Shown: piece by piece, positions 1-64,000 of the stretch
Layout: the number at the start of each line of letters is the position of its first letter
Position numbering within the stretch: position 1 is the stretch's first letter
Source: Catellatospora paridis
Lineage (GTDB): Bacteria > Actinomycetota > Actinomycetes > Mycobacteriales > Micromonosporaceae
Direction of reading: 5' to 3'
Assembly: GCF_009720365.1 (NCBI RefSeq)
Contig: NZ_WBZD01000048.1
Coordinates: forward strand, 1-64,000
DNA length: 64,000 bases
The notes under the pieces: model-generated
What the model was told of the DNA's origin: nothing
What the model saw: the letters and a program-made list of their open reading frames with translations, nothing else
The model's database searches: none
Translations under genes and position numbers: made by a program

Positions 1-36
1 CGGCGGGCCGCCCGGCGCCCCCCGGGCGGCCCGCCG
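1..36. terminator. Perfect 15-bp GC stem-loop
   Basis: Positions 1-15 pair perfectly with 22-36 around a 6-nt loop. It is probably the terminator of a gene that lies left of the window. No T-run follows, as is usual in actinomycetes. Confidence 0.6.
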
Positions 37-194
37 CCTAGATGCCATCGATAGATGGGGCCATTTAAATCATCCGAACCGGCAGCCTTGATCACAGCTT
101 TGTACCTAAGAAACTTAACTATTTATTGGCATCGTGGTCGCGTCGGCGGGACAGCCCGCCACATCCCCCTCAGGAATCGACGGAGGTTCCACAA
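37..194 (+). promoter_or_regulatory. AT-rich upstream region of the SGNH/NRPS operon
   Basis: This stretch is far more AT-rich than the rest of the window. It carries an inverted repeat CCATC-GATA-GATGG at 45-58 that could be an operator. A TTGATC at 88-93 could be a -35 element, but no convincing -10 at 17 nt is visible. It very likely holds the promoter of the operon that starts at 195. The exact promoter is not resolved. Confidence 0.4.
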
Positions 195-1481
195 GTGATC
201 ACAGAATCGACGCGCGGTACATCGCGTGCCGGGTCGCGCCGGGTCGGCCGGCGCGTCGCCGCCGGTCTCGCCGGTCTCGGCCTGCTCGCGACCACGCTGG
301 TCGCCGCGGCCGGCCCGGCCTCCGGCAGTCTGCCCGGCCGCTGGGTGGGGACCTGGGGGACCGCACTCACCGCACCGAGCCTGGCCAACACGGGCAGCTC
401 GCTCAACGGCTTCACCGACCAGTCGATCCGCCAGCTCGTCCGGGTCTCCCTCGGCGGGGAGAAGGTCCGCCTGCGGATCACCAACGCGTACGGCACCGGC
501 CCGCTGACCATCGGCCACGCCAGCGTCGGCCTGCCCGCCGCGCCCGGCTCGCCCACCCTGCAGCCCGGCAGCATCCGGGAGATCACCTTCAACGGCAGCG
601 AGTCCGCGACCGTCTACAAGGGTGCGGAGCTGCTGACCGACCCGATCGACCTGCCGGTGTCCGCGATCGGGGAACTCGCGGTGACGCTCTACCTGCCGAC
701 CCCGACCGGAGCCACGTCCTGGCACTGGACCGCCCGGCAGACCTCCTACATCTACGCCGGCGACAAGGCCGAGACCGCCGACGGCACCGGGCAGACCGCC
801 GCTTACAACCACTTCTACTACCTGGCCGGCATCGAGGTCCTCACCAAGACCGGCCTGGGCACGGTGGTCGTGCTCGGTGACTCGATCAGCGACGGGTCGG
901 GCGCCACGCTCGGCGCGAACACCCGCTGGCCCGACTACCTCGCCGGCCGCGTGACCAGCACCTGGCCCGCACTGGGCGACCCCGGCGTGCTCAACGTGAG
1001 CCTCGCCGGAAACCAGGTCACCCGCGACGGCCTGGCCATCAACTCCCCCGCCCTGGGCGACAGCGCCCTGGCCCGCCTCGACGACGACGTGTTCAGCCAG
1101 CCCGGCGTACGCACCGTCATCGTCGAACTCGGCATCAACGACGTGCACCTGTCCGGCTTCCCGGCCGACCAGATCATCAGCGGCCTGCGCCAGCTGGCGA
1201 TCCAGGCCAAGGACCGCGGCGTACGGGTCGTCGTGGCGACACTCGGCCCGTTCGAGGGCTACTCGTCCTGGACGCCCGAGAAGGAGGCCGTCCGCCAGGC
1301 GGTCAACACCTGGCTGCGCGGGAACAACGAGTTCGACGCGCTGCTCGACTTCGACCAGATCCTGCGCGACCCGGCCGCCCCGAGCAAGGTGCTGCCCGCC
1401 TACGACAGCGGCGACCACATCCACCCCAACGACACCGGCGCCCAGGCTCTCGCCGCGGCCGTGCCGCTCTGGCTGCTGTGA
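195..1481 (+). CDS. Secreted SGNH/GDSL-family hydrolase
   Basis: A 428-residue esterase/lipase-type hydrolase with an N-terminal signal peptide (Arg-rich start, then a hydrophobic Leu/Ala/Val stretch ending near ASG). Block I is LGDSISDGSG with Ser230 as nucleophile. Block III is GINDVH, and the catalytic pair is D407-H-I-H410. The GTG start at 195 is chosen because GGAGG lies 8 nt upstream; the longer TTG start at 126 has no such site. The stop is 4 nt before the first NRPS gene, so the genes are probably co-transcribed. The substrate is unknown. An exported enzyme cannot unload the cytoplasmic NRPS, so a role on the exported product or on cell-surface esters is more likely. Confidence 0.88.
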   Translation: MITESTRGTSRAGSRRVGRRVAAGLAGLGLLATTLVAAAGPASGSLPGRWVGTWGTALTAPSLANTGSSLNGFTDQSIRQLVRVSLGGEKVRLRITNAYGTGPLTIGHASVGLPAAPGSPTLQPGSIREITFNGSESATVYKGAELLTDPIDLPVSAIGELAVTLYLPTPTGATSWHWTARQTSYIYAGDKAETADGTGQTAAYNHFYYLAGIEVLTKTGLGTVVVLGDSISDGSGATLGANTRWPDYLAGRVTSTWPALGDPGVLNVSLAGNQVTRDGLAINSPALGDSALARLDDDVFSQPGVRTVIVELGINDVHLSGFPADQIISGLRQLAIQAKDRGVRVVVATLGPFEGYSSWTPEKEAVRQAVNTWLRGNNEFDALLDFDQILRDPAAPSKVLPAYDSGDHIHPNDTGAQALAAAVPLWLL

Positions 1482-1485
1482 CCCG

Positions 1486-4400
1486 ATGACGTCCCGCACC
1501 CTCCCCGACCTGCTGGCCGCCCTCGCGGCGGCGCGACCCGGACATGTCGCGCTGCGCCTGGCAGGCGGGGAGGGGGCGGGGCCCACGGAACTCACCGCGG
1601 CGGCGTGGCACACCCGCGCCACGGCCGTCGGGCACGGGCTGCTCGGCAAGGGCGTCGCGCCCGGCGACCGGGTGGGCCTGGTGTTCGACGGCACGGACTG
1701 GCTCGACTACGCGGTCGCGTACGCGGCGGTCACCGGGATCGGCGCGGTAGGCGTGCCGTTGTCGGCGGCCTCGCCCGAGGCGCGGCTGCGGGAGCTGCTC
1801 GATCACGCCGGGGCGCGAGCCGTCGTCGGCGCCGGCGGCTGGGCCCTGGCCGAGCTGGACGCCGGTGACACGGCGCAGCTGCCGGTCACCGTCCGGCCCG
1901 GACAGCCGGCGCAGATCGTCTACACCTCCGGCACCACCGGCACGCCCAAGGGCGTCGCGGCGAGCCATGGCAGCCTCACGCACGGGCTCGACCCGGCGCG
2001 GCCGCCGCTGGCGCACTCGCGGCACGCGCTGCACGCGTTCCCGCTCGGCACCAACGCCGCGCAGACGATGCTGGTCACCGCGCTGGTCGCGCGCCCCACG
2101 GTGGTCACCATCGCGGCCTTCGACCCTTGGGCGTACGCCCGCGCCGCGCAGACACTCGGCGTCGGCACCCTGTTCCTGGTGCCCGCGACGGCGAGCGCGC
2201 TGCTGGAGGCGGGCGTCTTCGAGCGGTGCGACCTCGACGCGGTGCAACTGGTGTCGTGCACTGCCGCGGCCCTGCCGCCCGCGGTGGCCCGGGCGCTGGC
2301 GGAGGCGCTGCCGGAAGCCGTGATCGTCAACAACTACACGTCGACCGAGGCCGCGCCCGCGCATACCAGCATGGTCTTCGATCCTGAGCGACCCGCCTCG
2401 GTCGGCCGGGCCGAGGGCGGGGCGGAGCTGCGCATCCTCACCGCCGACGGCACCGTCGCCGGGCCGGGGGAGACCGGCGAGGTGTGGCTGCGCGCGGGGG
2501 ACGCGGTGCGGGCGTACCACGGCGACCCCACCGCGAGCGCCGCCGTGTTCCGCGACGGCTGGGTGCGCATGGGCGACCTCGGCTATCGCGACGCCGACGG
2601 CTACCTCTTCCTGGTCGACCGCGAGTCCGACCTGGTCAACGCGGGCGCGTACCGGGTCTCCACGCTGCGGGTCGAGGCGGCCCTGCACGAGCACCCGGCC
2701 GTGCTCGGCGCGGCCGTGCTCGGCCTGCCGCACCCGGTGATGGGCGCGACGGTCGCCGCCGCCGTCGAGCTGCGCGACCCGTCCGCGCTGGCGGGGCTGC
2801 GGGCGTTCCTCGCCGACCGGCTCGCGCCCTACGAGCTGCCGACCCGGATCGTCGCCGTGGCCGCGCTGCCGCGCAACGACGGCGGCAAGGTGCGCAAGGG
2901 CGCGCTGCGAGAGCTGTTCACGCAGGCCCCGGCCAGGGTCGCGCCGCGCACCCCGGCCGAGGTCGCGCTGGCCGGGCTGTGGCGCGAGGTGTTGCGGGTG
3001 CCCGAGGTCGGCGTGGGCGACGACTTCTTCGCCCTCGGCGGCGACTCGATGCGCGCCACCCACCTGGCCGCCCTTGCCGCCGCCCACTTCACGCGCGACG
3101 TCCCGGTCTCCCTCATCTTCGACACCCCCCTACTCGCCGCCCAGGCCGAACTCCTCTCGGCCGCCCCGCCCGGCGCGCCGGAGCCGGAGTGGGCCGCCGC
3201 GGGCGATGATCGCTGTTCCGGGTCGGAAAGTGACGCTGGACCCCAGGTTTCGACACCAGACGCCGATCACCAACGGCCAGGTGGGGAGATGCCGCTGGCG
3301 TCCACTCAGGAGAGCATGCTGGCCTGGATGTGGGCGACGGGGGAGCCTCGGGACGTCGGGCCGATCAGTGTCGGGATCAGGGTGCGGGATCAGCTCGATG
3401 TCGCGCTGCTGGAGCGGGCGTTGACCGTGGTGGCGGAGCGGCAGGAGGCGCTGCGGACCGTGTTCGACCGTGCTCCGGACGGGCGGCACCGGGCGCGGGT
3501 GCTCGACCACTGCCCGCCGGTGGTGACCGCCGTCGCGGCCCGCGACCTCGACCACGCCGGGCAGCTGTGCCGGGCCGATCGGGAAGGCGGCTTCGACACG
3601 GTACGCGGGCCGCTGGTACGGGCGATGGTCGCCACCGTCGGCCCCGACGACCACGTGCTCGGGCTGGCCGTGCACCATCTGGTCTGCGACGGCGCGTCGA
3701 TGGGGCCGCTGCTGCACGAGGTCGGAGCGGCGTACGCGGCGCTGCGCGGCGGCACCCCGCTGCCCGCCGCCGCACCGGGCACGCCGCTGCGCGACTTCGT
3801 CGCGTACACCCGGCAGCGCTGGCCGGCCACCCTGCCGCACTGGCGGCGGACGCTCGACGGCGCGCCCGCGCACCTGGCGCCGTTCCGCGGTCGCCGGGAG
3901 GCGGTCCGGCTGCGCAGCGCCGCGCTGGAGTTCCCGCTGCCCGGCACGCTCGGCGACGGGCTGCGCCGGGCCGCGGCGGCCCAGGGCGCGACCCCGTTCA
4001 TGCTGATCGCGTCGTGCTGGGCGGCGGCGCTGTCGGAACGCACCGGCACCGACGACATCGTGCTGATGTCCCCGGTGCCCGGCCGCACCCGGCCCGGCAG
4101 CGAGGCGCTGATCGGCTGCCTGAGCCAGTCGCTGCTGCTGCGGGTGGACACCTCCGGCGGCCCGTCCGCCGCCGAGCTGCTGGCCCGGACCCGGCGCACC
4201 GTCCTTTTCGCGCTGGACCACCAGCACTACCCGTTCGCCGAGTTCTACCTGCGGCACACCGGCGCGGCCTGGCTGCGGGTGGAGACCTGGGGCGGCCAGG
4301 CGCACCTGCCGGGACTGGAGTCGGAGTCGTTCGAGCTGCCCCGGGCGCTCGACGCGGACTGGCCCACGCCCGGGGGCCTGCCCGACCTGCAGGCGCCCGA

Positions 4401-4569
4401 GCTGGCCGTCGTCGAGCATCCGGACGGTTCGCTGGTCGCGCACCTGCTCTGGAACCACCACGCCTTCGACCGGTCCGAGATGGACGCCCTTGCCGGGCGG
4501 GTCGCCGAGCTGTTCGAGCACGCGGCACGCGAGCTCGCCCCCGCACCACCGCAGGAGGTCCCGCGATGA
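1486..4569 (+). CDS. Non-ribosomal peptide synthetase, A-PCP-C
   Basis: A 1027-residue synthetase. The adenylation domain (about 1-480) has YTSGTTGTPKGV, and NNYTSTEAAP replaces the usual NxYGPTE, a form nearer to acyl-CoA ligases. The end of the domain keeps the invariant Lys in GGKVRKG. The carrier domain (about 488-560) has LGGDS with phosphopantetheine Ser521. The condensation domain (about 600-1020) has an intact HHLVCDG (H730, H731, D735). Residues about 574-595, between carrier and condensation domain, are encoded by a 64-bp interspersed repeat. The gene overlaps the next one by ATGA, so the two proteins are translationally coupled and probably work as one line. The missing upstream C domain suggests it starts the chain. 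The substrate cannot be predicted with confidence. Confidence 0.9.
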   Translation: MTSRTLPDLLAALAAARPGHVALRLAGGEGAGPTELTAAAWHTRATAVGHGLLGKGVAPGDRVGLVFDGTDWLDYAVAYAAVTGIGAVGVPLSAASPEARLRELLDHAGARAVVGAGGWALAELDAGDTAQLPVTVRPGQPAQIVYTSGTTGTPKGVAASHGSLTHGLDPARPPLAHSRHALHAFPLGTNAAQTMLVTALVARPTVVTIAAFDPWAYARAAQTLGVGTLFLVPATASALLEAGVFERCDLDAVQLVSCTAAALPPAVARALAEALPEAVIVNNYTSTEAAPAHTSMVFDPERPASVGRAEGGAELRILTADGTVAGPGETGEVWLRAGDAVRAYHGDPTASAAVFRDGWVRMGDLGYRDADGYLFLVDRESDLVNAGAYRVSTLRVEAALHEHPAVLGAAVLGLPHPVMGATVAAAVELRDPSALAGLRAFLADRLAPYELPTRIVAVAALPRNDGGKVRKGALRELFTQAPARVAPRTPAEVALAGLWREVLRVPEVGVGDDFFALGGDSMRATHLAALAAAHFTRDVPVSLIFDTPLLAAQAELLSAAPPGAPEPEWAAAGDDRCSGSESDAGPQVSTPDADHQRPGGEMPLASTQESMLAWMWATGEPRDVGPISVGIRVRDQLDVALLERALTVVAERQEALRTVFDRAPDGRHRARVLDHCPPVVTAVAARDLDHAGQLCRADREGGFDTVRGPLVRAMVATVGPDDHVLGLAVHHLVCDGASMGPLLHEVGAAYAALRGGTPLPAAAPGTPLRDFVAYTRQRWPATLPHWRRTLDGAPAHLAPFRGRREAVRLRSAALEFPLPGTLGDGLRRAAAAQGATPFMLIASCWAAALSERTGTDDIVLMSPVPGRTRPGSEALIGCLSQSLLLRVDTSGGPSAAELLARTRRTVLFALDHQHYPFAEFYLRHTGAAWLRVETWGGQAHLPGLESESFELPRALDADWPTPGGLPDLQAPELAVVEHPDGSLVAHLLWNHHAFDRSEMDALAGRVAELFEHAARELAPAPPQEVPR
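3205..3268 (-). repeat. 64-bp interspersed repeat inside NRPS coding sequence
   Basis: Read on the minus strand it starts with GATCGGCGTCTGGTGTC and ends with GCGATCATC. A related element of the same length lies at 63906-63969, starting GATCAGCGTCTGGTGTC and ending GCGATCATG, with GGTCC at the same internal offset (27-31). Here it is translated in frame as the PCP-C linker. Confidence 0.7.
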
Positions 4570-7500
4570 GCACCGCCACCCCGGCCCAGCACGGCATGTG
4601 GCTGACCGAGCGCCTCGGTCTGGCCGCCACGGCGTACCACATGCCGCTGCCGGTATGGCTCGACGGCCCGCTCGACGCGTCCCGGCTGGCGGACGCGTGC
4701 GCGGCGGCGGTCGCCCGGCATCCGGTGCTGTCGTGCGCATTCGCCGAGACCGACGGGGAACTGCTGCTGACCCCGGCTGCCTGCCCGCCGTCGCTGGTGG
4801 TGGGCGACGCACCGGAGGATCTGACGGCGTTCGTCCGGGAGCGCACGCTCGCGCCGTTCGACCTCGCCACGGGGCCGTTGATCCGGTTCGACCTGGTGCC
4901 CGCGGGGCCGGGGCGGCACCTGCTGCTGATCGTCGCGCACCACTTGGTGTTCGACGGCGAATCCAAGGAGATCCTGCTCGCCGACCTGGCGGCGGCCTAC
5001 TCGGCACTGGATGGCACGACGAGCGCGGTGGCGATCGCCGACGGCCAGGCGGCTGCCGGCCCGGCCGCGAAGCTGTCGGCCCTGGCTGACGCACCTGTGC
5101 GCGCCGCGGCGCTTCTCCCGCCGAGCCCGAGCGGCGAATCGGACCACATTGCCGCGCTTCTGCCCCAAGCCGCCGCACACTGGGCGCCGGCGTTCCGGGC
5201 TCCGGGTGAGCCCAGCCTGCCGGGGCTGCGGGCGACCACGTCGCCCGGCGCGCGGCCGGGGGTCGTGGTGCCGCTGGAGCTGGACGCGGTGACGGTCCGG
5301 GCGGTCGCCGGAGAGCTGGGCGCGACGACGTTCGAGGTGGTGCTCGCCGGGCTGCTCACGCTGCTCGACCGGTACGGCGACCCGGCCCCCGTGGTCGGCG
5401 TCGACCTGGGCACCCGGCCCGCCGACGGCCACGACCGGGTGGGGCTGCACGTCAACGAGCTGCCCGTCGGCGTGCCCGCGACCGACCCGGCCGACCCGCT
5501 CACCGTGCGGGAACGCGTCGCGCAGGTGCGGAGGCTGCTCCGGGAGACCTATCCCGTGCGCGCCGTGCCGCTGTCGCGGGCCGTGTCCGGCCTCGCTCCC
5601 CGCGCCGCGCTCACCCCGGTGTCGATCAGCTACCGTCGCCGGACCCGGCCGTCGCCGGTGTTCGCCGGGCTCGACGCGCGGGTCGAGTGGACGGCGTTCC
5701 ACCACGCCGCCCGCAACGCCCTGCACGTCCAGCTGCTCGACGACCCCGCCGCGCCGGACCTGCCCGCCCTGCTGCACGTCGACCCGTCCCGCCTGGACCC
5801 GGCCGACGCCGCCCGCATCGGCGCGCACCTGCGCACTCTGCTCGCCGGCTTCGCGGGGCGGCCGGACGCGCCACTGCACGACCTCGACATCCGCGATCCG
5901 TCCGAGCACGACCTGCTGGCCGCCTGGAACGACACCGGCCGGGCCGTCCCCGGGCCGCAGACCCTGCACGAGCTCGTCGACGCGCGGATCGCGGCCCGGC
6001 CGGACGCCATCGCGGTGGTCGCCGCCGACAGCGCGATGACGTACGCCCAGCTCGACGCCGAGGCCGCCGCGGTCGCGGCACAGCTGCGTGACCGCGGGAT
6101 CGGCCCCGGCGACCTCGTCGCGGTGTGCCTGACCCGCACGTCGCGGCTGCTGCCCGCGCTGCTCGGCGTGCTGCGCACCGGCGCGGCGTACCTGCCGCTG
6201 GACCCGGAGCACCCCGAAGCTCGGCGCGACGGCCTGCTCGCCGACGCGCGCCCGGCCGCGGTGCTGACGGCCGACGGTGACGGGGTGACAGTGCTCGGCG
6301 AGACCCTGGCCGTCACGGGCGGCCCAGGCGCGCCGGGCCGGCACGAGCCCGGGCTCTGTTACGTGATCTACACGTCCGGTTCGACCGGCCGCCCCAAGGG
6401 TGTGGCCGTAGAGCATCGCGGGGTGGTCAACCTGCTGCACGCGCTGCCTGAGGTGGTGCCGACCGGGCAGGGCGACGTGTGGTTGGCCGTGGCGTCGGCG
6501 GCGTTCGACATGTCGGTGCCGGAGCTGTGGCTGCCGCTGGTCACCGGCGGCACGGTCGTGCTGGCCACCGCCGAGCAGGCACGCGACGGCGAGCTGCTGC
6601 TGAAACTGTTGCGCCTGACCGGGGTCACCCACGCCCATCTGACCCCGTCGACGTGGCGGCGGCTGGTCGACGCCGGTTTCGCCGAGCCCGGGGTGATCGC
6701 GGTGTGCGGGGCGGAGGCGCTGCCCGCCCCGCTCGCCGCCGAACTGCGCTCGCGCACGAAGCGCCTGGTCAACCTATACGGCCCGACGGAGACGACGGTG
6801 TGGTCCACCGCCGCGGACCTCACGGGGGACGGCCCGGTGACCATCGGCCGCCCGCTGGCCAACACCACGGCGTACGTGCTGGACGCGGCCCTGCGCCCGG
6901 TGCCGCACGGCGTGGTGGGGGAGCTGTGCCTGGGCGGGGCCGGGGTCGCCCGCGGTTACCTGGGCCGCCCCGAGCTGACCGCGGCGCGGTTCGTGGACAC
7001 GGCCTGGGGGCGGCTCTATCGCACCGGCGACCGGGTGCGGCGGCTGCCCGACGGGTCGCTGGAGTTCCACGGGCGGGCTGACGACCAGCTGAAGGTGCGC
7101 GGCCACCGGATCGAGCCGGGGGAGGTGGAGGCGCACCTGCGGGCGGCCGAGTCGGTCGTGGACGCGGCGGTGACGGCGTCGGCGGACGGCGACGGTCTCG
7201 TGGCGTACATCGTCGGCGCGCCGGACCCGGTGCGGTTGCGCGAGCAGTTGGCCGCCGGGCTGCCCGGCTACCTGGTGCCGTCGGTGTTCACGCTGGTGGA
7301 GCAGTTGCCGCGCAACGCCAACGGCAAACTCGACCGGGCCGCGCTGGCCGGGCTGGCGGGCACACCGCTGGTGCCACAGTCGTCGCCACGGCCCTACACG
7401 GGGCTGGCGCTGCAGGTGTACGAGATCTGGCGGGAGGTGCTCGGGCACGGGGAGATCGGGCCCGACGACGACCTGTTCGACCTCGGCGGGCACTCGCTCA

Positions 7501-7613
7501 CGGTCACGAAGATCGCGGCCCGGTTGCGTCGCCGGCTCGGCGTGGACCTGCCGCTGCACGTCTTCTTCGACACCCCCACCATCAACGGCATCGTCGCCGC
7601 AGCGGACCGGTGA
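4566..7613 (+). CDS. Non-ribosomal peptide synthetase, C-A-PCP
   Basis: A 1015-residue module. The condensation domain (about 1-430) has HHLVFDG (H125, H126, D130). The adenylation domain has YTSGSTGRPKGV, NLYGPTETT, LYRTGDRVR and NGKLDR. The carrier domain has LGGHS with Ser977. Pocket residues read by eye against GrsA are roughly D-M-P-H-A-C-L-V-W-K, which I cannot match to a known substrate. No thioesterase, reductase or terminal C domain follows, so release must use a separate enzyme or a nucleophile in trans. The ATG overlaps the TGA of the preceding gene (ATGA). Because the upstream protein ends in a C domain and this one begins with one, the assembly line has two consecutive condensation domains. 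Confidence 0.9.
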   Translation: MSTATPAQHGMWLTERLGLAATAYHMPLPVWLDGPLDASRLADACAAAVARHPVLSCAFAETDGELLLTPAACPPSLVVGDAPEDLTAFVRERTLAPFDLATGPLIRFDLVPAGPGRHLLLIVAHHLVFDGESKEILLADLAAAYSALDGTTSAVAIADGQAAAGPAAKLSALADAPVRAAALLPPSPSGESDHIAALLPQAAAHWAPAFRAPGEPSLPGLRATTSPGARPGVVVPLELDAVTVRAVAGELGATTFEVVLAGLLTLLDRYGDPAPVVGVDLGTRPADGHDRVGLHVNELPVGVPATDPADPLTVRERVAQVRRLLRETYPVRAVPLSRAVSGLAPRAALTPVSISYRRRTRPSPVFAGLDARVEWTAFHHAARNALHVQLLDDPAAPDLPALLHVDPSRLDPADAARIGAHLRTLLAGFAGRPDAPLHDLDIRDPSEHDLLAAWNDTGRAVPGPQTLHELVDARIAARPDAIAVVAADSAMTYAQLDAEAAAVAAQLRDRGIGPGDLVAVCLTRTSRLLPALLGVLRTGAAYLPLDPEHPEARRDGLLADARPAAVLTADGDGVTVLGETLAVTGGPGAPGRHEPGLCYVIYTSGSTGRPKGVAVEHRGVVNLLHALPEVVPTGQGDVWLAVASAAFDMSVPELWLPLVTGGTVVLATAEQARDGELLLKLLRLTGVTHAHLTPSTWRRLVDAGFAEPGVIAVCGAEALPAPLAAELRSRTKRLVNLYGPTETTVWSTAADLTGDGPVTIGRPLANTTAYVLDAALRPVPHGVVGELCLGGAGVARGYLGRPELTAARFVDTAWGRLYRTGDRVRRLPDGSLEFHGRADDQLKVRGHRIEPGEVEAHLRAAESVVDAAVTASADGDGLVAYIVGAPDPVRLREQLAAGLPGYLVPSVFTLVEQLPRNANGKLDRAALAGLAGTPLVPQSSPRPYTGLALQVYEIWREVLGHGEIGPDDDLFDLGGHSLTVTKIAARLRRRLGVDLPLHVFFDTPTINGIVAAADR

Positions 7614-7617
7614 CGGC

Positions 7618-8364
7618 TCAGGTGCTGTACGTGCCGTCCCACGGCGACGCGAACATGATGTCCATCGGGTAGAAGCTGACCCGCGGCCTGCCGTACTCGG
7701 CCGTCTCGTCGACGAGTTCCCAGGTGACGTCGCCCTCACGCACGCAGAACGTACGAATGGCGATCTCGCCGTACGCGACGTCGGGCAGGTCGGCGATGAG
7801 TTGCTCGCGCAGCGCCTGCGCATCGCCGAACACGTCGTTGTGGATGCGGGAGCCCGTGTACGTCCCGGTGTGGTCGAACAGGAACAGCGCCACGCCGATG
7901 GCGCCGGGCGCGTTGCTGCGGGTGCCGTGGACGAGTGCGAGGAACTGGCCGTCGGCGTACCGGCCGAGCCGGTCGGTGCGCGACGAGTCGGGGTGGTACT
8001 CGATCCGGATCAGCGCGGGCGGCGTGTCCGGCTCCGGCGGCGGCACGGGCGACCGCCACTCGCACGCCTCTCGCCAGCCGTCGCGGCCGAGGTTCCAGGC
8101 CAGCATCGCCTCGAACGCGGCGTCGAACGCGACCGGGTGGGCCAGCTCGACCGGGGCGTCCTGCCCCTCTTGGGCGACCAGCCGGTAGCCGTCCGGCAGC
8201 CGCCAGGCCTGGATGAAGTCGTCGTCGTCCCCGTCGCGCACCAGCGCCACCGAGCCGCCGCCGGGCAGGTCGCTGAGCTGGTCGAGCAGCACCCACAGCA
8301 GCCCGCCCGAGGGTTGCTCGTGGGTGCTGTCGCGGTGGTAGAGGGTGATGCGCGGACTGCTCAC
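7618..8364 (-). CDS. Hypothetical protein, 248 aa
   Basis: A soluble acidic protein with no signal peptide, membrane segment or motif I recognise. The N-terminal part (ITLYHRDSTHEQPSGGLLW) and the central acidic, aromatic-rich region look like a globular unknown-function domain. The GTG start at 8364 is preceded by GGAAGGA at good distance; an upstream start at 8412 is possible but has no such site. It converges on the NRPS operon with a gap of only 4 nt and lies downstream of the nucleotidyltransferase on the same strand. Confidence 0.7.
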   Translation of the reverse strand: MSSPRITLYHRDSTHEQPSGGLLWVLLDQLSDLPGGGSVALVRDGDDDDFIQAWRLPDGYRLVAQEGQDAPVELAHPVAFDAAFEAMLAWNLGRDGWREACEWRSPVPPPEPDTPPALIRIEYHPDSSRTDRLGRYADGQFLALVHGTRSNAPGAIGVALFLFDHTGTYTGSRIHNDVFGDAQALREQLIADLPDVAYGEIAIRTFCVREGDVTWELVDETAEYGRPRVSFYPMDIMFASPWDGTYST

Positions 8365-8457
8365 CGGGGTCCTTCCGATAGCCGAAGCCGTTGCAGGATA
8401 GGTGTGGGCCACGCACCTGTCAGTCCCGCGTCATACGCGCGGGCCACGCGTCCCGGC

Positions 8458-9210
8458 TCAGTCCGCCGTGTCGCCGAGGCGGTGCAGGACATAGCCGACG
8501 AAGGCACGTGCCGCGGCGGCGTCGACGGCGCGGCCGGCCCGACCCTGGCCGTGACTGGCGACGGCCGCGGTGATGAGCGGGCCGAACTCGGGCACCGCCG
8601 CGGCCGCCGCACGTCCCGCCTCCGGTTTGGAGACCCAGCGCCTCGTGGTTCGCCAGTACAGCGCGCGGCAGACGTTGAGTACGGCGTCGTCGCTCAGGTC
8701 GGGGCCGTCGTTCGCGGCGACCGACGCGGCGACCACTGGTCGCAGCAGCGGGTACGGCAGGCGCGTGGCGAGGGTGGTGAACGGCGGTCCGGTCAGCGCC
8801 CGGTCCTGCTGGGCGGTGATGTCGCGGTCGATGGGATACCAGAAGCCCGGCCGCCCCTGCGGCCCGAACTCGGCCAGCGGGGTCAGTTCGCGGCCGGTGT
8901 TGAGGTTGAGGGTGAAACCGTCCTGCGTGGTCAGCCCGGCCAGCTGGGCTCGGTCGTAGAGCACGAACTCCAGCCCAGCGGCCGGGCAGGGCAGCGCCTC
9001 GTGGTCCAGTGCGGCGGCCACGGCGGTGACGTCGGCGGCGGTGACGCGCTCGCCGACGGCGATCAGGTCGAGGTCGCTGCGGCCGGGGCGGTAGCCGTCG
9101 AGGGCGACGCTCCCGGTGGGATACACGCCGGTGAGCCGCCTGCCGAGCAGCTCACGCAGCCGGTCGGTGACCGCGTGCAGGTACGCCGTCTCGGGGTCGG
9201 GCAAGGTCAT
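8458..9210 (-). CDS. Nucleotidyltransferase, aminoglycoside adenylyltransferase-like
   Basis: A 250-residue protein of the AadA/ANT superfamily. The N-terminal nucleotidyltransferase core carries GSVALDGYRPGRSDLDL, i.e. G-S followed by D-x-D for metal and NTP binding. The C-terminal helical half (LPYPLLRPVVAAS, VLNVCRALYW) matches the accessory domain of the streptomycin/spectinomycin adenylyltransferases. The ATG at 9210 is chosen because the domain begins a few residues later. A resistance role is possible, but distant family members act on other substrates, so the substrate is open. Confidence 0.8.
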   Translation of the reverse strand: MTLPDPETAYLHAVTDRLRELLGRRLTGVYPTGSVALDGYRPGRSDLDLIAVGERVTAADVTAVAAALDHEALPCPAAGLEFVLYDRAQLAGLTTQDGFTLNLNTGRELTPLAEFGPQGRPGFWYPIDRDITAQQDRALTGPPFTTLATRLPYPLLRPVVAASVAANDGPDLSDDAVLNVCRALYWRTTRRWVSKPEAGRAAAAAVPEFGPLITAAVASHGQGRAGRAVDAAAARAFVGYVLHRLGDTAD

Positions 9211-9277
9211 CAGCCCACCATCGCACGTCGCCCCGGCAGGTCCCGGCCGCGGCGGCACGGGACCTGCTGGGCGGCGG

Positions 9278-9925
9278 TCACGGCGTGTAGGGGGCGTCGG
9301 TGTGGGACTGCTCCTTGAGGATGGAGCCGTCGGCGGCGTACACGGCGGTGCGCTTGATGCTGACCAGGGCGGACCCGGCGTCGGCCGGGCGGGTCAGGTA
9401 GACCAGGGTGAGCTTCTGGTCGGCGATGCTGACCGACTCGATGGGGTCCCGGTCGCCGAGCACGAAGTGCACCACGCACTGCGCCCGGTCGGGGGCCTTG
9501 GTGCACAGCATGACGCCCCAGTAGCGGCCGGTGGTGTCGACGACGCTGCTCATGATCGTGCCTACGGTGACGTTGCCCAGCTCGCCGCCCAGGTCACCGG
9601 TGGCGCACGGCTTCTGCACGGCGAGGACCAGGCCGTCCTCGCCGGAGAACATGCCCTCGGTCAGCGGCGCGCCGTCCTTGCCGAACGCGTAGTACGGGTC
9701 GATCAGGCCGCGCACCATCCCTTCCTTGACCTCGGCGCAGGTGGGCACGGGGGTGGCCGGCTTGGCGGGGCTGGGCGACGCCGTCTCCGGCGACGGGGTC
9801 AGCACGGTGACCGCGCTGGGCGCGGCCGACGGGGAGTCACCGCCGGACTTGCAGCCGGCCGCCGCCCCGGCGAGGGCGAGGATCGGGATCATCAGCAGGG
9901 CGGCACGGCGGGGGTGGAGCGGCAT
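9278..9925 (-). CDS. Putative lipoprotein
   Basis: A 215-residue lipoprotein: a basic N-terminus, a hydrophobic stretch and the lipobox LAGAAAGC about 24 residues in, followed by a Ser/Pro/Thr linker (PSAAPSAVTVLTPSP) and a globular domain containing the short segment CAEVKEGMVRGLIDPYYAFG and three further Cys. GAAGGA lies about 7 nt before the ATG. A TATCGT -10 box on this strand at 9974-9969 could be its promoter. No enzymatic motif is seen; it is an extracytoplasmic protein of unknown function. Confidence 0.75.
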   Translation of the reverse strand: MPLHPRRAALLMIPILALAGAAAGCKSGGDSPSAAPSAVTVLTPSPETASPSPAKPATPVPTCAEVKEGMVRGLIDPYYAFGKDGAPLTEGMFSGEDGLVLAVQKPCATGDLGGELGNVTVGTIMSSVVDTTGRYWGVMLCTKAPDRAQCVVHFVLGDRDPIESVSIADQKLTLVYLTRPADAGSALVSIKRTAVYAADGSILKEQSHTDAPYTP

Positions 9926-10014
9926 GGGTGGTCCTTCTGCGGCAGCGGGATACGGCGTGGGCCACTGCACGATAGGGGCGGCAGGGCGGCCCAGGCTCCG
10001 CGTCGTCGCGAGGA

Positions 10015-10094
10015 CGACAGCAGCTGTCGCGCCGTGCCATTCCTTCGTGTTGGGGAACGGAGGCGGGGGCGGGGGTTCGTTGGTGCGGACGAAC
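10015..10094. promoter_or_regulatory. Two inverted repeats in divergent intergenic region
   Basis: CGACAG-CAG-CTGTCG lies at 10015-10029 and GTTCGT-N8-ACGAAC at 10075-10094. They sit between the lipoprotein and the serine hydrolase. The second is just upstream of the hydrolase -10 box and is the better operator candidate. The regulator is unknown; the PucR protein encoded at 22126 is one possibility. Confidence 0.35.
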
Positions 10095-10115
10095 GGCGCG
10101 GGGGTGGGGCGAACC

Positions 10116-10121
10116 TAGGGT
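10116..10121 (+). promoter_or_regulatory. -10 box (TAGGGT) of a leaderless transcript
   Basis: TAGGGT ends 7 nt before the ATG at 10129, so transcription should start at or next to the A of the start codon. No Shine-Dalgarno sequence precedes the ATG, consistent with a leaderless mRNA. No good -35 is visible. Confidence 0.45.
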
Positions 10122-10128
10122 GTGGCGC

Positions 10129-11511
10129 ATGTCGAAGTTGAGCGAGATCCATGACTGGCTCCAGGTGCGCCTGCCGGAGCTGCTCGCCGAGCACCGGGTG
10201 CCCGGCGCGGCGATCGCGGTGTACGCCGGGGGCGAGGTCGTCGACCATGCCGCCGGGGTGCTGAACACGGCGACCGGGGTGACGGCGACGCCCGACTCCC
10301 TGTTCCAGATCGGCTCGATCACCAAGGTGTGGACCGCGACCCTGGTCATGCAGCTGGCCGACGAAGGCGCGCTGGACCTCGACGCGCCGGTGCGCCGGTA
10401 CCTGCCGGAGTTCGCGCTGGCCGACGAGGCCGCCGCGGGCGCGGTCACGGTGCGGCAGCTGCTGTGCCACACCGCCGGGTTCGAGGGCGACATCTTCACC
10501 GACACCGGCCCGGGCGACGACTGCGTCGAGAAGTACGTCGCCACGCTGGGCACCACCACGCAACTGTTCCCGCCCGGCGAGCTGTTCTCCTACAACAATG
10601 CCGGCTACTGCGTGCTCGGGCGGATCGTGGAGGTGCTGCGCGGCAAGCCGTACGACACCTGCCTGCGCGAGTTCCTGTTCACGCCGCTCGGGCTGACCCA
10701 CGCCGCGACCGGCCCGTACGAGGCGATCCTGCACCGGGCCGCCGTCGGCCACCTGCAGCCCGACCCGGACGCCGACCCGGTGCCCGCGCCGATCTGGGCG
10801 CTGGTGCGCTCCAACGTCGCGGCCGGGGCGATGCTCGCCATGCGGCCGCGTGACCTGCTGGCCTTCGTCCGGATGCACCTCGACGGCGGCCGTGCCGCCG
10901 ACGGCACCGCGGTGCTCAGCCCGGCCTCGGTCGCGGCGATGCAGCAGCGCCAGGTGACGGTGCCCTGCTCGGGGCTCATGGGCGACGCCTGGGGGCTGGG
11001 CTGGGAGCAGTTCGACTGGCCGGGCGGCGTGGTCTTCGGCCACGACGGCGGCACCATCGGGCAGAGCGCGTTCCTGCGCATCGCGCCGGAGCAGGGTGTC
11101 GCGATCGCGCTGAACGTCAACGGCGGCAACCCGATCGCGCTGTACACCGAGCTGTTCCCGCACCTGCTGCGCGAGCTGGCCGGGATCGAGATGCCCGTGA
11201 TGCCGGTGCCGCCGGCCGAGCCGTCGCACGTCGACGCGGCCCGCTACCTGGGCACGTACGCCTCGGAGGTGGCCGAGCTGGTGGTGAGCCAGGACGGCGA
11301 CGGGCGGATCTGGCTGGCGCAGACGCCCCGCGGCATCCTGGCCGAACTCGGCGGCAAGGCCGAACGCAGCGAGCTGGTGCACCTGCACGGCGACGTCTTC
11401 CTGCCCGCCGTGCCGCACTACGGCGTGCACCTGCCGCACGTCTTCGTCGGCGACGAGGACGGCAAGGCGCAGTACGTCCACAGCGGACGCGCGACCCGGC
11501 GCACGGCCTGA
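10129..11511 (+). CDS. Serine hydrolase of the beta-lactamase/PBP (class C) fold
   Basis: A 460-residue Pfam Beta-lactamase-type hydrolase without a signal peptide, so probably cytoplasmic. Active-site motifs: S63-I-T-K66, Y155-N-N and H305-D-G. About 100 C-terminal residues form an added domain. It is clearly paralogous to the C-terminal half of the fusion protein at 17433-20768 (shared runs such as LHRAAVGH and DAWGLGW/DSWGLGW). Family members are D-aminopeptidases, esterases or D,D-peptidases. Its place before an oligopeptide transporter argues for hydrolysis of imported peptides, perhaps with D-residues. The ATG at 10129 fits the leaderless promoter better than the GTG 9 nt upstream. Confidence 0.85.
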   Translation: MSKLSEIHDWLQVRLPELLAEHRVPGAAIAVYAGGEVVDHAAGVLNTATGVTATPDSLFQIGSITKVWTATLVMQLADEGALDLDAPVRRYLPEFALADEAAAGAVTVRQLLCHTAGFEGDIFTDTGPGDDCVEKYVATLGTTTQLFPPGELFSYNNAGYCVLGRIVEVLRGKPYDTCLREFLFTPLGLTHAATGPYEAILHRAAVGHLQPDPDADPVPAPIWALVRSNVAAGAMLAMRPRDLLAFVRMHLDGGRAADGTAVLSPASVAAMQQRQVTVPCSGLMGDAWGLGWEQFDWPGGVVFGHDGGTIGQSAFLRIAPEQGVAIALNVNGGNPIALYTELFPHLLRELAGIEMPVMPVPPAEPSHVDAARYLGTYASEVAELVVSQDGDGRIWLAQTPRGILAELGGKAERSELVHLHGDVFLPAVPHYGVHLPHVFVGDEDGKAQYVHSGRATRRTA

Positions 11512-11621
11512 CTCTTCGGTCCGGCGTACGGATCCGGCCCCGGGGGCTGGTCGTCCGGCACGAACACAGCCGCCGCCGCGGCGGGCAGGCTGCGCCCCAC
11601 AATCCTGCTAACGGAGGCACG

Positions 11622-13205
11622 ATGAGATCGATAACGACGGTCACGGCGGCGGGCGCGCTCACCCTGGCGCTCGCCGCCTGCGGCGGCGGTGGGCAGCCCG
11701 CGGGCAGCGGGTCCTATGCCGACGGCAAGACGTTCACGCTGGTGCTGGCATCCGACCCGGGCACCTTGGACCCGCACTTCACCTCGCTGTCCACCGCGCT
11801 GCAGGCCGGGCGCTTCCTGTACGACTCGCTGGTCAACGTCGACGAGAAGGGCAGCCTGGTCGCGGGCCTGGCCGAGAAGTGGGACGCGACCACCACCACC
11901 GCGACGTTCACCCTGCGCAAGGGCATCACCTGCGGTGACGGCAGCCCGCTCACCGCCACCGACATCGCCGCGAACATCACCTTCGTCGGCGACCCGAAGA
12001 ACGCGTCCACCCGCATCGGCGTGTACGTGCCGCCGGGCGCGACCGCCGCCGGTGACGACGCGGCCGGGACCGTCACGGTGACCTCGCCCGCGCCCGACCC
12101 GTTCCTCGACCGCAACGTCGGCGGGCTGCCGATCGTCTGCAAGAAGGGCATGGCCGCGCGCGACCAGCTCAAGCAGGGCTCCGACGGCACCGGCATGTTC
12201 ACCGTCGCCGAGGCCGTGGCCGGCGACCACTACACGCTGACCCGGCGCAAGGAGTACGCGTGGGGTCCGGGCGACTGGAAGAAGGACCAGGCGGGCCTGC
12301 CTGACAAGGTCGTGCTGCGCGTCGTCGCCAACGGGACCACCGCGGCGAACCTGCTGCTGTCGGGTGAGGTGAACGCGGCGGTGATGGTCGGCCCGGACTC
12401 CCAGCGCCTGCGGGCGGCGAAGCTGCACGAGCGGGTGGTCGCCGCGCCGCTCGGCGAGCTGTGGTTCAACCAGAAAAAGGGCATGGCCGGTGCGGACGAA
12501 GGCGTGCGCCGCGCCCTGACCCAGGCGCTCGACCTCGACCAGGTCGGCCAGGTCGTCACCAGCGGCACCGGCCGGCGCTCGGCCGGGCTGGTCGCGCCGG
12601 GCGGCCCCTGCCCGCCGGGCAACGCCGCGGCGCTGCTGCCCGCCAAGGACACGACTGCCGCGAAGTCCGCCCTGGACGCCGCGGGCTGGACCGCGGGCGC
12701 CGACGGCGTGCGTGCCAAGGACGGGCAGAAGCTCGCGCTGCTGCTGTACTTCCCGACCAGTGTCGGTCAGGGCACCCAGGCCGCGGCGGAACTGCTGCAG
12801 AAGGAGTGGACGGCGCTCGGCGCGGAGGTCACGGTCAAGGGCCTCAGCGACGCCGAGGTCGGGCAGCTCATCGTCGGCGGGCAGGGCGCGTGGCAGGCGG
12901 CGATCCTGCCGCTCGGGGTCAACGTGCCGACCCAGCTGGTGCCGTTCCTGTCCGGCGCGACCCCGCCCAACGGCGTCAACCTGGCCTCGATCGACAACGC
13001 GGACTACACAGCCAATGTGCAGGCGGCGTCGGCGATCGCGGGCAGCGGCGGCTGCGCCAAGTGGCAGGCCGCCGAGGAGGCGCTGTTCAAGCGGCTCGAC
13101 GTGGTGCCGTTCGTGGACTCGACCGTGCCGGTGTTCGGCAAGGGCGCCGAGTTCGAGCTGAGCCAGGGCAGCGTCACGCCCGGCTCGATCCGCATGCTCG
13201 CCTGA
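11622..13205 (+). CDS. Oligopeptide ABC transporter substrate-binding lipoprotein
   Basis: A 527-residue family 5 solute-binding protein (DppA/OppA type). The signal peptide ends in the lipobox LALAAC, giving a lipid-anchored receptor. The early region contains the typical VLASDPGTLDPHFTS and LAEKWDATTTTATFTLRKGI segments. GGAGG lies 4 nt before the ATG. It is the first gene of the transporter group, followed by a hairpin (13222-13259) and then the permease, an arrangement that usually lets the binding protein be made in excess over the membrane parts. Peptide length and sequence preference cannot be read from the sequence. Confidence 0.9.
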   Translation: MRSITTVTAAGALTLALAACGGGGQPAGSGSYADGKTFTLVLASDPGTLDPHFTSLSTALQAGRFLYDSLVNVDEKGSLVAGLAEKWDATTTTATFTLRKGITCGDGSPLTATDIAANITFVGDPKNASTRIGVYVPPGATAAGDDAAGTVTVTSPAPDPFLDRNVGGLPIVCKKGMAARDQLKQGSDGTGMFTVAEAVAGDHYTLTRRKEYAWGPGDWKKDQAGLPDKVVLRVVANGTTAANLLLSGEVNAAVMVGPDSQRLRAAKLHERVVAAPLGELWFNQKKGMAGADEGVRRALTQALDLDQVGQVVTSGTGRRSAGLVAPGGPCPPGNAAALLPAKDTTAAKSALDAAGWTAGADGVRAKDGQKLALLLYFPTSVGQGTQAAAELLQKEWTALGAEVTVKGLSDAEVGQLIVGGQGAWQAAILPLGVNVPTQLVPFLSGATPPNGVNLASIDNADYTANVQAASAIAGSGGCAKWQAAEEALFKRLDVVPFVDSTVPVFGKGAEFELSQGSVTPGSIRMLA

Positions 13206-13221
13206 CAGATCCGTGCCGCAC

Positions 13222-13259
13222 GACGGTGCCATGGCCCCCTCCCGGGTCATGGCACCGTC
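13222..13259 (+). terminator. Hairpin between binding protein and permease
   Basis: GACGGTGCCATG at 13222-13233 pairs perfectly with 13248-13259 across a 14-nt loop, followed by TGTTTCC. It may act as a partial terminator or an mRNA 3' stabiliser. Confidence 0.55.
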
Positions 13260-13390
13260 TGTTTCCACCGGCGATGGTGCGCGCGGACAGGGTCGACCGG
13301 GTCGCCTTGTGCGGGCGTACCAAGACCGGGTGGCGGCCAGGCGGGCAGGATCTGATCACCGAACCCGACGATGTGACGGAGGCCATGCCG

Positions 13391-14383
13391 GTGACCAGCA
13401 CAACCGCCTCCACCGCCGTGTTCGCACACCTCTCCGGCAACCCCTGGCTGCGCTTCGCGGCCCGCCGGTTCGGCCGGCTGCTGGTCTCGGTGTGGGTGCT
13501 CGTCACGGCCGCGTTCCTGATGATCCATCTGATTCCTGGCGACCCGGTCCGGGCCGCGCTGGGCAACACCGCACCGGTGGAGCTGGTCGAGGCCCGCCGC
13601 GCGACGCTGGGCCTGAACAACCCGCTCTGGCAGCAGTACGCCGACTACCTGCGCCACCTGTTCGCCGGTGACTTCGGCACCTCGATGCTGTCGGGCATGC
13701 CGGTGTCGCAGGTGATCGGCGATCGGCTGCCCGCCACGGCCGAGCTGGCCGGGCTCGCGTTCGCCCTGGCGGTGCTCGTGTCGATCCCGCTGGGCCTGGT
13801 CATGGCGGTGCTGACCCGGGGCGGGCGGCGCAGGCCGGTCGAGCTGGCGTTCACCTCCGGCAGCGTGCTGCTCGCGGTGGTGCCCGAGTTCCTGGTCGCG
13901 GTCGGGCTGGTCTACGTGTTCAGCGTCGAGCTGGGCTGGGCCCCGGTGGCGATGCGCCAGGGCCCGTCGTCGTACGTGCTGCCGGTGCTGGCCCTGGCGC
14001 TCGGCCCGGCGTCGGTGCTGGCCCGCATCGTGCGGGTGGAGACGCTCGCGGTGCTGCAGGCCGAGTACATCCGCACCGCGCGGGCCAAACGCCTGCCGGA
14101 CCGGCGGGTCTACCTGCGCCACGCGCTGCCGAACGCGCTGACCGCCACCATCACCGTCGGCGGGCTGCTGCTGGGCGCGATGGTCGCCGGCACGGTGCTG
14201 GCCGAGAACGTGTTCGCCTGGCCGGGCCTGGGCAGCACCATCGTGAGCTCGATCCTGGCCAAGGACTACCCGGTGGTGCAGGGCGTGGTGCTGGTGTACG
14301 GCCTGGGCGTGCTGCTGGTCAACCTCGTGGTCGACGTGGCGCTGGCGCTGCTCGACCCCCGTTCCACGATCAGGGAGAGCTGA
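13391..14383 (+). CDS. Oligopeptide ABC transporter permease (DppB type)
   Basis: A 330-residue inner-membrane permease of the BPD family. The N-terminal GRLLVSVWVLVTAAFLMIHL is the first membrane helix, followed by the conserved IPGDPVRAALG. The ATPase-docking EAA loop reads EYIRTARAKRLPDRRVYLRH, and the last helices carry FAWPGLGSTIVSSI. The GTG at 13391 is chosen because GGAGG lies 8 nt before it; the ATG at 13385 would leave only 2 nt. It forms the channel together with the permease half of the next protein. Confidence 0.88.
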   Translation: MTSTTASTAVFAHLSGNPWLRFAARRFGRLLVSVWVLVTAAFLMIHLIPGDPVRAALGNTAPVELVEARRATLGLNNPLWQQYADYLRHLFAGDFGTSMLSGMPVSQVIGDRLPATAELAGLAFALAVLVSIPLGLVMAVLTRGGRRRPVELAFTSGSVLLAVVPEFLVAVGLVYVFSVELGWAPVAMRQGPSSYVLPVLALALGPASVLARIVRVETLAVLQAEYIRTARAKRLPDRRVYLRHALPNALTATITVGGLLLGAMVAGTVLAENVFAWPGLGSTIVSSILAKDYPVVQGVVLVYGLGVLLVNLVVDVALALLDPRSTIRES

Positions 14384-14386
14384 GCG

Positions 14387-16285
14387 GTGACGTCGCGGGC
14401 GAGGTGGGCCGGGGTGCTGCGGACGCCGGTGGGCGTGGCCGCGGCCGTGCTGCTGGGCGCGGTGCTGCTGCTGGCGGTGTGCGCGCCGCTGCTGTGGGGC
14501 GGCCGGGCCGACGAGGTCGACACGGCGCACATCCTGGCCCCGGCGTCGGCGGAGCACTGGGCGGGCACCGACAACCTGGGCCGCGACATCTTCTTCCGGG
14601 TGCTGGTGGCCACCCGTACCTCGGTGTGGCTGGCGCTGCTGGCGACCGGCCTGGGCGTGGCCGTCGGGCTGCTGCTCGGCACCGCGCCGCTGCTGCTCGG
14701 GCCACGGCTGGGCCGCCTGGTCACGGCCGCGGTGAACATCGCCGTCGCGTTTCCCGGCCTGCTGCTGGCGCTGTCCTTCGCGGTGATCTTCGGGGCGGGC
14801 GCGAGCGGCGCGGTCCCGGCGATCGGGCTGGCCATCGCACCGGGGTTCGCCCGGCTGACGCAGACCCTGTCCGCGACGGTCGCCGGGCGCGACTTCGTGG
14901 CCGCCGCCCGGATCGCCGGCGTCGGGCGGATCCGCGTGCTGCTGCGCCACGTGCTGCCCAATATCGCCGAACCGCTGCTGGTGAACGCGACGATGGCGGC
15001 GGGCGGTTCGCTGCTGGCCTTCGCGGGCCTGTCGTTCCTGGGGCTGGGCGTGCAGACGCCCGGCTACGACTGGGGGCGGCTGCTCGGCGAGGGACTCAAC
15101 GGCATCTACCTCAACCCGGCCGCCGCGCTGGTGCCCGGTGTGGCCGTGGTACTGGCGGGGCTGGCGTTCAACCTGGTCGGCGAGGCGGCCGCGAAAGCCG
15201 TCGGGCCGCGTACCGCGACGGCGCCGGTCCGTGGAGCGTCCGCCGACGGCATCGCGCACGGGGCGGACCTCCCCGCCGGACAGGCCGATGCGGTGCTGGT
15301 CGTGGAGGACCTGACGGTCTCCTTCGGACCGGTCACGCCGGTCCGCGGGGTCGGCTTCACGCTGCGACGCGGCGAGTCGGTCGGCATCGTCGGGGAGTCG
15401 GGGTCCGGCAAGAGCCTGACCGCGCTCGCCGTCGCCCAGCTGATCGAACAGCCGGGTCGGGTCGAAGCGCGGCGGCTGGAGTTCCTCGGCGACGACCTGC
15501 TGCGGACCCCGCCCCGGGCCCGGCCGCGGCTGCTCGGCACGTCCCTGGCCATGGTCTTCCAGGACCCGATGACCTCGTTCAACCCGGTGCAGCGCATCGG
15601 CCGCCAGCTCGCCGAGGTCGCCGAGCAGCACCTCGGCCAGCGGCGCGGGCCGGCACTGGCGCGGGCCGTCGACCGGCTGCGCGCGGTGCGCATCCCGGGC
15701 GCGGCACGCCGGGCGCGCCAGTTCCCGCACGAGTTCTCCGGTGGCATGCGGCAGCGGGCCATGATCGGCATGGGCCTGATGGGCGAACCGAAACTGATCA
15801 TCGCGGACGAGCCGACCACCGCCCTCGACGTGACCGTGCAGCGCCAGGTGCTCTCGCTGCTGGCCGACGTGCGTGCCGCCGACGACGTCGCGGTCCTGCT
15901 GATCAGCCACGACCTCGGCGTCGTCGAGCAGGTCTGCGACCGGGTGCTGGTCATGTACGCGGGGCGGTTCGTCGAGGACCTGCCCGTGGCACGGCTGCGC
16001 GACGGGGCGCGGCACCCGTACACCCGGGCACTGCTCGGCGCCGTGCCGGACCTGGCCACCGACCGCGACCAGCCGCTGGTGGTGATCCCCGGCCGCCCCG
16101 CCGATCCGGCCGCACCGCCGCCGGGCTGCGCCTTCGCGCCGCGCTGCCCGCTGGCCGACGACCACTGCGTACGCGCCGATCCCGCGCTCGTCGACGACGG
16201 GTCCGGCGGGCGCGTGGCGTGCTGGCACGCCGACGAGCGCCCCGAGCCGGTGCTGTCCGCCGCGACGGAAGGGGAGGGGCGATGA
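14387..16285 (+). CDS. Fused oligopeptide ABC permease and ATPase (DppC-DppD)
   Basis: A 632-residue two-domain transporter protein. Residues about 1-270 are a DppC-type permease (GTDNLGRDIFFRVL near the start; docking loop with DFVAAARIAGVGRIRVLLRH). After a linker, residues about 305-600 are an ATPase with Walker A GESGSGKS, Q-loop VFQDPMTSFNPV, signature FSGGMRQRA and Walker B LIIADEPTTALD. The C-terminal CAFAPRCPLADDHC belongs to the oligopeptide-transporter Cys-rich extension. GTG start 3 nt after the preceding stop. Such permease-ATPase fusions are known in actinobacterial peptide transporters and fix the stoichiometry of the two parts. Confidence 0.9.
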   Translation: MTSRARWAGVLRTPVGVAAAVLLGAVLLLAVCAPLLWGGRADEVDTAHILAPASAEHWAGTDNLGRDIFFRVLVATRTSVWLALLATGLGVAVGLLLGTAPLLLGPRLGRLVTAAVNIAVAFPGLLLALSFAVIFGAGASGAVPAIGLAIAPGFARLTQTLSATVAGRDFVAAARIAGVGRIRVLLRHVLPNIAEPLLVNATMAAGGSLLAFAGLSFLGLGVQTPGYDWGRLLGEGLNGIYLNPAAALVPGVAVVLAGLAFNLVGEAAAKAVGPRTATAPVRGASADGIAHGADLPAGQADAVLVVEDLTVSFGPVTPVRGVGFTLRRGESVGIVGESGSGKSLTALAVAQLIEQPGRVEARRLEFLGDDLLRTPPRARPRLLGTSLAMVFQDPMTSFNPVQRIGRQLAEVAEQHLGQRRGPALARAVDRLRAVRIPGAARRARQFPHEFSGGMRQRAMIGMGLMGEPKLIIADEPTTALDVTVQRQVLSLLADVRAADDVAVLLISHDLGVVEQVCDRVLVMYAGRFVEDLPVARLRDGARHPYTRALLGAVPDLATDRDQPLVVIPGRPADPAAPPPGCAFAPRCPLADDHCVRADPALVDDGSGGRVACWHADERPEPVLSAATEGEGR

Positions 16286-17268
16286 GCGAGCTGACCTTCG
16301 AGGACGTGACCGTCCGGTTCGGCAGCGGGCGGCGGGCCATGACCGCGGTCGACCGGGTGCACCTGACGGTGCCGTCCGGTGCCGTCGTCGGGCTCGTCGG
16401 CGAGTCCGGCTCCGGCAAGTCGACGCTGGCCAGGGCCGCGGTCGGGCTGACCCCGGTGGCCGGTGGGCGCATCCTGCTCGACGGGCGGCCGCTGCCGCGC
16501 GCCGGGCGGCGGCCGCTGCAGATGGTGTTCCAGGACCCGTACTCCTCGCTCGACCCGCGGATGACGATCGGCTCCTCGATCGCCGAGGCGATCCCGCGCG
16601 GGGCGGTGACGGGTGCGGCGGGCCGCCGCGACGAGGTGGCCCGGCTGCTGGAACTGGTGGACCTGTCCGCCGACCGTGCCGCCTGCCACCCGGCCGAGCT
16701 GTCCGGCGGGCAGCGGCAGCGGGTCGCGCTGGCCCGGGCGCTGGCCGGGCGGCCCGACGTCGTGATCGCCGACGAGATCACCTCGGCATTGGACGTGTCC
16801 ATCCAGGGCACCGTGCTGAACCTGGTACGCGACCTGCACCGCAGCCTGGGGCTGTCGATGCTGTTCATCACGCACGACCTGGCCGTGGTGCGCTACGTCA
16901 GCGACTACATCGCGGTGATGTACCTGGGTCGCATCGTCGAGTACGGTCCGGCTGAGTCGGTGCTCGCAGACCCGCAGCATCCGTACACCCGCGAACTGCT
17001 CGCCGCGGCGCGGCGGCCCGGTCGGGAGGCCGTGGACACCGTGCCCGCCCAGGTCGCCGAAGCCGAACCGGCCGACCCGCACCATCCGCCGCCGGGCTGC
17101 CGGTTCCACCCGCGCTGCCCGGTCGGCCCGCTGGTCCACGCGGACCGCGCCGTGTGCCGCGACACCGCGCCCACCGGCGACGGCCGCCGCCACCGCGCCG
17201 CCTGCCACTTCGCGGGCGGCGCGGCCGACCGGCCGGGCGTACCTCCGCCCGGCGACCCAGGGTCTTGA
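16282..17268 (+). CDS. Oligopeptide ABC transporter ATPase (DppF type)
   Basis: A 328-residue ATPase with Walker A GESGSGKST, Q-loop VFQDPYSSLDPR, signature LSGGQRQRVALARAL, Walker B VVIADEITSALD and switch His in LFITHD. The C-terminal extension has CRFHPRCPVG, the oligopeptide/dipeptide ATPase tail. Its ATG overlaps the preceding TGA (ATGA) and GGGGAGGGG precedes it. It pairs with the ATPase half of the upstream fusion protein as a heterodimer. Walker B has Ile where many members have Pro (DEIT), a common DppF variant. Confidence 0.9.
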   Translation: MSELTFEDVTVRFGSGRRAMTAVDRVHLTVPSGAVVGLVGESGSGKSTLARAAVGLTPVAGGRILLDGRPLPRAGRRPLQMVFQDPYSSLDPRMTIGSSIAEAIPRGAVTGAAGRRDEVARLLELVDLSADRAACHPAELSGGQRQRVALARALAGRPDVVIADEITSALDVSIQGTVLNLVRDLHRSLGLSMLFITHDLAVVRYVSDYIAVMYLGRIVEYGPAESVLADPQHPYTRELLAAARRPGREAVDTVPAQVAEAEPADPHHPPPGCRFHPRCPVGPLVHADRAVCRDTAPTGDGRRHRAACHFAGGAADRPGVPPPGDPGS

Positions 17269-17432
17269 CCCCCTGACCCGCCGCGGTTCTGCGCAAGAGG
17301 ATCGCCGCCGACCCGGCCCGGTCCTGACGACGGGCCCGCCGCCGACCCGGCCGCGGCCCACCCGACGAAGCAGTCGCCGCCCCACCGGGCGGCGCGACGA
17401 CATCGACCTGACCGACCAGCGAGGAGATCCCG

Positions 17433-20400
17433 GTGACCACACGCCAGCGAATCGACGATCTGACCATGTTCGCGGTGCCCGAGCAGCCCGCGCTGTCGCC
17501 CGACGGCGGCACGATCCTGTACGTGCTGCGCACCGCGGACGCCGGGGCCGACCGCAACCGGCACGCGATCTGGCGCGTCGGCACGCGCACCGGCGAGGCC
17601 GAGCAGCTCACCCGCGGCGACGCCGACTCCGCCCCGGCGTGGTCGCCGGACGGGACCCGGGTCGCGTTCCTGCGCGCCCAGGACGGCCCGGCGCAGCTGT
17701 GGCTGCTGCCCGCGGCGGGCGGCGAGCCGACCCGGCTGACCACGCTGCCGCTGGGCGCGGGCGCACCGGTGTGGAGCCCGGACGGCACCCGTATCGCCTT
17801 CGGCGCGGCGGTCGACACGCACGCCGCCGACGGCGAGGACGACCCGGCCCGCGCCCGGCGGGCCAAGGCCCCGATCGTCGCGGACCGGCTCGACTACCAG
17901 GCCGACGGCGCGGGCCTGCTGCGCACGATGCGCAAGCACCTGCACGTGCTCGACGTCGCCACCGGGCAGGTGCGCCAGGTGACCGCGGGGGACTGGCACG
18001 CCGGCGACCCGTCCTGGTCGCCCGACGGCACCACGCTCGCCTTCGCCGCGGCCACCGCGCCCGACGCCGACCTGCGCGTACGCGTGCCCGTGCACGTCCT
18101 CGACCTCACCGACCCGGCGGCCGCGCCGCGCCAGGTCGGCCTCGCCGACGGTGTCGCCGGCCCGGTCGGCTGGACCCCCGACGGTCGGCACCTGCTGGTC
18201 GTCGGCGGCGTCGACGGGCCGGTCGGGCACGCCCGGCTGCTGCGGCTGCCGCTGGACGGCGGCCCAATCGTGGACCTGGCCGCGGCGCTGGACCGCAACG
18301 TCATGTCGGGCGGTCCCGGCTACCCGGGCGCGGTGCCGCGGCTCGTGGACGGCGGGCGCACCGTGCTGTTCTGCGTGCGCGACCGCGGCTGCACCCACCT
18401 GTACGCGGTGGACACCGACGGCGGCACGCCCCGCCCGGTCGTCGCCGGGGCCGGGCTCAACGTGTCCGGCATGGCCGTCGCCGGGGACACCGCGGCCGTC
18501 GTGCTGGGCACCGCCACGTCGTACGGCGAGATCGTGGCCGTGGACCCGGCCACCGGCGTGCGAGACGTGCGCACCTCGCACGGGACTGACCTGTCCGGGC
18601 TGTACGCCCGCGAGGAGCGCGAGTTCACCGTCTCCGACGGCACGGTCGTGCACGGCTGGCTGGTCCGCGACCCCGCGGTCACCGGCCCGCGGCCGCTGCT
18701 GCTGGACATCCACGGCGGCCCGCACAACGCCTGGAACGGCGCGGCCGACGAGATCCACCTCTACCACCAGGAGCTGGCCGCACGCGGCTGGACGGTGCTG
18801 CTGCTCAACCCGCGTGCCAGCGACGGCTACGGCGAGAGCTTCTTCAACGCCGCGGTCGGTGCGTGGGGCGACGGCGACGCCAAGGACTTCCTGGAGCCGA
18901 TCGACCAGCTCGTCGCCGAAGGGCTGGCCGACCCGGCGCGGCTCGCGGTCACCGGCTACAGCTACGGCGGATTCATGACCTGCTACCTGACCAGCCGGGA
19001 CGGGCGCTTCGCGGCGGCCGTCGCGGGCGGGGTCGTCAGCGACCTGGACAGCATGGCGGGCACCTCCGACCAGGGGCACTTCCTCGCCGTGCACGAGCTG
19101 GGCGGGCTGCCCTGGCACGACCCGGCCCGCTACGCGGCGATGTCGCCGTACGCGCAGGTGGACCAGGTGCGCACGCCCACTCTCGTGGTGCACGGCGGCG
19201 CGGACCTGCGCTGCCCCGTCGGGCAGGCCCAGCAGTGGCACGCCGCGCTGCGCGAGAACGGCGTGCCGACCAGCCTGGTGCTGTACCCGGAGGGCTCGCA
19301 CCTGTTCATCCTCGACGGCGCACCCTCGCACCGCGTCGACTTCAACCGCCGCGTCGTCGACTGGGTCGAGCAGTACGCCGGCACCGGCCGGGCACCGGTC
19401 GACGCCGCGCACTGGCAGCGCCGCCTGTCCGCGCTGGCCGCCAAGCACAAGGTGCCCGGCGCGACGCTGGGCATCCTGCGGGTCGGCGTCGACGGGCGGC
19501 CCGACGAGCTGGTCGAGGCCGCGTACGGCGTGCTCAACCGCGACACCGGCGTGCAGGCCACCACCGACTCGGTGTTCCAGATCGGCTCGATCTCGAAGGT
19601 GTGGACCGCCACGGTCGCGCTGCAGCTGGTCGACGAGGGCCTGCTCGACCTCGACGCCCCGCTCGCGCAGGTGCTGCCCGAGCTGCGGCTGTCCGACTCC
19701 GACGTGGCCAAGCAGGTCACCATGCGCCACCTGCTGACGCACACCAGCGGCATCGACGGCGACGTGTTCGACGACACCGGCCGCGGCGACGACTGCCTGG
19801 AGAAGTACGCCACGCTGCTGGCCGAGGTCGCGCAGAACCACCCGCTCGGCGCGACCTGGTCCTACTGCAACTCCGGGTTCTCGCTGGCCGGGTACGTCAT
19901 CGAGCGGCTCACCGGCGGCACCTGGGACAAGGCGATGCGGGACCGGCTGTTCACCCCGCTCGGCCTGACCCGCACCGGCACCTTGCCCGAGGAGGCGCTG
20001 CTGCACCGCGCCGCGGTTGGCCATGTAGCCGGCCCGGACGGCGAGCAGCTGCGCGCCCCGGTCTGGGGCCTGCCCCGCGCGCTGGGCCCGGCCGGCCTGA
20101 TCAGCGCCAGTGCGGCCGACGTGCTCGCCTTCGCCCGAATGCACCTCACCGGTGGCGTCGCCGCCGACGGCACCCGCGTGCTGAGCGCGGACAGCACCGC
20201 CGCGATGGCGGAACTGCACGCCGACCTGCCCGACAAGCACTCCCTCGGCGACTCGTGGGGCCTGGGCTGGATCCGGTTCGGCTGGGACGGCGCACGCCTG
20301 ATCGGCCACGACGGCAACACCATCGGGCAGGCCGCGTTCCTGCGGATGCTGCCCGCGCAGGGCCTCGCGGTCACCATGCTCACCAACGGCGGCAACGCCC

Positions 20401-20768
20401 GCGACCTGTACGAGGAGCTGTACCGGGAGATCTTCGCCGAGCTCGCCGGGGTGGCCATGCCGCACCCGCTCGCCCCGCCGGCCGGCCCGGTCGAGTCGGA
20501 CCTGACGCCGCACGTGGGCGTGTACGAGCGGGCCGGTTCCCGGATGGAGGTGCTCGCCGACGGCGTACTGCGGGTGACCATCACCGGGCCGCTGGCCTCG
20601 CTGATGCCGGATCCCGTGCACGAGTTCACGCTGACCCCGGTCGCCACCGACCTGTACGTCGTGCGGGAGCCGGGCCAGCAGACCTGGACGCCGGTCACGT
20701 TCTACGGCCTGCCCACCGGCGAGCGGTACGTGCACTTCGGCGTGCGGGCCACCCCCAAGGTCGGCTGA
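17433..20768 (+). CDS. S9 prolyl oligopeptidase fused to a serine beta-lactamase-fold hydrolase
   Basis: A 1111-residue fusion. Residues about 1-390 form a TolB/WD40-like propeller (repeats such as SWSPDGTTLAFAA). Residues about 395-650 are an alpha/beta-hydrolase S9 domain with S510 in GYSYGG, D591 in GGADLRC and H623 in GSHLF. Residues about 660-1100 are a second hydrolase of the class C beta-lactamase/PBP fold with S719-I-S-K722, Y811-C-N and H959-D-G. Both catalytic sets are intact. There is no signal peptide, so it acts inside the cell. GTG start with GAGGAGAT upstream. The C-terminal part is paralogous to the protein at 10129-11511. Placed after the peptide transporter, it probably breaks imported peptides by two chemistries. 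Confidence 0.9.
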   Translation: MTTRQRIDDLTMFAVPEQPALSPDGGTILYVLRTADAGADRNRHAIWRVGTRTGEAEQLTRGDADSAPAWSPDGTRVAFLRAQDGPAQLWLLPAAGGEPTRLTTLPLGAGAPVWSPDGTRIAFGAAVDTHAADGEDDPARARRAKAPIVADRLDYQADGAGLLRTMRKHLHVLDVATGQVRQVTAGDWHAGDPSWSPDGTTLAFAAATAPDADLRVRVPVHVLDLTDPAAAPRQVGLADGVAGPVGWTPDGRHLLVVGGVDGPVGHARLLRLPLDGGPIVDLAAALDRNVMSGGPGYPGAVPRLVDGGRTVLFCVRDRGCTHLYAVDTDGGTPRPVVAGAGLNVSGMAVAGDTAAVVLGTATSYGEIVAVDPATGVRDVRTSHGTDLSGLYAREEREFTVSDGTVVHGWLVRDPAVTGPRPLLLDIHGGPHNAWNGAADEIHLYHQELAARGWTVLLLNPRASDGYGESFFNAAVGAWGDGDAKDFLEPIDQLVAEGLADPARLAVTGYSYGGFMTCYLTSRDGRFAAAVAGGVVSDLDSMAGTSDQGHFLAVHELGGLPWHDPARYAAMSPYAQVDQVRTPTLVVHGGADLRCPVGQAQQWHAALRENGVPTSLVLYPEGSHLFILDGAPSHRVDFNRRVVDWVEQYAGTGRAPVDAAHWQRRLSALAAKHKVPGATLGILRVGVDGRPDELVEAAYGVLNRDTGVQATTDSVFQIGSISKVWTATVALQLVDEGLLDLDAPLAQVLPELRLSDSDVAKQVTMRHLLTHTSGIDGDVFDDTGRGDDCLEKYATLLAEVAQNHPLGATWSYCNSGFSLAGYVIERLTGGTWDKAMRDRLFTPLGLTRTGTLPEEALLHRAAVGHVAGPDGEQLRAPVWGLPRALGPAGLISASAADVLAFARMHLTGGVAADGTRVLSADSTAAMAELHADLPDKHSLGDSWGLGWIRFGWDGARLIGHDGNTIGQAAFLRMLPAQGLAVTMLTNGGNARDLYEELYREIFAELAGVAMPHPLAPPAGPVESDLTPHVGVYERAGSRMEVLADGVLRVTITGPLASLMPDPVHEFTLTPVATDLYVVREPGQQTWTPVTFYGLPTGERYVHFGVRATPKVG

Positions 20769-21967
20769 TGTCGCTGCTCACGCGGATGCAGGACGCGCTG
20801 CCGGGCCTACTGGTCGACATCGAGGAACTCGTGACCTGCGAGTCCCCGTCGGACGACCTGGCCGCGGTGGCGCGCAGCGCCGAGGTGGTGGCCCGCGTCG
20901 GCGGCCGGCGCCTCGGCGTCGCGCCGGAACGCATCGTGCGGGACGGGCGCACCCACCTGCGCTGGCGCTTCGGCGCAGGCCCGGCACGGGTGCTGCTGCT
21001 CGGCCACCACGACACGGTGTGGCCGATCGGTTCACTGGCCACCCACCCGTTCACCGTGGACGGCGGGGTGCTGCGCGGGCCCGGCTGCTTCGACATGAAG
21101 GCCGGGCTGGCCATGATCTTCCACGCGGTGGCCGCGCTGCCGGACCGCGACGGCGTGACGATCCTGGTCACCGGTGACGAGGAACTGGGCTCGCCCAGCT
21201 CCCGCACCCTGGTCGAGCAGGAGGCCACCGGCTGCGCCGCAGCCCTGGTCCTCGAAGCCGCCGCCCCCGGCGGCGCCCTGAAGACCGAACGCAAGGGCGT
21301 CTCCCTCTACCGGGTGCGCGCCACCGGCCGCGCCGCCCACGCCGGCCTCGAACCCGAACGCGGCGTCAACACCACCATCGCCCTCGCCGAAGCGGTCCTC
21401 GCCGTGGCTGCCCTCGCCGACCCCGCCCTCGGCACCACCGTCACCCCGACCCTCCTCACCTCCGGCACCACCACCAACACCGTCCCCGCCGCGGGCGAGT
21501 TCGCCATCGACGTCCGCGTCCGCACCCGCACCGAACAATCCCGCATCCACACCAGCCTCCTCGGCGTGGAAAGGAAGGGCACCGTCGGCTCGCGTCAGCG
21601 AGACGAGCAGCAGCTCGGCACATCGCTACATGTAGAGGAAGGTGCCCTTCCTAACCATGCGGCGGCGTTGGAGCTGGTCGGCGGACCGAACCGGCCGCCG
21701 CTGGACGCCGCGTCCTCGGCCGGCCTGTACGCCCGCGCCGAAAAGCTCGCCGCCGAACTCGGGCTGCCCGCACTGACCTGCGCCGCCGTCGGTGGGGCGT
21801 CGGACGGCAACTTCACCGCGGGCGTCGGCACACCCACCCTCGACGGCCTCGGCGCGGTCGGCGGCGGCGCCCACGCCGACGACGAGCACGTCCTGATCGC
21901 CGAACTCCCCGCCCGCACCGCCCTCCTCACCGCCCTGACCACCGACCTCCTGACCTCCCCGCACTGA
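20768..21967 (+). CDS. M20 family metallopeptidase with in-frame repeat insertion
   Basis: A 399-residue M20 zinc peptidase (carboxypeptidase G2/ArgE-like). Metal-site motifs: GHHDTVWP, GCFDMKAGLAM, TGDEELGS and a late GGGAHADDEH. The dimerisation domain contains GRAAHAGLEPERGVNT. Its ATG overlaps the preceding TGA (TGATG). Residues about 268-296, after IHTSLLGV and before the conserved LELVGGPNRPP, are encoded by an inverted-repeat element; relatives have only a short linker of roughly ten residues there. The rest is conserved and the frame is open, so the enzyme may still work. It probably finishes the breakdown of imported peptides. Confidence 0.88.
   Translation: MSLLTRMQDALPGLLVDIEELVTCESPSDDLAAVARSAEVVARVGGRRLGVAPERIVRDGRTHLRWRFGAGPARVLLLGHHDTVWPIGSLATHPFTVDGGVLRGPGCFDMKAGLAMIFHAVAALPDRDGVTILVTGDEELGSPSSRTLVEQEATGCAAALVLEAAAPGGALKTERKGVSLYRVRATGRAAHAGLEPERGVNTTIALAEAVLAVAALADPALGTTVTPTLLTSGTTTNTVPAAGEFAIDVRVRTRTEQSRIHTSLLGVERKGTVGSRQRDEQQLGTSLHVEEGALPNHAAALELVGGPNRPPLDAASSAGLYARAEKLAAELGLPALTCAAVGGASDGNFTAGVGTPTLDGLGAVGGGAHADDEHVLIAELPARTALLTALTTDLLTSPH
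21569..21656. repeat. Inverted-repeat element inside the M20 peptidase gene
   Basis: AGGAAGGGCACC at 21572-21583 and GGTGCCCTTCCT at 21641-21652 form a perfect 12-bp inverted repeat. The right copy is itself a near-palindrome (AGGAAGG-TGC-CCTTCCT, 21636-21652). From memory, palindromes built on AGGAAGGGCACCTTCCT are frequent between genes in Micromonosporaceae. Here the element is translated. Confidence 0.7.
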
Positions 21968-21968
21968 G

Positions 21969-22015
21969 CGCCCCCGCCCCAAGATCGCCGCGGCGGCGAT
22001 CTGGGGGCGGGGGCG
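21969..22015 (+). terminator. Strong 22-bp stem-loop after the peptide locus
   Basis: 21969-21990 pairs with 21994-22015 with a single mismatch and a 3-nt loop. It follows the M20 stop codon directly and should end the transporter-peptidase transcript. Confidence 0.75.
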
Positions 22016-22125
22016 GGGTCCGGGAACGGTACGCCGGGACGAAGTGGGGGCCTGGTGTTGTCGGATGGCACGAACTAGCCTTGCCGTCCTGCTCCTATGT
22101 TCGGACGGTGCTCGCCCCGGTGAAG

Positions 22126-23787
22126 ATGAACCTGCGTTCCCAGGCCACCCTCGGCCGCGTCCTCGACGATCTCGGCGCGACGCTGCTCGAGCTGGTCCAC
22201 GGCGACGCGGACCGCGGCGGCGACATCGGCGGCGTCGCCATCCACGACCCCCTCGAAGAGCCCGTGCTGCCGCAGCGCGCCCTGGTGCTCGGCGTCGGCC
22301 TGCGCGAACCCGCCGAGGTCGCGACCCTGCTGCGCACCCTGGGCCGGCACGATGCGACCGCCCTCGTGCTGCGCGCGCCGCTCGCGCTGACCCCGGAGCT
22401 CAGGCAGGCCGCCGACGAGTCGGGCGTGGCGCTGCTCGCGCTGACCCGCGGCGCGTCGTGGGCGCAGCTGGCCGCGCTGCTGCGGGCACTGCTCGCGGAG
22501 GGCGACGTCGGCGACGCCGAGCCGCAGACCATCGGGGGTATGCCCTCAGGAGACCTGTTCGCCCTGGCCAACGCGGTCGCGGCGCTGCTCGACGCGCCGG
22601 TGACCATCGAGGACCGCAGTTCCCGCGTGCTGGCGTTCTCGGGCCGGCAGGACGAGGCCGACCCGTCCCGCGTGGAGACGATCCTGGGCCGCCAGGTGCC
22701 AGAGCACTACTCGCGCATGCTGGCCGAGCGTGGCGTGTTCCGCGACCTGTACCGCAGTGACCAGCCGGTGTTCGTCGAGCCGCGGGGCGAGCCGGACGGG
22801 TTCAGCGTGCCCCGGGTGGCGGTCGCGGTGCGCGCCGGCGACGAGGTGCTCGGCTCGATCTGGGCGGCCGTACGCGAGCCGTTGAGCGGCGAGCGCAGCC
22901 AGGCGCTGCGCGACGCGGCCCGCCTCGTGGCGCTGCACATGCTGCGCATCCGCGCCGGCGCGGACGTGGAACGGCGGCTGCGCGCCGACCTGCTGAGCAC
23001 CGCGCTGGAGGGCGGCGCGGGAGCGCGCGAGGCGCTGCACCGCCTCGGCCTGGCCGACCAGCCCGTGGTGGTGCTGGCACTGGCCATGCTGCCGCCCGGT
23101 GACGAGTCGATCGGCGCGGACGTCAACCTGACCAGCGAGCGCCAGCGTCTCGCCGACGGCCTGGCGATGCACCTGACCGCCGTGCATCCTCGCTGCGTCG
23201 CGGCGCTGGTCGGCGACGTTGCGTACGGCCTGCTGCCGGTGGCCCGCGACGGCGACGGCGAGCAGCGCGCGCTGCGCATCGCCACCGACTTCCTCGACCG
23301 GGTCGGCGACCGGGTGCGCGCGGTGATCGGCATCGGCGCGGTGGCGGCGGACGCGGGCGGCCTCGCCGACGCGCGGGCCGGGGCCGACCGGGCACTGCGG
23401 GTGCTGCGTTCCGGTCCGGCGCACGGCACGCACGGGCACCGCGTGGCGCGGCTGGCCGACGTGCACGTGGAATCGCTGGTGCTGGAGTTGCGCGACCTGG
23501 TGGCGGCACGCGGCGACCGGCCGACCGGGCCGGTCGCGCGGCTGTTCGCGTACGACGAGCAGCACCACGCGAACCTGGTGGACACCCTGCGGGCGTGGCT
23601 CGACGCGTTCGGCGACGTCATCGCGGCGTCGGCGGCGATGTACGTGCACCCGAACACGTTCCGCTACCGGCTGCGCCGCCTGGCCGAGGTCGGCGGCCTG
23701 GACCTGACCGACCCGGAGGCCCGCTTCGCGGCCATGCTCCAGCTGCGCGTGATCACACCGGGCGCCGCGGCGGACCGCAGCCGCTGA
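22126..23787 (+). CDS. PucR-family transcriptional regulator
   Basis: A 553-residue regulator. The N-terminal part (ATLGRVLDDLGATLLELV) resembles the PucR purine-catabolism N-domain. The middle contains the sequence ITIEDRSSRVLAFSGRQDE, typical of this family, then a GGDEF-like CdaR region. The C-terminal helix-turn-helix is MYVHPNTFRYRLRRLAEVGG. Such proteins usually activate catabolic genes in response to a metabolite; the peptide locus just upstream is the obvious candidate target. Start uncertain: ATG 22126 fits the domain start, but GTG 22120 is close, and a TATGTT at 22096-22101 would fit a leaderless GTG at 22108. Confidence 0.85.
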   Translation: MNLRSQATLGRVLDDLGATLLELVHGDADRGGDIGGVAIHDPLEEPVLPQRALVLGVGLREPAEVATLLRTLGRHDATALVLRAPLALTPELRQAADESGVALLALTRGASWAQLAALLRALLAEGDVGDAEPQTIGGMPSGDLFALANAVAALLDAPVTIEDRSSRVLAFSGRQDEADPSRVETILGRQVPEHYSRMLAERGVFRDLYRSDQPVFVEPRGEPDGFSVPRVAVAVRAGDEVLGSIWAAVREPLSGERSQALRDAARLVALHMLRIRAGADVERRLRADLLSTALEGGAGAREALHRLGLADQPVVVLALAMLPPGDESIGADVNLTSERQRLADGLAMHLTAVHPRCVAALVGDVAYGLLPVARDGDGEQRALRIATDFLDRVGDRVRAVIGIGAVAADAGGLADARAGADRALRVLRSGPAHGTHGHRVARLADVHVESLVLELRDLVAARGDRPTGPVARLFAYDEQHHANLVDTLRAWLDAFGDVIAASAAMYVHPNTFRYRLRRLAEVGGLDLTDPEARFAAMLQLRVITPGAAADRSR

Positions 23788-23841
23788 CCGCGCGACCGGA
23801 TGTGCGTTCGCCCGGCGGGTCGAGGTCCGGCGGGGTGACGG

Positions 23842-24558
23842 TCAGCCGCCCGCACGGGCCAGGCGGTCGAGCAGCTCGCCGAGCAGGGCGGTCTCGCCGG
23901 GGGAGAGCCCGGAGGGGGCCTCGCCCAGCACGGCCCGCAACGCCACCGCGGCGGTGGCCCGGGAAGGCCCGGCAGCGTTGGCACCTTCGGCCGGACCCGG
24001 GCCGGTGGTGATCGCGGCCAGCACGGTCTCCCGCAGGTCCGCGGACAGGTTCGGGTCGCGTGACCGCTCGGGCTGGGCGATCAGGCTCAGCGTGACGCCG
24101 ACGTTCGCGGCGAACAGCCGTTCGGCGGCGTCGCGGGGCGGCCGGCGCAGCAGCCCGGCGCGGGCGGCGGCCTCGCACAACTCGGTGAGCCGGACCAGCT
24201 CGGGGCCGGTCACCCCGCACGGCACGCCGGGTTTCACCTGCCCGTGCAGCAGCACGTAGAAGCTCGGGTGCGCCAGCCCGAACGCGACGTGCCGGTCCCA
24301 GCCGGTCCGCAGGTCGGCGATCGGATCGGCCGATCCCGGCCCGCCGCCGCCGACGTACTGAGCGAAGCCGTAGTCGAGCACCGCGTCGACGAGACCCTGC
24401 TTGCTGCCGAAGTGGTGATACAGCGTGGGTGCCTTGACGCCCGCGCGGTCGCAGATCGCCCGGGTCGACACGGGGCCCCCGCCTGCCTCGGTGAGCAGCT
24501 CCGCGGTGGCCAGCAGCAGTCGATCGCGGGCATTAGCACTGGTCGAGGGCTGTTCCAT
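23842..24558 (-). CDS. TetR-family transcriptional repressor
   Basis: A 238-residue repressor. The N-terminal DNA-binding domain reads RDRLLLATAELLTEAGGGP, then VSTRAICDRAGVKAPTLYHH and FGSKQGLVDAVLDYGF, a canonical TetR helix-turn-helix. The C-terminal ligand and dimer domain (PSFYVLLHGQVKPGV) resembles the TetR_C_33-type regulators. It is divergent from the SnoaL-like/SDR pair, and the inverted repeat between them lies directly at its start, so it likely represses itself and both genes until a small molecule binds. Confidence 0.9.
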   Translation of the reverse strand: MEQPSTSANARDRLLLATAELLTEAGGGPVSTRAICDRAGVKAPTLYHHFGSKQGLVDAVLDYGFAQYVGGGGPGSADPIADLRTGWDRHVAFGLAHPSFYVLLHGQVKPGVPCGVTGPELVRLTELCEAAARAGLLRRPPRDAAERLFAANVGVTLSLIAQPERSRDPNLSADLRETVLAAITTGPGPAEGANAAGPSRATAAVALRAVLGEAPSGLSPGETALLGELLDRLARAGG

Positions 24559-24560
24559 AG

Positions 24561-24593
24561 CGCTATAGTAGTTGGTATAGCGTATATAGCGCC
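24561..24593. promoter_or_regulatory. TetR operator and overlapping divergent promoters
   Basis: CGCTATA (24561-24567) and TATAGCG (24576-24582) form an inverted repeat with an 8-nt spacer, followed by TATATAGCGCC. The run is strikingly AT-rich for this genome and offers -10 boxes on both strands. It starts 2 nt upstream of the TetR start codon. Confidence 0.7.
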
Positions 24594-24649
24594 AGCCCCG
24601 GACCGTGTTGTCCGAATCGCGGCGGAGCGGCGCACAGGAGGGCAGCACC

Positions 24650-24985
24650 ATGACGATCACCGCCAGACCGGACGCCGTGAGCCGGTATCTAGACGCCGAG
24701 CGCCAGCGCGACATCGATGCGATGGTCGGCTGCTTCGCGCCGGACGCGACCGTCACGGACGAGGGCCGCACCCGCCGGGGCCGGGCGGAGATCCGCCAGT
24801 GGCGGGAGGAGCTGGCCGGGACGCTGTCGTACACGATCACCGTGCTCGGCCGGCGCGACCACGCACCCGAGCTGAGCAGCGTCCCGGTGCGCGTCGCGGG
24901 CGACTTCCCCGGCAGCCCGGTCCGGCTGACGTTCCGGTTCACCACGCAGCAGGACCTGATCACCGAACTGCACATCGCACCCTGA
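24650..24985 (+). CDS. SnoaL/NTF2-like protein
   Basis: A 111-residue single-domain protein of the NTF2 cone fold ([19 protein letters not shown], then [13 protein letters not shown]), as in polyketide cyclases, ketosteroid isomerases and small stress proteins. GGAGGG stands 7 nt before the ATG. It precedes the SDR gene by 16 nt and faces the TetR gene, so it is probably induced by the TetR ligand. Catalytic residues cannot be assigned. Confidence 0.82.
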
Positions 24986-25001
24986 CCGAACGGAACAGCG
25001 C

Positions 25002-25793
25002 ATGAGCACCACCACGGTCGGCATCGCCGACGGCTACGAAGGCAGGGGTGTCGTCGTCACCGGCGGCACCCAGGGCATCGGCGCGGCGGTCGCCGCCCGG
25101 CTCGCCGCCGCGGGCGCGCGGGTCGTCGTCAGCGCACGCCGCGCGCCGGAGCAGCCGCTGCCCGCCGAGTTCGTCCAGGCCGACGTCAGCACCCCCGAGG
25201 GCGTACGCCTGCTCGCCGAGCGAGCGCTGGCCTCCCTCGGCACGGTCGACCTCGTCGTGCACAACGTCGGCGGCTCCTCCGCGCCGCCGGGCGGCGTGCT
25301 GGCGCTGACCGACGAGCACTGGCGCAACGATCTGGACGCGAACCTGATGGCCGCGGTCCGGCTCGACCGGCTGCTGGTCCCCGGGATGCTGGCCCGGGGC
25401 TCGGGCGCGATCGTGCACATCTCCTCGATCCAGCGCAGACTGCCGCTGACCTCGACGATCGCGTACGCCGCGGCCAAGGCGGCGCTGTCGAACTACAGCA
25501 AGAACCTCGCCAACGAGCTGGGCCCGCAGGGCATCCGGGTCAACTCCGTGGCCCCCGGGTTCGTCGAGACCGCCGCCGCGTCCCGGCTCATCGACCGCCT
25601 GGCCGAGGAGGCGGGCGGCGGCCGCGACGAGGCCCGCGACGGCCTCATGCGGTCGCTGGGCGGCATCCCGATCGGGCGGCCCGCCCGGCCCGAGGAGGTC
25701 GCCGAGCTGGTCGCGTTCCTCGGCGGCGACCGGGCCGCGTCGATCAACGGTGCGGAGTACACCATCGACGGCGGCACCGTCCCGACGGTCTGA
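25002..25793 (+). CDS. SDR-family NAD(P)-dependent oxidoreductase
   Basis: A 263-residue classical short-chain dehydrogenase. The Rossmann nucleotide motif is TGGTQGIG, the NNAG equivalent is HNVGG, the catalytic Ser lies in HISSIQ and the catalytic pair is Y-A-A-A-K, followed by the typical [12 protein letters not shown] and C-terminal [11 protein letters not shown]. It reduces or oxidises an alcohol/ketone of unknown identity. The arginine-rich turn after beta-2 (VVSARRAPE) favours NADPH. It forms an operon with the SnoaL-like gene under the divergent TetR regulator. Confidence 0.9.
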
Positions 25794-25808
25794 GCGCCGG
25801 CCGCGCGG

Positions 25809-27459
25809 TCAGCGCCGCGTCGCGGCGTAGCGCTCGCGCCACAACTTCACGAGAAACCCCAGGTCATCGCGGCGCGCATGATCGGCGGCCACGCCGCCCG
25901 GGTTGGCCCCGTGGACCGTCTCCGCGAGCGGGTCGGCACCCGCGTCGAGCAGGGCACGGATCAGCACGGTGTCGCCGCCGTTCATGACGGCCACGTACAG
26001 CGGGGTGCCGGCCGATGCGGTCGGGGGTGTCCACGGGCAGCCCGGCAGCGTCCAGCAGCGGCAGCAGCCGCGCGTGGTCGACCCACATCGCCATGTGTCG
26101 CAGTGACCAGCCGCTGCCGTCGCGCATCAGCGGATCGACCACGCCCCTGGCCAGGCCGTCGAGCAGCCAGTCGGTGTCACCGTCGAGCACGCGCTCGCGC
26201 ACCCGGGTGCGCTGGGCGGCCAGGGCCTTCGGCAGCCGGCCGACCCCGGTCAGCCAGGTGTCGCGTACCGCGAAGCAACCCGCGCCCGGCCCGCCCAGCA
26301 CGCGCATTGTCTGCTCCCGGCGCAGTTCGTCGGCATCGTGGTCGTGCAGCCGCAGCGCCCCGTCCCGCACGCTCACGACATGCCACTCGCCCCGGCAGCG
26401 CACCCGGACCGGTGCACCGGGCTCACCCGCCGCCGGTTCCGGTGCGCGCCCGACCGACCGGCGCGGGCCCGCCTGCGGCATAGCCGGGAACAGGGCGGCG
26501 CGCAGCAGCGGGTGCAGCTCGGCAGGGGTCAGCAGCCCGGCGTGGAGCAGGGCCAGGTCGGCCGGAACGGGGCCGCTCGCGACCTGCGGCGGGCCCTCGT
26601 TGTACTCGTGCGGGTCGGACTCCGCCGCGACCAGCTCGTCGCCGACGCTCACGTTGAGATGTGCCCCGAACAGCGTGTCCACCCGCTCGGCGGGAAACCG
26701 TGGGCGCTGCGCGAACGTCGTGGCGGCGGCGCGGATCTCGTCGGCGAGCCCGACCGGGCAGGTCGGCCCGGCGGAGCCGCGCTGCAGCGCCTTGGTGCCG
26801 GTGAACGGGATCTCGATGCCGCAGGCGCGCCAGGCGGCGGTGTACTCGCCCGCGGCCAGCATCAGGTAGACGCGTTCGGTCGCGGCCGCCGCGTCGTCGC
26901 CGATGCCGAGCGCGGACCAGGGCAGCGGCGAGCCGTCCGGCGCGAGCAGCGGCGGGCGGTCCGCCGAGCAGCCCCACGCGGCCCGCAACGCCGAGGTCTC
27001 GCGCACGTCCCAGGTGTGGCGCGGTGCGACATACCAGCGGTGGTCGTTCAGCTCGCTGAGCGTCACGACCGTCAGCCGGAGCCGTTGCGGGCCGGTCGGC
27101 GACAGCGGCAGGCGCACCCGGATCAGCGGGGTGCCGTGGTCCACGGCACGCGGCGCGAGCACGGCGCTGGTCCGGGCCCGCAGCGTGGTCATCCCGCCCT
27201 GATGCCGCGGCAGGTGCCAGAGCAGCAGGTCCAGGGCCAGGTGGTGCAGGTCCTCGTCGACGGCGACGGCGGCTTCCGTGCCGAACCGGTGCCGGACCTT
27301 GTCGAGATCCAGGTCGACGTCGGTGTCGGCGAAGGCCGCGGCCGCGCGCCAGTCACCAACCGCGCGGGCGTCCGCCGCCGCCGCGACCACGGCTGGTGAG
27401 TGCATCTGCGCGCGGATACGCCGCCACTGCGTCAGGTCGCCGCGCAGCAGCGTGATCAT
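25809..27459 (-). pseudogene. Frame-disrupted ankyrin-repeat-type protein
   Basis: The frame opening at ATG 27459 (GGAGGT upstream) runs about 480 residues through an unknown N-terminal domain into ankyrin-like text (WSLRHMAMWVDHARLLPLLD). It then leaves the repeat near 26006-26013 and drifts into Arg-rich nonsense ending at 25864. A one-base shift there restores TPLYVAVMNGGDTVLIRALL and then DAGADP, a clear ankyrin repeat, which continues to the stop at 25809-25811. One extra C in the CGGCACCCC tract (minus strand) explains it. This is either a sequencing error or a young pseudogene. Function unknown. It lies 21 nt downstream of a tRNA-like gene on the same strand. Confidence 0.7.
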
Positions 27460-27480
27460 GCACACCTCCGGGACGGTGGG

Positions 27481-27557
27481 TGGCAGGCCGGCCGGATTCG
27501 AACCGGCGTCCTCCAACTGCGCGAAGTGGCGCGACGACCTCTGCGCTACGGCCTGCC
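27481..27557 (-). tRNA. tRNA-like gene with non-canonical anticodon arm
   Basis: On the minus strand the acceptor CAGGCCG (27555-27549) pairs with CGGCCTG (27490-27484). TA follows at positions 8-9. The D stem is GCGC/GCGC (27546-27543 with 27532-27529) around a 10-nt loop with GG. The T arm is GCCGG-TTCGAAT-CCGGC (27507-27491). The 3' end reads CCA. The acceptor can extend to 9 bp (GGCAGGCCG/CGGCCTGCC). The 21-nt anticodon region (27528-27508) forms no 5-bp stem with a 7-nt loop containing U33; the best stem is CTTC/GGAG with an 8-nt loop. No anticodon is assigned. A TACGCT -10 box lies at 27569-27564. Confidence 0.6.
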
Positions 27558-27672
27558 GCCGGGAGCGTACCCAGCGACTCCGACAGCGGACGCGGGTGCG
27601 TGGGATGTGACCGGCACGCCTAAGGTGTCCCCTGTTCGCGAATCAGGTTCGCACCTCGGGCATCGGAAGGTC

Positions 27673-29673
27673 ATGAGCAGCCACACCACCACCGGCAAGG
27701 CAGTCGAGTACGCCATTCCCGCCGTCGTCGACAGCCCCGCCGGGGCGCACCCGCCCGCAGGCCGGCTCGGCGGCTGGCTGCTGCAGCACCGCGTGCAGCC
27801 GGTCGGTCCTGAGGCCGACGAGAGCCACGCCAAGCCGCAGTCCTGGTGGAAGGTGATGTGCCTGACCGGCGTCGACTACTTCTCCACCCTGGCCTACCTG
27901 CCCGCAATCGCGGCGACCGCGGCCGGCGCGCTGTCACCGCTGGCGACGCTGCTGATCGTGGCGTTGACGCTGCTGGGCATGCTGCCGATGTACCGGCGGG
28001 TGGCCAAGGAGAGCCCGCACGGGCAGGGTTCGGTGGCGATGCTGGAGGATCTGCTGCCGTTCTGGCGGGGTAAGGCGTTCGTGCTGGTGCTGCTCGGTTT
28101 CGTGGCCACGTCGTGGATCATCACGATCACCCTGTCAGCCGCCGACGCGTCGGTGCACCTGCTGGAGAACCCCCTGGCTCCGCACTTCCTGGAGGGCCAC
28201 GCGGTCACCATCACGGTGGTCCTGCTGCTGATCCTGGGCGGGGTGTTCCTGCTCGGTTTCAGCGAGGCCGTCGGGGTCGCGATCCCGCTGGTTGCGGTGT
28301 TCCTGGGTCTCAACGCGGTGATCGCGGTGTATGGGCTGGTCGAGGTGTTCACCACGCCGGGGGCGTGGTCGGGTTGGACCGGCGCGCTGACCAGCGGCGG
28401 GGGCGGGTTCGGTGGGATGCTCGGCCCGGCGGTGCTGGCGTTCCCGCTGCTGGTGCTGGGCCTGTCCGGTTTCGAGACCGGAGTGAGCATGATGCCTCTG
28501 GTCGCCGCCGACGGGCAGGATGGCCGTGCCCGGATGGCGTCGCGGGTGCGCAACACCCGCAAGCTGCTGACCGTCGCCGCGCTGATCATGTCGGTTTACC
28601 TGCTGCTGACGAGCTTCGTCACGACGGTGCTGATCCCGGCGGAGCAGTTCGAGCCCGGCGGGGCGGCCAACGGCCGGGCCTTGGCGTATCTCGCGCACGA
28701 GCACCTGGGTGAGGGCTTCGGCACCGTCTACGACATCAGCACCATCCTGATCCTGTGGTTCGCGGGCGCGTCGGCGATGGCGGGCCTGGTCAACATCGTG
28801 CCGCGGTACCTGCCGTCGTACGGCATGGCGCCGGAGTGGGCGCGGGCGGTCCGTCCCGTGGTGCTGGTCTACACGGTCGTTTGTGTCGGGGTGACCATCG
28901 CCTTCGGCGCCGACGTGGAGGCCCAGGCCGGGGCTTACGCGACCGGCATCCTGGCGATGATGGTGTCGGGCAGTGTCGCGGTCACCATCTCCGCCGCCCG
29001 CTACCGCCGCAAGTGGGCGGCCGCCGGGTTCGCGGTGCTCACCCTGGTCCTGCTGTACGCCCTCGGCGAGAACATCCGGGAGAAGCCCGACGGGATCGCG
29101 ATCTCCGCGATGTTCATCGCCGCCATCGTGGTGATCTCGCTGATCTCCCGGGCCGCGCGGACCACCGAGCTGCGCGTCAAGCACATCGAGTTCGACACCC
29201 GCGCGCGGCAGTTCGTCACCGACTCGATCGCCCACGACGGTGCCCTGAACCTGATCGCCAACCGCCGCCAGGCGGGCGACGTCGCGGAGTATTCCGCCAA
29301 GGAGCGCGAGCAGCGCGGCATGAACCCGGTCCCGGGCCGCGCCGACGTGCTGTTCCTGGAGATCGACGTGGTGGACCCGTCGGCGTTCTCCGACGTACTG
29401 CAGGTCACCGGCGTGCAGGTCGGCGAGCACCGGGTGTTGCGCGCGTCGGCCCCGGCCGCGCCGAACGCCATCGCGGCGATCCTGCTCGCGCTGCGTGACA
29501 CGACCGGGGTGCGCCCGCACTGCTACTTCGAGTGGTCGGAGGGCTCCCCGCTGACCCACCTGCTGCGCTACCTGTTCCTCGGGCGCGGGGACACCCCGCC
29601 GGTCGTCCGGGAGATCCTGCGCGAGCGCGACGCCGACCCGGCCCGGCGGCCGGGCATCCACGTCGGCGGCTGA
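27673..29673 (+). CDS. APC-superfamily amino acid transporter
   Basis: A 666-residue membrane protein with about 12 hydrophobic helices and a long soluble C-terminal tail (about 510-666). The signature start of the core is [20 protein letters not shown], characteristic of actinobacterial amino acid permeases of the APC superfamily. Later segments include [15 protein letters not shown] and [18 protein letters not shown] with GGAAGG just upstream; a possible -10 TAAGGT lies at 27621-27626. The C-terminal cytosolic domain ([20 protein letters not shown]) is conserved in this subfamily and may be regulatory. The transported solute is not shown by the sequence. Confidence 0.82.
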
Positions 29674-29713
29674 CCTCGCCCACCGGGGGGCGCGCCCGTG
29701 CGGGCGCGTGTGC

Positions 29714-29719
29714 TACAAA
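29714..29719 (+). promoter_or_regulatory. -10 box TACAAA for a leaderless STAS transcript
   Basis: TACAAA ends 7 nt before GTG 29727, and no Shine-Dalgarno sequence is present. The spacing predicts transcription starting at the start codon. Confidence 0.4.
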
Positions 29720-29726
29720 GCTTCGC

Positions 29727-30062
29727 GTGAGCCTGCCACCACCCCAGCTGAGCCACCACGTCGTCGCGTCGGACGGCGTGGTGCGCGTCGCGCTGGCCGG
29801 TGAGGTCGACCTGGCCGTGGCGGACGACCTGCACCACTGGCTGGCCACGGCGGCGGCCGAGCACCCCGGCCTGCCGGTCGAGGTGGACATGACCTCGGTG
29901 ACGTTCATCGACTCGTCCGGCATCCGGGCGTTCGTGCGGGCCCGCAACGACGCCGTCGGCGCGGGACGGGGCCTGCGCCTGGTCAACACGGCCGGGATGG
30001 CGCTGCGCGTGCTGCAGGTGGCCGGGGTGTACGCGCACCTCAGCGGCGAACCACTGGACTGA
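29727..30062 (+). CDS. STAS-domain anti-sigma factor antagonist
   Basis: A 111-residue SpoIIAA/RsbV-type protein. The conserved phosphorylation loop reads TFIDSSGIRAFVRARN, with the Ser target in DSSG. It would bind and neutralise an anti-sigma kinase when dephosphorylated, freeing an alternative sigma factor. The next gene encodes a kinase-type anti-sigma protein, a likely partner. The start is GTG 29727, supported by the position of the -10 box. Confidence 0.87.
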   Translation: MSLPPPQLSHHVVASDGVVRVALAGEVDLAVADDLHHWLATAAAEHPGLPVEVDMTSVTFIDSSGIRAFVRARNDAVGAGRGLRLVNTAGMALRVLQVAGVYAHLSGEPLD

Positions 30063-30121
30063 CCCCGAGCCTTCGCGCAGGTCTTGATCGTGAGCCGAGT
30101 CGGTTTCACGTGCCTGTGTTA

Positions 30122-30146
30122 GGTTGGGCGCACGCGTCAGGGGTAC
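30122..30146 (+). promoter_or_regulatory. Sigma-B-type stress promoter
   Basis: GGTT (30122-30125), 15 nt, then GGGTAC (30141-30146) fits the actinomycete stress-sigma consensus GNNT-N14-16-GGGTAY. It stands just upstream of the anti-sigma gene, as expected for feedback control. Confidence 0.42.
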
Positions 30147-30188
30147 CTGCCTGACGTGCGGGGAGGCCAGGATGCGGAAGCAGGTGTC

Positions 30189-31136
30189 GTGAGAACGGGC
30201 GCGGCCGCAGACCATCGCGGCTTCTTCCACGAGACGGCGTTCTACGCATCCGACGACGAGTTCCTCTCCGTCGTCGTGCCCTTCCTCCGGGACGGGGTGG
30301 CCGCGGGCGAGCCCACGCTCGCCGTCTTCGCGCAACCCCAGGAGCGGCTCGTCCGGGTTGCCATGGGCGCCGACTGCGGGGTGACCTTCATCCACGGCGA
30401 CGCGCATTACCAGCGCCCGGCCACCGCGATCAAGCAGTACCGGGAGATGCTCGCCGAGCACGTGGCTGCCGGAGCCGCGCAGATCCGGGTCGCGGGCGAC
30501 GTGCCGCATCCGGGGGTGGGCGTGCCGTGGGAGTGGTGGGCGCGCTACGAGGCCGCGGTGAACCACGCATACGACGACTTCCCGATGTGGGGGCTGTGCC
30601 CGTACGACACCCGGAACACGCCGGACGAGGTGCTCGACTTCGTACGGCGGACCCACGCGCACATCGCGACGCCGCTCGGCCACACCGCCAACCTCGCCTT
30701 CCAGGATCCGTTCGTGCTGGCGGCCGGGGTGACGCCGTGGCGCGACCCGCTGGAGGACACCCCGCCCGCGATCGAGCTGGGCGGGCCGACGACGGCGCAG
30801 GCCCGCGGTGCCGTCGTCGCGTTGCAGGCGACCGCCGGCCTGCCCGACGACGACCTCAGCGGCCTGCTGCTGGCGATCACCGAGACGGTCACGAACGCGA
30901 TCCTGCACGGGCGGCCGCCGGTGCTGCTGCGGATGTGGGCCGCGCCGGGCCGCATCGTGGTCACGGTGACCGATCACGGTCCCGGCCCAACCGACCCGCT
31001 CGTCGGCCTGGTGCCCGGCGCGAGCCCGGGCGGGTGGGGCCTGTGGCTGGCCCACCAGGTCTGCGCGTACGTCTCCCTGCAGCGTGCGCCGGACGGGTTC
31101 ACGGTACGGCTGCTCGGCGGGCAGCTGCCCGGCTGA
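30189..31136 (+). CDS. RsbA-type anti-sigma regulator (MEDS + histidine-kinase-like ATPase)
   Basis: A 315-residue two-domain protein. The N-terminal MEDS sensory domain (GFFHETAFYASDDEFLSVVV, then PFLRDGVAAGEPTLAVF, later WARYEAAVNHAYDDFPMWGL) is followed by a C-terminal HATPase_c domain with N-box ITETVTNAILHG, DHGPGPTDP and GGWGLWLAHQ. It lacks a phospho-accepting His domain, so it is a Ser-kinase-type anti-sigma protein, probably partnered with the STAS protein upstream. Start uncertain: GTG 30189 is chosen; GTG 30156 is in frame but lies in a region with no conserved sequence. Confidence 0.82.
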   Translation: MRTGAAADHRGFFHETAFYASDDEFLSVVVPFLRDGVAAGEPTLAVFAQPQERLVRVAMGADCGVTFIHGDAHYQRPATAIKQYREMLAEHVAAGAAQIRVAGDVPHPGVGVPWEWWARYEAAVNHAYDDFPMWGLCPYDTRNTPDEVLDFVRRTHAHIATPLGHTANLAFQDPFVLAAGVTPWRDPLEDTPPAIELGGPTTAQARGAVVALQATAGLPDDDLSGLLLAITETVTNAILHGRPPVLLRMWAAPGRIVVTVTDHGPGPTDPLVGLVPGASPGGWGLWLAHQVCAYVSLQRAPDGFTVRLLGGQLPG

Positions 31137-31351
31137 GCAGCGCGGCAACGGCCCGTTGGAGATCATCGACCGTGCCCGCTCACGGGACGCGCGTCGCCGT
31201 GGCTGGTGCTCGGCGGCACCCTGGGCGACAATCTTGCGGTAGGGAGCCCCGTCGATCCGGGCGGCGCGGTTCCCGGCGACCCGGGCGACCCGGGGCCCGG
31301 CGGTGACGGGTCCGGCCGCCCGCCCCGTCCCCATACCTCAGGAGCAGCTTC

Positions 31352-33019
31352 GTGTCCGATGTCGACGTCGAACCGGTGACCACGAGCCCGGAGGACGCCC
31401 CAGAGCCCGCCGCCCAGCCCGCCGCGCCGTGGTGGCGCGAGCGGCTGCCGCACCTGCTGCTGGGCGCTCTGCTGCTGGTGATGGCCTGGTTCACCGTCGC
31501 GCAGGGCCGCTTCCACGGCCGCACCTACGACGAGTACATGCAGGACGACTACGGCGCGCGGGTGCTGAAGTTCTACCTGTCCGGCACTGCCGACCGCTCG
31601 TTCCTGGACTTCCCGGACTACCTCTACATGCCGCAGCACGGTGCCGGGTTCGAGCTGATCGTGGCGTTCTTCCAGCACCTGTCCGGCGAGATCTGGAACA
31701 CCCGCACCATCGTCAACGGGCTGTTCGGCGTGCTCGGCATGCTGGTCACCGCGCTGGCGGCCCGGGAGCTGGCCGGTCGCGGCCGGCTCGGCGCGTGGGC
31801 GGGCCTGGCCGCCGCGGTCGGCCTCGCGCTCTACCCGCGCTACACCGGCCAGATGATGAACAACTCCAAGGACATCCCGCTGGCCGTGGCGATGGTGCTG
31901 GTGCTGTGGCTGGTGCTGCGGCTCATGCGGCGCTGGTCGCAGCCGAACCGCCGGTTCGAGGTGCTGGAGCTGGCCGCGGTCGGCGCGGCGATCGGTTTCG
32001 CCGGTTCCATCCGGGTCAACGCCCTGCTGTGGTTCGGGCTGCTGGCGCTCGTCGGGCTCGGCTTCTGGGTGCGGCACGGCTACAAGCTGCGCGGGGCGGC
32101 GCTGCGCACCGAGGTGACCAACCAGTTCACCGCGATGCTCGCCATCGGCACCACGGCGTACCTGGTGATGTCGCTGTTCTGGCCGTTCCTGCTGACCAAC
32201 CCGGTCGACGGGCTGATGTCGTCGGTCGAGTCGATGGCCAAGTACGACTGGGACAACGAGATCCTGTTCGGCGGCGAGATGGTCCGCTCCACGCAGTTGC
32301 CCTGGTACTACGCCCCCTGGTGGCTGGTGATCGGCTCCCCGCTGCCCGTGGTCGCGCTGACCGTCGCCGCCGCGGTGGCCGCGGTCGTGGCACTGGTCCG
32401 GCGGCAGCGGCTGGACGGGCGGATGCTGCTCGTCGGCGCGTACATCCTGGTCCCGCTCGCCCTGATCATCGGCGCGCACTCGACGCTCTACAACAGCCTG
32501 CGCCAGTTCCTGTTCGTGGCGCCCGGCATGATCGTGCTGGCCGCGGTGCTGCTGGTGCGCTGGGCGCGGGGGTCGTTCGACTCCGGGCGCACGGCGCTGG
32601 CCTGGGCGCTGATCGGCGCGGCCGTGCTCGGCCAGGGCGAGGCCCTGTACGCCTCCGCCCGCATCTACCCGTACGAGTACTCCTACTTCAGCCCGCTGGC
32701 CGGCGGCTACACCACGGCCCGGCATGACTACGAGAGCACCTACTACGGCTCCTGCACCCGCGCCGCGGCGGCCTGGCTGGGGGAGAACTACCGCCAGTTC
32801 ACCGACGACCCGGCCCCGACGTTCCGCGACGAGCACCAGTGGAACTCGCTGGCCGAGGTCGACCTGCCGGACAACTTCGTCTCGGTCGGCGACGGCGACC
32901 CGTTCTTCCGGATCACCACCAGCCAGGCCGGTGCCGGCTACCGCGAGGTGCACGCGGTCATGGTCGAGGGCGAGCCGGTGTGCCGGGTCTCCATGAAGGA
33001 GTATGCGGGAGTCTCGTGA
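31352..33019 (+). CDS. GT-C-type membrane glycosyltransferase
   Basis: A 555-residue integral membrane protein with about 10-11 helices. The first extracytoplasmic loop has TYDEYMQDDYG, the Asp/Glu acidic motif of dolichyl/polyprenyl-phosphate sugar transferases (PMT/ArnT, GT-C fold). A Pro/Ala/Glu-rich cytosolic N-terminus precedes helix 1, and a soluble C-terminal domain of about 100 residues follows the last helix. GTG start with AGGAGC 6 nt upstream. It probably transfers a sugar from a polyprenyl phosphate donor to a cell-envelope acceptor. The sugar and acceptor are unknown. Confidence 0.82.
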   Translation: MSDVDVEPVTTSPEDAPEPAAQPAAPWWRERLPHLLLGALLLVMAWFTVAQGRFHGRTYDEYMQDDYGARVLKFYLSGTADRSFLDFPDYLYMPQHGAGFELIVAFFQHLSGEIWNTRTIVNGLFGVLGMLVTALAARELAGRGRLGAWAGLAAAVGLALYPRYTGQMMNNSKDIPLAVAMVLVLWLVLRLMRRWSQPNRRFEVLELAAVGAAIGFAGSIRVNALLWFGLLALVGLGFWVRHGYKLRGAALRTEVTNQFTAMLAIGTTAYLVMSLFWPFLLTNPVDGLMSSVESMAKYDWDNEILFGGEMVRSTQLPWYYAPWWLVIGSPLPVVALTVAAAVAAVVALVRRQRLDGRMLLVGAYILVPLALIIGAHSTLYNSLRQFLFVAPGMIVLAAVLLVRWARGSFDSGRTALAWALIGAAVLGQGEALYASARIYPYEYSYFSPLAGGYTTARHDYESTYYGSCTRAAAAWLGENYRQFTDDPAPTFRDEHQWNSLAEVDLPDNFVSVGDGDPFFRITTSQAGAGYREVHAVMVEGEPVCRVSMKEYAGVS

Positions 33020-33057
33020 CCGGTTAAGGGGCAGCCGGCGCGGGGTATCGCGGCGGC

Positions 33058-33966
33058 ATGACCCTCAACGAGAACGCGGACATCGATACCAGCCAGGTGA
33101 CCGACGCCCGGGGATCCGGGGGCGGCGGTCGCGGTGGCGGACTCGGCGGCATCCCGATCCCGGTCGGCGGCGGCATCGTCGGCACGTTGATCGTGATCGG
33201 GCTGGCGCTGGTGGGCACGTTCCTCGGCCCGCAGATGTTCGGCGGCGACGACGGCGGGCCGGGCGTCAGCGAGACCTGCTCGACGGCGAACCCGGACCGC
33301 CTGGACAACGCCGAGTGCCGCAACGCGCTGTACATCAACTCGATCCAGGCCTACTGGCGCGAGGCGCTGCCGCAGACGTTCGGCGAGCAGTATCAGCAGA
33401 CCGACACGGTGTTCTTCTCGCAGGCGGTGAACACCGGCTGCGGTCCGGCCGACAGCGGGGTGGGCCCGTTCTACTGCCCGCCGGACCAGATGGTGTACAT
33501 CGACCTGTCGTTCTACGACGAGCTGGCCACACGCTTCGGCGCGGACGGGCAGTTCGCCCAGCCGTACGTGCTGGCCCACGAGTACGGCCACCATCTGCAG
33601 AACCTGCTGGGCATCTCGACGGACGTGCAGCGGCAGTCCGAGCGCGACCCGGGCGCGGCCAACGCGCTGTCGGTGAAGCTGGAGCTGCAGGCCGACTGCC
33701 TGGCGGGGGTGTGGGCCAAGCACGCCATCGAGACCAAGGACGCCAAGGGCACCCCGATCTTCAAGTCGCTGACCCAGCAGGACATCGACCAGGCCTTGGA
33801 GGCGGCGGCCGCGATCGGCGACGACAAGATCCAGGAGAGGTCGGGCGGTCCGGTCGACGAGTCGCAGTTCACCCACGGCACCGCCAAGCAGCGCAGCGAC
33901 TGGTTCAACACCGGCTACCGCAGCGGCGACGGCCGCCAGTGCGACACCTTCAGCAAGGGCGTCTGA
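33058..33966 (+). CDS. Neutral zinc metallopeptidase (YpfJ family)
   Basis: A 302-residue membrane-anchored peptidase: a Gly-rich cytosolic segment, one helix (about 35-58), then an external catalytic domain. The zinc motif H174-E175-Y-G-H178 lies in AHEYGHHLQNLLG, with the downstream ELQADCLAGVWAKHA typical of the family. Two Cys pairs (SETCSTAN, FYCPPDQ) may form disulfides. The Shine-Dalgarno sequence is weak. The YpfJ family's physiological substrate is not known to me. Confidence 0.88.
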   Translation: MTLNENADIDTSQVTDARGSGGGGRGGGLGGIPIPVGGGIVGTLIVIGLALVGTFLGPQMFGGDDGGPGVSETCSTANPDRLDNAECRNALYINSIQAYWREALPQTFGEQYQQTDTVFFSQAVNTGCGPADSGVGPFYCPPDQMVYIDLSFYDELATRFGADGQFAQPYVLAHEYGHHLQNLLGISTDVQRQSERDPGAANALSVKLELQADCLAGVWAKHAIETKDAKGTPIFKSLTQQDIDQALEAAAAIGDDKIQERSGGPVDESQFTHGTAKQRSDWFNTGYRSGDGRQCDTFSKGV

Positions 33967-34037
33967 CCCCCGGCCCGCGGCCGCGATGAGGGCGTGCCGG
34001 GTCCGGGAGGTGCCAGGTCCCGGACCCGGTCGACGGC

Positions 34038-34066
34038 TTGCCGTTCCAGTAAACGGTTCCTATAGT
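34038..34066 (+). promoter_or_regulatory. Sigma-70-type promoter with embedded inverted repeat
   Basis: TTGCCG (34038-34043), 17 nt, TATAGT (34061-34066): a near-ideal housekeeping promoter for the oxidoreductase gene. Within the spacer CCGTT-CCAGTA-AACGG forms a 5-bp inverted repeat, a candidate operator. Confidence 0.65.
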
Positions 34067-34107
34067 GGCCGGGACCGGGAACTGATCTTCGGGGCGGGAG
34101 AGTCGTC

Positions 34108-35382
34108 GTGAACCCTGTGCGCCTGGCGCTGATCGGCGCGGGTGACCGCGGCAACGCGTACGCCCGCTGGGCCCTGGCCCATCCCGACCGGGCGCGGTTC
34201 GTCGCCGTCGCCGAGCCCGACCCGGACCGGCGCGCCCGCTTCGCCGCGGCTCACGGCATCGACCCGGCCGCGCGGCACGACGGCTGGCAGGAGCTGCTGG
34301 CCGACGGTGACCTCGCCGTCGACGCGGTCGTCATCGCGACCCAGGACTCCGGGCACGCCGACCCGGCCGTGGCCGCCGCCCGGCGCGGGCTGCACATCAT
34401 GCTGGAGAAGCCGCTCGCGCCCACCCCGCAGGAGTGCGTGCGCATCGTCGACGCGGTACGCGAGGCCGACGTGATGCTCGCCGTGTGCCACGTGCTGCGC
34501 TATGCCCCGTACACCCGGCTGGTCAAGCACCTGATCGACGCCGGCGCGATCGGCGACGTCGTGTCGGTGCAGCACCACGAGCCGGTCGGCTTCTGGCACC
34601 AGGCGCACTCGTTCGTGCGCGGCAACTGGCGGCGCGAGGACCTGTCCAGCTTCATGCTGCTGGCCAAGTCCTGCCACGACATGGACTGGCTGCAGCACAT
34701 CGTGGGCCGCGACATCGTCCGGGTGTCCAGCTTCGGCGGGCTGCGCCACTTCCGCCCCGAGAACCGCCCGGCCGACGCCGCCGACCGGTGCCTGGACTGC
34801 GCCGTCGAGCCCGACTGCCCGTACTCGGCCCCCCGCCTCTACCGCGACCGGCTGGCGCGCGGCGAGCACGGCTGGCCGCTGTCCGTGGTGACCCCGGTCT
34901 TCACCGAGCAGGCGCTGACCGCGGCCCTGCGCGAAGGACCCTACGGCCGCTGCGTGTACGCCTGCGACAACGACGTCGTCGACCACCAGGTGGTGGCGAT
35001 GGAGTTCGACGGCGGGGTGACCGCGTCGTTCACCATGAACGCCTTCAACACCGGCGGGCACCGGCGCACCCGCGTCTTCGGCACCCGCGGCGAGCTGGTC
35101 TGCGACGCCGTCAGCGTGACCGTGCACGACTTCACCACCGGCACGGCGACCAGCCACGACCCGCAGACCGCGGGCGGCGCGGACGCCGCCGGCGGGCACG
35201 GCGGCGGCGACGCCGGGCTGATGGACGCGTTCACCGCCGCAGTGGCCACCGGCGACCGGGCGCGCATCCTGTCCGGCCCGGCGCAGACCCTCAACTCGCA
35301 CCTGGCCACGTTCGCCGCCGAGCAGGCCCGGCACGAGGGCACCGTGGTCACCGTCGCCCGGCCGGGCGCGCTCGCCGGCTGA
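34108..35382 (+). CDS. Gfo/Idh/MocA-family oxidoreductase
   Basis: A 424-residue NAD(P)-dependent sugar-type dehydrogenase. The N-terminal Rossmann motif is LALIGAGDRGNAYARW, the lysine motif is MLEKPLAPT, and the active-site region is FMLLAKSCHDMDWLQHIVG. A Cys-rich insertion (RCLDCAVEPDCPYS) is typical of the subfamily acting on inositol- or amino-sugar-like substrates. GTG start with GGAGAG upstream. It follows a strong promoter with a possible operator and precedes an AraC regulator; both could belong to one carbohydrate response. Confidence 0.87.
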   Translation: MNPVRLALIGAGDRGNAYARWALAHPDRARFVAVAEPDPDRRARFAAAHGIDPAARHDGWQELLADGDLAVDAVVIATQDSGHADPAVAAARRGLHIMLEKPLAPTPQECVRIVDAVREADVMLAVCHVLRYAPYTRLVKHLIDAGAIGDVVSVQHHEPVGFWHQAHSFVRGNWRREDLSSFMLLAKSCHDMDWLQHIVGRDIVRVSSFGGLRHFRPENRPADAADRCLDCAVEPDCPYSAPRLYRDRLARGEHGWPLSVVTPVFTEQALTAALREGPYGRCVYACDNDVVDHQVVAMEFDGGVTASFTMNAFNTGGHRRTRVFGTRGELVCDAVSVTVHDFTTGTATSHDPQTAGGADAAGGHGGGDAGLMDAFTAAVATGDRARILSGPAQTLNSHLATFAAEQARHEGTVVTVARPGALAG

Positions 35383-35508
35383 CGCGGTCGTGAACGCGGC
35401 TCAGGTCCTCCTGCCCCGCGGACTGGGCAACACCCCGTTCCCCGGACCCTCGTTTCCTGGTTAGGCGACCGGCACCGAACACCTCGGGACGGGCCGCCGC
35501 ACCAGGGG

Positions 35509-36492
35509 ATGGGTGAGATGGCTGAGGGTGTTGCGGTGCGCATACGCGCGCGCGAGTTCGCGACCGGGGACGTGGAGGTGGCCCACGAGGTCCTCCGCGA
35601 GACGTACATCGAGCACCGGCATCGGGTGTTCGGCGGGGCTGTGGACTTCCAGTTCCGCCAGCACGTGGTGACCGCGGGTGAGCTGGGCATGGACAGCGTG
35701 CGGCACACCGCGACCGTGGAGACGGTCACCGACCCGCTGCCGTACCTGATGTTCGTGGTGTCGCTGAACGCCGACCTCACCGTCCGGGCCGGGCGCGACG
35801 AGCTGCGCCCCCTGCGCGGCGAATCCTTCCTCTACCCGGTCGGCCAGCCGCTGACCATCCGCTGGACCGACTTCGACCTGCGCATCCTGCGCCTGCCCGT
35901 CGACCGGGTCGCCCGGGTCGCCGCCCGCGCCGGCATCGCCCTGGCCGACTTCCGCTTCGACGCCATGAGCCCGATCTCCGCGGAGGCAGGCCGGCACTGG
36001 CGCGACACCATGGCGTACCTGTTCCACACGCTCAACACACCGGACACCCCGCTGGGCAACCCTCTGGTGCACGCGGCCGCCGTCGACCTCGCCGCCACCA
36101 CCGCCATCGCGACGTTCCCCAACACCGCCACCGCCACCGGATACGTCGGCGAGCCCGGCCGGGTCGCGCCCGCGGCGCTGCGCCGCGCCGTGGCGTTCAT
36201 CGACGCGCACGCGCACGAACCGGTGACGGTCGAGGACATCGCCGAGGCGGCCGGGATCTCCTCCCGGGGCCTGCAGGCGGCGTTCGCCCGGCACGCCGAC
36301 AGCACCCCGATGGCATACCTGCGCCGGGTGCGGCTCGCCCGGGCCCACCGCGACCTGCAGAACGCCGACCCGACCCGCGGCGACACCGTGGCCGCGGTGG
36401 CCCGCCGCTGGGGCTTCACCAGCCTGAGCCGCTTCGCCGCCGTCTACCGCGACGAGTACGGCCGCTCGCCCCGGCAGACCCTGCGCACCTGA
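35509..36492 (+). CDS. AraC-family transcriptional regulator
   Basis: A 327-residue regulator with an N-terminal AraC-binding-like domain (QFRQHVVTAGELGMDSVRHT) and two C-terminal helix-turn-helix units: VEDIAEAAGISSRGLQAAFA and VAAVARRWGFTSLSRFAAVY, ending RSPRQTLRT. Effector unknown. The start is uncertain among ATG 35509, ATG 35518 and GTG 35536; the last has GAGGG at better distance. The neighbouring oxidoreductase on the same strand is a possible target. Confidence 0.85.
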   Translation: MGEMAEGVAVRIRAREFATGDVEVAHEVLRETYIEHRHRVFGGAVDFQFRQHVVTAGELGMDSVRHTATVETVTDPLPYLMFVVSLNADLTVRAGRDELRPLRGESFLYPVGQPLTIRWTDFDLRILRLPVDRVARVAARAGIALADFRFDAMSPISAEAGRHWRDTMAYLFHTLNTPDTPLGNPLVHAAAVDLAATTAIATFPNTATATGYVGEPGRVAPAALRRAVAFIDAHAHEPVTVEDIAEAAGISSRGLQAAFARHADSTPMAYLRRVRLARAHRDLQNADPTRGDTVAAVARRWGFTSLSRFAAVYRDEYGRSPRQTLRT

Positions 36493-36498
36493 ACAGGC

Positions 36499-37524
36499 TC
36501 AGGGACGCAGGTGCCGCACGCCCTCCCAGCCGTGGTCCGCGCTGACCTTGACCTTCGCCCGGCCCCCTGACCAGGTCTTGGCCAGCTTCTCGACGGCGTC
36601 GGCGGAGAACCGGGCCGAGTCGGCGTACACGTGGAAGGTCCGCACCCCGCCGCTGGTCTCGTGGGCGATCAGCGCGGCGTCGGCGAGCAGCTCGCGCAGC
36701 CGGTCCTCGAAGTCGCGCAGCGCGGTGAGCGCGTCCGGGTCGGGCATGCCGTTGTCCCGGCCCCGGAAGGCCAGCGTGATCGCGACGTGCGTGTCCAGCA
36801 CCGGCCAGCGGGCGGGCTTGAGCGGGCGCTGAACTGTGGCAACACGCGGGACCTCGGCGTCGGGGCTGTTGCCCATCAGCACCCAGGTCTCCTCGCGGTA
36901 CTGGTCGGCCAGCTCCGCCACCGCCGCGGCCAGCTCCTGCGGCGACCGCGCCCCGTCCAGGGGCACCGCGGTGATGTTGACGCCGCCGATCCAGATCTCG
37001 ACGGCGTCCTCGCCGAGCAGCCAGGCCAGCGACAGGAACGCCACCCGGGCCCGCTGCTCCTCCGTCATGTCGGCGAAGGCGGGGTGGAAGACCACGACGT
37101 CGTACTCGCTGCGCGGCTCGTCGAGACTGAAGGCGTAACACAGCTCGGCCAGCGCCACCCGGTGGCCGTCGGCCTGGAACGTCGCCTCGAACATCTCCGG
37201 TTCGGCCTGGCGGGCGTCGTGGAACTCCCAGGTCTCGTCTGCCGCGGGTGCCGCCTGGCGCCAGCGGTGGGCGAGTGCGCGCAGTACGGGGTCGCCGGCC
37301 GCGCTGACGATGAACGCGTGCTCGGCGACCCGGCCCTTGCTGAACTCCCACTCCAGCTCAGGGTGGATGTCGTTGACGCGCGTGGACAGGTCGGCGACCA
37401 GGCCCTCGGGGAAGTCGCGGGACGCGATGGCCGCCTCGGACCGGGCGCGCAGCTGCGGCCACGCGGACCAGAACGCGGCGATCGCTGCGGAAGGATCGGG
37501 ACGCCGCTTCCGGGAGAAGATCAT
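36499..37524 (-). CDS. DUF695-like hypothetical protein
   Basis: A 341-residue soluble protein. The start MIFSRKRRPDPSAAIAAFW and the mid segment NDIHPELEWEFSKGRVAEHA resemble an actinobacterial group I recall as DUF695-containing. The sequence ETWVLMGNSPDAEVPRVA lies before the conserved C-terminal region. No catalytic motif is recognised. It converges on the AraC gene, with 6 nt between the stops. The start at 37524 is chosen where family-like sequence begins. Confidence 0.72.
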   Translation of the reverse strand: MIFSRKRRPDPSAAIAAFWSAWPQLRARSEAAIASRDFPEGLVADLSTRVNDIHPELEWEFSKGRVAEHAFIVSAAGDPVLRALAHRWRQAAPAADETWEFHDARQAEPEMFEATFQADGHRVALAELCYAFSLDEPRSEYDVVVFHPAFADMTEEQRARVAFLSLAWLLGEDAVEIWIGGVNITAVPLDGARSPQELAAAVAELADQYREETWVLMGNSPDAEVPRVATVQRPLKPARWPVLDTHVAITLAFRGRDNGMPDPDALTALRDFEDRLRELLADAALIAHETSGGVRTFHVYADSARFSADAVEKLAKTWSGGRAKVKVSADHGWEGVRHLRP

Positions 37525-37707
37525 GGTGCGGGAGCTTAACGGCAGGCGGGTCGGGGCGGAAGACTGTCGTCCGCCACCGCGGGCGGCCGGTTCCGGACGC
37601 GTGGTGGGGGGCGGGCGCTGCGAGTGGTGTGGGGTGAGGGGCAACCCGGGGTGGGGCCCGTCGGGTAGTTCCTTCCAGGACGCCATACGACGACGGGGGA
37701 GAAGACG

Positions 37708-38538
37708 TTGCGCCGCCACACTGCGATCATCGCTGCGGGACTATTGGTGCTGGCCGGGTGCGGCTCGCCGACGCCGGTGCAGGAGGCAGCGCCGTCGACG
37801 GTGGTCCGGATCGATTTCGCCCGGGGGCCGGATCGGCCGCTGCCGACCGAGGTGCACCTGCCGCCGGGGCAGGGCAGGCATCCGCTGGTGGTGTTCGTGC
37901 ACGGCTACACGTGTTACGTGTCGGAGTATGCGGACCTGATCGCAAACTGGGTGGTGGCGGGGTTTGCGGTGGCTGCGCCTACGTTTCCGTACACGAATGG
38001 AGCGGCGGCGAAGCTCGATGTAATGGACCTGCTCAACCAGCCGCAGGACGTGACCGCGGTGCTTGACGGGGTGCTGGCTCGGGCGGCGAAGGAGGGCGAT
38101 CCGCTGTATGGGCGGATCGACGCGGAACGGATCGCGGCCGGTGGGCACTCGTTGGGCGGGATGACGACGGTCGGCGCGCTTGGGAAGTGGCGTGACCCGC
38201 GGCTGAAGGCCGGGATCGTGCTCGCGGGCAGCGCCGGGGAGGTCGGCGCGGAGTTCCGGGGCGACCCGGCGGCGATGCTGTTCATCCACGGCATGGGTGA
38301 CCAGGTGGTGACCATTGACAAGGGTCGTGCGGCGTACGACGCGGTCCCTTGGCCGAAGGCTTTCCTGACGCTGCCGTCCGGCACCCACCGCAATCCCTTC
38401 ATGTCCCCGGCCGACCCTGACTTCGAGCTGGTCGCCGAGTCCACCACCGACTTCCTCCGCTGGCGTCTCAACGGCGACGCGGACGCCCGCAAGCGTCTGG
38501 CGGCGCTTGGAACACACTTCGTCGACCGTTTGGGCTGA
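37708..38538 (+). CDS. Lipoprotein alpha/beta-hydrolase (PET-hydrolase/lipase-like)
   Basis: A 276-residue exported hydrolase. The signal peptide ends in lipobox LLVLAGC. The oxyanion region is VVFVHGYTCY, the nucleophile elbow GGHSLGGMT, the acid in IHGMGDQVV, and the His in SGTHRNPF. The fold and the order of motifs fit the chlorophyllase/PET-hydrolase-like esterases. The start is TTG 37708 with GGGGAGAAG upstream, acceptable although rare. Parts of the gene have lower GC and more T-rich codons than its neighbours, which could indicate more recent acquisition. Confidence 0.83.
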   Translation: MRRHTAIIAAGLLVLAGCGSPTPVQEAAPSTVVRIDFARGPDRPLPTEVHLPPGQGRHPLVVFVHGYTCYVSEYADLIANWVVAGFAVAAPTFPYTNGAAAKLDVMDLLNQPQDVTAVLDGVLARAAKEGDPLYGRIDAERIAAGGHSLGGMTTVGALGKWRDPRLKAGIVLAGSAGEVGAEFRGDPAAMLFIHGMGDQVVTIDKGRAAYDAVPWPKAFLTLPSGTHRNPFMSPADPDFELVAESTTDFLRWRLNGDADARKRLAALGTHFVDRLG

Positions 38539-38728
38539 ATGGGTCGTCAGGCTTCAGCCAGCGAGCACGCATTCAACGCGAGCTTGAGGCTGTGCTCCGA
38601 TCACGACGGCTCCCGCAGCGGAGGATTGCGGCCGCGTCGGCTGGGTGCTGCCCGCCGACGCATCACGCATCATGTCGGTTGAGGTTGGCACCGGTCGCCA
38701 TCCGACCCGCGGGTTGAGTCGTGCACGC

Positions 38729-38758
38729 TTGACGCCTGAACCATGGGACGCATAGCTT
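38729..38758 (+). promoter_or_regulatory. Promoter TTGACG-N18-TAGCTT
   Basis: TTGACG at 38729-38734 and TAGCTT at 38753-38758 match the housekeeping consensus. They lie about 30 nt before the ATG of the small membrane protein. The rest of the interval 38539-38786 shows no gene. Confidence 0.5.
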
Positions 38759-38786
38759 CGCCATCCGGTGATCGGAGAGGCTCGGG

Positions 38787-39140
38787 ATGAAGCTCAAATG
38801 GTGGACGCTGGTCGTCGCGATCGCGGGCGTTTTATTGGCGATGAACGTCCTGATGTCGGACGAGCAGGGACCGCCGTCGTCCTCGTCGACTCCGGTCCAT
38901 CGACCGCCCTTGGGTTCCACCTACAACTGCCTGGTCGGAGCCTCCTGCCAGATCTATGGCGACCCTGGGGCCGCGGTCTTCAACTGCAACACCGATGAGG
39001 CTTGCGTGACCGACGCGAGATGGAGCGGCAAGGACATCAGCAGGATGACGGTGGGCGTGGGATTGCTGGCCTTGGCTTCGGTGCCGCTCTGGCGCAGGCG
39101 CCGGGTCCGGTCAGCAGACCCGGATCCCATGCCCTCGTAG
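38787..39140 (+). CDS. Small two-helix membrane protein, unknown function
   Basis: A 117-residue protein with an N-terminal helix (WWTLVVAIAGVLLAMNVLM), an external Ser/Pro-rich and Cys-containing segment (NCLVGASCQIYG, NCNTDEACVTD; four Cys that could form two disulfides) and a C-terminal helix ending in RRRRVR. GGAGAGG stands before the ATG. I do not recognise the family. Confidence 0.68.
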   Translation: MKLKWWTLVVAIAGVLLAMNVLMSDEQGPPSSSSTPVHRPPLGSTYNCLVGASCQIYGDPGAAVFNCNTDEACVTDARWSGKDISRMTVGVGLLALASVPLWRRRRVRSADPDPMPS

Positions 39141-39173
39141 CCGGTTGTGACGGGGTCGGGTCGCGACGGCTGT

Positions 39174-39179
39174 TACGGT
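39174..39179 (+). promoter_or_regulatory. -10 box TACGGT before GTG 39186
   Basis: TACGGT ends 7 nt before GTG 39186, giving a leaderless start in the frame MVRWEPGRSG. That frame differs from the one encoding the phosphatase body, which supports a frameshift just downstream. Confidence 0.4.
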
Positions 39180-39193
39180 CACGCCGTGGTGAG

Positions 39194-39616
39194 GTGGGAG
39201 CCCGGGCGTTCGGGGTTCTGCGGCTGCCGTCCGGCCGGCTGGTACGCGGGCGTGGGCTGCGCCGTCCGCTGCCCGAAGGCCCGGTCCCGGAGTTCGCGTT
39301 GTACCTGCTCGGCGACCCGCCACCCGAGACGCCCTGGCCGGCCCGGTGGGTGCGCTGGCGGGACTTCTGGCTGCCCGCGGACCGGGCGTCGTTCCGGGAC
39401 GTGCTGGTCGAGGCGCTGGACCGGGCCGGTGCCGAGCGGGTCGAGGTGGCCTGCGGCGGCGGGATCGGTCGAACCGGGACGGCGCTGGCCTGCCTCGCGG
39501 TCCTGGACGGCGTGCCCGCCGATCAAGCCGTCGCCTACGTCCGGGCCGGTTACCATCCGCGTGCCGTGGAGACGCCCTGGCAGCGCCGCTTCGTCGAGCG
39601 GTTCGGCGCGAGCTGA
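39194..39616 (+). CDS. Tyrosine/dual-specificity phosphatase-like protein, N-terminus possibly frameshifted
   Basis: A 140-residue protein with the Cys-phosphatase loop C87-G-G-G-I-G-R93-T in EVACGGGIGRTGTALACL and the downstream HPRAVETPWQRRFVERF. Relatives, as I recall them, start like VWEPGxxGVLRLPSGRLVRG. Here RWEPGRSG is in one frame (from the leaderless GTG 39186) and GVLRLPSGRLVRG in another. A single G missing near 39211-39222 would join them. The GTG at 39194 gives an intact but N-terminally altered product with no Shine-Dalgarno sequence. The catalytic core is complete either way. Confidence 0.7.
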   Translation: MGARAFGVLRLPSGRLVRGRGLRRPLPEGPVPEFALYLLGDPPPETPWPARWVRWRDFWLPADRASFRDVLVEALDRAGAERVEVACGGGIGRTGTALACLAVLDGVPADQAVAYVRAGYHPRAVETPWQRRFVERFGAS

Positions 39617-39697
39617 TCGAGGGGTGCCGGCGGCGTGATCGAGGCAGTACATTGCCTGCCAATCGATCACTCTCCCTCGCACGGAGTGAGGACCCCC

Positions 39698-40195
39698 ATG
39701 AGCGCCAACCTGCCCCTGCGCGAACGCCGCATCGACATCTTCTTCGCGGTCGTGTTCAGCGTCTTCACGATCACGTCGCTGATCGCCGACCTGATGCCGA
39801 CGCTGGGCTTCGACTTCAGCCAGCCGTCGGACAACTTCATCCTCAACTCCAATTACTGGTACGCCCACGACACCGACCCGCTGTTCATGAGCCCGCCGGT
39901 GTGGATGCGCATCGTCACCGGCCTGTCCGCCCTGGTCTACATGCCTTTTTACCTGGTACTGGTGTACGCCCTGATCCGCGGCCGCAACTGGATCCAGCTC
40001 CCCGCCGTCATCTACGCCACGATGATCTCCACGATCACCGGGATCATCGTCTTCGGGGTGGAGTTCTTCGGCGAGCCGCAGTGGCAGACCCCCAACCCGG
40101 TCAAGTTCCTGTCGTTCAACCTCCCGTATGTCCTGTTGCCACTGCTCCTGCTGGTGCGCATGCGCAAACCGGAGCCGTTCACCCGGCGGTTCTAG
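39698..40195 (+). CDS. EXPERA-like (emopamil-binding/TMEM97-type) membrane protein
   Basis: A 165-residue protein with four hydrophobic helices and few charges. RRIDIFFAVVFSVFTITSLI, the acidic-aromatic loop NSNYWYAHDTDPLF and VWMRIVTGLSALVYMPFYLV match the EXPERA domain layout known from sterol isomerases and TMEM97. The family is mostly eukaryotic; bacterial members are uncharacterised. GAGG lies 8 nt before the ATG. No sterol pathway genes are nearby, so a role in lipid binding is only a guess. Confidence 0.7.
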   Translation: MSANLPLRERRIDIFFAVVFSVFTITSLIADLMPTLGFDFSQPSDNFILNSNYWYAHDTDPLFMSPPVWMRIVTGLSALVYMPFYLVLVYALIRGRNWIQLPAVIYATMISTITGIIVFGVEFFGEPQWQTPNPVKFLSFNLPYVLLPLLLLVRMRKPEPFTRRF

Positions 40196-40272
40196 TCACG
40201 ACTCGGCGTGCGCGCGGCGGCCTCACGGCATACGGTGAAGACATAGACCTGATCCGATCCGGGAGGAAGTCC

Positions 40273-42084
40273 ATGAGACTGCGCCACCGCCGTGCGCTCG
40301 TCCTGATCGCCGTCACGACCCTGGCGTCGACCGCCGCCGCGCCCGTCCAGGCGAGCCCGCGGCCGCCCGGCCCGGAGAAGGTGCCGGTGGCCACGGGCTA
40401 CGGCGGCGCGGTCGCCACCGTGGACCTCGACGCCACCCAGGTCGGCCTGGAGGTGCTGCGCAAGGGCGGCAACGCGGTCGACGCGGCGATCGCGGCGGCG
40501 GCGACGCTGGGCGTGACGGAGCCGTTCTCTGCGGGCATCGGAGGCGGCGGCTTCCTGGTCTACTACAGCGCCAAGGACCGGCGGGTGTACACCATCGACG
40601 GCCGGGAGGCCGCGCCGATGTCGATGGGGTCGACCGCTTTCGTCGACCCGGCGACCGGGCTGCCGTACGCGTTCCAGGAGGCCCGGGTCAGCGGCATCGC
40701 CGCGGGCGTGCCCGGCACCCTCGCCACCTGGGACAAGGCGCTGCGCAAGTGGGGGACCACGGACCTGGCCGACGCGCTGCGTCCGGCGGCGAAGGTGGCC
40801 GACCGCGGTTTCGTCGTCGACCCCACGTTCCGCACCCAGATCAGCGACAATGCGGCCGCGTTCGGGCAGTTCTCGTCCACGAGCGAGCTGTATCTGCCGG
40901 GCGGGGCGCCGCCCGCGGCCGGCACGGTGTTCCGCAACCCTGACCTGGCCGACACCTATCGTCTGATCGCGCGGCAGGGCACGGGCGTGTTCTACCGGGG
41001 CGCGGTGGCCCGCGACATCGTCGACACCGTGCAGCACCCGCCGGTGGCCGACGTGCCGATCGGCACCTGGGCGTTCCCGATCCGTCCCGGCACCATGGCG
41101 CTGTCCGACCTGGCGGCGTACCAGGTGCGCACGCCGTCGCCGACGCGGGTGTCCTACCGCGGCTACGACGTGTACGGCATGCCGACCCCGTCCAGCGGCG
41201 GCCAGGCCGTCGGCGAGGCGCTGAACATCCTGGAGCAGACCGACCTGAGCGCGGTCACCCGCACCGAGGCGCTGCACCAGTACCTGGAGGCGAGCGCGCT
41301 GGCGTTCGCCGACCGCAACCGCTTCGTCGGCGACCTGACCCCGCGGCCGCTGCTGGACCAGCTGCTGTCGGACGGCTTCGCCAAGGAGCGGGCCTGCCTG
41401 ATCAACCCGGCGCAGGCGCTGGTCAAGCCGGTCGCCCCGGGTGAGCCGGATGGCGCCTACGGCGGCTGTGCGGCGGCCGCGCCGAGCCCGGCGGTGACCG
41501 AGGGCCAGTCGACGACCAACCTGACGGTCGCGGACCGCTGGGGCAACGTGGTCGAGTACACGCTGACCATCGAACAGACCGGCGGCAACGGCATGGTCGT
41601 GCCCGGTCGGGGCTTCCTGCTCAACAACGAGATGACCGACTTCAACTTCACCCCGACGCAGGGCAGCGCGCCCGACCCGAACCTGCCCGGTCCGGGCAAG
41701 CGCCCGCGCAGCTCGATGGCGCCGACCATCGTGCTGGCCGACGGCAGGCCGTTCCTGGCGGTCGGCACGCCCGGCGGCTCGACGATCATCACGACGGTGC
41801 TGCAGATCCTGGTGAACCGCCTCGACCTGGGCATGAGCCTGCCGGAGGCGGTCGCCGCCGCCCGCGCGACCCAGCGCAACACGGCCGCGGTGCTGGGTGA
41901 GGCCGAGTTCGCCCCGGAGATCCCCGGGCTGACGGCGCTCGGCCACACGTTCGCGGCCAGCCCAGAGATCGGAGCCGCGACCGGCATCGAGTTCCTGGGC
42001 CACGGCCGCCTGCTGGCCGCCGCCGAACCCGTCCGCCGCGGCGGCGGCTCCGCCGGGGTCGTCTGGCCCGTGGCAGGTTCGTAG
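40273..42084 (+). CDS. ggt: Gamma-glutamyltransferase
   Basis: A 603-residue exported precursor with signal peptide (ALVLIAVTTLASTAAAPVQA). It has the N-terminal ATVDLDATQVGLEVLRKGGN, AGIGGGGFLVYY and the autoprocessing site QS-TTN with Thr414 expected as the new N-terminal nucleophile of the small subunit. The late PRSSMAPTIV and TPGGSTIITTVLQ are typical. It cleaves gamma-glutamyl bonds, for example in glutathione-like compounds or poly-glutamate, outside the membrane. GGGAGGAAG precedes the ATG. The usual TTH is TTN here, a variant seen in some actinobacteria. Confidence 0.93.
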   Translation: MRLRHRRALVLIAVTTLASTAAAPVQASPRPPGPEKVPVATGYGGAVATVDLDATQVGLEVLRKGGNAVDAAIAAAATLGVTEPFSAGIGGGGFLVYYSAKDRRVYTIDGREAAPMSMGSTAFVDPATGLPYAFQEARVSGIAAGVPGTLATWDKALRKWGTTDLADALRPAAKVADRGFVVDPTFRTQISDNAAAFGQFSSTSELYLPGGAPPAAGTVFRNPDLADTYRLIARQGTGVFYRGAVARDIVDTVQHPPVADVPIGTWAFPIRPGTMALSDLAAYQVRTPSPTRVSYRGYDVYGMPTPSSGGQAVGEALNILEQTDLSAVTRTEALHQYLEASALAFADRNRFVGDLTPRPLLDQLLSDGFAKERACLINPAQALVKPVAPGEPDGAYGGCAAAAPSPAVTEGQSTTNLTVADRWGNVVEYTLTIEQTGGNGMVVPGRGFLLNNEMTDFNFTPTQGSAPDPNLPGPGKRPRSSMAPTIVLADGRPFLAVGTPGGSTIITTVLQILVNRLDLGMSLPEAVAAARATQRNTAAVLGEAEFAPEIPGLTALGHTFAASPEIGAATGIEFLGHGRLLAAAEPVRRGGGSAGVVWPVAGS

Positions 42085-42116
42085 CGAGCGCCCAGGCGCG
42101 CCGCAAGCCAGCGCCC

Positions 42117-42188
42117 GGCGCTGCACTTTCGGGGAAACTGCACGAATCCAGCGGCTGTTGGCTGCACTTTCCCCGAAAGTGCAGCGCC
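42117..42188. repeat. Compound palindromic repeat between ggt and nhaA
   Basis: The 21-bp arms 42117-42137 and 42168-42188 are perfect inverted copies. Each contains a palindrome of the type CTGCACTTTC-NNN-GAAAGTGCAG: a perfect one at 42162-42184 and an imperfect one at 42121-42143. It could serve as a terminator, but the nested design suggests a REP-like interspersed element. Confidence 0.7.
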
Positions 42189-42277
42189 GCTGGGTTCGGC
42201 GGGTCCGGGAAAGGGCCGGGCGGGAGGGCCGCCGCGCGGGATCATGGGAACGTGACGAAACACCCGGACGGGCTGCG

Positions 42278-43681
42278 GTGAGCGGGGCGAGCACGGCGCT
42301 GCCACCGCGGCCCGGTCCCCGTCCGCGGGTGTCCATCCCGGTGCCGCACGTGTCGTATCCGCTGCAGCGCTTCCTGGCCACGGAGGCGGGCGGCGGCCTG
42401 CTGCTGCTCATCGCGACGGTGGCGGCGCTGATCTGGGCGAACCTGCCCGGCGGCGGCTACGAGCAGTTCTGGCACACCCAGGCGTCGGTCCGGATCGGCG
42501 ACGCCGGGATCGACCTGGATCTGCGGCACTGGGTCAACGACCTGGCGATGGCGCTGTTCTTCCTCACCGTCGGCCTGGAGATCAGCCGCGAGGTGACGGT
42601 GGGGGAGCTGCGCCGCCCGCGGGCGGTGCTGGTGCCGGTGCTGGGCGCGCTCGGCGGGCTGATCCTGCCCGCGCTGATCTATGTGGCGTTCAACCCGTCG
42701 CCGCCGGCCCTGCACGGCTGGGGCATTCCGATCTCGACCGACACCGCGTTCCTGGTCGGCATCCTCGCCCTGTTCGGGCCGCGCTGCCCGGACCAGCTGC
42801 GGCTGTTCCTGCTGACCCTGGCCATCGCCGACGACATCGGCGCCATTCTGGTGATGGCGATCTTCTACAGCGGCGGGGTGTCGGCGCCCGCGCTGGTCGC
42901 GGTGCTGGCGCTGACCCTGGTGCTGGTGGGTCTGCGCTGGGCCCGGGTCTGGCAGCTGCAGGCGTACGTGGTCGTCGGCATGCTGCTGTGGGTGGCGGTG
43001 TTCGCGTCCGGCCTGCACCCGACGCTCGCCGGGGTGATCGTGGGACTGCTCGTGCCGGCCACGCCGGTGGAACCGGAACAGGCCGACCGGCTGCGCTTCT
43101 ACGGCCGGGCGGTGCTGGAGCAGGCCGACGCCGTCCGGGCCCGGCTGGCGGCGGCCGCGGCGCGGGCGACGGTGCCGCCCAACGACCGGTTGCAGGACGC
43201 GCTGCACCCGGTCAGCGCGTTCCTGGTGATCCCGGTGTTCGGCCTGGCGAACGCGGGGGTGCGGCTGGACGCCGAGACGCTGCGGCGGGCGGTGACGTCG
43301 CCGGTCACCATCGGCATCGTGGTGGCGCTGCTGGCGGGCAAGACCATCGGCATCAGCCTCGGCGCGGCGCTCGCACTGCGCACCGGCTGGGGCGAGCTGC
43401 CGGGCCGGGTGCGCTACGGGCACCTGATCGGCGGCGCGGTGCTGGCCGGCATCGGCTTCACGATCTCGCTGTTCATCGCCGACCTGGCCTTCCCCGACCC
43501 GCTGCTGCAGGCCGAGGCCAAGATCGGCGTGCTGGTCGGCTCGCTGCTGGCGGCGGTGCTCGGCTCGGTCGCGCTCCGCTGTCTCGGTGAGCGGCTGCCC
43601 CTGTGCATGGTCGACGACGACATGGAGATGCCCGAACTGCCGACCGGCCCGTGGCGCGACCCGAGCCTCGGCCAGCGCTGA
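42278..43681 (+). CDS. nhaA: Na+/H+ antiporter NhaA
   Basis: A 467-residue antiporter of about 12 helices. Diagnostic stretches: LFFLTVGLEISREVTVGELR, the ion-binding Asp pair in LTLAIADDIGAILV, PISTDTAFLVGILALFG and the final GIGFTISLFIADLAF. It exchanges Na+ (or Li+) for protons and controls pH and salt. The start GTG 42278 is chosen as the only one near the conserved start (HVSYPLQRFLATEAGGGLLL); the Shine-Dalgarno sequence is weak. A short extension after the last helix (CMVDDDMEMPELPTG) is typical of actinobacterial NhaA. Confidence 0.93.
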   Translation: MSGASTALPPRPGPRPRVSIPVPHVSYPLQRFLATEAGGGLLLLIATVAALIWANLPGGGYEQFWHTQASVRIGDAGIDLDLRHWVNDLAMALFFLTVGLEISREVTVGELRRPRAVLVPVLGALGGLILPALIYVAFNPSPPALHGWGIPISTDTAFLVGILALFGPRCPDQLRLFLLTLAIADDIGAILVMAIFYSGGVSAPALVAVLALTLVLVGLRWARVWQLQAYVVVGMLLWVAVFASGLHPTLAGVIVGLLVPATPVEPEQADRLRFYGRAVLEQADAVRARLAAAAARATVPPNDRLQDALHPVSAFLVIPVFGLANAGVRLDAETLRRAVTSPVTIGIVVALLAGKTIGISLGAALALRTGWGELPGRVRYGHLIGGAVLAGIGFTISLFIADLAFPDPLLQAEAKIGVLVGSLLAAVLGSVALRCLGERLPLCMVDDDMEMPELPTGPWRDPSLGQR

Positions 43682-43697
43682 CCGCCGCGGCGAGGTG

Positions 43698-44201
43698 TCA
43701 GCGGTGCATGCCCAGCGCGCTGCGCAGCGCGCCCAGTTCGACCTTGCCTTGGTAGAGGCGGCCGTCGGCGAACAGGGTGGGCGTGCCGCGGACCCCGGAC
43801 GTCACCCCGGAGCGGTAGTCGGCCTCGACGGCGGGCCGGTAGTCCTGGACGGCCTCGCCGGTCACCGAGCCCAGGCCGAGCATCTGCGCGTAGTTCTCCA
43901 GGTCGGGGTCGGTCAGCCGGCTCTGGTGGGCGAACAGCAGGTCGTGCATCTCCCAGAACTGCTCGCCGGAGGCCTCGGCGGCCAGCGCCGCGGTCAGTGC
44001 GAACGGGTGCACGGTGAACAGCGGAAAGTGCCGGTAGACCAGGCGCACCATGCCGTCGGAGTCGTCGATAAGGCGCCGCAGCACGGGCGCGGCGGCGCCG
44101 CAGTACGGGCACTCGAAGTCGCCGTACTCCACGAGCGTGATCGGTGCGTCGGCCAGCCCGTACACGTGCCGGTCGAGGTCCACCGCGACGGACTCGGTCA
44201 C
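43698..44201 (-). CDS. DsbA-family thioredoxin-fold protein
   Basis: A 167-residue thiol-disulfide protein with active site ECPYCG and the cis-Pro loop GVRGTPTLFADG, plus the DsbA helical insertion (AAEASGEQFWEMHDLLFAHQ). No signal peptide is seen, so it is probably cytoplasmic, like the FrnE/YyaL-type members often found next to NhaA in actinobacteria (the pair is even fused in some). It converges on nhaA with a 16-nt gap. GTG 44201 is a guess: the AGGA site touches the start codon. Confidence 0.82.
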   Translation of the reverse strand: MTESVAVDLDRHVYGLADAPITLVEYGDFECPYCGAAAPVLRRLIDDSDGMVRLVYRHFPLFTVHPFALTAALAAEASGEQFWEMHDLLFAHQSRLTDPDLENYAQMLGLGSVTGEAVQDYRPAVEADYRSGVTSGVRGTPTLFADGRLYQGKVELGALRSALGMHR

Positions 44202-44227
44202 TCCTGCAGCGTAGTTCGCCGGGGCGC

Positions 44228-44881
44228 TCAGCCGTTGGCGATCAGCGCGGCGTAGTCGGCGGCGCGCAGCGGCTCCTGGCTCAGCGAGGCGTCCGGCAGC
44301 GGCACGCCGATGCGCGCGCCCTGCTGGGTGAACACCACACCGGTGATGCCGGCGCGGCTGGTCAGCGTGCACACGATCTGGCCGAAGGCCAGCACGTCGT
44401 CGTTGCGTCCGGTGCTCTCGATGCCCGCCGGCAGCTCGACGTGCGCGATGTCGTCGAGCAACTGCACCGACGCGATGACGCCGCGGCCGCCGAGGGCGGT
44501 GCCGAGGCCGCGGTCCTGCTCCGCCTCGGTCGGCCCGGCCAGCAGGTCGCCGAGCAGGTGCTGCGGGTCGGGTTCGGTGGGCAGCCGCCGCTGCACGGCA
44601 ACCAGCGAGCCGTCACGGATCAGGTACAGGCTCTCGGCGGCGGGGCCGGACGCGGCGGCCGACGGAGCCCCCGTCGCCATGCGCGACGGCGTGCCGACCT
44701 CGATGACGCGCGGGGTGTCCTCGACTGGCACCCCGCACCCGGCGACCAGCAGCGCCACCAGTGGCGGCAGCATCAGCAGTGACCGCAGCACCCGCCGCGG
44801 CCTCCGCAGGGACGACGGCAGCACCGGGACGGACCTCGCAGACGGCGGCATCGGCGGGCGAGCCTGAGCGCGGCGGATCAC
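44228..44881 (-). CDS. GerMN-domain lipoprotein of the CseBC unit
   Basis: A 217-residue lipoprotein with a long basic N-terminus, hydrophobic stretch and lipobox VALLVAGC, then a Ser/Ala linker and a GerMN-like domain (LGDLLAGPTEAEQDRGLGTA, FGQIVCTLTSRAGITGVVF). Its GTG overlaps the kinase stop (GTGA), so it is translationally coupled to the two-component system. In Streptomyces the CseBC system also has an accessory lipoprotein (CseA) that dampens signalling. A similar role is inferred here; sequence homology to CseA is not shown. Confidence 0.82.
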   Translation of the reverse strand: MIRRAQARPPMPPSARSVPVLPSSLRRPRRVLRSLLMLPPLVALLVAGCGVPVEDTPRVIEVGTPSRMATGAPSAAASGPAAESLYLIRDGSLVAVQRRLPTEPDPQHLLGDLLAGPTEAEQDRGLGTALGGRGVIASVQLLDDIAHVELPAGIESTGRNDDVLAFGQIVCTLTSRAGITGVVFTQQGARIGVPLPDASLSQEPLRAADYAALIANG

Positions 44882-46242
44882 GAGGCGACCCTCGGCAGGT
44901 CGATACGGAAGCGGGCACCGCCGCCGGGGCGGTCGGTCACGTGCACCCGGCCGCCGTGCGCCTGCACGTGCTGGGCGACCAGGGACAACCCGAGGCCGGT
45001 GCCTTCGCTGTCACCGCGGGCCCCGGCGGTGCGCCCGCGTACGAACCGGTCGAAGATCGACTCGCGGTCGGCCGGGCTGACGCCGGGCCCCTCGTCGTCG
45101 ACCTCGACGTAGTACCCGATCATCCGGCGGCCGCCCAGGCGCACCGCCACCGCGCCGCCGCCGTGGCTTTGCGCGTTGTCGATGAGGTTGACCAGGATCT
45201 GCTCGAAGCGCCGCCGGTCGACCTGCCAGATCGCGTCACTGCCCGGGGCCACCGACACCAGGTTCACGCCGAGTCCGCGGGCCCGGCACAGGCGGCGGGC
45301 CAGCGCGGGCACGTCGACCGAGGCGCGGTCGGCGGCCTGGTCGCTGCGCGACAGCTCGATCAGGTCGGTGACCAGGGCCTGGAACCGCTCGACCTCATCG
45401 GTGAGCAGCGCCGCGGCGGTCGCCGTACGCGGGTCGAGGTGCGCGCGCCGGCGGGCCAGCACGCTCGCGGCCGCGGACAGGGTCTGCAGCGGTGAGCGCA
45501 GCTCGTGGCTGACGTCGGCGGCGAACCGGCGGTCGCGGTCCATGCGCCGCGACAGCTGGTCGACCATCAGGTTGAACGAGGTGGTCAGCCGGGCCAGTTC
45601 GGGTTCGGCGGCGGGGTCGAGCCGGGCACTGTGGTCACCGGCGGCGATCTCGCTGGCGGCGTTGGCGACCGAGGTGAGCGGGCGCAGCACCCGCCGGGCC
45701 GCGTACGAGCCCAGCAGCGCCCCGGCCCCGGCGGTGCCGATCGCGACGAGCGTCAGCACCAGTGCGAGCACCTTCAGCGAGCGGTCCAGCTCGCGCATGA
45801 AGTCGACCTCGTAGAGGGACGTGCCGTCGCCGAGCGGCACCGCGATCACCATGGCGGGCACGCCGTCGACGCGTACCCGCTGGATGCCCGGCTCGCCCTG
45901 GTCGGCCAGCCGTACCAGGCCGTCGGGGATCTCGGCGGCGGTGTTGGCGGTGTCCACCTGGGCGGAGAACCAGCGGCCCTCGCGGCGCAGGAACGCGCGC
46001 CGGTCCGCGCCGGTGTTCAGGGTGCTGAGCGCGGTCAGCGCGTCGGGGGAGTCGGCGTCGAGGCCGGACGCGACGATCGCCGCGTCCAGCGACACGGCGC
46101 GCACCGCCGAGTCCTCCCGCTGGGCCAGCAGGAACCGCTCGGTGAGCTGGTAGGACAGCGCGCCCATGACGGTGGACACGCCCAGCGCGCCGACGGCGAA
46201 GCCCGCCGTCACCCGCGCCCGCAGCCCCGGTTTGCGGATCAT
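44878..46242 (-). CDS. cseC: Sensor histidine kinase, CseC type
   Basis: A 454-residue membrane kinase. Helix 1 (GFAVGALGVSTVMGALSY), an extracytoplasmic sensor of about 120 residues, helix 2 (VLALVLTLVAIGTAGAGALL), HAMP (RRVLRPLTSVANAASEIAAG), HisKA with phospho-His in DVSHELRSPLQTL, and an ATPase domain with LIDNAQSHG, DDEGPGVSP and GTGLGLSLVAQH. The ATG overlaps the stop of the regulator gene by 4 nt. It likely senses envelope stress and phosphorylates the CseB-type regulator. The gene name rests on overall similarity by eye. Confidence 0.85.
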   Translation of the reverse strand: MIRKPGLRARVTAGFAVGALGVSTVMGALSYQLTERFLLAQREDSAVRAVSLDAAIVASGLDADSPDALTALSTLNTGADRRAFLRREGRWFSAQVDTANTAAEIPDGLVRLADQGEPGIQRVRVDGVPAMVIAVPLGDGTSLYEVDFMRELDRSLKVLALVLTLVAIGTAGAGALLGSYAARRVLRPLTSVANAASEIAAGDHSARLDPAAEPELARLTTSFNLMVDQLSRRMDRDRRFAADVSHELRSPLQTLSAAASVLARRRAHLDPRTATAAALLTDEVERFQALVTDLIELSRSDQAADRASVDVPALARRLCRARGLGVNLVSVAPGSDAIWQVDRRRFEQILVNLIDNAQSHGGGAVAVRLGGRRMIGYYVEVDDEGPGVSPADRESIFDRFVRGRTAGARGDSEGTGLGLSLVAQHVQAHGGRVHVTDRPGGGARFRIDLPRVAS

Positions 46243-46916
46243 CTCTGCAGCTTGTAGCCGAGGCCGCGGACGGTCACCAGCCGGGCCGGGGCGCCGGGGT
46301 CGTCCTCGACCTTCTGGCGCAGCCGTCCGATGTGCACGTCGACCAAACGCTCGTCGCCGAAGTCGTACTCCCACACCCGCTCCAGCAGCTGCTGGCGCGA
46401 CAGCACCTGGCCGGCGTGCTCGGCCAGCTCGCACAGCAGCCGGAACTCGGTGCGGGTCAGCGCCACCTGGTTGCCGCGCAGCAGCACCTCCCCGGCCTGG
46501 GGCCGGATCTCCAGCTCGCCGACCACGGAGGTGCGGGGGCCGGGCGCGGTCGCCGCGCGGGCCCGCCGCCGCAACGCCCGCAGCCGGGCGGTGAGCTCCT
46601 TGACCGCGATCGGCTTGACGACGTAGTCGTCGGCGCCGGCCTCCAGCGCGGCGACGATGTCGTGCGTGTCGTCGCGGGCGCTGACCACCACGATCGGCAC
46701 GTCGTCGGCCCGGCGCAGCTCGCGGATGCACTCGAACCCGTCGATGCCGGGCAGCATCAGGTCCACGAGCACGGTGTCGGCGGGCTCGCGGCGCTGGCGG
46801 ACCAGCCCCTCCTCGGCGGTCGCGGCGGAGGAGACGGTGTAGCCCTCATCCTCCAGCGCCAGGGTCAATGACAGGCGGATGCGGTCGTCGTCCTCGATGA
46901 CCAGTACGGCAACCAT
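46239..46916 (-). CDS. cseB: OmpR-family response regulator, CseB type
   Basis: A 225-residue regulator. The receiver domain has the acidic pocket EDDD, phospho-Asp in VLVDLMLPGIDGFE and the switch Lys in DDYVVKPIAVKEL. The winged-helix DNA-binding domain ends with RLVDVHIGRLRQKVEDDP and VRGLGYKLQR. In Streptomyces CseB activates the gene for the envelope-stress sigma factor SigE. No sigma gene is in this window, so the target lies elsewhere or is different. It is first in the three-gene regulator-kinase-lipoprotein unit. Confidence 0.88.
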   Translation of the reverse strand: MVAVLVIEDDDRIRLSLTLALEDEGYTVSSAATAEEGLVRQRREPADTVLVDLMLPGIDGFECIRELRRADDVPIVVVSARDDTHDIVAALEAGADDYVVKPIAVKELTARLRALRRRARAATAPGPRTSVVGELEIRPQAGEVLLRGNQVALTRTEFRLLCELAEHAGQVLSRQQLLERVWEYDFGDERLVDVHIGRLRQKVEDDPGAPARLVTVRGLGYKLQR

Positions 46917-46923
46917 GGCCGCA

Positions 46924-48372
46924 TCATCGCCCAACAACCCGCCGTGCGGCCAGTGGCGGCCCGCCGACCTCGTACCCGCCGGGCCGGGTGTGCCGGGCGT
47001 GACCGCCCGCGGGCAGCCGCCGGGCGCGCCGCTCCGGCGTCGCCGCCACGCCGACACCGCGCGTCCCCATCGCGGTGATCAGGTGTTCGGCCCAGCCGTC
47101 GAGCGCGGGCGGGGCGTCGGCGTGCCGGGCCCGCGGGGCCGGCCCGTAGCGGCCCGTGGCCTGCGCGATGGCGTCGGCGAAGGAGCCGGTGTCGTGCGGG
47201 TTGACCGCGATCGCGCCCGGCAGGTCGGTGACACCGCTGGTCAGCTCGCTGACCACGACCGTCGCGCCGAGCTCGCCGCGGGCCGCGATGAACTCGTGCG
47301 CGGCCGTCACGGTGCCGTGGTGGGTCGGCGTGACCAGCATGCCGTCGCAGGCCAGGTACAGCGCGGCCAGGTCGCGGCGGTCGGGCTCGGCGCGTACGTA
47401 GTGGACGACCGCCTGCCCGACGCTGGCGTGCGTTCCGTTGATCTTCGCGATGAGCCGGTCGACGCGTTCGCGCTGCGCGTCCTCGGCCGGGGTGCGCGGA
47501 TCGCCGCAGGCCACGTGCAGCAGCGCGACCTCGCCCGGGGCGGGCCGGTGCTCGGCGAGGAACCGTTCGAAGGCGTGCAGCCGCTGCTCGACGGCGTCCG
47601 CGGGATCCCACCCGGCGACCGACAGCAGCACCGTCCCGGTCACTCGCATCGCCTCGCGGACCCGCCCGCCGGCCGCCCGGACCGGGGCCAGCCGGCCCAG
47701 CCGCCGGGCTCCCGCGGTGTCGGGGGGCAGGGGATACGCGATGACCCGCAGTGCCCGGTGTCCGAGCGTGATGCGGCCGTCGCGCACCGGCAGGCCGTGC
47801 ACCCGCTCGGCGAGGTCCAGCAGGTTGTCCACGGCGCGGTGGTGCGGCAGCGCGATCACGTCCGCCCCGAGCAGCCCGGACAGCAGTGCCCGGTGCTCGG
47901 GCAGCCGGGCGAACGACTCCGCGGGCGGGAACGTGCTGTGCAGGTGCGCGACGACGGTCAGGTCCGGACGCATCCGGCGCAGCATGCGCGGGAGCAGCTG
48001 CAGCTGGTGGCCGTGGGTCCACACCGTCGCCGAGGCCGACGCCGACGCGGCCACGGCGGCGGCGACCCGGCGGTTGACCGCCAGGTAGCTCTCGAACCAG
48101 CCGCTCGGGAAGTCGACGGGCTGGTGGTGGCACAGGGAGCGGAGCAGGCTCGCGCCGAGCGCGGCGGCGTCGGCCCGCGCGGGCGGGTTAACGCCGAGCA
48201 CGCCGTCGCCGGAGCCCTCGCCGCCGGCGGGCGCCCACGCCCCGGACCTGCCCGCGACGAGCGGCCGCAGCGACGCCAGCGCGGCGTCGACGTGGTCGCG
48301 GCTGTCGTCGGGATCGGCTGCGGGCAGGCGGTCCGTGGCCACGACCAGGCCGTACCGTCGCCCGCGGCTCAC
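46924..48372 (-). CDS. Trehalose-6-phosphate synthase-like (GT20) protein with degenerate active site
   Basis: A 482-residue protein with the OtsA-like GT-B layout: SGWFESYLAVNRRVAAAVAA, then VWTHGHQLQLLPRMLRRMRP and VAHLHSTFPPAESFARLPE (compare WVHDYHL and HxPFP of OtsA). The donor-site segment that reads SVDRLDYTKG in OtsA is SVAGWDPADAV here, and the DGMNLV.KE loop is HHGTVTAAHEF, so the key Arg/Lys and Asp are lost. It may bind a different donor or be a regulatory relative. Its GTG overlaps the STAS stop (GTGA), so the two proteins are coupled. Confidence 0.75.
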   Translation of the reverse strand: MSRGRRYGLVVATDRLPAADPDDSRDHVDAALASLRPLVAGRSGAWAPAGGEGSGDGVLGVNPPARADAAALGASLLRSLCHHQPVDFPSGWFESYLAVNRRVAAAVAASASASATVWTHGHQLQLLPRMLRRMRPDLTVVAHLHSTFPPAESFARLPEHRALLSGLLGADVIALPHHRAVDNLLDLAERVHGLPVRDGRITLGHRALRVIAYPLPPDTAGARRLGRLAPVRAAGGRVREAMRVTGTVLLSVAGWDPADAVEQRLHAFERFLAEHRPAPGEVALLHVACGDPRTPAEDAQRERVDRLIAKINGTHASVGQAVVHYVRAEPDRRDLAALYLACDGMLVTPTHHGTVTAAHEFIAARGELGATVVVSELTSGVTDLPGAIAVNPHDTGSFADAIAQATGRYGPAPRARHADAPPALDGWAEHLITAMGTRGVGVAATPERRARRLPAGGHARHTRPGGYEVGGPPLAARRVVGR

Positions 48373-48719
48373 GGTGTCACCTGCCGCGGCGGTTCGGGCT
48401 CCGGGTTGAGCACCTGCAGCACCCGGTCGACGCGGGCCAGCTTCAGGTTGCGCCGCGCCCGCGCGGACGGCGAGCGCAGCGCGACGGTGCCGCCGTCGCG
48501 CATGGCCCGGCGGTGGGTGTCCAGCAGCAGCAGGATGCCGGCCGCGTCGATCAGCTCGCAGTCGGCGAGGTCGATGACGAGCTGGCGCGGGTGCAGCGCC
48601 AGGGCCTCCTCCAGCACGTCGTTCACGCTCGGCGCGGACCGCACGTCCAGATCGCCGCGTACCTGCACCTCGACCAACGGCACGACCTGCGTCGCGCCGG
48701 CGGGGACCACGTCGTCCAC
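48369..48719 (-). CDS. STAS-domain protein
   Basis: A 116-residue anti-sigma-antagonist-type protein (VEVQVRGDLDVRSAPSV, LVIDLADCELIDAAGILLLL). The Ser phosphorylation site of RsbV-type proteins is replaced: DAAG instead of DSSG, so it cannot be switched off by the usual kinase. The start GTG 48719 is chosen because AGGAGGTGA lies just upstream; ATG 48770 is in frame but without support. It is translationally coupled to the GT20-like gene, an unusual partnership. Confidence 0.83.
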   Translation of the reverse strand: MDDVVPAGATQVVPLVEVQVRGDLDVRSAPSVNDVLEEALALHPRQLVIDLADCELIDAAGILLLLDTHRRAMRDGGTVALRSPSARARRNLKLARVDRVLQVLNPEPEPPRQVTP

Positions 48720-48780
48720 CGTCACCTCCTGGAATGGACCCCGAGCCTTACCCGCCGGTACGGCGATCATCCGGCGGAAC

Positions 48781-48801
48781 TGTGACAGTTGTGTGACAGT
48801 T
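48781..48801. promoter_or_regulatory. Direct repeats TGTGACAGTT with 11-bp period
   Basis: TGTGACAGTT occurs at 48781-48790 and again at 48792-48801, one helical turn apart. They lie between the divergent STAS and PNPOx-fold genes. The spacing fits tandem binding of an OmpR-type regulator; the CseB-type protein encoded nearby is a candidate. Confidence 0.45.
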
Positions 48802-48947
48802 CCGCTGTTTCGTGTCAGGACTCGGTGTTCCGGCCGTCCGGGCGGTCAGGTTGGAGGTCCGGACCGGACCGCGACGGCGCGGGGCGGGGGCTGTGCCGCC
48901 TGCCGAGTAGGCTGCTGACCAGGATCGCCGACGGGGAGGACCTGATC

Positions 48948-49574
48948 ATGAGCGCGAGTCCGCATCGGATCACGACACCGGAACAGCTGCGCGCGCTGCT
49001 GGGGGAGCCCACCGCGGCGGCCGCCGGCAAGACCCGCACCAGCCTGCACGAGCACGACCGGACGTGGCTGGCCGCGTCGCCGTTCTGCCTCGTGGCCACC
49101 GCGCACGCCGACGGCAGCTGCGACGTGTCGCCCAAGGGCGATCCGGCCGGCTTCACGCTGGTGCTCGACGACACCACCATCGCGATCCCGGAGCGTCCGG
49201 GCAACCGGCGCGCCGACGGGTTCTTCAACATCCTGTCGAACCCGCAGGTCGGCCTGCTGTACGTGATCCCGGGCCGGACGGACACGCTGCGCATCAACGG
49301 GCACGCGGAGCTGGTCTCCGACGCTCCGTTCTTCGACGACATGGTGGTCAAGGGCCACCGGCCGCAGCTGGCCGTGATCGTGTCGATCGAAGAGGTGTTC
49401 TATCACTGCTCGAAGTCGTTCCTGCGTTCGGCGTTGTGGAAGCCCGAGGGCTGGCAGCCGGACGCGGTCCCGTCGCGGCCGCAGCTCGCGCGGACCTTCG
49501 AGCGTCCGCACCAGTCCATTGAGGAGCTGGAGGCCCACTACGGGCCCGGCTACGAGGAGAAGATCTACAGCTGA
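48948..49574 (+). CDS. Pyridoxamine 5'-phosphate oxidase-family flavin/haem-binding protein
   Basis: A 208-residue split-barrel protein (SPFCLVATAHADGSCDVSPK, RADGFFNILSNPQVGLLYVI, LRINGHAEL), of the type annotated MSMEG_1061-like in actinobacteria. Such proteins bind FMN or F420 and reduce small substrates. GGGGAGGA lies about 8 nt before ATG 48948. The C-terminal CSKSFLRSALWKPEGW is conserved in the subfamily. Substrate unknown. Confidence 0.85.
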   Translation: MSASPHRITTPEQLRALLGEPTAAAAGKTRTSLHEHDRTWLAASPFCLVATAHADGSCDVSPKGDPAGFTLVLDDTTIAIPERPGNRRADGFFNILSNPQVGLLYVIPGRTDTLRINGHAELVSDAPFFDDMVVKGHRPQLAVIVSIEEVFYHCSKSFLRSALWKPEGWQPDAVPSRPQLARTFERPHQSIEELEAHYGPGYEEKIYS

Positions 49575-49653
49575 AATACGCCCGGCGGGTGATATCGGCC
49601 GGGTGAGCAGGCAGGTAGCGTCAGGGCCGATCCCCGAATGGGAGGTGTCGGAC

Positions 49654-50085
49654 ATGTCAGGCTTGCCGCTCCACGACTTGCGCCAGGTGCCCGACGAGAC
49701 GCTCTACCTGCGCTTGATCGTGCTGCGCAGGCACTTCCCGGATGACTTCGATGCCGAGGACTACGACTACCGCCGCAACGTGTGGGAGGCGGCCAACCGC
49801 GCCGTGCAGGGGGAGATCCGTCGCCGCCGGGCCGAGCCGCCGAAGTGGTGGGTCGCCGAGCGCGGTGAGCCGGCGGAGGTCCGGCAGCGCCGGTTCGGCA
49901 CGATCGTCGCCTACCTCGTCGGGGGCGGGCTGGTGGTGCTGCTGTCGGGCATCCCGTACCTCGCCGTGCCGCTGATGGTGACCGTGCTGGCCAGCGGCGC
50001 CACCTGGCTCGTGCCGGAGGTGCTGCGCAACCAGCGCCAGCCGTTCCTGCAGCCCATCCCGCGCCCCCGGCTGCCCCGGGACTGA
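49654..50085 (+). CDS. Hypothetical membrane protein
   Basis: A 143-residue protein: a soluble N-terminal half (LRQVPDETLYLRLIVLRRHF, then PDDFDAEDYDYRRNVWEAAN) and two close hydrophobic helices (FGTIVAYLVGGGLVVLLSGI, VPLMVTVLASGATWLV). The ATG at 49654 is supported by GGGAGGTG; an upstream GTG at 49603 is in frame. No family recognised. Confidence 0.72.
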   Translation: MSGLPLHDLRQVPDETLYLRLIVLRRHFPDDFDAEDYDYRRNVWEAANRAVQGEIRRRRAEPPKWWVAERGEPAEVRQRRFGTIVAYLVGGGLVVLLSGIPYLAVPLMVTVLASGATWLVPEVLRNQRQPFLQPIPRPRLPRD

Positions 50086-50122
50086 GCCACGGACCCGGCC
50101 GAGCCGCCCCGGAGGCCGTCGC

Positions 50123-51103
50123 TCAGCCGGGCGCGAGGCGGAACGTGTGCACGCTCTGCCAGTGCCGGCCGGTCACCAGCCGCAGCTGACCGGTGCCCAG
50201 CTCGTACGTCACCGACCAGCGGGTGTTCGACTGGGACACCGCCCGCAGCAGGCCCATCGCGTCCACCTCGGTCACCGTGCCGCCGGAGCGGCCGAGCGAG
50301 TCGGTGAGGATGCGGTAGCGCTGGTCATGACGCCGCTCCTGCTCGCCGACGCCGATGAGCGGGACGTTCGTCAGCGCCTGCCACGGGCCGGTGCGGCGCT
50401 CGACCTGCTGCCGTCCGGCGGTGAACTCGACCAGCGCCGACGCGCCCGAGGCGTCCGCGAGCAGGTAGTGCAGCGGCGGACCGCCGGTGAAGTCGATGTT
50501 GTGCCGGTCGAACACGGCCAGCGCCTCGTCGACCGTGGCCGCCTGGTCCAGGACCAGGCGCAGGATGCGTACGCTGCCCACGGTCGGTTTGGCCGGGTCG
50601 GGCGTGGCGGATGCGCCCTCGTCGGCGGCCATGCCCACGGCCAGCCCGCGCTCATTGAGCCCGTCGAACGGCAGCAGCGGTGCGTCGAGCAGGCGGCGGT
50701 CGCCCTGCGGGTCGTCGGCGGCGGTCAGTCCCAGGTAGCGCAGGTCGACCAGGGAGATCGAGGCGTACCCGTCCGGCGGGTCGGCCCGCAGCACCAGCGC
50801 CGGGTTCGGGTCCCAGTCGAAGTTGCGCCCGAACATTGGCCGGGCCGGGTCGCCGAAGGCGGCGAACAGCGAGCACCCGAACGGCGTCGCGGCCGTCGGC
50901 TGCGGGCCGGGTGCCGAGGTGTCGTAGTCGCCGGTGTAGGTCATCTCGTACAGCGGCAGGTCGTCGACGCGCCGCAGGCTGGCCAGCGTGGCGTCCGCCT
51001 CGGCGGCCGACTGCCGTGACGCCGCGCCCGGCGCGGGCGGGGACGACGGTGCGGGGGTGCACGAGGCCAGGACGAGCAGCAGCGCGAACCCGAACCGTCT
51101 CAT
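50123..51103 (-). CDS. Cys N-terminal-nucleophile (choloylglycine/penicillin V acylase-like) lipoprotein
   Basis: A 326-residue exported protein with lipobox LVLASC. The block TPFGCSLFAAFG followed by MFGRNFDWDPNP is typical of linear amide C-N hydrolases (Ntn fold), with the Cys as candidate nucleophile and Arg/Asp in RNFDWD. Ntn hydrolases normally expose the nucleophile as residue 1 after processing. Here Cys sits about 55 residues into the mature protein, so it must either be cleaved there or belong to a variant that does not need it. Role: hydrolysis of amides such as N-acyl compounds outside the membrane. Confidence 0.78.
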   Translation of the reverse strand: MRRFGFALLLVLASCTPAPSSPPAPGAASRQSAAEADATLASLRRVDDLPLYEMTYTGDYDTSAPGPQPTAATPFGCSLFAAFGDPARPMFGRNFDWDPNPALVLRADPPDGYASISLVDLRYLGLTAADDPQGDRRLLDAPLLPFDGLNERGLAVGMAADEGASATPDPAKPTVGSVRILRLVLDQAATVDEALAVFDRHNIDFTGGPPLHYLLADASGASALVEFTAGRQQVERRTGPWQALTNVPLIGVGEQERRHDQRYRILTDSLGRSGGTVTEVDAMGLLRAVSQSNTRWSVTYELGTGQLRLVTGRHWQSVHTFRLAPG

Positions 51104-51158
51104 GGCTCCACAGTGGCACGGTCGGCGTCGATGGGACAGGGGCCGGATCGGGGGTGCC

Positions 51159-51431
51159 TCAGGCGAGGGCGTTGCGGTTGGCGGGGCGCACCGGCAGCCG
51201 CCGCCGCGAGCGGCGCGGGCGCAGCACCCGGTCGGCGTGGTGGCGCAGCCCCGTGCGCAGCACCCGGACCGGACGCCGGGCGGAGCGGATGAAGGCCCGT
51301 GCGGGAAGGCGCGTGGCGGACAGGGCCCGCTCGGTCCGGCGCTTGCGGGCGGCGGCTCGCCGGCGCAGGGCCAGCAGCAGGAGGTATGCCCCGGCCAGTG
51401 TGCCGCCCAGCATCACGTCCGTCGCCGTCAT
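51159..51431 (-). CDS. Small basic membrane protein
   Basis: A 90-residue protein with one N-terminal helix (TATDVMLGGTLAGAYLLLLA) and a strongly Arg-rich tail (RRRAAARKRRTERALS...RPRRSRRRLPV). GGGAGGGG precedes ATG 51431. The tail could bind nucleic acid or the inner membrane surface. No family recognised. Confidence 0.55.
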   Translation of the reverse strand: MTATDVMLGGTLAGAYLLLLALRRRAAARKRRTERALSATRLPARAFIRSARRPVRVLRTGLRHHADRVLRPRRSRRRLPVRPANRNALA

Positions 51432-51580
51432 GGGTCCCACCCCTCCCGAATCCACCGTGTGAGCCATGTCCTCACCGCACCAACGACAAACGTGAGTGAG
51501 CCGTTATTACTTCCCGTAGTCGCGTACGTCACGGTTCGGCGAACATCGCGCCGTCTCGGCTGTGACCTGGTCGCTCCCGG

Positions 51581-51606
51581 GTTTGCCGTGGCCGCCAGTG
51601 GGGCAG
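51581..51606 (+). promoter_or_regulatory. Possible sigma-B-type promoter of csbD
   Basis: GTTT (51581-51584), 16 nt, GGGCAG (51601-51606) approximates GNNT-N14-16-GGGYAY. CsbD genes are typically under general-stress sigma control. The rest of 51432-51643 shows an AT-rich patch but no gene. Confidence 0.35.
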
Positions 51607-51643
51607 ATCGATGAAGCACGACCAGCTACGAAGGGATGTTCCG

Positions 51644-51859
51644 ATGGGTACGGTCGATTCTGCCAAGCACCATCTCCAGAGCCTCAAGGGCAAGGTGAAG
51701 GAGCGCGTCGGCGACGCGACCGACAACCACAGCCTGCAGGCCGAGGGCATCGCCGACCAGGCGAAGGCCGCGGCCGGCAAGGCCGCCGACGATGTGCGCG
51801 ACGCCGTGCGCGGCCGCGACGACGAGCGTGACGGCACGCGCGACGACGCCAAGAACTGA
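51644..51859 (+). CDS. CsbD-family stress protein
   Basis: A 71-residue, highly charged, helix-forming protein (LKGKVKERVGDATDNHSLQA, EGIADQAKAAAGKAADDVRD) of the CsbD family, small general-stress proteins of unknown mechanism. ATG 51644 is preceded by AAGGGA about 9 nt upstream. An in-frame ATG at 51611 lacks a ribosome site. Confidence 0.88.
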   Translation: MGTVDSAKHHLQSLKGKVKERVGDATDNHSLQAEGIADQAKAAAGKAADDVRDAVRGRDDERDGTRDDAKN

Positions 51860-51872
51860 TCTCGGCTGATCC

Positions 51873-51910
51873 GAGGCGGGCCGGTCTCCCCGTGGAGGCC
51901 GGCCCGCCTC
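51873..51910. terminator. Bidirectional terminator between csbD and the response regulator
   Basis: 51873-51889 pairs with 51894-51910 (17 bp, one G-T type mismatch, 4-nt loop). It lies between convergent genes and can serve both. Confidence 0.75.
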
Positions 51911-51925
51911 GTGCCGCCGCCCGGG

Positions 51926-52597
51926 TCAGGCCGCCGGTGGGCCGGGGGAGTCGTCGAGGCGGGCGTCGTGGACCAGGATCGCCGCCTGCACCCGGTTGGT
52001 CAGGCCGAGCTTGGCCAGCGCCCGGCTGACGTGCGCCTTCACCGTCGCCTCGGCCATGTCCAGCTCGCGGGCGATGTCGGCGTTCGACAGGCCGCGGGCG
52101 ACCGCGCGCACCACCTCGCGCTCGCGGTCGGTGAGCACCGCCAGGCGCGCTCGGGCCTGGTCGGCCACCGACGGCCCGCGCTCGGCGAACGAGCTGATCA
52201 GGCGGCGGGTGACCGTAGGGGCGAGCATCGCGTTGCCGGCCGCGACGGTGCGCACCGCTTCCGCGAGGTCGCGCGGCGGGGTGTCCTTGAGCAGGAAGCC
52301 GACCGCGCCGGCGCGCAGCGCGCCGTGCACGTACTCGTCCTGGTCGAACGTGGTCAGCATGATCACGCGGGGCGGGTCGGGCAGCCGGGCGACCGCGGCC
52401 GCGCCGGTCAGCCCGTCGGTGCCCGGCATGCGTACGTCCATCAGCACCACCTCGGGCCGGTGCCGCCGGGCGGCCTCCACCGCCTCGGCGCCGTCGCGGG
52501 CCTCGGCGACGACGGCGATGTCACCGGCCGCCTCCAGAATCATCCGCAGCCCGGAGCGCACCAGCGCCTCGTCGTCGACGATCAGCACCCGGATCAC
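51926..52597 (-). CDS. NarL/LuxR-family response regulator
   Basis: A 223-residue regulator with receiver motif VIRVLIVDDEALVRSGLRMI, phospho-Asp in VVLMDVRMPGTDG, Lys in GFLLKDTP and a C-terminal LuxR helix-turn-helix (LTDREREVVRAVARGLSNAD, MAEATVKAHVSRALAKLGL). GTG 52597 overlaps the kinase stop codon (GTGA). With the kinase it probably controls the divergent ABC exporter, a common actinomycete layout for antibiotic or cell-envelope stress detoxification. Confidence 0.92.
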   Translation of the reverse strand: MIRVLIVDDEALVRSGLRMILEAAGDIAVVAEARDGAEAVEAARRHRPEVVLMDVRMPGTDGLTGAAAVARLPDPPRVIMLTTFDQDEYVHGALRAGAVGFLLKDTPPRDLAEAVRTVAAGNAMLAPTVTRRLISSFAERGPSVADQARARLAVLTDREREVVRAVARGLSNADIARELDMAEATVKAHVSRALAKLGLTNRVQAAILVHDARLDDSPGPPAA

Positions 52598-53874
52598 GCG
52601 GGCACCGCCCGGATCTCCGGCGGGTCGGCCGGGATGCGCGCGTGCACCGTGAACCCGCCGTCCAGCCGCGGCCGCGCCTGCACCGAGCCGCCGGCCAGGG
52701 CGACCCGCTCGGCGAGCCCGACCAGGCCCAGCCCGCTGTCCGGCACCGGCGGGGCCGGTTGCGGCGGCGGCGCGTTGTCCACCGACACGGTCAGCCCGTG
52801 CGGTTCGTGGCGCAGCGTGACCGTGGTCGGCACGGCCCCCGCGTGCTTGGCCACGTTGGTCAGCGCCTCCTGCACCACCCGGTATGCCGTGCGCTGCGCG
52901 GACAGGGGCACCTCCCGCGGCTGCCCCTCGTCGACGCGGCGTACCGGCAGCCCGGCGGCACGGCTGGCGTCCAGCAGCCGGTCCAGGTCGGCCAGCGTCG
53001 GCTGCGGCGCGAGTTCCGGCACCGTGCCGTCGGCCAGGTCGGGCGCGCGCAGCATGCCGAGCACCTCGCGCAGTTCCTGCATCGCCTCCCGGCCGGTGGT
53101 GCGGATCAAGGCGGCCTCCTCGGCGGTGCGCGGGTCCGCTGTGCTGACCTCCAGCGCCCCGGCGTGCAGCACCATCAGCGCGACCCGGTGCGCCACCACG
53201 TCGTGCATCTCGCGGGCGATGCGCCGCCGCTCCTCGGACCGGGCCCGCTCGGCGCGCTCGTGCTGCTCGCGTTCGAGCCGCTCGGCCCGGTCGCGCAGCT
53301 GCTCCAGGACCTGGCGGCGGGCGCGCACCCACAGCCCGAAGACGAACGGCAGCCCGACGGTCATACCCACCCAGAACAGGGCGGTGAAAGTGCCGCCGAC
53401 GATGACGCCGCCGGTCATGCCCTCGTACAGCAGGTCGCCGTGCACCGCGCTCCAGCCGACCGGCAACCCGACGAGGGTGCTCGCGACCAGGAAGTACGGC
53501 CAGGCGCGGCCGGGGTCGTGCGGGCGGCCGGGGCGACCCGCGCCCGCGTAGTAGGCGGCGACGAACACCGCGGCCATCATGGTCAGCCCCAGCCATGCCA
53601 GGAGCGAGACGACGAACAGCGGCCAGCGCGCCCGCCGGATGAACATGGCGCTGACCCCGGCGGCCAGCATCGCCAGCGCGACCAGCGCCCAGGGCGGGTC
53701 GGCGGACATGCCGTCGAAGAGGAAGATCGGCGGCCGCCACGGCGAGACGAACGAGAGGGTCGTCACCCCGCAGCCGAGCGCGAACGGGTACAGCCAGTGC
53801 GCGAACCGGCGCAGCCGGCTCGACGGCTGCAGCCACGACGGCAGGCCGGGCACCCGTGCCGCGCTGTGCTCCAC
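52594..53874 (-). CDS. NarL-type sensor histidine kinase
   Basis: A 426-residue kinase. The N-terminal half has four to five hydrophobic helices with short loops, so it senses within or at the membrane. HisKA_3 has phospho-His in ARSEERRRIAREMHDVVAHR. The ATPase domain ends GLGLVGLAERVALAGGSV. GTG 53874 with GGGAGGT 8 nt upstream. It is the partner of the LuxR-type regulator encoded just downstream. Confidence 0.9.
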   Translation of the reverse strand: MEHSAARVPGLPSWLQPSSRLRRFAHWLYPFALGCGVTTLSFVSPWRPPIFLFDGMSADPPWALVALAMLAAGVSAMFIRRARWPLFVVSLLAWLGLTMMAAVFVAAYYAGAGRPGRPHDPGRAWPYFLVASTLVGLPVGWSAVHGDLLYEGMTGGVIVGGTFTALFWVGMTVGLPFVFGLWVRARRQVLEQLRDRAERLEREQHERAERARSEERRRIAREMHDVVAHRVALMVLHAGALEVSTADPRTAEEAALIRTTGREAMQELREVLGMLRAPDLADGTVPELAPQPTLADLDRLLDASRAAGLPVRRVDEGQPREVPLSAQRTAYRVVQEALTNVAKHAGAVPTTVTLRHEPHGLTVSVDNAPPPQPAPPVPDSGLGLVGLAERVALAGGSVQARPRLDGGFTVHARIPADPPEIRAVPA

Positions 53875-53938
53875 GTGCCCACCTCCCGTTCGCCGCCGTG
53901 TCGGTGACGAGCTTAGGCAGGTGTGCCGCCGTGGCGGC

Positions 53939-53992
53939 CACTACTTCCGTCGCCGCGTCCTGCTACTTAAGTAGTGGGTCGTGATCTACTCC
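53939..53992. promoter_or_regulatory. Palindrome CTACTTAAGTAG and half-sites in divergent promoter
   Basis: A perfect 12-bp palindrome at 53963-53974, with a CACTACTT half-site at 53939-53946 and a CTACT at about 53985. It lies between the kinase and the ABC exporter. Probably the binding site of the LuxR-type regulator. Confidence 0.5.
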
Positions 53993-54034
53993 TGCCCGAG
54001 TGCACGGCCGCGGCCGGGCGGCAGCGTGTCGGTC

Positions 54035-54832
54035 ATGACGAACTTCGACGCCGCGGTGAGCGCGGAAGACCTCACCAAACGGTACGGCTCGGGCGACGCG
54101 CAGGTGACCGCACTGGACACGGTGACGGTGGCCTTCGGCCGCGGCGAGCTCACCGCGATCATGGGCCCGTCCGGGTCCGGCAAGTCCACCCTGATGCACT
54201 GCCTGGCGGGCCTGGACACGCCGACCGCCGGACGGGTGTGGCTGGACGGCTCGCGCCACGGCGACGCCGACCGGGTCGAGCTGAGCGGCCTGCGCGACGA
54301 CGCGCTGACGGCGCTGCGCCGCGACCGGATGGGTTTCGTGTTCCAGGCGTTCAACCTGCTGCCGACGCTGACCGCGTGGGAGAACATCACCCTGCCGCTG
54401 GACCTCGCCGGGCGGCGGCCCGACCAGGCCTTCGCCGACACCGTGATCGACGCCGTCGGGCTGCGCGACCGGCTGCACCACCGTCCCGCCCAGCTCTCCG
54501 GCGGCCAGCAGCAGCGGGTGGCCTGCGCCCGGGCGCTGATCAGCCGCCCGGACGTGGTCTTCGCCGACGAGCCGACCGGGGCGCTGGACTCCCGGGCGGG
54601 CGCGGAGGTGCTCGGCTTCCTGCGCCGCAGCGTCGACGAGCTGGCGCAGACCGTGGTCATGGTCACCCACGACCCGGTCGCGGCGTCGTACGCCGACCGG
54701 GTGCTGTTCCTGGCCGACGGGAAGATCGTCGACGAGCTGCGCGAACCCTCCGCCGACCGGGTGCTCGACCGGATCCGCTCGCTGGAGTCCGTCGCGCGCG
54801 GCGCCCGTACAGCCGTCGGGGCGGGTGCCTGA
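54035..54832 (+). CDS. ABC exporter ATPase (MacB/LolD type)
   Basis: A 265-residue ATPase: Walker A GPSGSGKSTLMHCLAGLD, Q-loop VFQAFNLLPTLTAWENITLP, signature LSGGQQQRVACARALI, Walker B VVFADEPTGALD, switch His VMVTHDP. It pairs with the FtsX-type permease that follows with an overlapping start. ATG 54035 is chosen by family start; no strong Shine-Dalgarno sequence is seen, and a GTG 6 nt upstream is possible. It likely powers export of, or protection against, lipophilic or peptide toxins. Confidence 0.92.
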   Translation: MTNFDAAVSAEDLTKRYGSGDAQVTALDTVTVAFGRGELTAIMGPSGSGKSTLMHCLAGLDTPTAGRVWLDGSRHGDADRVELSGLRDDALTALRRDRMGFVFQAFNLLPTLTAWENITLPLDLAGRRPDQAFADTVIDAVGLRDRLHHRPAQLSGGQQQRVACARALISRPDVVFADEPTGALDSRAGAEVLGFLRRSVDELAQTVVMVTHDPVAASYADRVLFLADGKIVDELREPSADRVLDRIRSLESVARGARTAVGAGA

Positions 54833-57357
54833 TGCTGCGGGCGATGCTGCGCGACCTGCGCGCACACCTGGGCCGGGTCGCGATGACCCTGGCCGCGATC
54901 GTGCTCGGGGTGGCCTTCGTGGTCGCCACCTGGGTGGTGTCGGACTCCGCCGCGGCCACGGTCAGCAGCGGCTCGTCCCGCACCGACCTGGGCGCGCTCG
55001 TGCGGGCCAAGCCGACGGGCCCGGCGGACGCGGAGATCTCCGCCGACGTCCTCGACCGGCTCGCCCGGCTGCCCGGGGTCACCCGGGCCGAGGGAGTGCG
55101 CGCCGGCTACGCGGCCCTGGTCGGGGCCAGCGGCAAGATCGGGACCACGTCCTGGGCGAAGACCGCCGGCACCGACTGGGACGACTCCCAGCGGTTCGCG
55201 CTCATCGACGGCCGCGGACCGCAGCGCGCCGGGGAGGTCGCGCTGGAGCAGCAGGCCGCCGCCGAGGCCGGGCTGTCGGTCGGCGACTCCGCGCGGGTGC
55301 TGCTCGGCGGCGACCGGTCCGACACCGCCACCGTCGTCGGCGTGTTCAGCTACCGGGCGACCGGCTGGGGGTTCGACCCGGCCGTGGTGTACGACGCGGA
55401 CACCGCGACCCGGCTGCTGCGCGACCCCGACGCCACGCCGACCGCGGAGCCGGGCTTCGCGCAGGTCGAGCTGTCCGGGCCCGACGAGCGGGCGGTCGTC
55501 GCGGCCGTCGAGGCCGATCTCGGCGCGGGCTACTGGATCGACTCGGGCAGCGAGCTTCGCGAGCAGCGGGCCAAGGACGCGGCCGCCGACGGCGACGTGA
55601 TCCGCAAGGCGCTGCTGGCGTTCGCGGCGGTGGCGCTGATGGCGGGCGTGTTCGTCATCGCGAACACCTTCACCATGCTGGTGACCCAGCGCACCCGGCA
55701 GTTCGCGCTGCTGCGGGCGGTCGGGGCGCGACGGCGGCAGGTGCGCCGGGCCGTGCTGACCGAGGCCGTCGTGCTGGGCCTGGTCGGTTCGACGGTCGGC
55801 GTCGCGTTCGGCGTCGGGCTGGGCCTGCTGGCGATGCGGCTGTTACCGGTGGTCGGCGACGTCGCCTACGTGGTGTCGCCGTGGGCGGTGCTGCTCGGGT
55901 ACGCGGTCGGCGTGGTGGTGACGATGGTCGCGGCGTACGGGTCGGCGCGCCGGGCGGCGCGGGTGTCGCCGATGGCGGCGCTGCGCACCGACGCGGCCGT
56001 GCCGCGGCGCTCACTGGTGCTGCGCAGCGTGCTCGGCCTGCTGGCCGTCGCCGCCGGGGCGGCCATGGTCGCGGTGACCTCGCCCGAGGACCTGACCGAG
56101 CCCAAGCGCATGCTGGCCATGGCCGGGGCGGTGCTGGCCTGGGTCGGGGTGCTGCTCACCGCGCCGATCCTGGTGTCGGCGGTGCTCGGCCCGCTGACCC
56201 GGCTGCTGCGCGCGCCGCGGCCGGTCACCCGCATCGCGCTGCGCAACGCGGTACGCGACCCGCGCCGCACCGCGGCGACGTCGTCCGCGCTGATGATCGG
56301 GCTGTCGCTGGTGTGCGCGTTCGCGACGGTGGGGCAGACGCTCAGCGCCGACATCACCGAGCAGGTGCGCTCGACGGTGCCCGAGAACGCGGTGGTGCTG
56401 CGCGCCGCGGCGTTCGGCTACCTCGACGACACGGCCCGCGCCGCCGCGACCGCGGCACCCGGGGTGACCGCGCTGGCCGCGCCGCGTTCCGGCGGCGTGG
56501 AGGTGATCTCGGCGCGGGGTTCGTCGCAGGACACCGAGTTCACCAGCCTCGACCCGGCCGCCGTCGGTTCGGCGATCCGCCCCCGTGTCCTCGCGGGCGG
56601 CTCCGATCTGCGACGCGGGGTGCTGCTGGCCGAGCGGGTCGCCACGGCGCTGGGCGTGCAGCCCGGGGACCAGGTCCGGCTCCGGTTCCCGGTCATCGGG
56701 GAGGCGGGGAAGGCTGCGCCGGTCGAGGTGCCGGCGACCGTCGCCGGCGTGCACGAGGGCAGTGACCTGCTGCGCGGGCAGCTGATCGACGACGCGCTCG
56801 TGCCCGCGGGCGTGTACCGGCAGGGCGACTCCATGTACGCCGTCGGCGCGGACGCCTCGACTCTGCGCGGCGCGTTGGAGAAGGCGTTCGCGTCCCGGCC
56901 CGACGTGCTGGTGCAGGACCGGGACGAACTGCTCGACGACCTGCTGGAGCCGTACCAGCTGGTGTTGGGGCTGGTCTACGTGCTGCTCGGCGCGGCCGTG
57001 GTGATCGCGGTGTTCGGGGTGGTCAACACGCTGGCGCTGTCGGTGCTGGAGCGGACCCGCGAGCTGGGCGTGTTCCGGGCGCTGGGCGCGTCGCGGGCGC
57101 TGGTGCGCCGCACGGTGCGCCGGGAGAGCGTGGTGATCTCGCTGTACGGCGGCGTGCTCGGCATCGCGGTGGGCGTGCTGCTGGGCGGGGTGATGCAGTA
57201 CGTCATCCTGGCCAACCCGGTGTTCGGCATGTCGGTGCCGTGGCTGACGGCCCTGGTGGCGCTGGCCGGGATGGGCCTGGTCGGGGTGCTGGCCGCGCTG
57301 TGGCCGGCCCGCCGCGCCGCCCGCGCCGACATCCTGGCGGCGATCGCCACCGAGTGA
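54832..57357 (+). CDS. ABC exporter permease, double FtsX domains
   Basis: An 841-residue permease. An N-terminal helix (GRVAMTLAAIVLGVAFVVAT) precedes an extracellular MacB-like domain, then an FtsX block of three helices (about 260-380: GVFVIANTFTMLVTQRTRQF, ALLRAVGARRRQVRRA), two central helices, a second periplasmic domain and a C-terminal FtsX block (VFGVVNTLALSVLERTRELG, VFRALGASRALVRRTV). The ATG overlaps the ATPase stop. Such 10-helix permeases function with one ATPase, often in resistance to antimicrobial peptides. Confidence 0.92.
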   Translation: MLRAMLRDLRAHLGRVAMTLAAIVLGVAFVVATWVVSDSAAATVSSGSSRTDLGALVRAKPTGPADAEISADVLDRLARLPGVTRAEGVRAGYAALVGASGKIGTTSWAKTAGTDWDDSQRFALIDGRGPQRAGEVALEQQAAAEAGLSVGDSARVLLGGDRSDTATVVGVFSYRATGWGFDPAVVYDADTATRLLRDPDATPTAEPGFAQVELSGPDERAVVAAVEADLGAGYWIDSGSELREQRAKDAAADGDVIRKALLAFAAVALMAGVFVIANTFTMLVTQRTRQFALLRAVGARRRQVRRAVLTEAVVLGLVGSTVGVAFGVGLGLLAMRLLPVVGDVAYVVSPWAVLLGYAVGVVVTMVAAYGSARRAARVSPMAALRTDAAVPRRSLVLRSVLGLLAVAAGAAMVAVTSPEDLTEPKRMLAMAGAVLAWVGVLLTAPILVSAVLGPLTRLLRAPRPVTRIALRNAVRDPRRTAATSSALMIGLSLVCAFATVGQTLSADITEQVRSTVPENAVVLRAAAFGYLDDTARAAATAAPGVTALAAPRSGGVEVISARGSSQDTEFTSLDPAAVGSAIRPRVLAGGSDLRRGVLLAERVATALGVQPGDQVRLRFPVIGEAGKAAPVEVPATVAGVHEGSDLLRGQLIDDALVPAGVYRQGDSMYAVGADASTLRGALEKAFASRPDVLVQDRDELLDDLLEPYQLVLGLVYVLLGAAVVIAVFGVVNTLALSVLERTRELGVFRALGASRALVRRTVRRESVVISLYGGVLGIAVGVLLGGVMQYVILANPVFGMSVPWLTALVALAGMGLVGVLAALWPARRAARADILAAIATE

Positions 57358-57408
57358 TCCGCGGTCCCGGCCCGGTTCCGCGAGTCGCAGCACCGGGCCG
57401 GGCCTTTG

Positions 57409-57473
57409 ATAGACGTTGGCCTATCTGGATGACTGTGATGTCGATTTTTTCATCTAGATAGGCCAATGTCTAT
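57409..57473. repeat. AT-rich 24-bp inverted repeat
   Basis: 57409-57432 and 57450-57473 are inverted copies with two mismatches, separated by a 17-nt T-rich loop. It follows the exporter genes and could terminate them. Its base composition contrasts sharply with the neighbourhood, so it may be an interspersed element instead. Confidence 0.65.
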
Positions 57474-57525
57474 TTCAAGCCGGGTCGCCCACGGCCCCGG
57501 AGGCGGGGCGTGACCGGCGCCACGC

Positions 57526-57559
57526 TTGCCTTGACACCGGCGGCAACGTTTAGCGTTGC
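57526..57559 (+). promoter_or_regulatory. MerR-type promoter with 19-bp spacer and operator
   Basis: TTGCCT (57526-57531) and TAGCGT (57551-57556) are 19 nt apart, the stretched spacing typical of MerR-activated promoters. GCAACG-TTTAG-CGTTGC (57543-57559) is an inverted repeat at the -10. A shorter TTGACA pairing would give only 14 nt. Confidence 0.45.
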
Positions 57560-57582
57560 GGGGGACAGGGAGGAGGACTCGG

Positions 57583-57969
57583 ATGCGCATCGGCGAGCTG
57601 GCGCAACGCGCCGGCACCAGCACCCGCACGCTGCGGTACTACGAGCAGCACGGCCTGATCCGGTCGCGGCGCGCGACCAACGGATACCGTGCGTTCGACG
57701 AGGCCGAACTGCGGGTCGTGCACGAGATCCGGTCCCTGCTCGCGGTCGGGTTCGACCTCGACGACATCCGCCCGTTCGTGGCGTGCCTGCGGGCCGGGCA
57801 TGCGACCGGCGACGTGTGTCCCGACTCGGTCGCCGTGCTGCGGCGCAAGCTCGCCGAGGTCGACGCCTGCCGCGACCGGCTCGACGCCGTCCGTGACCAG
57901 CTCCACCACCAGCTCACCGAAGCCATCGCCCACCGGGAGAAGACATGCCTGAGAAGAACGGCCCCCTAG
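57583..57969 (+). CDS. MerR-family transcriptional regulator
   Basis: A 128-residue activator with the N-terminal winged helix MRIGELAQRAGTSTRTLRYY, EQHGLIRSRRATNGYRAFDE, and a dimerisation helix. Two Cys (VACLRAG, DVCPDS) plus one near the end (DACRD) could sense metal or redox state, but the classical metal-binding loop is absent. GGAGGAGG 7 nt before ATG. It overlaps the thioredoxin gene by 25 nt, so it may report thiol stress and control both itself and thioredoxin. Confidence 0.88.
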   Translation: MRIGELAQRAGTSTRTLRYYEQHGLIRSRRATNGYRAFDEAELRVVHEIRSLLAVGFDLDDIRPFVACLRAGHATGDVCPDSVAVLRRKLAEVDACRDRLDAVRDQLHHQLTEAIAHREKTCLRRTAP

Positions 57970-58286
57970 TCGAGGTCACCGACGCCACGTTCGTCGACGT
58001 CGTGCTGAAGTCGGAGCGGCCCGTGGTGGTCGACTTCTGGGCGGAGTGGTGCGCGCCCTGCAAGGTGCTGGAGCGCTCGCTGAACGAGCTGTCCGAGGAG
58101 TTCGGCGACCGGCTGGTCATCGCGAAGCTCGACGCGGACGCGAACCCGGAGACGGCGCGGGCGTACAAGGTGATGTCGATGCCGACGCTGATCGTGTTCC
58201 GCGGCGGCGAGGTCGTCGCCAGCGCGGTCGGCAACCGCCCGAAGATGGCCCTGCGCCAGTTCCTGGAGACCGGCATCGCGGGCTGA
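57945..58286 (+). CDS. trxA: Thioredoxin
   Basis: A 113-residue classical thioredoxin with VDFWAEWCAPCK active site (WCxPC), KLDADANPETARAYKVMSMP and cis-Pro in SMPTLIVF. It reduces disulfides of cytoplasmic proteins. GGGAGAAG precedes the ATG, which lies inside the MerR gene, so expression is tied to that regulator. No thioredoxin reductase is adjacent; this is likely an accessory thioredoxin, and the gene symbol is generic. Confidence 0.9.
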   Translation: MPEKNGPLVEVTDATFVDVVLKSERPVVVDFWAEWCAPCKVLERSLNELSEEFGDRLVIAKLDADANPETARAYKVMSMPTLIVFRGGEVVASAVGNRPKMALRQFLETGIAG

Positions 58287-58292
58287 GCCGGC

Positions 58293-58754
58293 TCAGGCCG
58301 CGGCGGCCTTCGCCGCCGCGGCCCGCCGCCCGGCCGCGATGATCAGGACCGCGACCGTCAGCAGGAAGCTGCTGAGCGCCAGCACCCCGCGGGTGTACGT
58401 GGTGACCGGGTCCACGGCCCCCGCGACGCCCAGTTCGTCGCCGCCGGTCGCCATGAACTGGGCGTGCAGCGCAACCCCGACCTCGACTGCGAGCACGACC
58501 GCGGCCGCCGCCCGGGCCGGGCCGGTCAGCCCGGCGAACATCCAGCGCCACAGGTCCCGCGCCCGGCTGCCGTCGGGCATCCCGTGCTGGAACATCGTCC
58601 CGCCGATCGCGACCGCCAAGAAGATCACTCCTAGCGGCCCGGCCAGCGACACGACGGTCTCGAAGTCGATCGACGTCGTGGGCAGGAACGTGGCGGCGGT
58701 CAGCAGCACGCACGCGGCGTTCACGGCGGCGGTCACCCGTAGTGTCCAGAGCAT
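58293..58754 (-). CDS. Four-helix hypothetical membrane protein
   Basis: A 153-residue protein with four hydrophobic segments (TLRVTAAVNAACVLLTAATF, VVSLAGPLGVIFLAVAIGGT, GPARAAAAVVLAVEVGVALH, LALSSFLLTVAVLIIAAGRR) and little else. ATG 58754; no strong ribosome site. Converges on the thioredoxin gene. Confidence 0.75.
   Translation of the reverse strand: MLWTLRVTAAVNAACVLLTAATFLPTTSIDFETVVSLAGPLGVIFLAVAIGGTMFQHGMPDGSRARDLWRWMFAGLTGPARAAAAVVLAVEVGVALHAQFMATGGDELGVAGAVDPVTTYTRGVLALSSFLLTVAVLIIAAGRRAAAAKAAAA
58296..58323. terminator. 12-bp stem-loop at convergent gene ends
   Basis: 58296-58307 pairs perfectly with 58312-58323 around a 4-nt loop, inside the last codons of the membrane-protein gene (the Ala-Lys-Ala tail). 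It also fits as terminator of the thioredoxin transcript. Confidence 0.6.
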
Positions 58755-58850
58755 GGCAGCACCGTAGGAGCCGTCCGCAACCTTCGACGCCCGCGTCTGC
58801 CGTGGCCCGTTCCGCACCGGGCGGACGGCGTGCTTTGACATGATCGGTTG

Positions 58851-59555
58851 ATGGGCCAGGCGTACGCCGTCACCGCGGAGTTCTACGACCTGCTGCAGGC
58901 CACCGAAGATCTCGCGGTCACCGGGCGGCTGCTGGACCGGTGGCTTGGCCGCCCCGAGGTGGGCGTGCTGGACGTGGGGGCGGGCACCGGGCTGGCCACG
59001 AACGTGCTGGCCCGGCGCTGCGCGGTGACCGTGCACGCGGTCGAGCCCGCCGCGAGCATGCGGGCCGTCCTGCTGAGCCGTCTCGCCGGGCAGACCGAGG
59101 TGCTGCCCCGGGTCCGCGTGTACGCCCGCACCGTCCAGGATCTGGGTCTGGTCGGCGTGGCCGACTTCGGCTGGTGCCTGAACACCATGGCCGGGCTCGA
59201 CCGATCCGACCGGGCCGCGGCGCTGCGCGCGCTCGCGGCCGCGCTCGTGCCCGGCGGCCGGCTGGTGGTGCAGCGCCCGCCGAGCCGCGCCGTCGCGCAG
59301 CGCCACGACCTGCCGTCGTGGCGGCTCGGCGGCGACCTATACAGCGGTGAGGTGACCACCACGCCGGTCGGCGCGGACCGGGTCCGATGGCGGTTCGACT
59401 ACCGGGTCAGCCGCGACGGCGCGCTGGTACGCGCGGAGACCGAGGTCTTCGACGGCCACCTCGCCACGGAGTCCGGATTCGACGCCGAGCTGGCGTCGGC
59501 CGGGTTCGTCGTGGTCGGGGCGGACGTTCCGGACATCGTCGTCGCTCAGCGGTGA
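58851..59555 (+). CDS. SAM-dependent methyltransferase
   Basis: A 234-residue class I methyltransferase with motif I VLDVGAGTGLATNVLARR, acidic loop VHAVEPAASM, and DFGWCLNTMAGL. Starts AYAVTAEFYDLLQATED, typical of small ubiquinone-like or natural-product methyltransferases. ATG 58851 with TTG 3 nt earlier. Acceptor unknown. Divergent from the four-helix membrane protein. Confidence 0.86.
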   Translation: MGQAYAVTAEFYDLLQATEDLAVTGRLLDRWLGRPEVGVLDVGAGTGLATNVLARRCAVTVHAVEPAASMRAVLLSRLAGQTEVLPRVRVYARTVQDLGLVGVADFGWCLNTMAGLDRSDRAAALRALAAALVPGGRLVVQRPPSRAVAQRHDLPSWRLGGDLYSGEVTTTPVGADRVRWRFDYRVSRDGALVRAETEVFDGHLATESGFDAELASAGFVVVGADVPDIVVAQR

Positions 59556-59630
59556 TCGCGCGTGATCGGATCGAGGGCTCGGCCAGGTGCCCGGCGGCCG
59601 CGAGAAGCGATCCCCGTGGATGGCGGCGGC

Positions 59631-59636
59631 TATGGT
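59631..59636 (+). promoter_or_regulatory. -10 box TATGGT for a leaderless transcript
   Basis: TATGGT ends 7 nt before ATG 59643 and no ribosome-binding site is present. Confidence 0.42.
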
Positions 59637-59642
59637 GAGCCG

Positions 59643-60167
59643 ATGTCGGACGATGAGGTGACCGCACCCGGCAGGCCCTCGTCGGGCCGGGTGCGGCCGA
59701 TGGTGCTGCTGGTGGTGGCGCTGATCCTGGTCGCGGCGTGGGGTGTCTGGCGGTTGGGCGCGCCCGACCTGGTGCAGGACGGGTCGAAGGGTGACGGCTA
59801 CGGCTGGGACCCGCCGAGCATCACGTTCGGCTTGCACAACGACGGCTTCACGGACGTGACCCTCGTCGGGGTCGGCCGCAGTGGGCCGGGTTTCGAGCTG
59901 CAGCGGGTCGACGGGGTTCCGGTGCTGCTGCCGCCGGGCGAGTCCGGGCGGATCACCCTGGTATACCGGGTCACCGACTGCGGGCGGGTGCCGACCGGCG
60001 CCTGGCCGGTGCCGGTGGTGGCCGTGACCTGGCGCGGCGAGTCCACCGTGTACCTCGATCAGCCCCGCCAGCAGCGCCGCGACGACCTGCCGGAGCCGCA
60101 GGGCCCGGACGTGGAGTGGCAGGAGGGCCTGGCCGCGAAGAACTGCGCCCTGACCGGCCGGTCCTGA
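59643..60167 (+). CDS. Hypothetical single-pass membrane protein
   Basis: A 174-residue protein with one N-terminal helix (VRPMVLLVVALILVAAWGVW) and an extracytoplasmic beta-rich domain (SITFGLHNDGFTDVTLVGVG, then SGRITLVYRVTDC). Two Cys (TDCGRV, KNCAL) may form a disulfide. The domain looks like an immunoglobulin-type or copper-chaperone-type beta-sandwich, but I cannot assign a family. Confidence 0.75.
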   Translation: MSDDEVTAPGRPSSGRVRPMVLLVVALILVAAWGVWRLGAPDLVQDGSKGDGYGWDPPSITFGLHNDGFTDVTLVGVGRSGPGFELQRVDGVPVLLPPGESGRITLVYRVTDCGRVPTGAWPVPVVAVTWRGESTVYLDQPRQQRRDDLPEPQGPDVEWQEGLAAKNCALTGRS

Positions 60168-60198
60168 GCGAAGCCGTCGAGGCGGACCGCTCTTTCGG

Positions 60199-60204
60199 TA
60201 GCGT
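60199..60204 (+). promoter_or_regulatory. -10 box TAGCGT for a leaderless transcript
   Basis: TAGCGT lies 8 nt before ATG 60213; no Shine-Dalgarno sequence is seen. Confidence 0.4.
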
Positions 60205-60212
60205 TGTCGTTC

Positions 60213-60722
60213 ATGGAAGACAACGGGCTGACGATCCGGCTGGCCGGCGCGGAGGCCGTCGACGGGCTGGAGCCGCTGTGGCTGGCGATGCACCGCCATC
60301 ACCGCGAGGTCGCTCCGGAGCTGGCCATGTATCCGGACGAGCGGTCCTGGCAGCTGCGCCGCGACCTGTACCGGCAGTGGATCACCGAGCCGGGGTCGTT
60401 CGTGCTGCTGGCCGAGGACGGCGCGGAGCTGGTCGGCTACGCCTTCGTGCACGTGTTCGCGGGCCCGGACGACACCTGGGTGTCCGGCGACCGGATCGCC
60501 GAACTGGAGTCGCTGTCCGTGGCGGCGAGCCACCGCGGCCGGGGTGTCGGCACCCGGCTGCTCGACGCCGTCGACGAGCGGCTGGCCGAGCTCGGCATCG
60601 GTGACCTGTACATCGGCACGCTGGCGGCCAACGTCGGCGCGCAGCGGGTGTACGAGAAGCGCGGTCTGCGCCCGCTGATGATCAAATATGCCCGGCTGGC
60701 CGCCTCGCCGCCCCGGGACTGA
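60213..60722 (+). CDS. GNAT-family N-acetyltransferase
   Basis: A 169-residue acetyl-CoA-dependent transferase. The pyrophosphate-binding loop is RGRGVGTRLLDAVDERL, preceded by LESLSVAASH and followed by LYIGTLAANVGAQRVYEKRG. Acceptor amine unknown. ATG 60213 fits the leaderless promoter; the TTG at 60204 would start inside the -10. Confidence 0.87.
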   Translation: MEDNGLTIRLAGAEAVDGLEPLWLAMHRHHREVAPELAMYPDERSWQLRRDLYRQWITEPGSFVLLAEDGAELVGYAFVHVFAGPDDTWVSGDRIAELESLSVAASHRGRGVGTRLLDAVDERLAELGIGDLYIGTLAANVGAQRVYEKRGLRPLMIKYARLAASPPRD

Positions 60723-60777
60723 ACCCGGCGGAGCCACCGGCCGCGAATTGGCCGTGGGGGAGCGCCGCCGCGGTGCG

Positions 60778-60783
60778 TACGGT
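60778..60783 (+). promoter_or_regulatory. -10 box TACGGT for a leaderless transcript
   Basis: TACGGT ends 6 nt before GTG 60790, which matches the family start of the PhzF-like protein. Confidence 0.42.
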
Positions 60784-60789
60784 CGACCT

Positions 60790-61626
60790 GTGGAGATCTT
60801 GCGATATGCGGCGTTCACCGCCGACCCGGCCGGCGGAAACCCCGCGGGCGTCGTGCTCGACGCGACCGCGCTCGACGACGCGACCATGCTGGCCGTGGCC
60901 GCGGACGTCGGCTACTCCGAGACGGCGTTCCTCGTCCCGCGCGGCGGCGGCCGGTTCCAGGTGCGCTACTTCAGCCCGCTGGCCGAGGTGGACTTCTGCG
61001 GGCACGCCACCATCGCGGCCGCGGCGGCGTACGCCGAGCGGCACGGCGCCGGCCCGCTGACCTTCGACACGAAGGCGGGCACCGTCGAGGTGCTCACCCG
61101 CCGGGCCGCCGACGGCACCGCCACGGCCACGCTGACCAGCGTCGCACCGCGTACCGCCCCGCTCGCCGAGGCCGATCTCGCCGCGCTGCTGGACGCGCTG
61201 GGCTGGTCCGCCGCCGACCTGGATCCGGCGCTGCCGCCGTTGCTGGCGTACGCCGGGGTCTGGCACCCGGTTCTCGCCGCCGCGACCCGGCGGCGGCTGT
61301 CCGACCTGGACTACGACCTGGACGTGCTCGGGGCGCTGATGGCGCGGCGCGGTTGGACCACCGTCGACCTGGTGTGGCGGGAGTCGGCGGATGTGTTCCA
61401 CGCCCGCAACCCGTTCCCGCCGGGCGGCGTGGTCGAGGACCCGGCGACCGGCGCGGCGGCCGCGGCCTTCGGCGGCTACCTGCGCGAGCTGGGTCTGGTG
61501 GCGCCGCCTGCCACGGTCACCGTCCACCAGGGCGACGACATGGGCCGCCCCAGCGTGCTCACCGTCCAGATCGGGCCCGACCCGGGCAGCGGCATCGCGG
61601 TCAGCGGCGCGGCCGTCGCGATGTAG
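60790..61626 (+). CDS. PhzF-family isomerase/epimerase
   Basis: A 278-residue protein of the diaminopimelate-epimerase fold. Starts EILRYAAFTADPAGGNPAGV; the general-base Glu lies in VGYSETAFLVP, with RYFSPLAEVDFCGHATIAAA and PFPPGGVVEDPATGAAAAAF. PhzF members isomerise phenazine precursors or act on other small acids. With no phenazine genes here it is a stand-alone member. The GTG start matches the leaderless -10. Confidence 0.88.
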   Translation: MEILRYAAFTADPAGGNPAGVVLDATALDDATMLAVAADVGYSETAFLVPRGGGRFQVRYFSPLAEVDFCGHATIAAAAAYAERHGAGPLTFDTKAGTVEVLTRRAADGTATATLTSVAPRTAPLAEADLAALLDALGWSAADLDPALPPLLAYAGVWHPVLAAATRRRLSDLDYDLDVLGALMARRGWTTVDLVWRESADVFHARNPFPPGGVVEDPATGAAAAAFGGYLRELGLVAPPATVTVHQGDDMGRPSVLTVQIGPDPGSGIAVSGAAVAM

Positions 61627-61738
61627 CCGCCGCGACACGCTCGTGGCGAGTGTTCTCGCAGGTCACGGGCGTGGCGAAGGGACGCGGGACGAGGTCGCCT
61701 CCGTAGGATCTGGTCGATCCTAGGAAAGGTGACATGTA

Positions 61739-62812
61739 GTGAAAAAGTCGTATCGAGTGGCCGCGCTGACCGTGGCGCTGCTCGCCGGAACGGCGGCGGG
61801 CGGTGCGCCGTCCTGGAGCGCCGCCCTCGCCGGTGAGCAGGTGTACGACACCGCGGGCACGTACACGTTCGACGTGCCCACCGGTGTCGAGGTGACGCTG
61901 GAGCTGTGGGGCGCGGGCGGCGGCGGTGGCGGTGGCAACGGCGGTGGAGCCGGTGGCGGCGGTGGTGGCGGCGGCAAGTCGCTGTTCGGCCGGGGCGGTG
62001 GCGGCGGGGCCGGTGGCAGCTCCGGCGGCGGCGGCGCGGGCGGCGGCTCCGGCGGCGCGGGACAGTACGTCAAATGTGTACTGCCCGCGGACTTTCCCGC
62101 GACGCAACTGTCCATCGTGGTCGGCCGCGGCGGCAGCGGGGGACGCGGCGCGGCGGCGGCCACCGGCGGCGCGCCCAGCTCGCCCGGCGGCAACGGCAAC
62201 CCGGGCCAGATCTCCAAGGCGGGCGCGGACGGTGCGGTCGGGGCGACCACCGACGTCAGCGTGCTGCTCAACGACACACCGCTGCTGCTGAGCCAGGCCG
62301 CGGGCGGTGAGGGCGGCCAGGGCAGCCCCGAGTTCTCCAACGGCGGCCCCGGGGGCATGGACGCGACCGGCAGCCGTCCGGGCACGACACGACCCGGCGG
62401 CATCGGCAGCAGCGCACCCGGTGACGGCGGCGCGGGCGGCACGGTGGCGGTGCTGTCGGCGGCCCTGTGCACCGGCACGGACGGCGCGGTCGGCACCGCT
62501 GGCAAGGGCGGCGGCGACGGCGCGGCCGGCGGCTCCGGGGTCGACGGCGCGAGCAGCGGCACCGGTGGGGCCGGTGGCGCGGGCGCGACCGTGGTCGGCC
62601 TGGGCGGTGCGGGCGGTGCCGCGACGGACGGCGTCGAGCACGGCGTCGGCGGCGCCGGTGGTGCGGGCGGCAACGGCGGACGCGGCGGCGCGGGTGGTCG
62701 CGGGGGCTACCACCGCAGCCTCGCCGCGGACGGCGGCAAGACGGGCGGCAACTCCGCCGCCGGCGTCACCGGCCGGTCCGGAGCCGACGGCTACGCCCGC
62801 CTCACCTGGTGA
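61739..62812 (+). CDS. Secreted glycine-rich protein
   Basis: A 357-residue protein: a signal peptide (KKSYRVAALTVALLAGTAAG), then a short beta-rich domain (VYDTAGTYTFDVPTGVEVTL, ELWGAGGG), then a long Gly/Ala-rich region (about 60-340) made of GGxG repeats with three regions of normal sequence, and the C-terminal GADGYARLTW. This layout occurs in surface or spore-associated glycine-rich proteins of actinobacteria and in glycine-rich receptor domains. Only two Cys (KCVLP, ALCTG). GGAAAGG precedes the GTG start. Function unknown; a structural or matrix role is an inference. Confidence 0.82.
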   Translation: MKKSYRVAALTVALLAGTAAGGAPSWSAALAGEQVYDTAGTYTFDVPTGVEVTLELWGAGGGGGGGNGGGAGGGGGGGGKSLFGRGGGGGAGGSSGGGGAGGGSGGAGQYVKCVLPADFPATQLSIVVGRGGSGGRGAAAATGGAPSSPGGNGNPGQISKAGADGAVGATTDVSVLLNDTPLLLSQAAGGEGGQGSPEFSNGGPGGMDATGSRPGTTRPGGIGSSAPGDGGAGGTVAVLSAALCTGTDGAVGTAGKGGGDGAAGGSGVDGASSGTGGAGGAGATVVGLGGAGGAATDGVEHGVGGAGGAGGNGGRGGAGGRGGYHRSLAADGGKTGGNSAAGVTGRSGADGYARLTW

Positions 62813-62820
62813 CCTGAGCA

Positions 62821-62867
62821 GCAGAAAGGACGCCTCCTCGCCGCCTGGTGGGAGGCGTCCTTTCTGC
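62821..62867 (+). terminator. Perfect 17-bp stem-loop
   Basis: 62821-62837 pairs perfectly with 62851-62867 across 13 nt, 8 nt after the stop of the glycine-rich gene. Confidence 0.8.
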
Positions 62868-62974
62868 GTGTACGGCCGCGGGCCGGCACTGCGTCGGTCT
62901 TGCCGTGTCCAGTCCGGATCCGCGCCACCCGCGGCGGCGCCGTGCCCGCCAGGCCATGGGAGGAGTGGCCCGTC

Positions 62975-63065
62975 GCTGGGAGTGGACGGGAAGTTCCCGG
63001 TGAATCGGTGAGAGTCCACACATACGTGTGGGAACCGGCGGGCGGGTCGGGGCGACCTGTGTCGC
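62975..63065 (+). promoter_or_regulatory. Structured leader of the YcnI-like gene
   Basis: GTGGAC (62982-62987) can pair with GTCCAC (63014-63019). Alternatively CCACAC (63016-63021) pairs with GTGTGG (63026-63031); both use 63016-63019, so they exclude each other. GTTCCC (62993-62998) can pair with GGGAAC (63030-63035). This suggests a switching RNA or attenuator. It contains GGTGAATC, weakly like cobalamin elements, but the rest of that consensus is absent. The interval 62813-63132 holds no gene I accept. Confidence 0.4.
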
Positions 63066-63132
63066 GCGGTGACCTTGTCGCCGCCGGGCGCGCCGAGCGG
63101 CGTGCCGGGTCCCCCGAGGTGAAGGACGCGAG

Positions 63133-63852
63133 ATGACGATCGGTGCGAGGGCACGGTGGCGGGCCGCAGTGGTCACGGTCGCGGCGGCGGCGATGATCGG
63201 CCTGTCGGCCGTCCCGGCCGCGGCGCATGTGACCGTGAACCCGAAGGAGGCGACCGTCGGCGGATACGCCCGGCTGACCTTCCGGGTGCCGAACGAGAAG
63301 GACAACGCGTCGACGGTGAAGGTGGAGGTCGCGCTCCCCGAGGACGCGCCGTTCGCCAGCGTCTCGATCAAGCCGACGCCCGGTTGGACGGTGGTGGTCG
63401 AGAAGCGCAAGCTGGCCACGCCGATCAAGAACCACGACAGCGAGATCACCGAAGCCGCCTCGAAGATCACCTGGACGGCGGACGCCGCGTCGGCGGTCAA
63501 GCCCGGCCAGTTCCAGGAGTTCGACGTGTCCGCCGGTCCGGTGCCGGAGGTCAGCCAGGTCGTGTTCAAGGCGCTGCAGACGTACTCCGACGGCGAGGTC
63601 GTGCGCTGGATCGACGAGCCGAAGCCCGGCGAGGAGGCCGACCGCCCCGCACCGGTGCTCAAGGTCGTGCCCAAGCCGGCGGCGGCCGCGTCACCGGCGG
63701 CCGCCGGAGGCAACTCGGCGTCCGGCACCACCCCGGCGTCCACCGACGGCGGCAACGGCTGGCCGCTCGGCCTGAGCATCGCCGCCCTGGTGGTGGCCCT
63801 GGCCGCCCTCGGCCTGGCCCTCCGCAAACCCACCCCCACGGCCCAGCCCTAA
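63133..63852 (+). CDS. YcnI-family (DUF1775) copper-associated membrane protein
   Basis: A 239-residue exported protein. The signal peptide (VVTVAAAAMIGLSAVPAAA) should leave His as the first mature residue (HVTVNPKEA), which with a Trp (PTPGWTVVV) forms the copper site known for this family. The beta-sandwich domain (FRVPNEKDNASTVKVEVALP, EDAPFASVSIKP, TWTADAASAVKPGQFQEFDV) is followed by a linker and a C-terminal helix (WPLGLSIAALVVALAALGLA), so it is anchored outside the membrane. GAAGGA 6 nt before ATG. Related copper genes would be expected just right of the window. Confidence 0.9.
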   Translation: MTIGARARWRAAVVTVAAAAMIGLSAVPAAAHVTVNPKEATVGGYARLTFRVPNEKDNASTVKVEVALPEDAPFASVSIKPTPGWTVVVEKRKLATPIKNHDSEITEAASKITWTADAASAVKPGQFQEFDVSAGPVPEVSQVVFKALQTYSDGEVVRWIDEPKPGEEADRPAPVLKVVPKPAAAASPAAAGGNSASGTTPASTDGGNGWPLGLSIAALVVALAALGLALRKPTPTAQP

Positions 63853-63905
63853 TCCGCCGCGCCGCAACAGAGGTCAGCGCCGGAAGCGGCGCTCACGGTG
63901 ATGGA

Positions 63906-63969
63906 GATCAGCGTCTGGTGTCATGATCTGCGGTCCGGCCGCAGATCATGACACCAAACGGCGATCATG
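63906..63969 (+). repeat. 64-bp interspersed repeat with 18-bp stem
   Basis: 63916-63933 pairs perfectly with 63939-63956 (5-nt loop). The unit starts GATCAGCGTCTGGTGTC and ends GCGATCATG; a related unit of identical length lies inside the first NRPS gene (3205-3268). Here it follows the YcnI-like gene and could also end transcription. The remaining bases to 64000 show nothing else. Confidence 0.7.
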
Positions 63970-64000
63970 ACGGGCGGCTGCTGCCGTGATCGGCTAGCGC

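Follow-up and report, generated by a model that had tools for sequence, protein, structure and literature searches.

The window analysed here, a stretch of 64,000 nucleotides from the genome of the soil bacterium Catellatospora paridis (G000), carries a gene for an A-PCP-C nonribosomal peptide synthetase (NRPS) in which the linker between the carrier and condensation domains holds one copy of a palindromic repeat, and an intergenic copy of the same repeat lies elsewhere in the window. The features concerned are the following.

1486..4569, + strand: A-PCP-C nonribosomal peptide synthetase open reading frame, 1027 aa
residues 14-344 of this reading frame: AMP-binding domain
residues 396-468: AMP-binding_C domain
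residues 495-556: PP-binding domain
residues 627-923: Condensation domain, covering profile positions 29-339 of 456
3169..3282, + strand: PCP-C linker, residues 562-599, which holds the 61-bp element
3208..3268, no strand: copy of the 61-bp palindrome that is translated in frame as residues 575-594, with 17 of 28 arm positions paired
63906..63966, no strand: intergenic copy of the same palindrome family, a strong hairpin, between convergent genes (as called by our own gene caller)

In an AlphaFold2 model of the synthetase (mean pLDDT 80, pTM 0.59, built with 20 sequences), residues 562-599 form the longest stretch with pLDDT below 50, and the PCP-C linker is predicted to be disordered and length-tolerant. 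NRPS linkers bear on the swapping of modules, and the way in which such linkers gain length is rarely seen.

The preliminary description of this DNA had matched a 64-nt stretch encoding residues about 574-595 to a second stretch on the opposite strand, on the basis of similar ends and of a GGTCC at the same offset. These ends and this offset are correct, and positions 3205-3268 (+) and 63906-63969 (-) are identical at 45 of 64 positions without gaps. The location in the linker also stands, with the conserved unit now refined to the 61 bp, GATC...GATC, at 3208-3268 and 63906-63966, and hence to residues 575-594. The opposite orientation in itself says little, because the unit is palindromic. 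As a pair the two window copies are weak (E 0.04 or 0.007 in whole-genome searches, depending on the query), and it is the family that secures the match. With 3205-3268 as the query, 47 strand matches come up in the own genome at an E of no more than 10, and the strongest copy apart from the query itself has an E of 3.5e-9 and 80% identity. The arm pattern occurs 98 times with up to three mismatches, against 16 for a reversed control. Under a profile from which the window copy was left out, the 63906 copy reaches 60.1 bits and 3208-3268 reaches 47.5 bits (E 6.7e-14); no other place in the window exceeds 9.6 bits, and 20 dinucleotide-shuffled windows give at most 10.6.

Copy number and gene context of the palindrome family

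Applied to the own genome, a covariance model of the family (R1), built from 22 copies, returns at least 148 strand matches; these merge into at least 75 loci, and 60 of 75 copies are exactly 61 bp long. The approximate consensus is GATCGCYGTTTCGTGTC-N27-GACACGAAACRGCGATC; 83% of the arm cells in the 22 aligned copies are in standard pairs, and the outer two bases often pair too. Folded as DNA, the 64-nt stretch of the 63906 copy gives -27.3 and -28.2 kcal/mol, with z of -8.1 and -9.5. The earlier reading of the linker segment as a palindromic interspersed repeat is thus borne out genome-wide and beyond, since the family is present in all 11 Catellatospora genomes (the own genome and ten others searched, five of which reach the ceiling of candidates that the search scores). 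No match to it was found in G019, G020 and G028, three genomes of other genera that have an orthologous synthetase. Under stricter filters (E of 1e-6 or better), a search of 150 genomes of the bacterial family returned all 11 Catellatospora and seven of the 139 others (G070, G072, G074, G087, G094, G111 and G124), the latter with 2-12 strand matches each and a best E of 4e-13.

According to our own codon-usage gene caller, applied without annotation, the 75 loci listed comprise one genic, 39 tandem, 29 convergent and four divergent contexts, besides two contig ends. A second, threshold-based test also places a single locus of the 75, the 3208-3268 copy, inside a gene; the same gene caller puts the coding fraction of one 240-kb block at 89%. 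Among the 74 non-genic copies, 69 face the 3' end of a gene, at a median distance of 23 bp for these 69, and 64 have a stop codon no more than 60 bp away. Three of the 75 copies reach 2 bp into the end of a predicted gene; copies in tandem contexts are mostly (36 of 39) closer to the upstream stop than to the downstream start. The ratio of convergent to divergent contexts is 29:4 for the copies and 24:36 for the 134 gene pairs of one 240-kb block (74 of them tandem), a difference with a Fisher p of 7e-6 in which the gap filter of at least 60 bp applies to the background pairs but not to the element contexts. High-scoring copies from G007 (20), G008 (13) and G002 (7) behave alike, with none of the 40 in a gene, 25 in convergent and 14 in tandem contexts, and one with no context assigned. 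These features define a REP-like family of full-length palindromes that normally lie just downstream of genes. At least six T in 10 nt were found in only two of 150 flanks, so that the copies lack the T-tract of Rho-independent terminators; our guess is that the intergenic copies form mRNA 3'-end or bidirectional terminator-like hairpins. As a separate observation, two copies near contig ends (L028/L034; C23:124176 and C5:556800) have nearly identical flanks, which suggests that they are part of a longer repeat that broke the assembly.

Distribution among orthologous synthetases

The element is present in phase 0 in the synthetases of six species (G000, G003, C. sichuanensis G004, C. vulcania G007, C. 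coxensis G006 and C. methionotrophica G001), which upholds the earlier remark that the frame is kept. These six orthologues contain seven coding copies, all in the same frame and each of 61 bp, for C. sichuanensis has two, the second being part of a 96-nt in-frame tandem repeat with 82% identity (L077:3192-3383). The linker is without the element in five genomes of the same genus (G008, C. bangladeshensis G002, C. sp. KI3 G010, C. tritici G005 and G009) and in G019, G020 and G028; a profile search of the linkers returned no match in these eight orthologues at E up to 100. In the comparison that the preliminary description had called for, the element is absent from the linkers of less close relatives, and distant orthologues have other linkers that lack the repeat. 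As the genome also holds further copies, neither of the two contrary outcomes named in that description came about.

A tree built without the linker places the six carriers on one side of a single change, with support of 100/100, and all of 200 bootstrap trees (100%) likewise need a single change. Little of the branching order among the six can be resolved in this tree, and the branches leading to the outgroups are long. The distribution of the element fits a single gain. Linkers without the element are too diverged for the insertion junction to be read, and offer no clean empty site.

Evolution of the coding copies

Pooled pN/pS is 0.85 in the 20 codons of the element and 0.30 in the gene outside the linker (15 non-independent pairs of the six species, with single pairs at about 0.4 to 3 over these few codons). 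The variable sites of the coding copies are distributed over the three codon positions as 11, 10 and 10, with no third-position bias, and the coding copies of G000 and G003 differ at 11 of 61 sites, eight intergenic pairs differing at 6-15. Together with the low pLDDT of the linker, these results describe a tolerated spacer and support the view that the coding copy evolves almost neutrally, having been inserted and then tolerated.

A role for the element in the synthetase, be it that of a linker peptide under selection or of an mRNA hairpin tuning expression within the gene, would amount to true domestication and appears improbable. Such a role would be congruent with the element having stayed at exactly 61 bp in seven copies and six species as the linker around it varied in length, a constancy that could reflect some constraint, with its duplication in C. 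sichuanensis and with the 17-22 of 28 arm positions that still pair in the coding copies. It is opposed by the pooled pN/pS and the even spread of variable sites, which also leave the earlier term "domesticated" unsupported, by a mean pairing in the seven coding copies (19.4 of 28) no better than that of the intergenic ones (21.8 of 28 over 59 copies of exactly 61 bp, 15 of other length having been dropped), and by the hairpin of the window coding copy, which is unremarkable for a sequence of such composition (z about -1). We draw nothing from these pairing values as to a decay of the hairpin in coding copies, since all seven descend from a single insertion.

Compensatory change between orthologous intergenic copies was also considered, but the evidence is not convincing. 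Three doubly changed pairs kept their pairing against 1.2 expected in shuffles (maximum 6), in a count covering eight of the 11 shared pairs; of the three set aside, two had copies that were truncated or differed in length, and one lacked an alignment. In the 22 aligned copies the percentage paired, the number of cells changed on both sides and the covariation score all exceed 500 of 500 shuffles, which is not decisive because related copies can give such scores without structure; for the same copies, the pairs changed on both sides are matched by 80 of 500 shuffles and the further pair types by 314 of 500.

Stability of the copies

Within a 240-kb block syntenic between G000 and G003, 11 of the 13 G000 elements have a counterpart in place (one of them truncated in G000 and one, where G003 has a longer stretch, judged by coordinates alone) and two are absent from G003, with junctions that are not clean excisions. 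Seen from G003, 11 of 12 elements in the block are shared and one is without a verdict. Most elements of the block were therefore in place before G000 and G003 diverged. None of 75 copies is flanked by a direct repeat of 3-9 bp, and a 2-bp match occurs in ten of them; the GATC inside the unit may itself be the duplication, in which case the net insert would be 57 bp and thus in frame by itself.

The Y1 transposase family PF01797, the sole transposase family searched, occurs in four of seven genomes (three in G001, one in G008, one with a stop in G003 and two partial in G000); none was found in G007 and G010, each with many elements, or in G019, and no 61-bp element lies within about 1.5 kb of the three PF01797 loci examined. 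PF01797 does not track the repeat, and the idea of a Y1 transposase as its mover gains no support from this search. With copies mostly fixed between two species, no target-site duplication of at least 3 bp and no tracking Y1 transposase, the qualification of the element as mobile finds no backing here.

A second palindrome in the same linker

The orthologous synthetase of G019, which belongs to another genus of the same bacterial family, has a different palindrome at the corresponding place.

L266:14148-14237: palindrome in the PCP-C linker of the G019 synthetase

It reads CCAAGACCGCCGCAACTCTTCAAGAGTTGGT...ACCAACTCTTCAAGAGTTGCGGCGATCTTGG, with arms that are 94% complementary and separated by 54 nt, and lies in the reading frame without stops. 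The 16-mer AACTCTTCAAGAGTTG has 565 exact occurrences in G019, 282 on one strand and 283 on the other, and one per strand in G000; it was not found in G008, G020 or G028, and controls gave no hits. G019 is the one genome of its genus in the comparison. Over 115 kb of it, taken from the surroundings of listed hits and of the synthetase, the copies form 20 groups, which divide into 11 convergent, five tandem, one divergent, two without assigned context and one genic, the last being the copy in the synthetase linker. As judged by sequence, then, each of the two genera has a copy of its own palindrome family in the same linker.

It is tempting to regard the PCP-C linker as a recurrent landing site for the dispersed palindromes that a genus happens to carry, one that the Catellatospora GTTTCGTGTC family and, independently, the AACTCTTCAAGAGTT family of the other genus would have entered, with subsequent tandem growth in one species, and we consider this possible at somewhat less than even odds. 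If true, dispersed palindromes would be a general source of NRPS linker length, with a bearing on module recombination. An older insertion from a single palindrome superfamily, predating the split of Catellatospora and G019 and lost at least twice, would make the two linker elements homologous; it would account for both families having a copy in this linker and for the AAGATCGYCG with which many copies of both begin. We deem it unlikely, however, given that the cores differ and that each linker copy matches the family of its own genome, that linkers of non-carriers gave no match, and that the tree would require a gain and no fewer than two losses where two gains suffice.

An inverted-repeat scan of 54 linker rows (without the row of the window; some species, C. 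vulcania among them, present twice and at least one row mis-sliced) scored 25 for G019, 20 for C. vulcania, 8-10 for the other carriers and up to 11 for non-carriers. Inverted repeats were rejected as a general marker of such linkers, since the scan misses degraded copies.

Origin of the linker element

The reading we favour, with a probability of about 0.83, is that a 61-bp intergenic palindrome entered the PCP-C linker once, in the common ancestor of the six species, and has since been tolerated as a neutral spacer. Catellatospora genomes carry REP-like palindromes, normally just 3' of genes. One of these, presumably an intergenic one that was copied or transposed, would have entered the linker of an already unsplit A-PCP-C synthetase with a net change that kept the reading frame. 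The roughly 20 extra residues would have been neutral because the linker is disordered and length-tolerant, leaving the enzyme function of the synthetase probably unaffected; drift would have followed, and one later tandem duplication of the element segment in C. sichuanensis.

As copies of the family usually follow closely on stop codons, the coding element might instead have been intergenic at first and have become enclosed in the gene through a fusion of separate A-PCP and C genes. This is very improbable, for the orthologues without the element, in five species of the same genus and three other genera, are already single unbroken A-PCP-C reading frames, which indicates that the gene was unsplit before the element arrived. 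Chance or an assembly artefact, for which the mere 45 agreeing positions of the two window copies might be invoked, can be dismissed in view of the E-value obtained with the profile lacking the window copy and of the same element in six genomes.

The gain of the element can be assigned to a branch of the tree and adds a spacer of about 20 residues between carrier and condensation domains with no visible selection, the orthologues with and without the element providing a natural experiment. The proposal that such repeats offer a route by which NRPS linkers change holds to the extent that one linker is shown to have grown, and the second family in G019 adds weight to it; its mobile and domesticated components lack support.

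Comparison with known systems

In the open-licence literature we found neither a description of the 61-bp family nor a report of palindromes situated in NRPS linkers, nothing on NRPS linker length with insertion or on Micromonosporaceae intergenic palindromic repeats and, by titles, nothing related to NRPS, REP and linker combined. Intragenic palindromes are already known, and the repeated hits on one NRPS linker are the unusual side of the present case. The family resembles REPs, described in PMC3733652 as mostly intergenic palindromes of many copies and 20-40 bp, with GTAG and CGTC tags, located between unidirectional or convergent genes and downstream of coding regions; a length of 14-40 nt is given for E. 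coli REPs in PMC12306157. The 61-bp family shares with them its palindromic nature, its many copies and its extragenic location 3' of genes (74 of 75 and 40 of 40 copies non-genic), but its unit is longer and, in the PF01797 search, no RAYT was seen to go with it. Intragenic REPs are known in several species, and their neutrality in flexible linkers has already been suggested (PMC3733652). MITEs are likewise short inverted-repeat elements without coding capacity, but the 61-bp copies lack a flanking duplication of at least 3 bp. The U-less (I-shaped) or bidirectional terminators of high-GC bacteria, as presented in PMC8269248, resemble the family in being hairpins that lack T-tracts and follow closely on stop codons, in many cases between convergent genes; the 61-bp family differs from them as a dispersed repeat of conserved sequence.

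The linker copy itself may be compared, by description, with the Rickettsia palindromic elements (RPEs; Ogata et al. 2002, as cited in PMC3733652), protein-coding palindromes that are dispersed and also lie in frame within genes thought to encode working proteins. Like these, the 3208-3268 copy is an in-frame insertion absent from orthologues; R. conorii has many intragenic copies in one genome, whereas here they amount to one of 75 in the own genome and none of 40 elsewhere. The present case thus extends Rickettsia-type translated palindromes to the large, high-GC genomes of actinobacteria, in a family that is almost kept out of genes and whose one exception found fell at a tolerant place.
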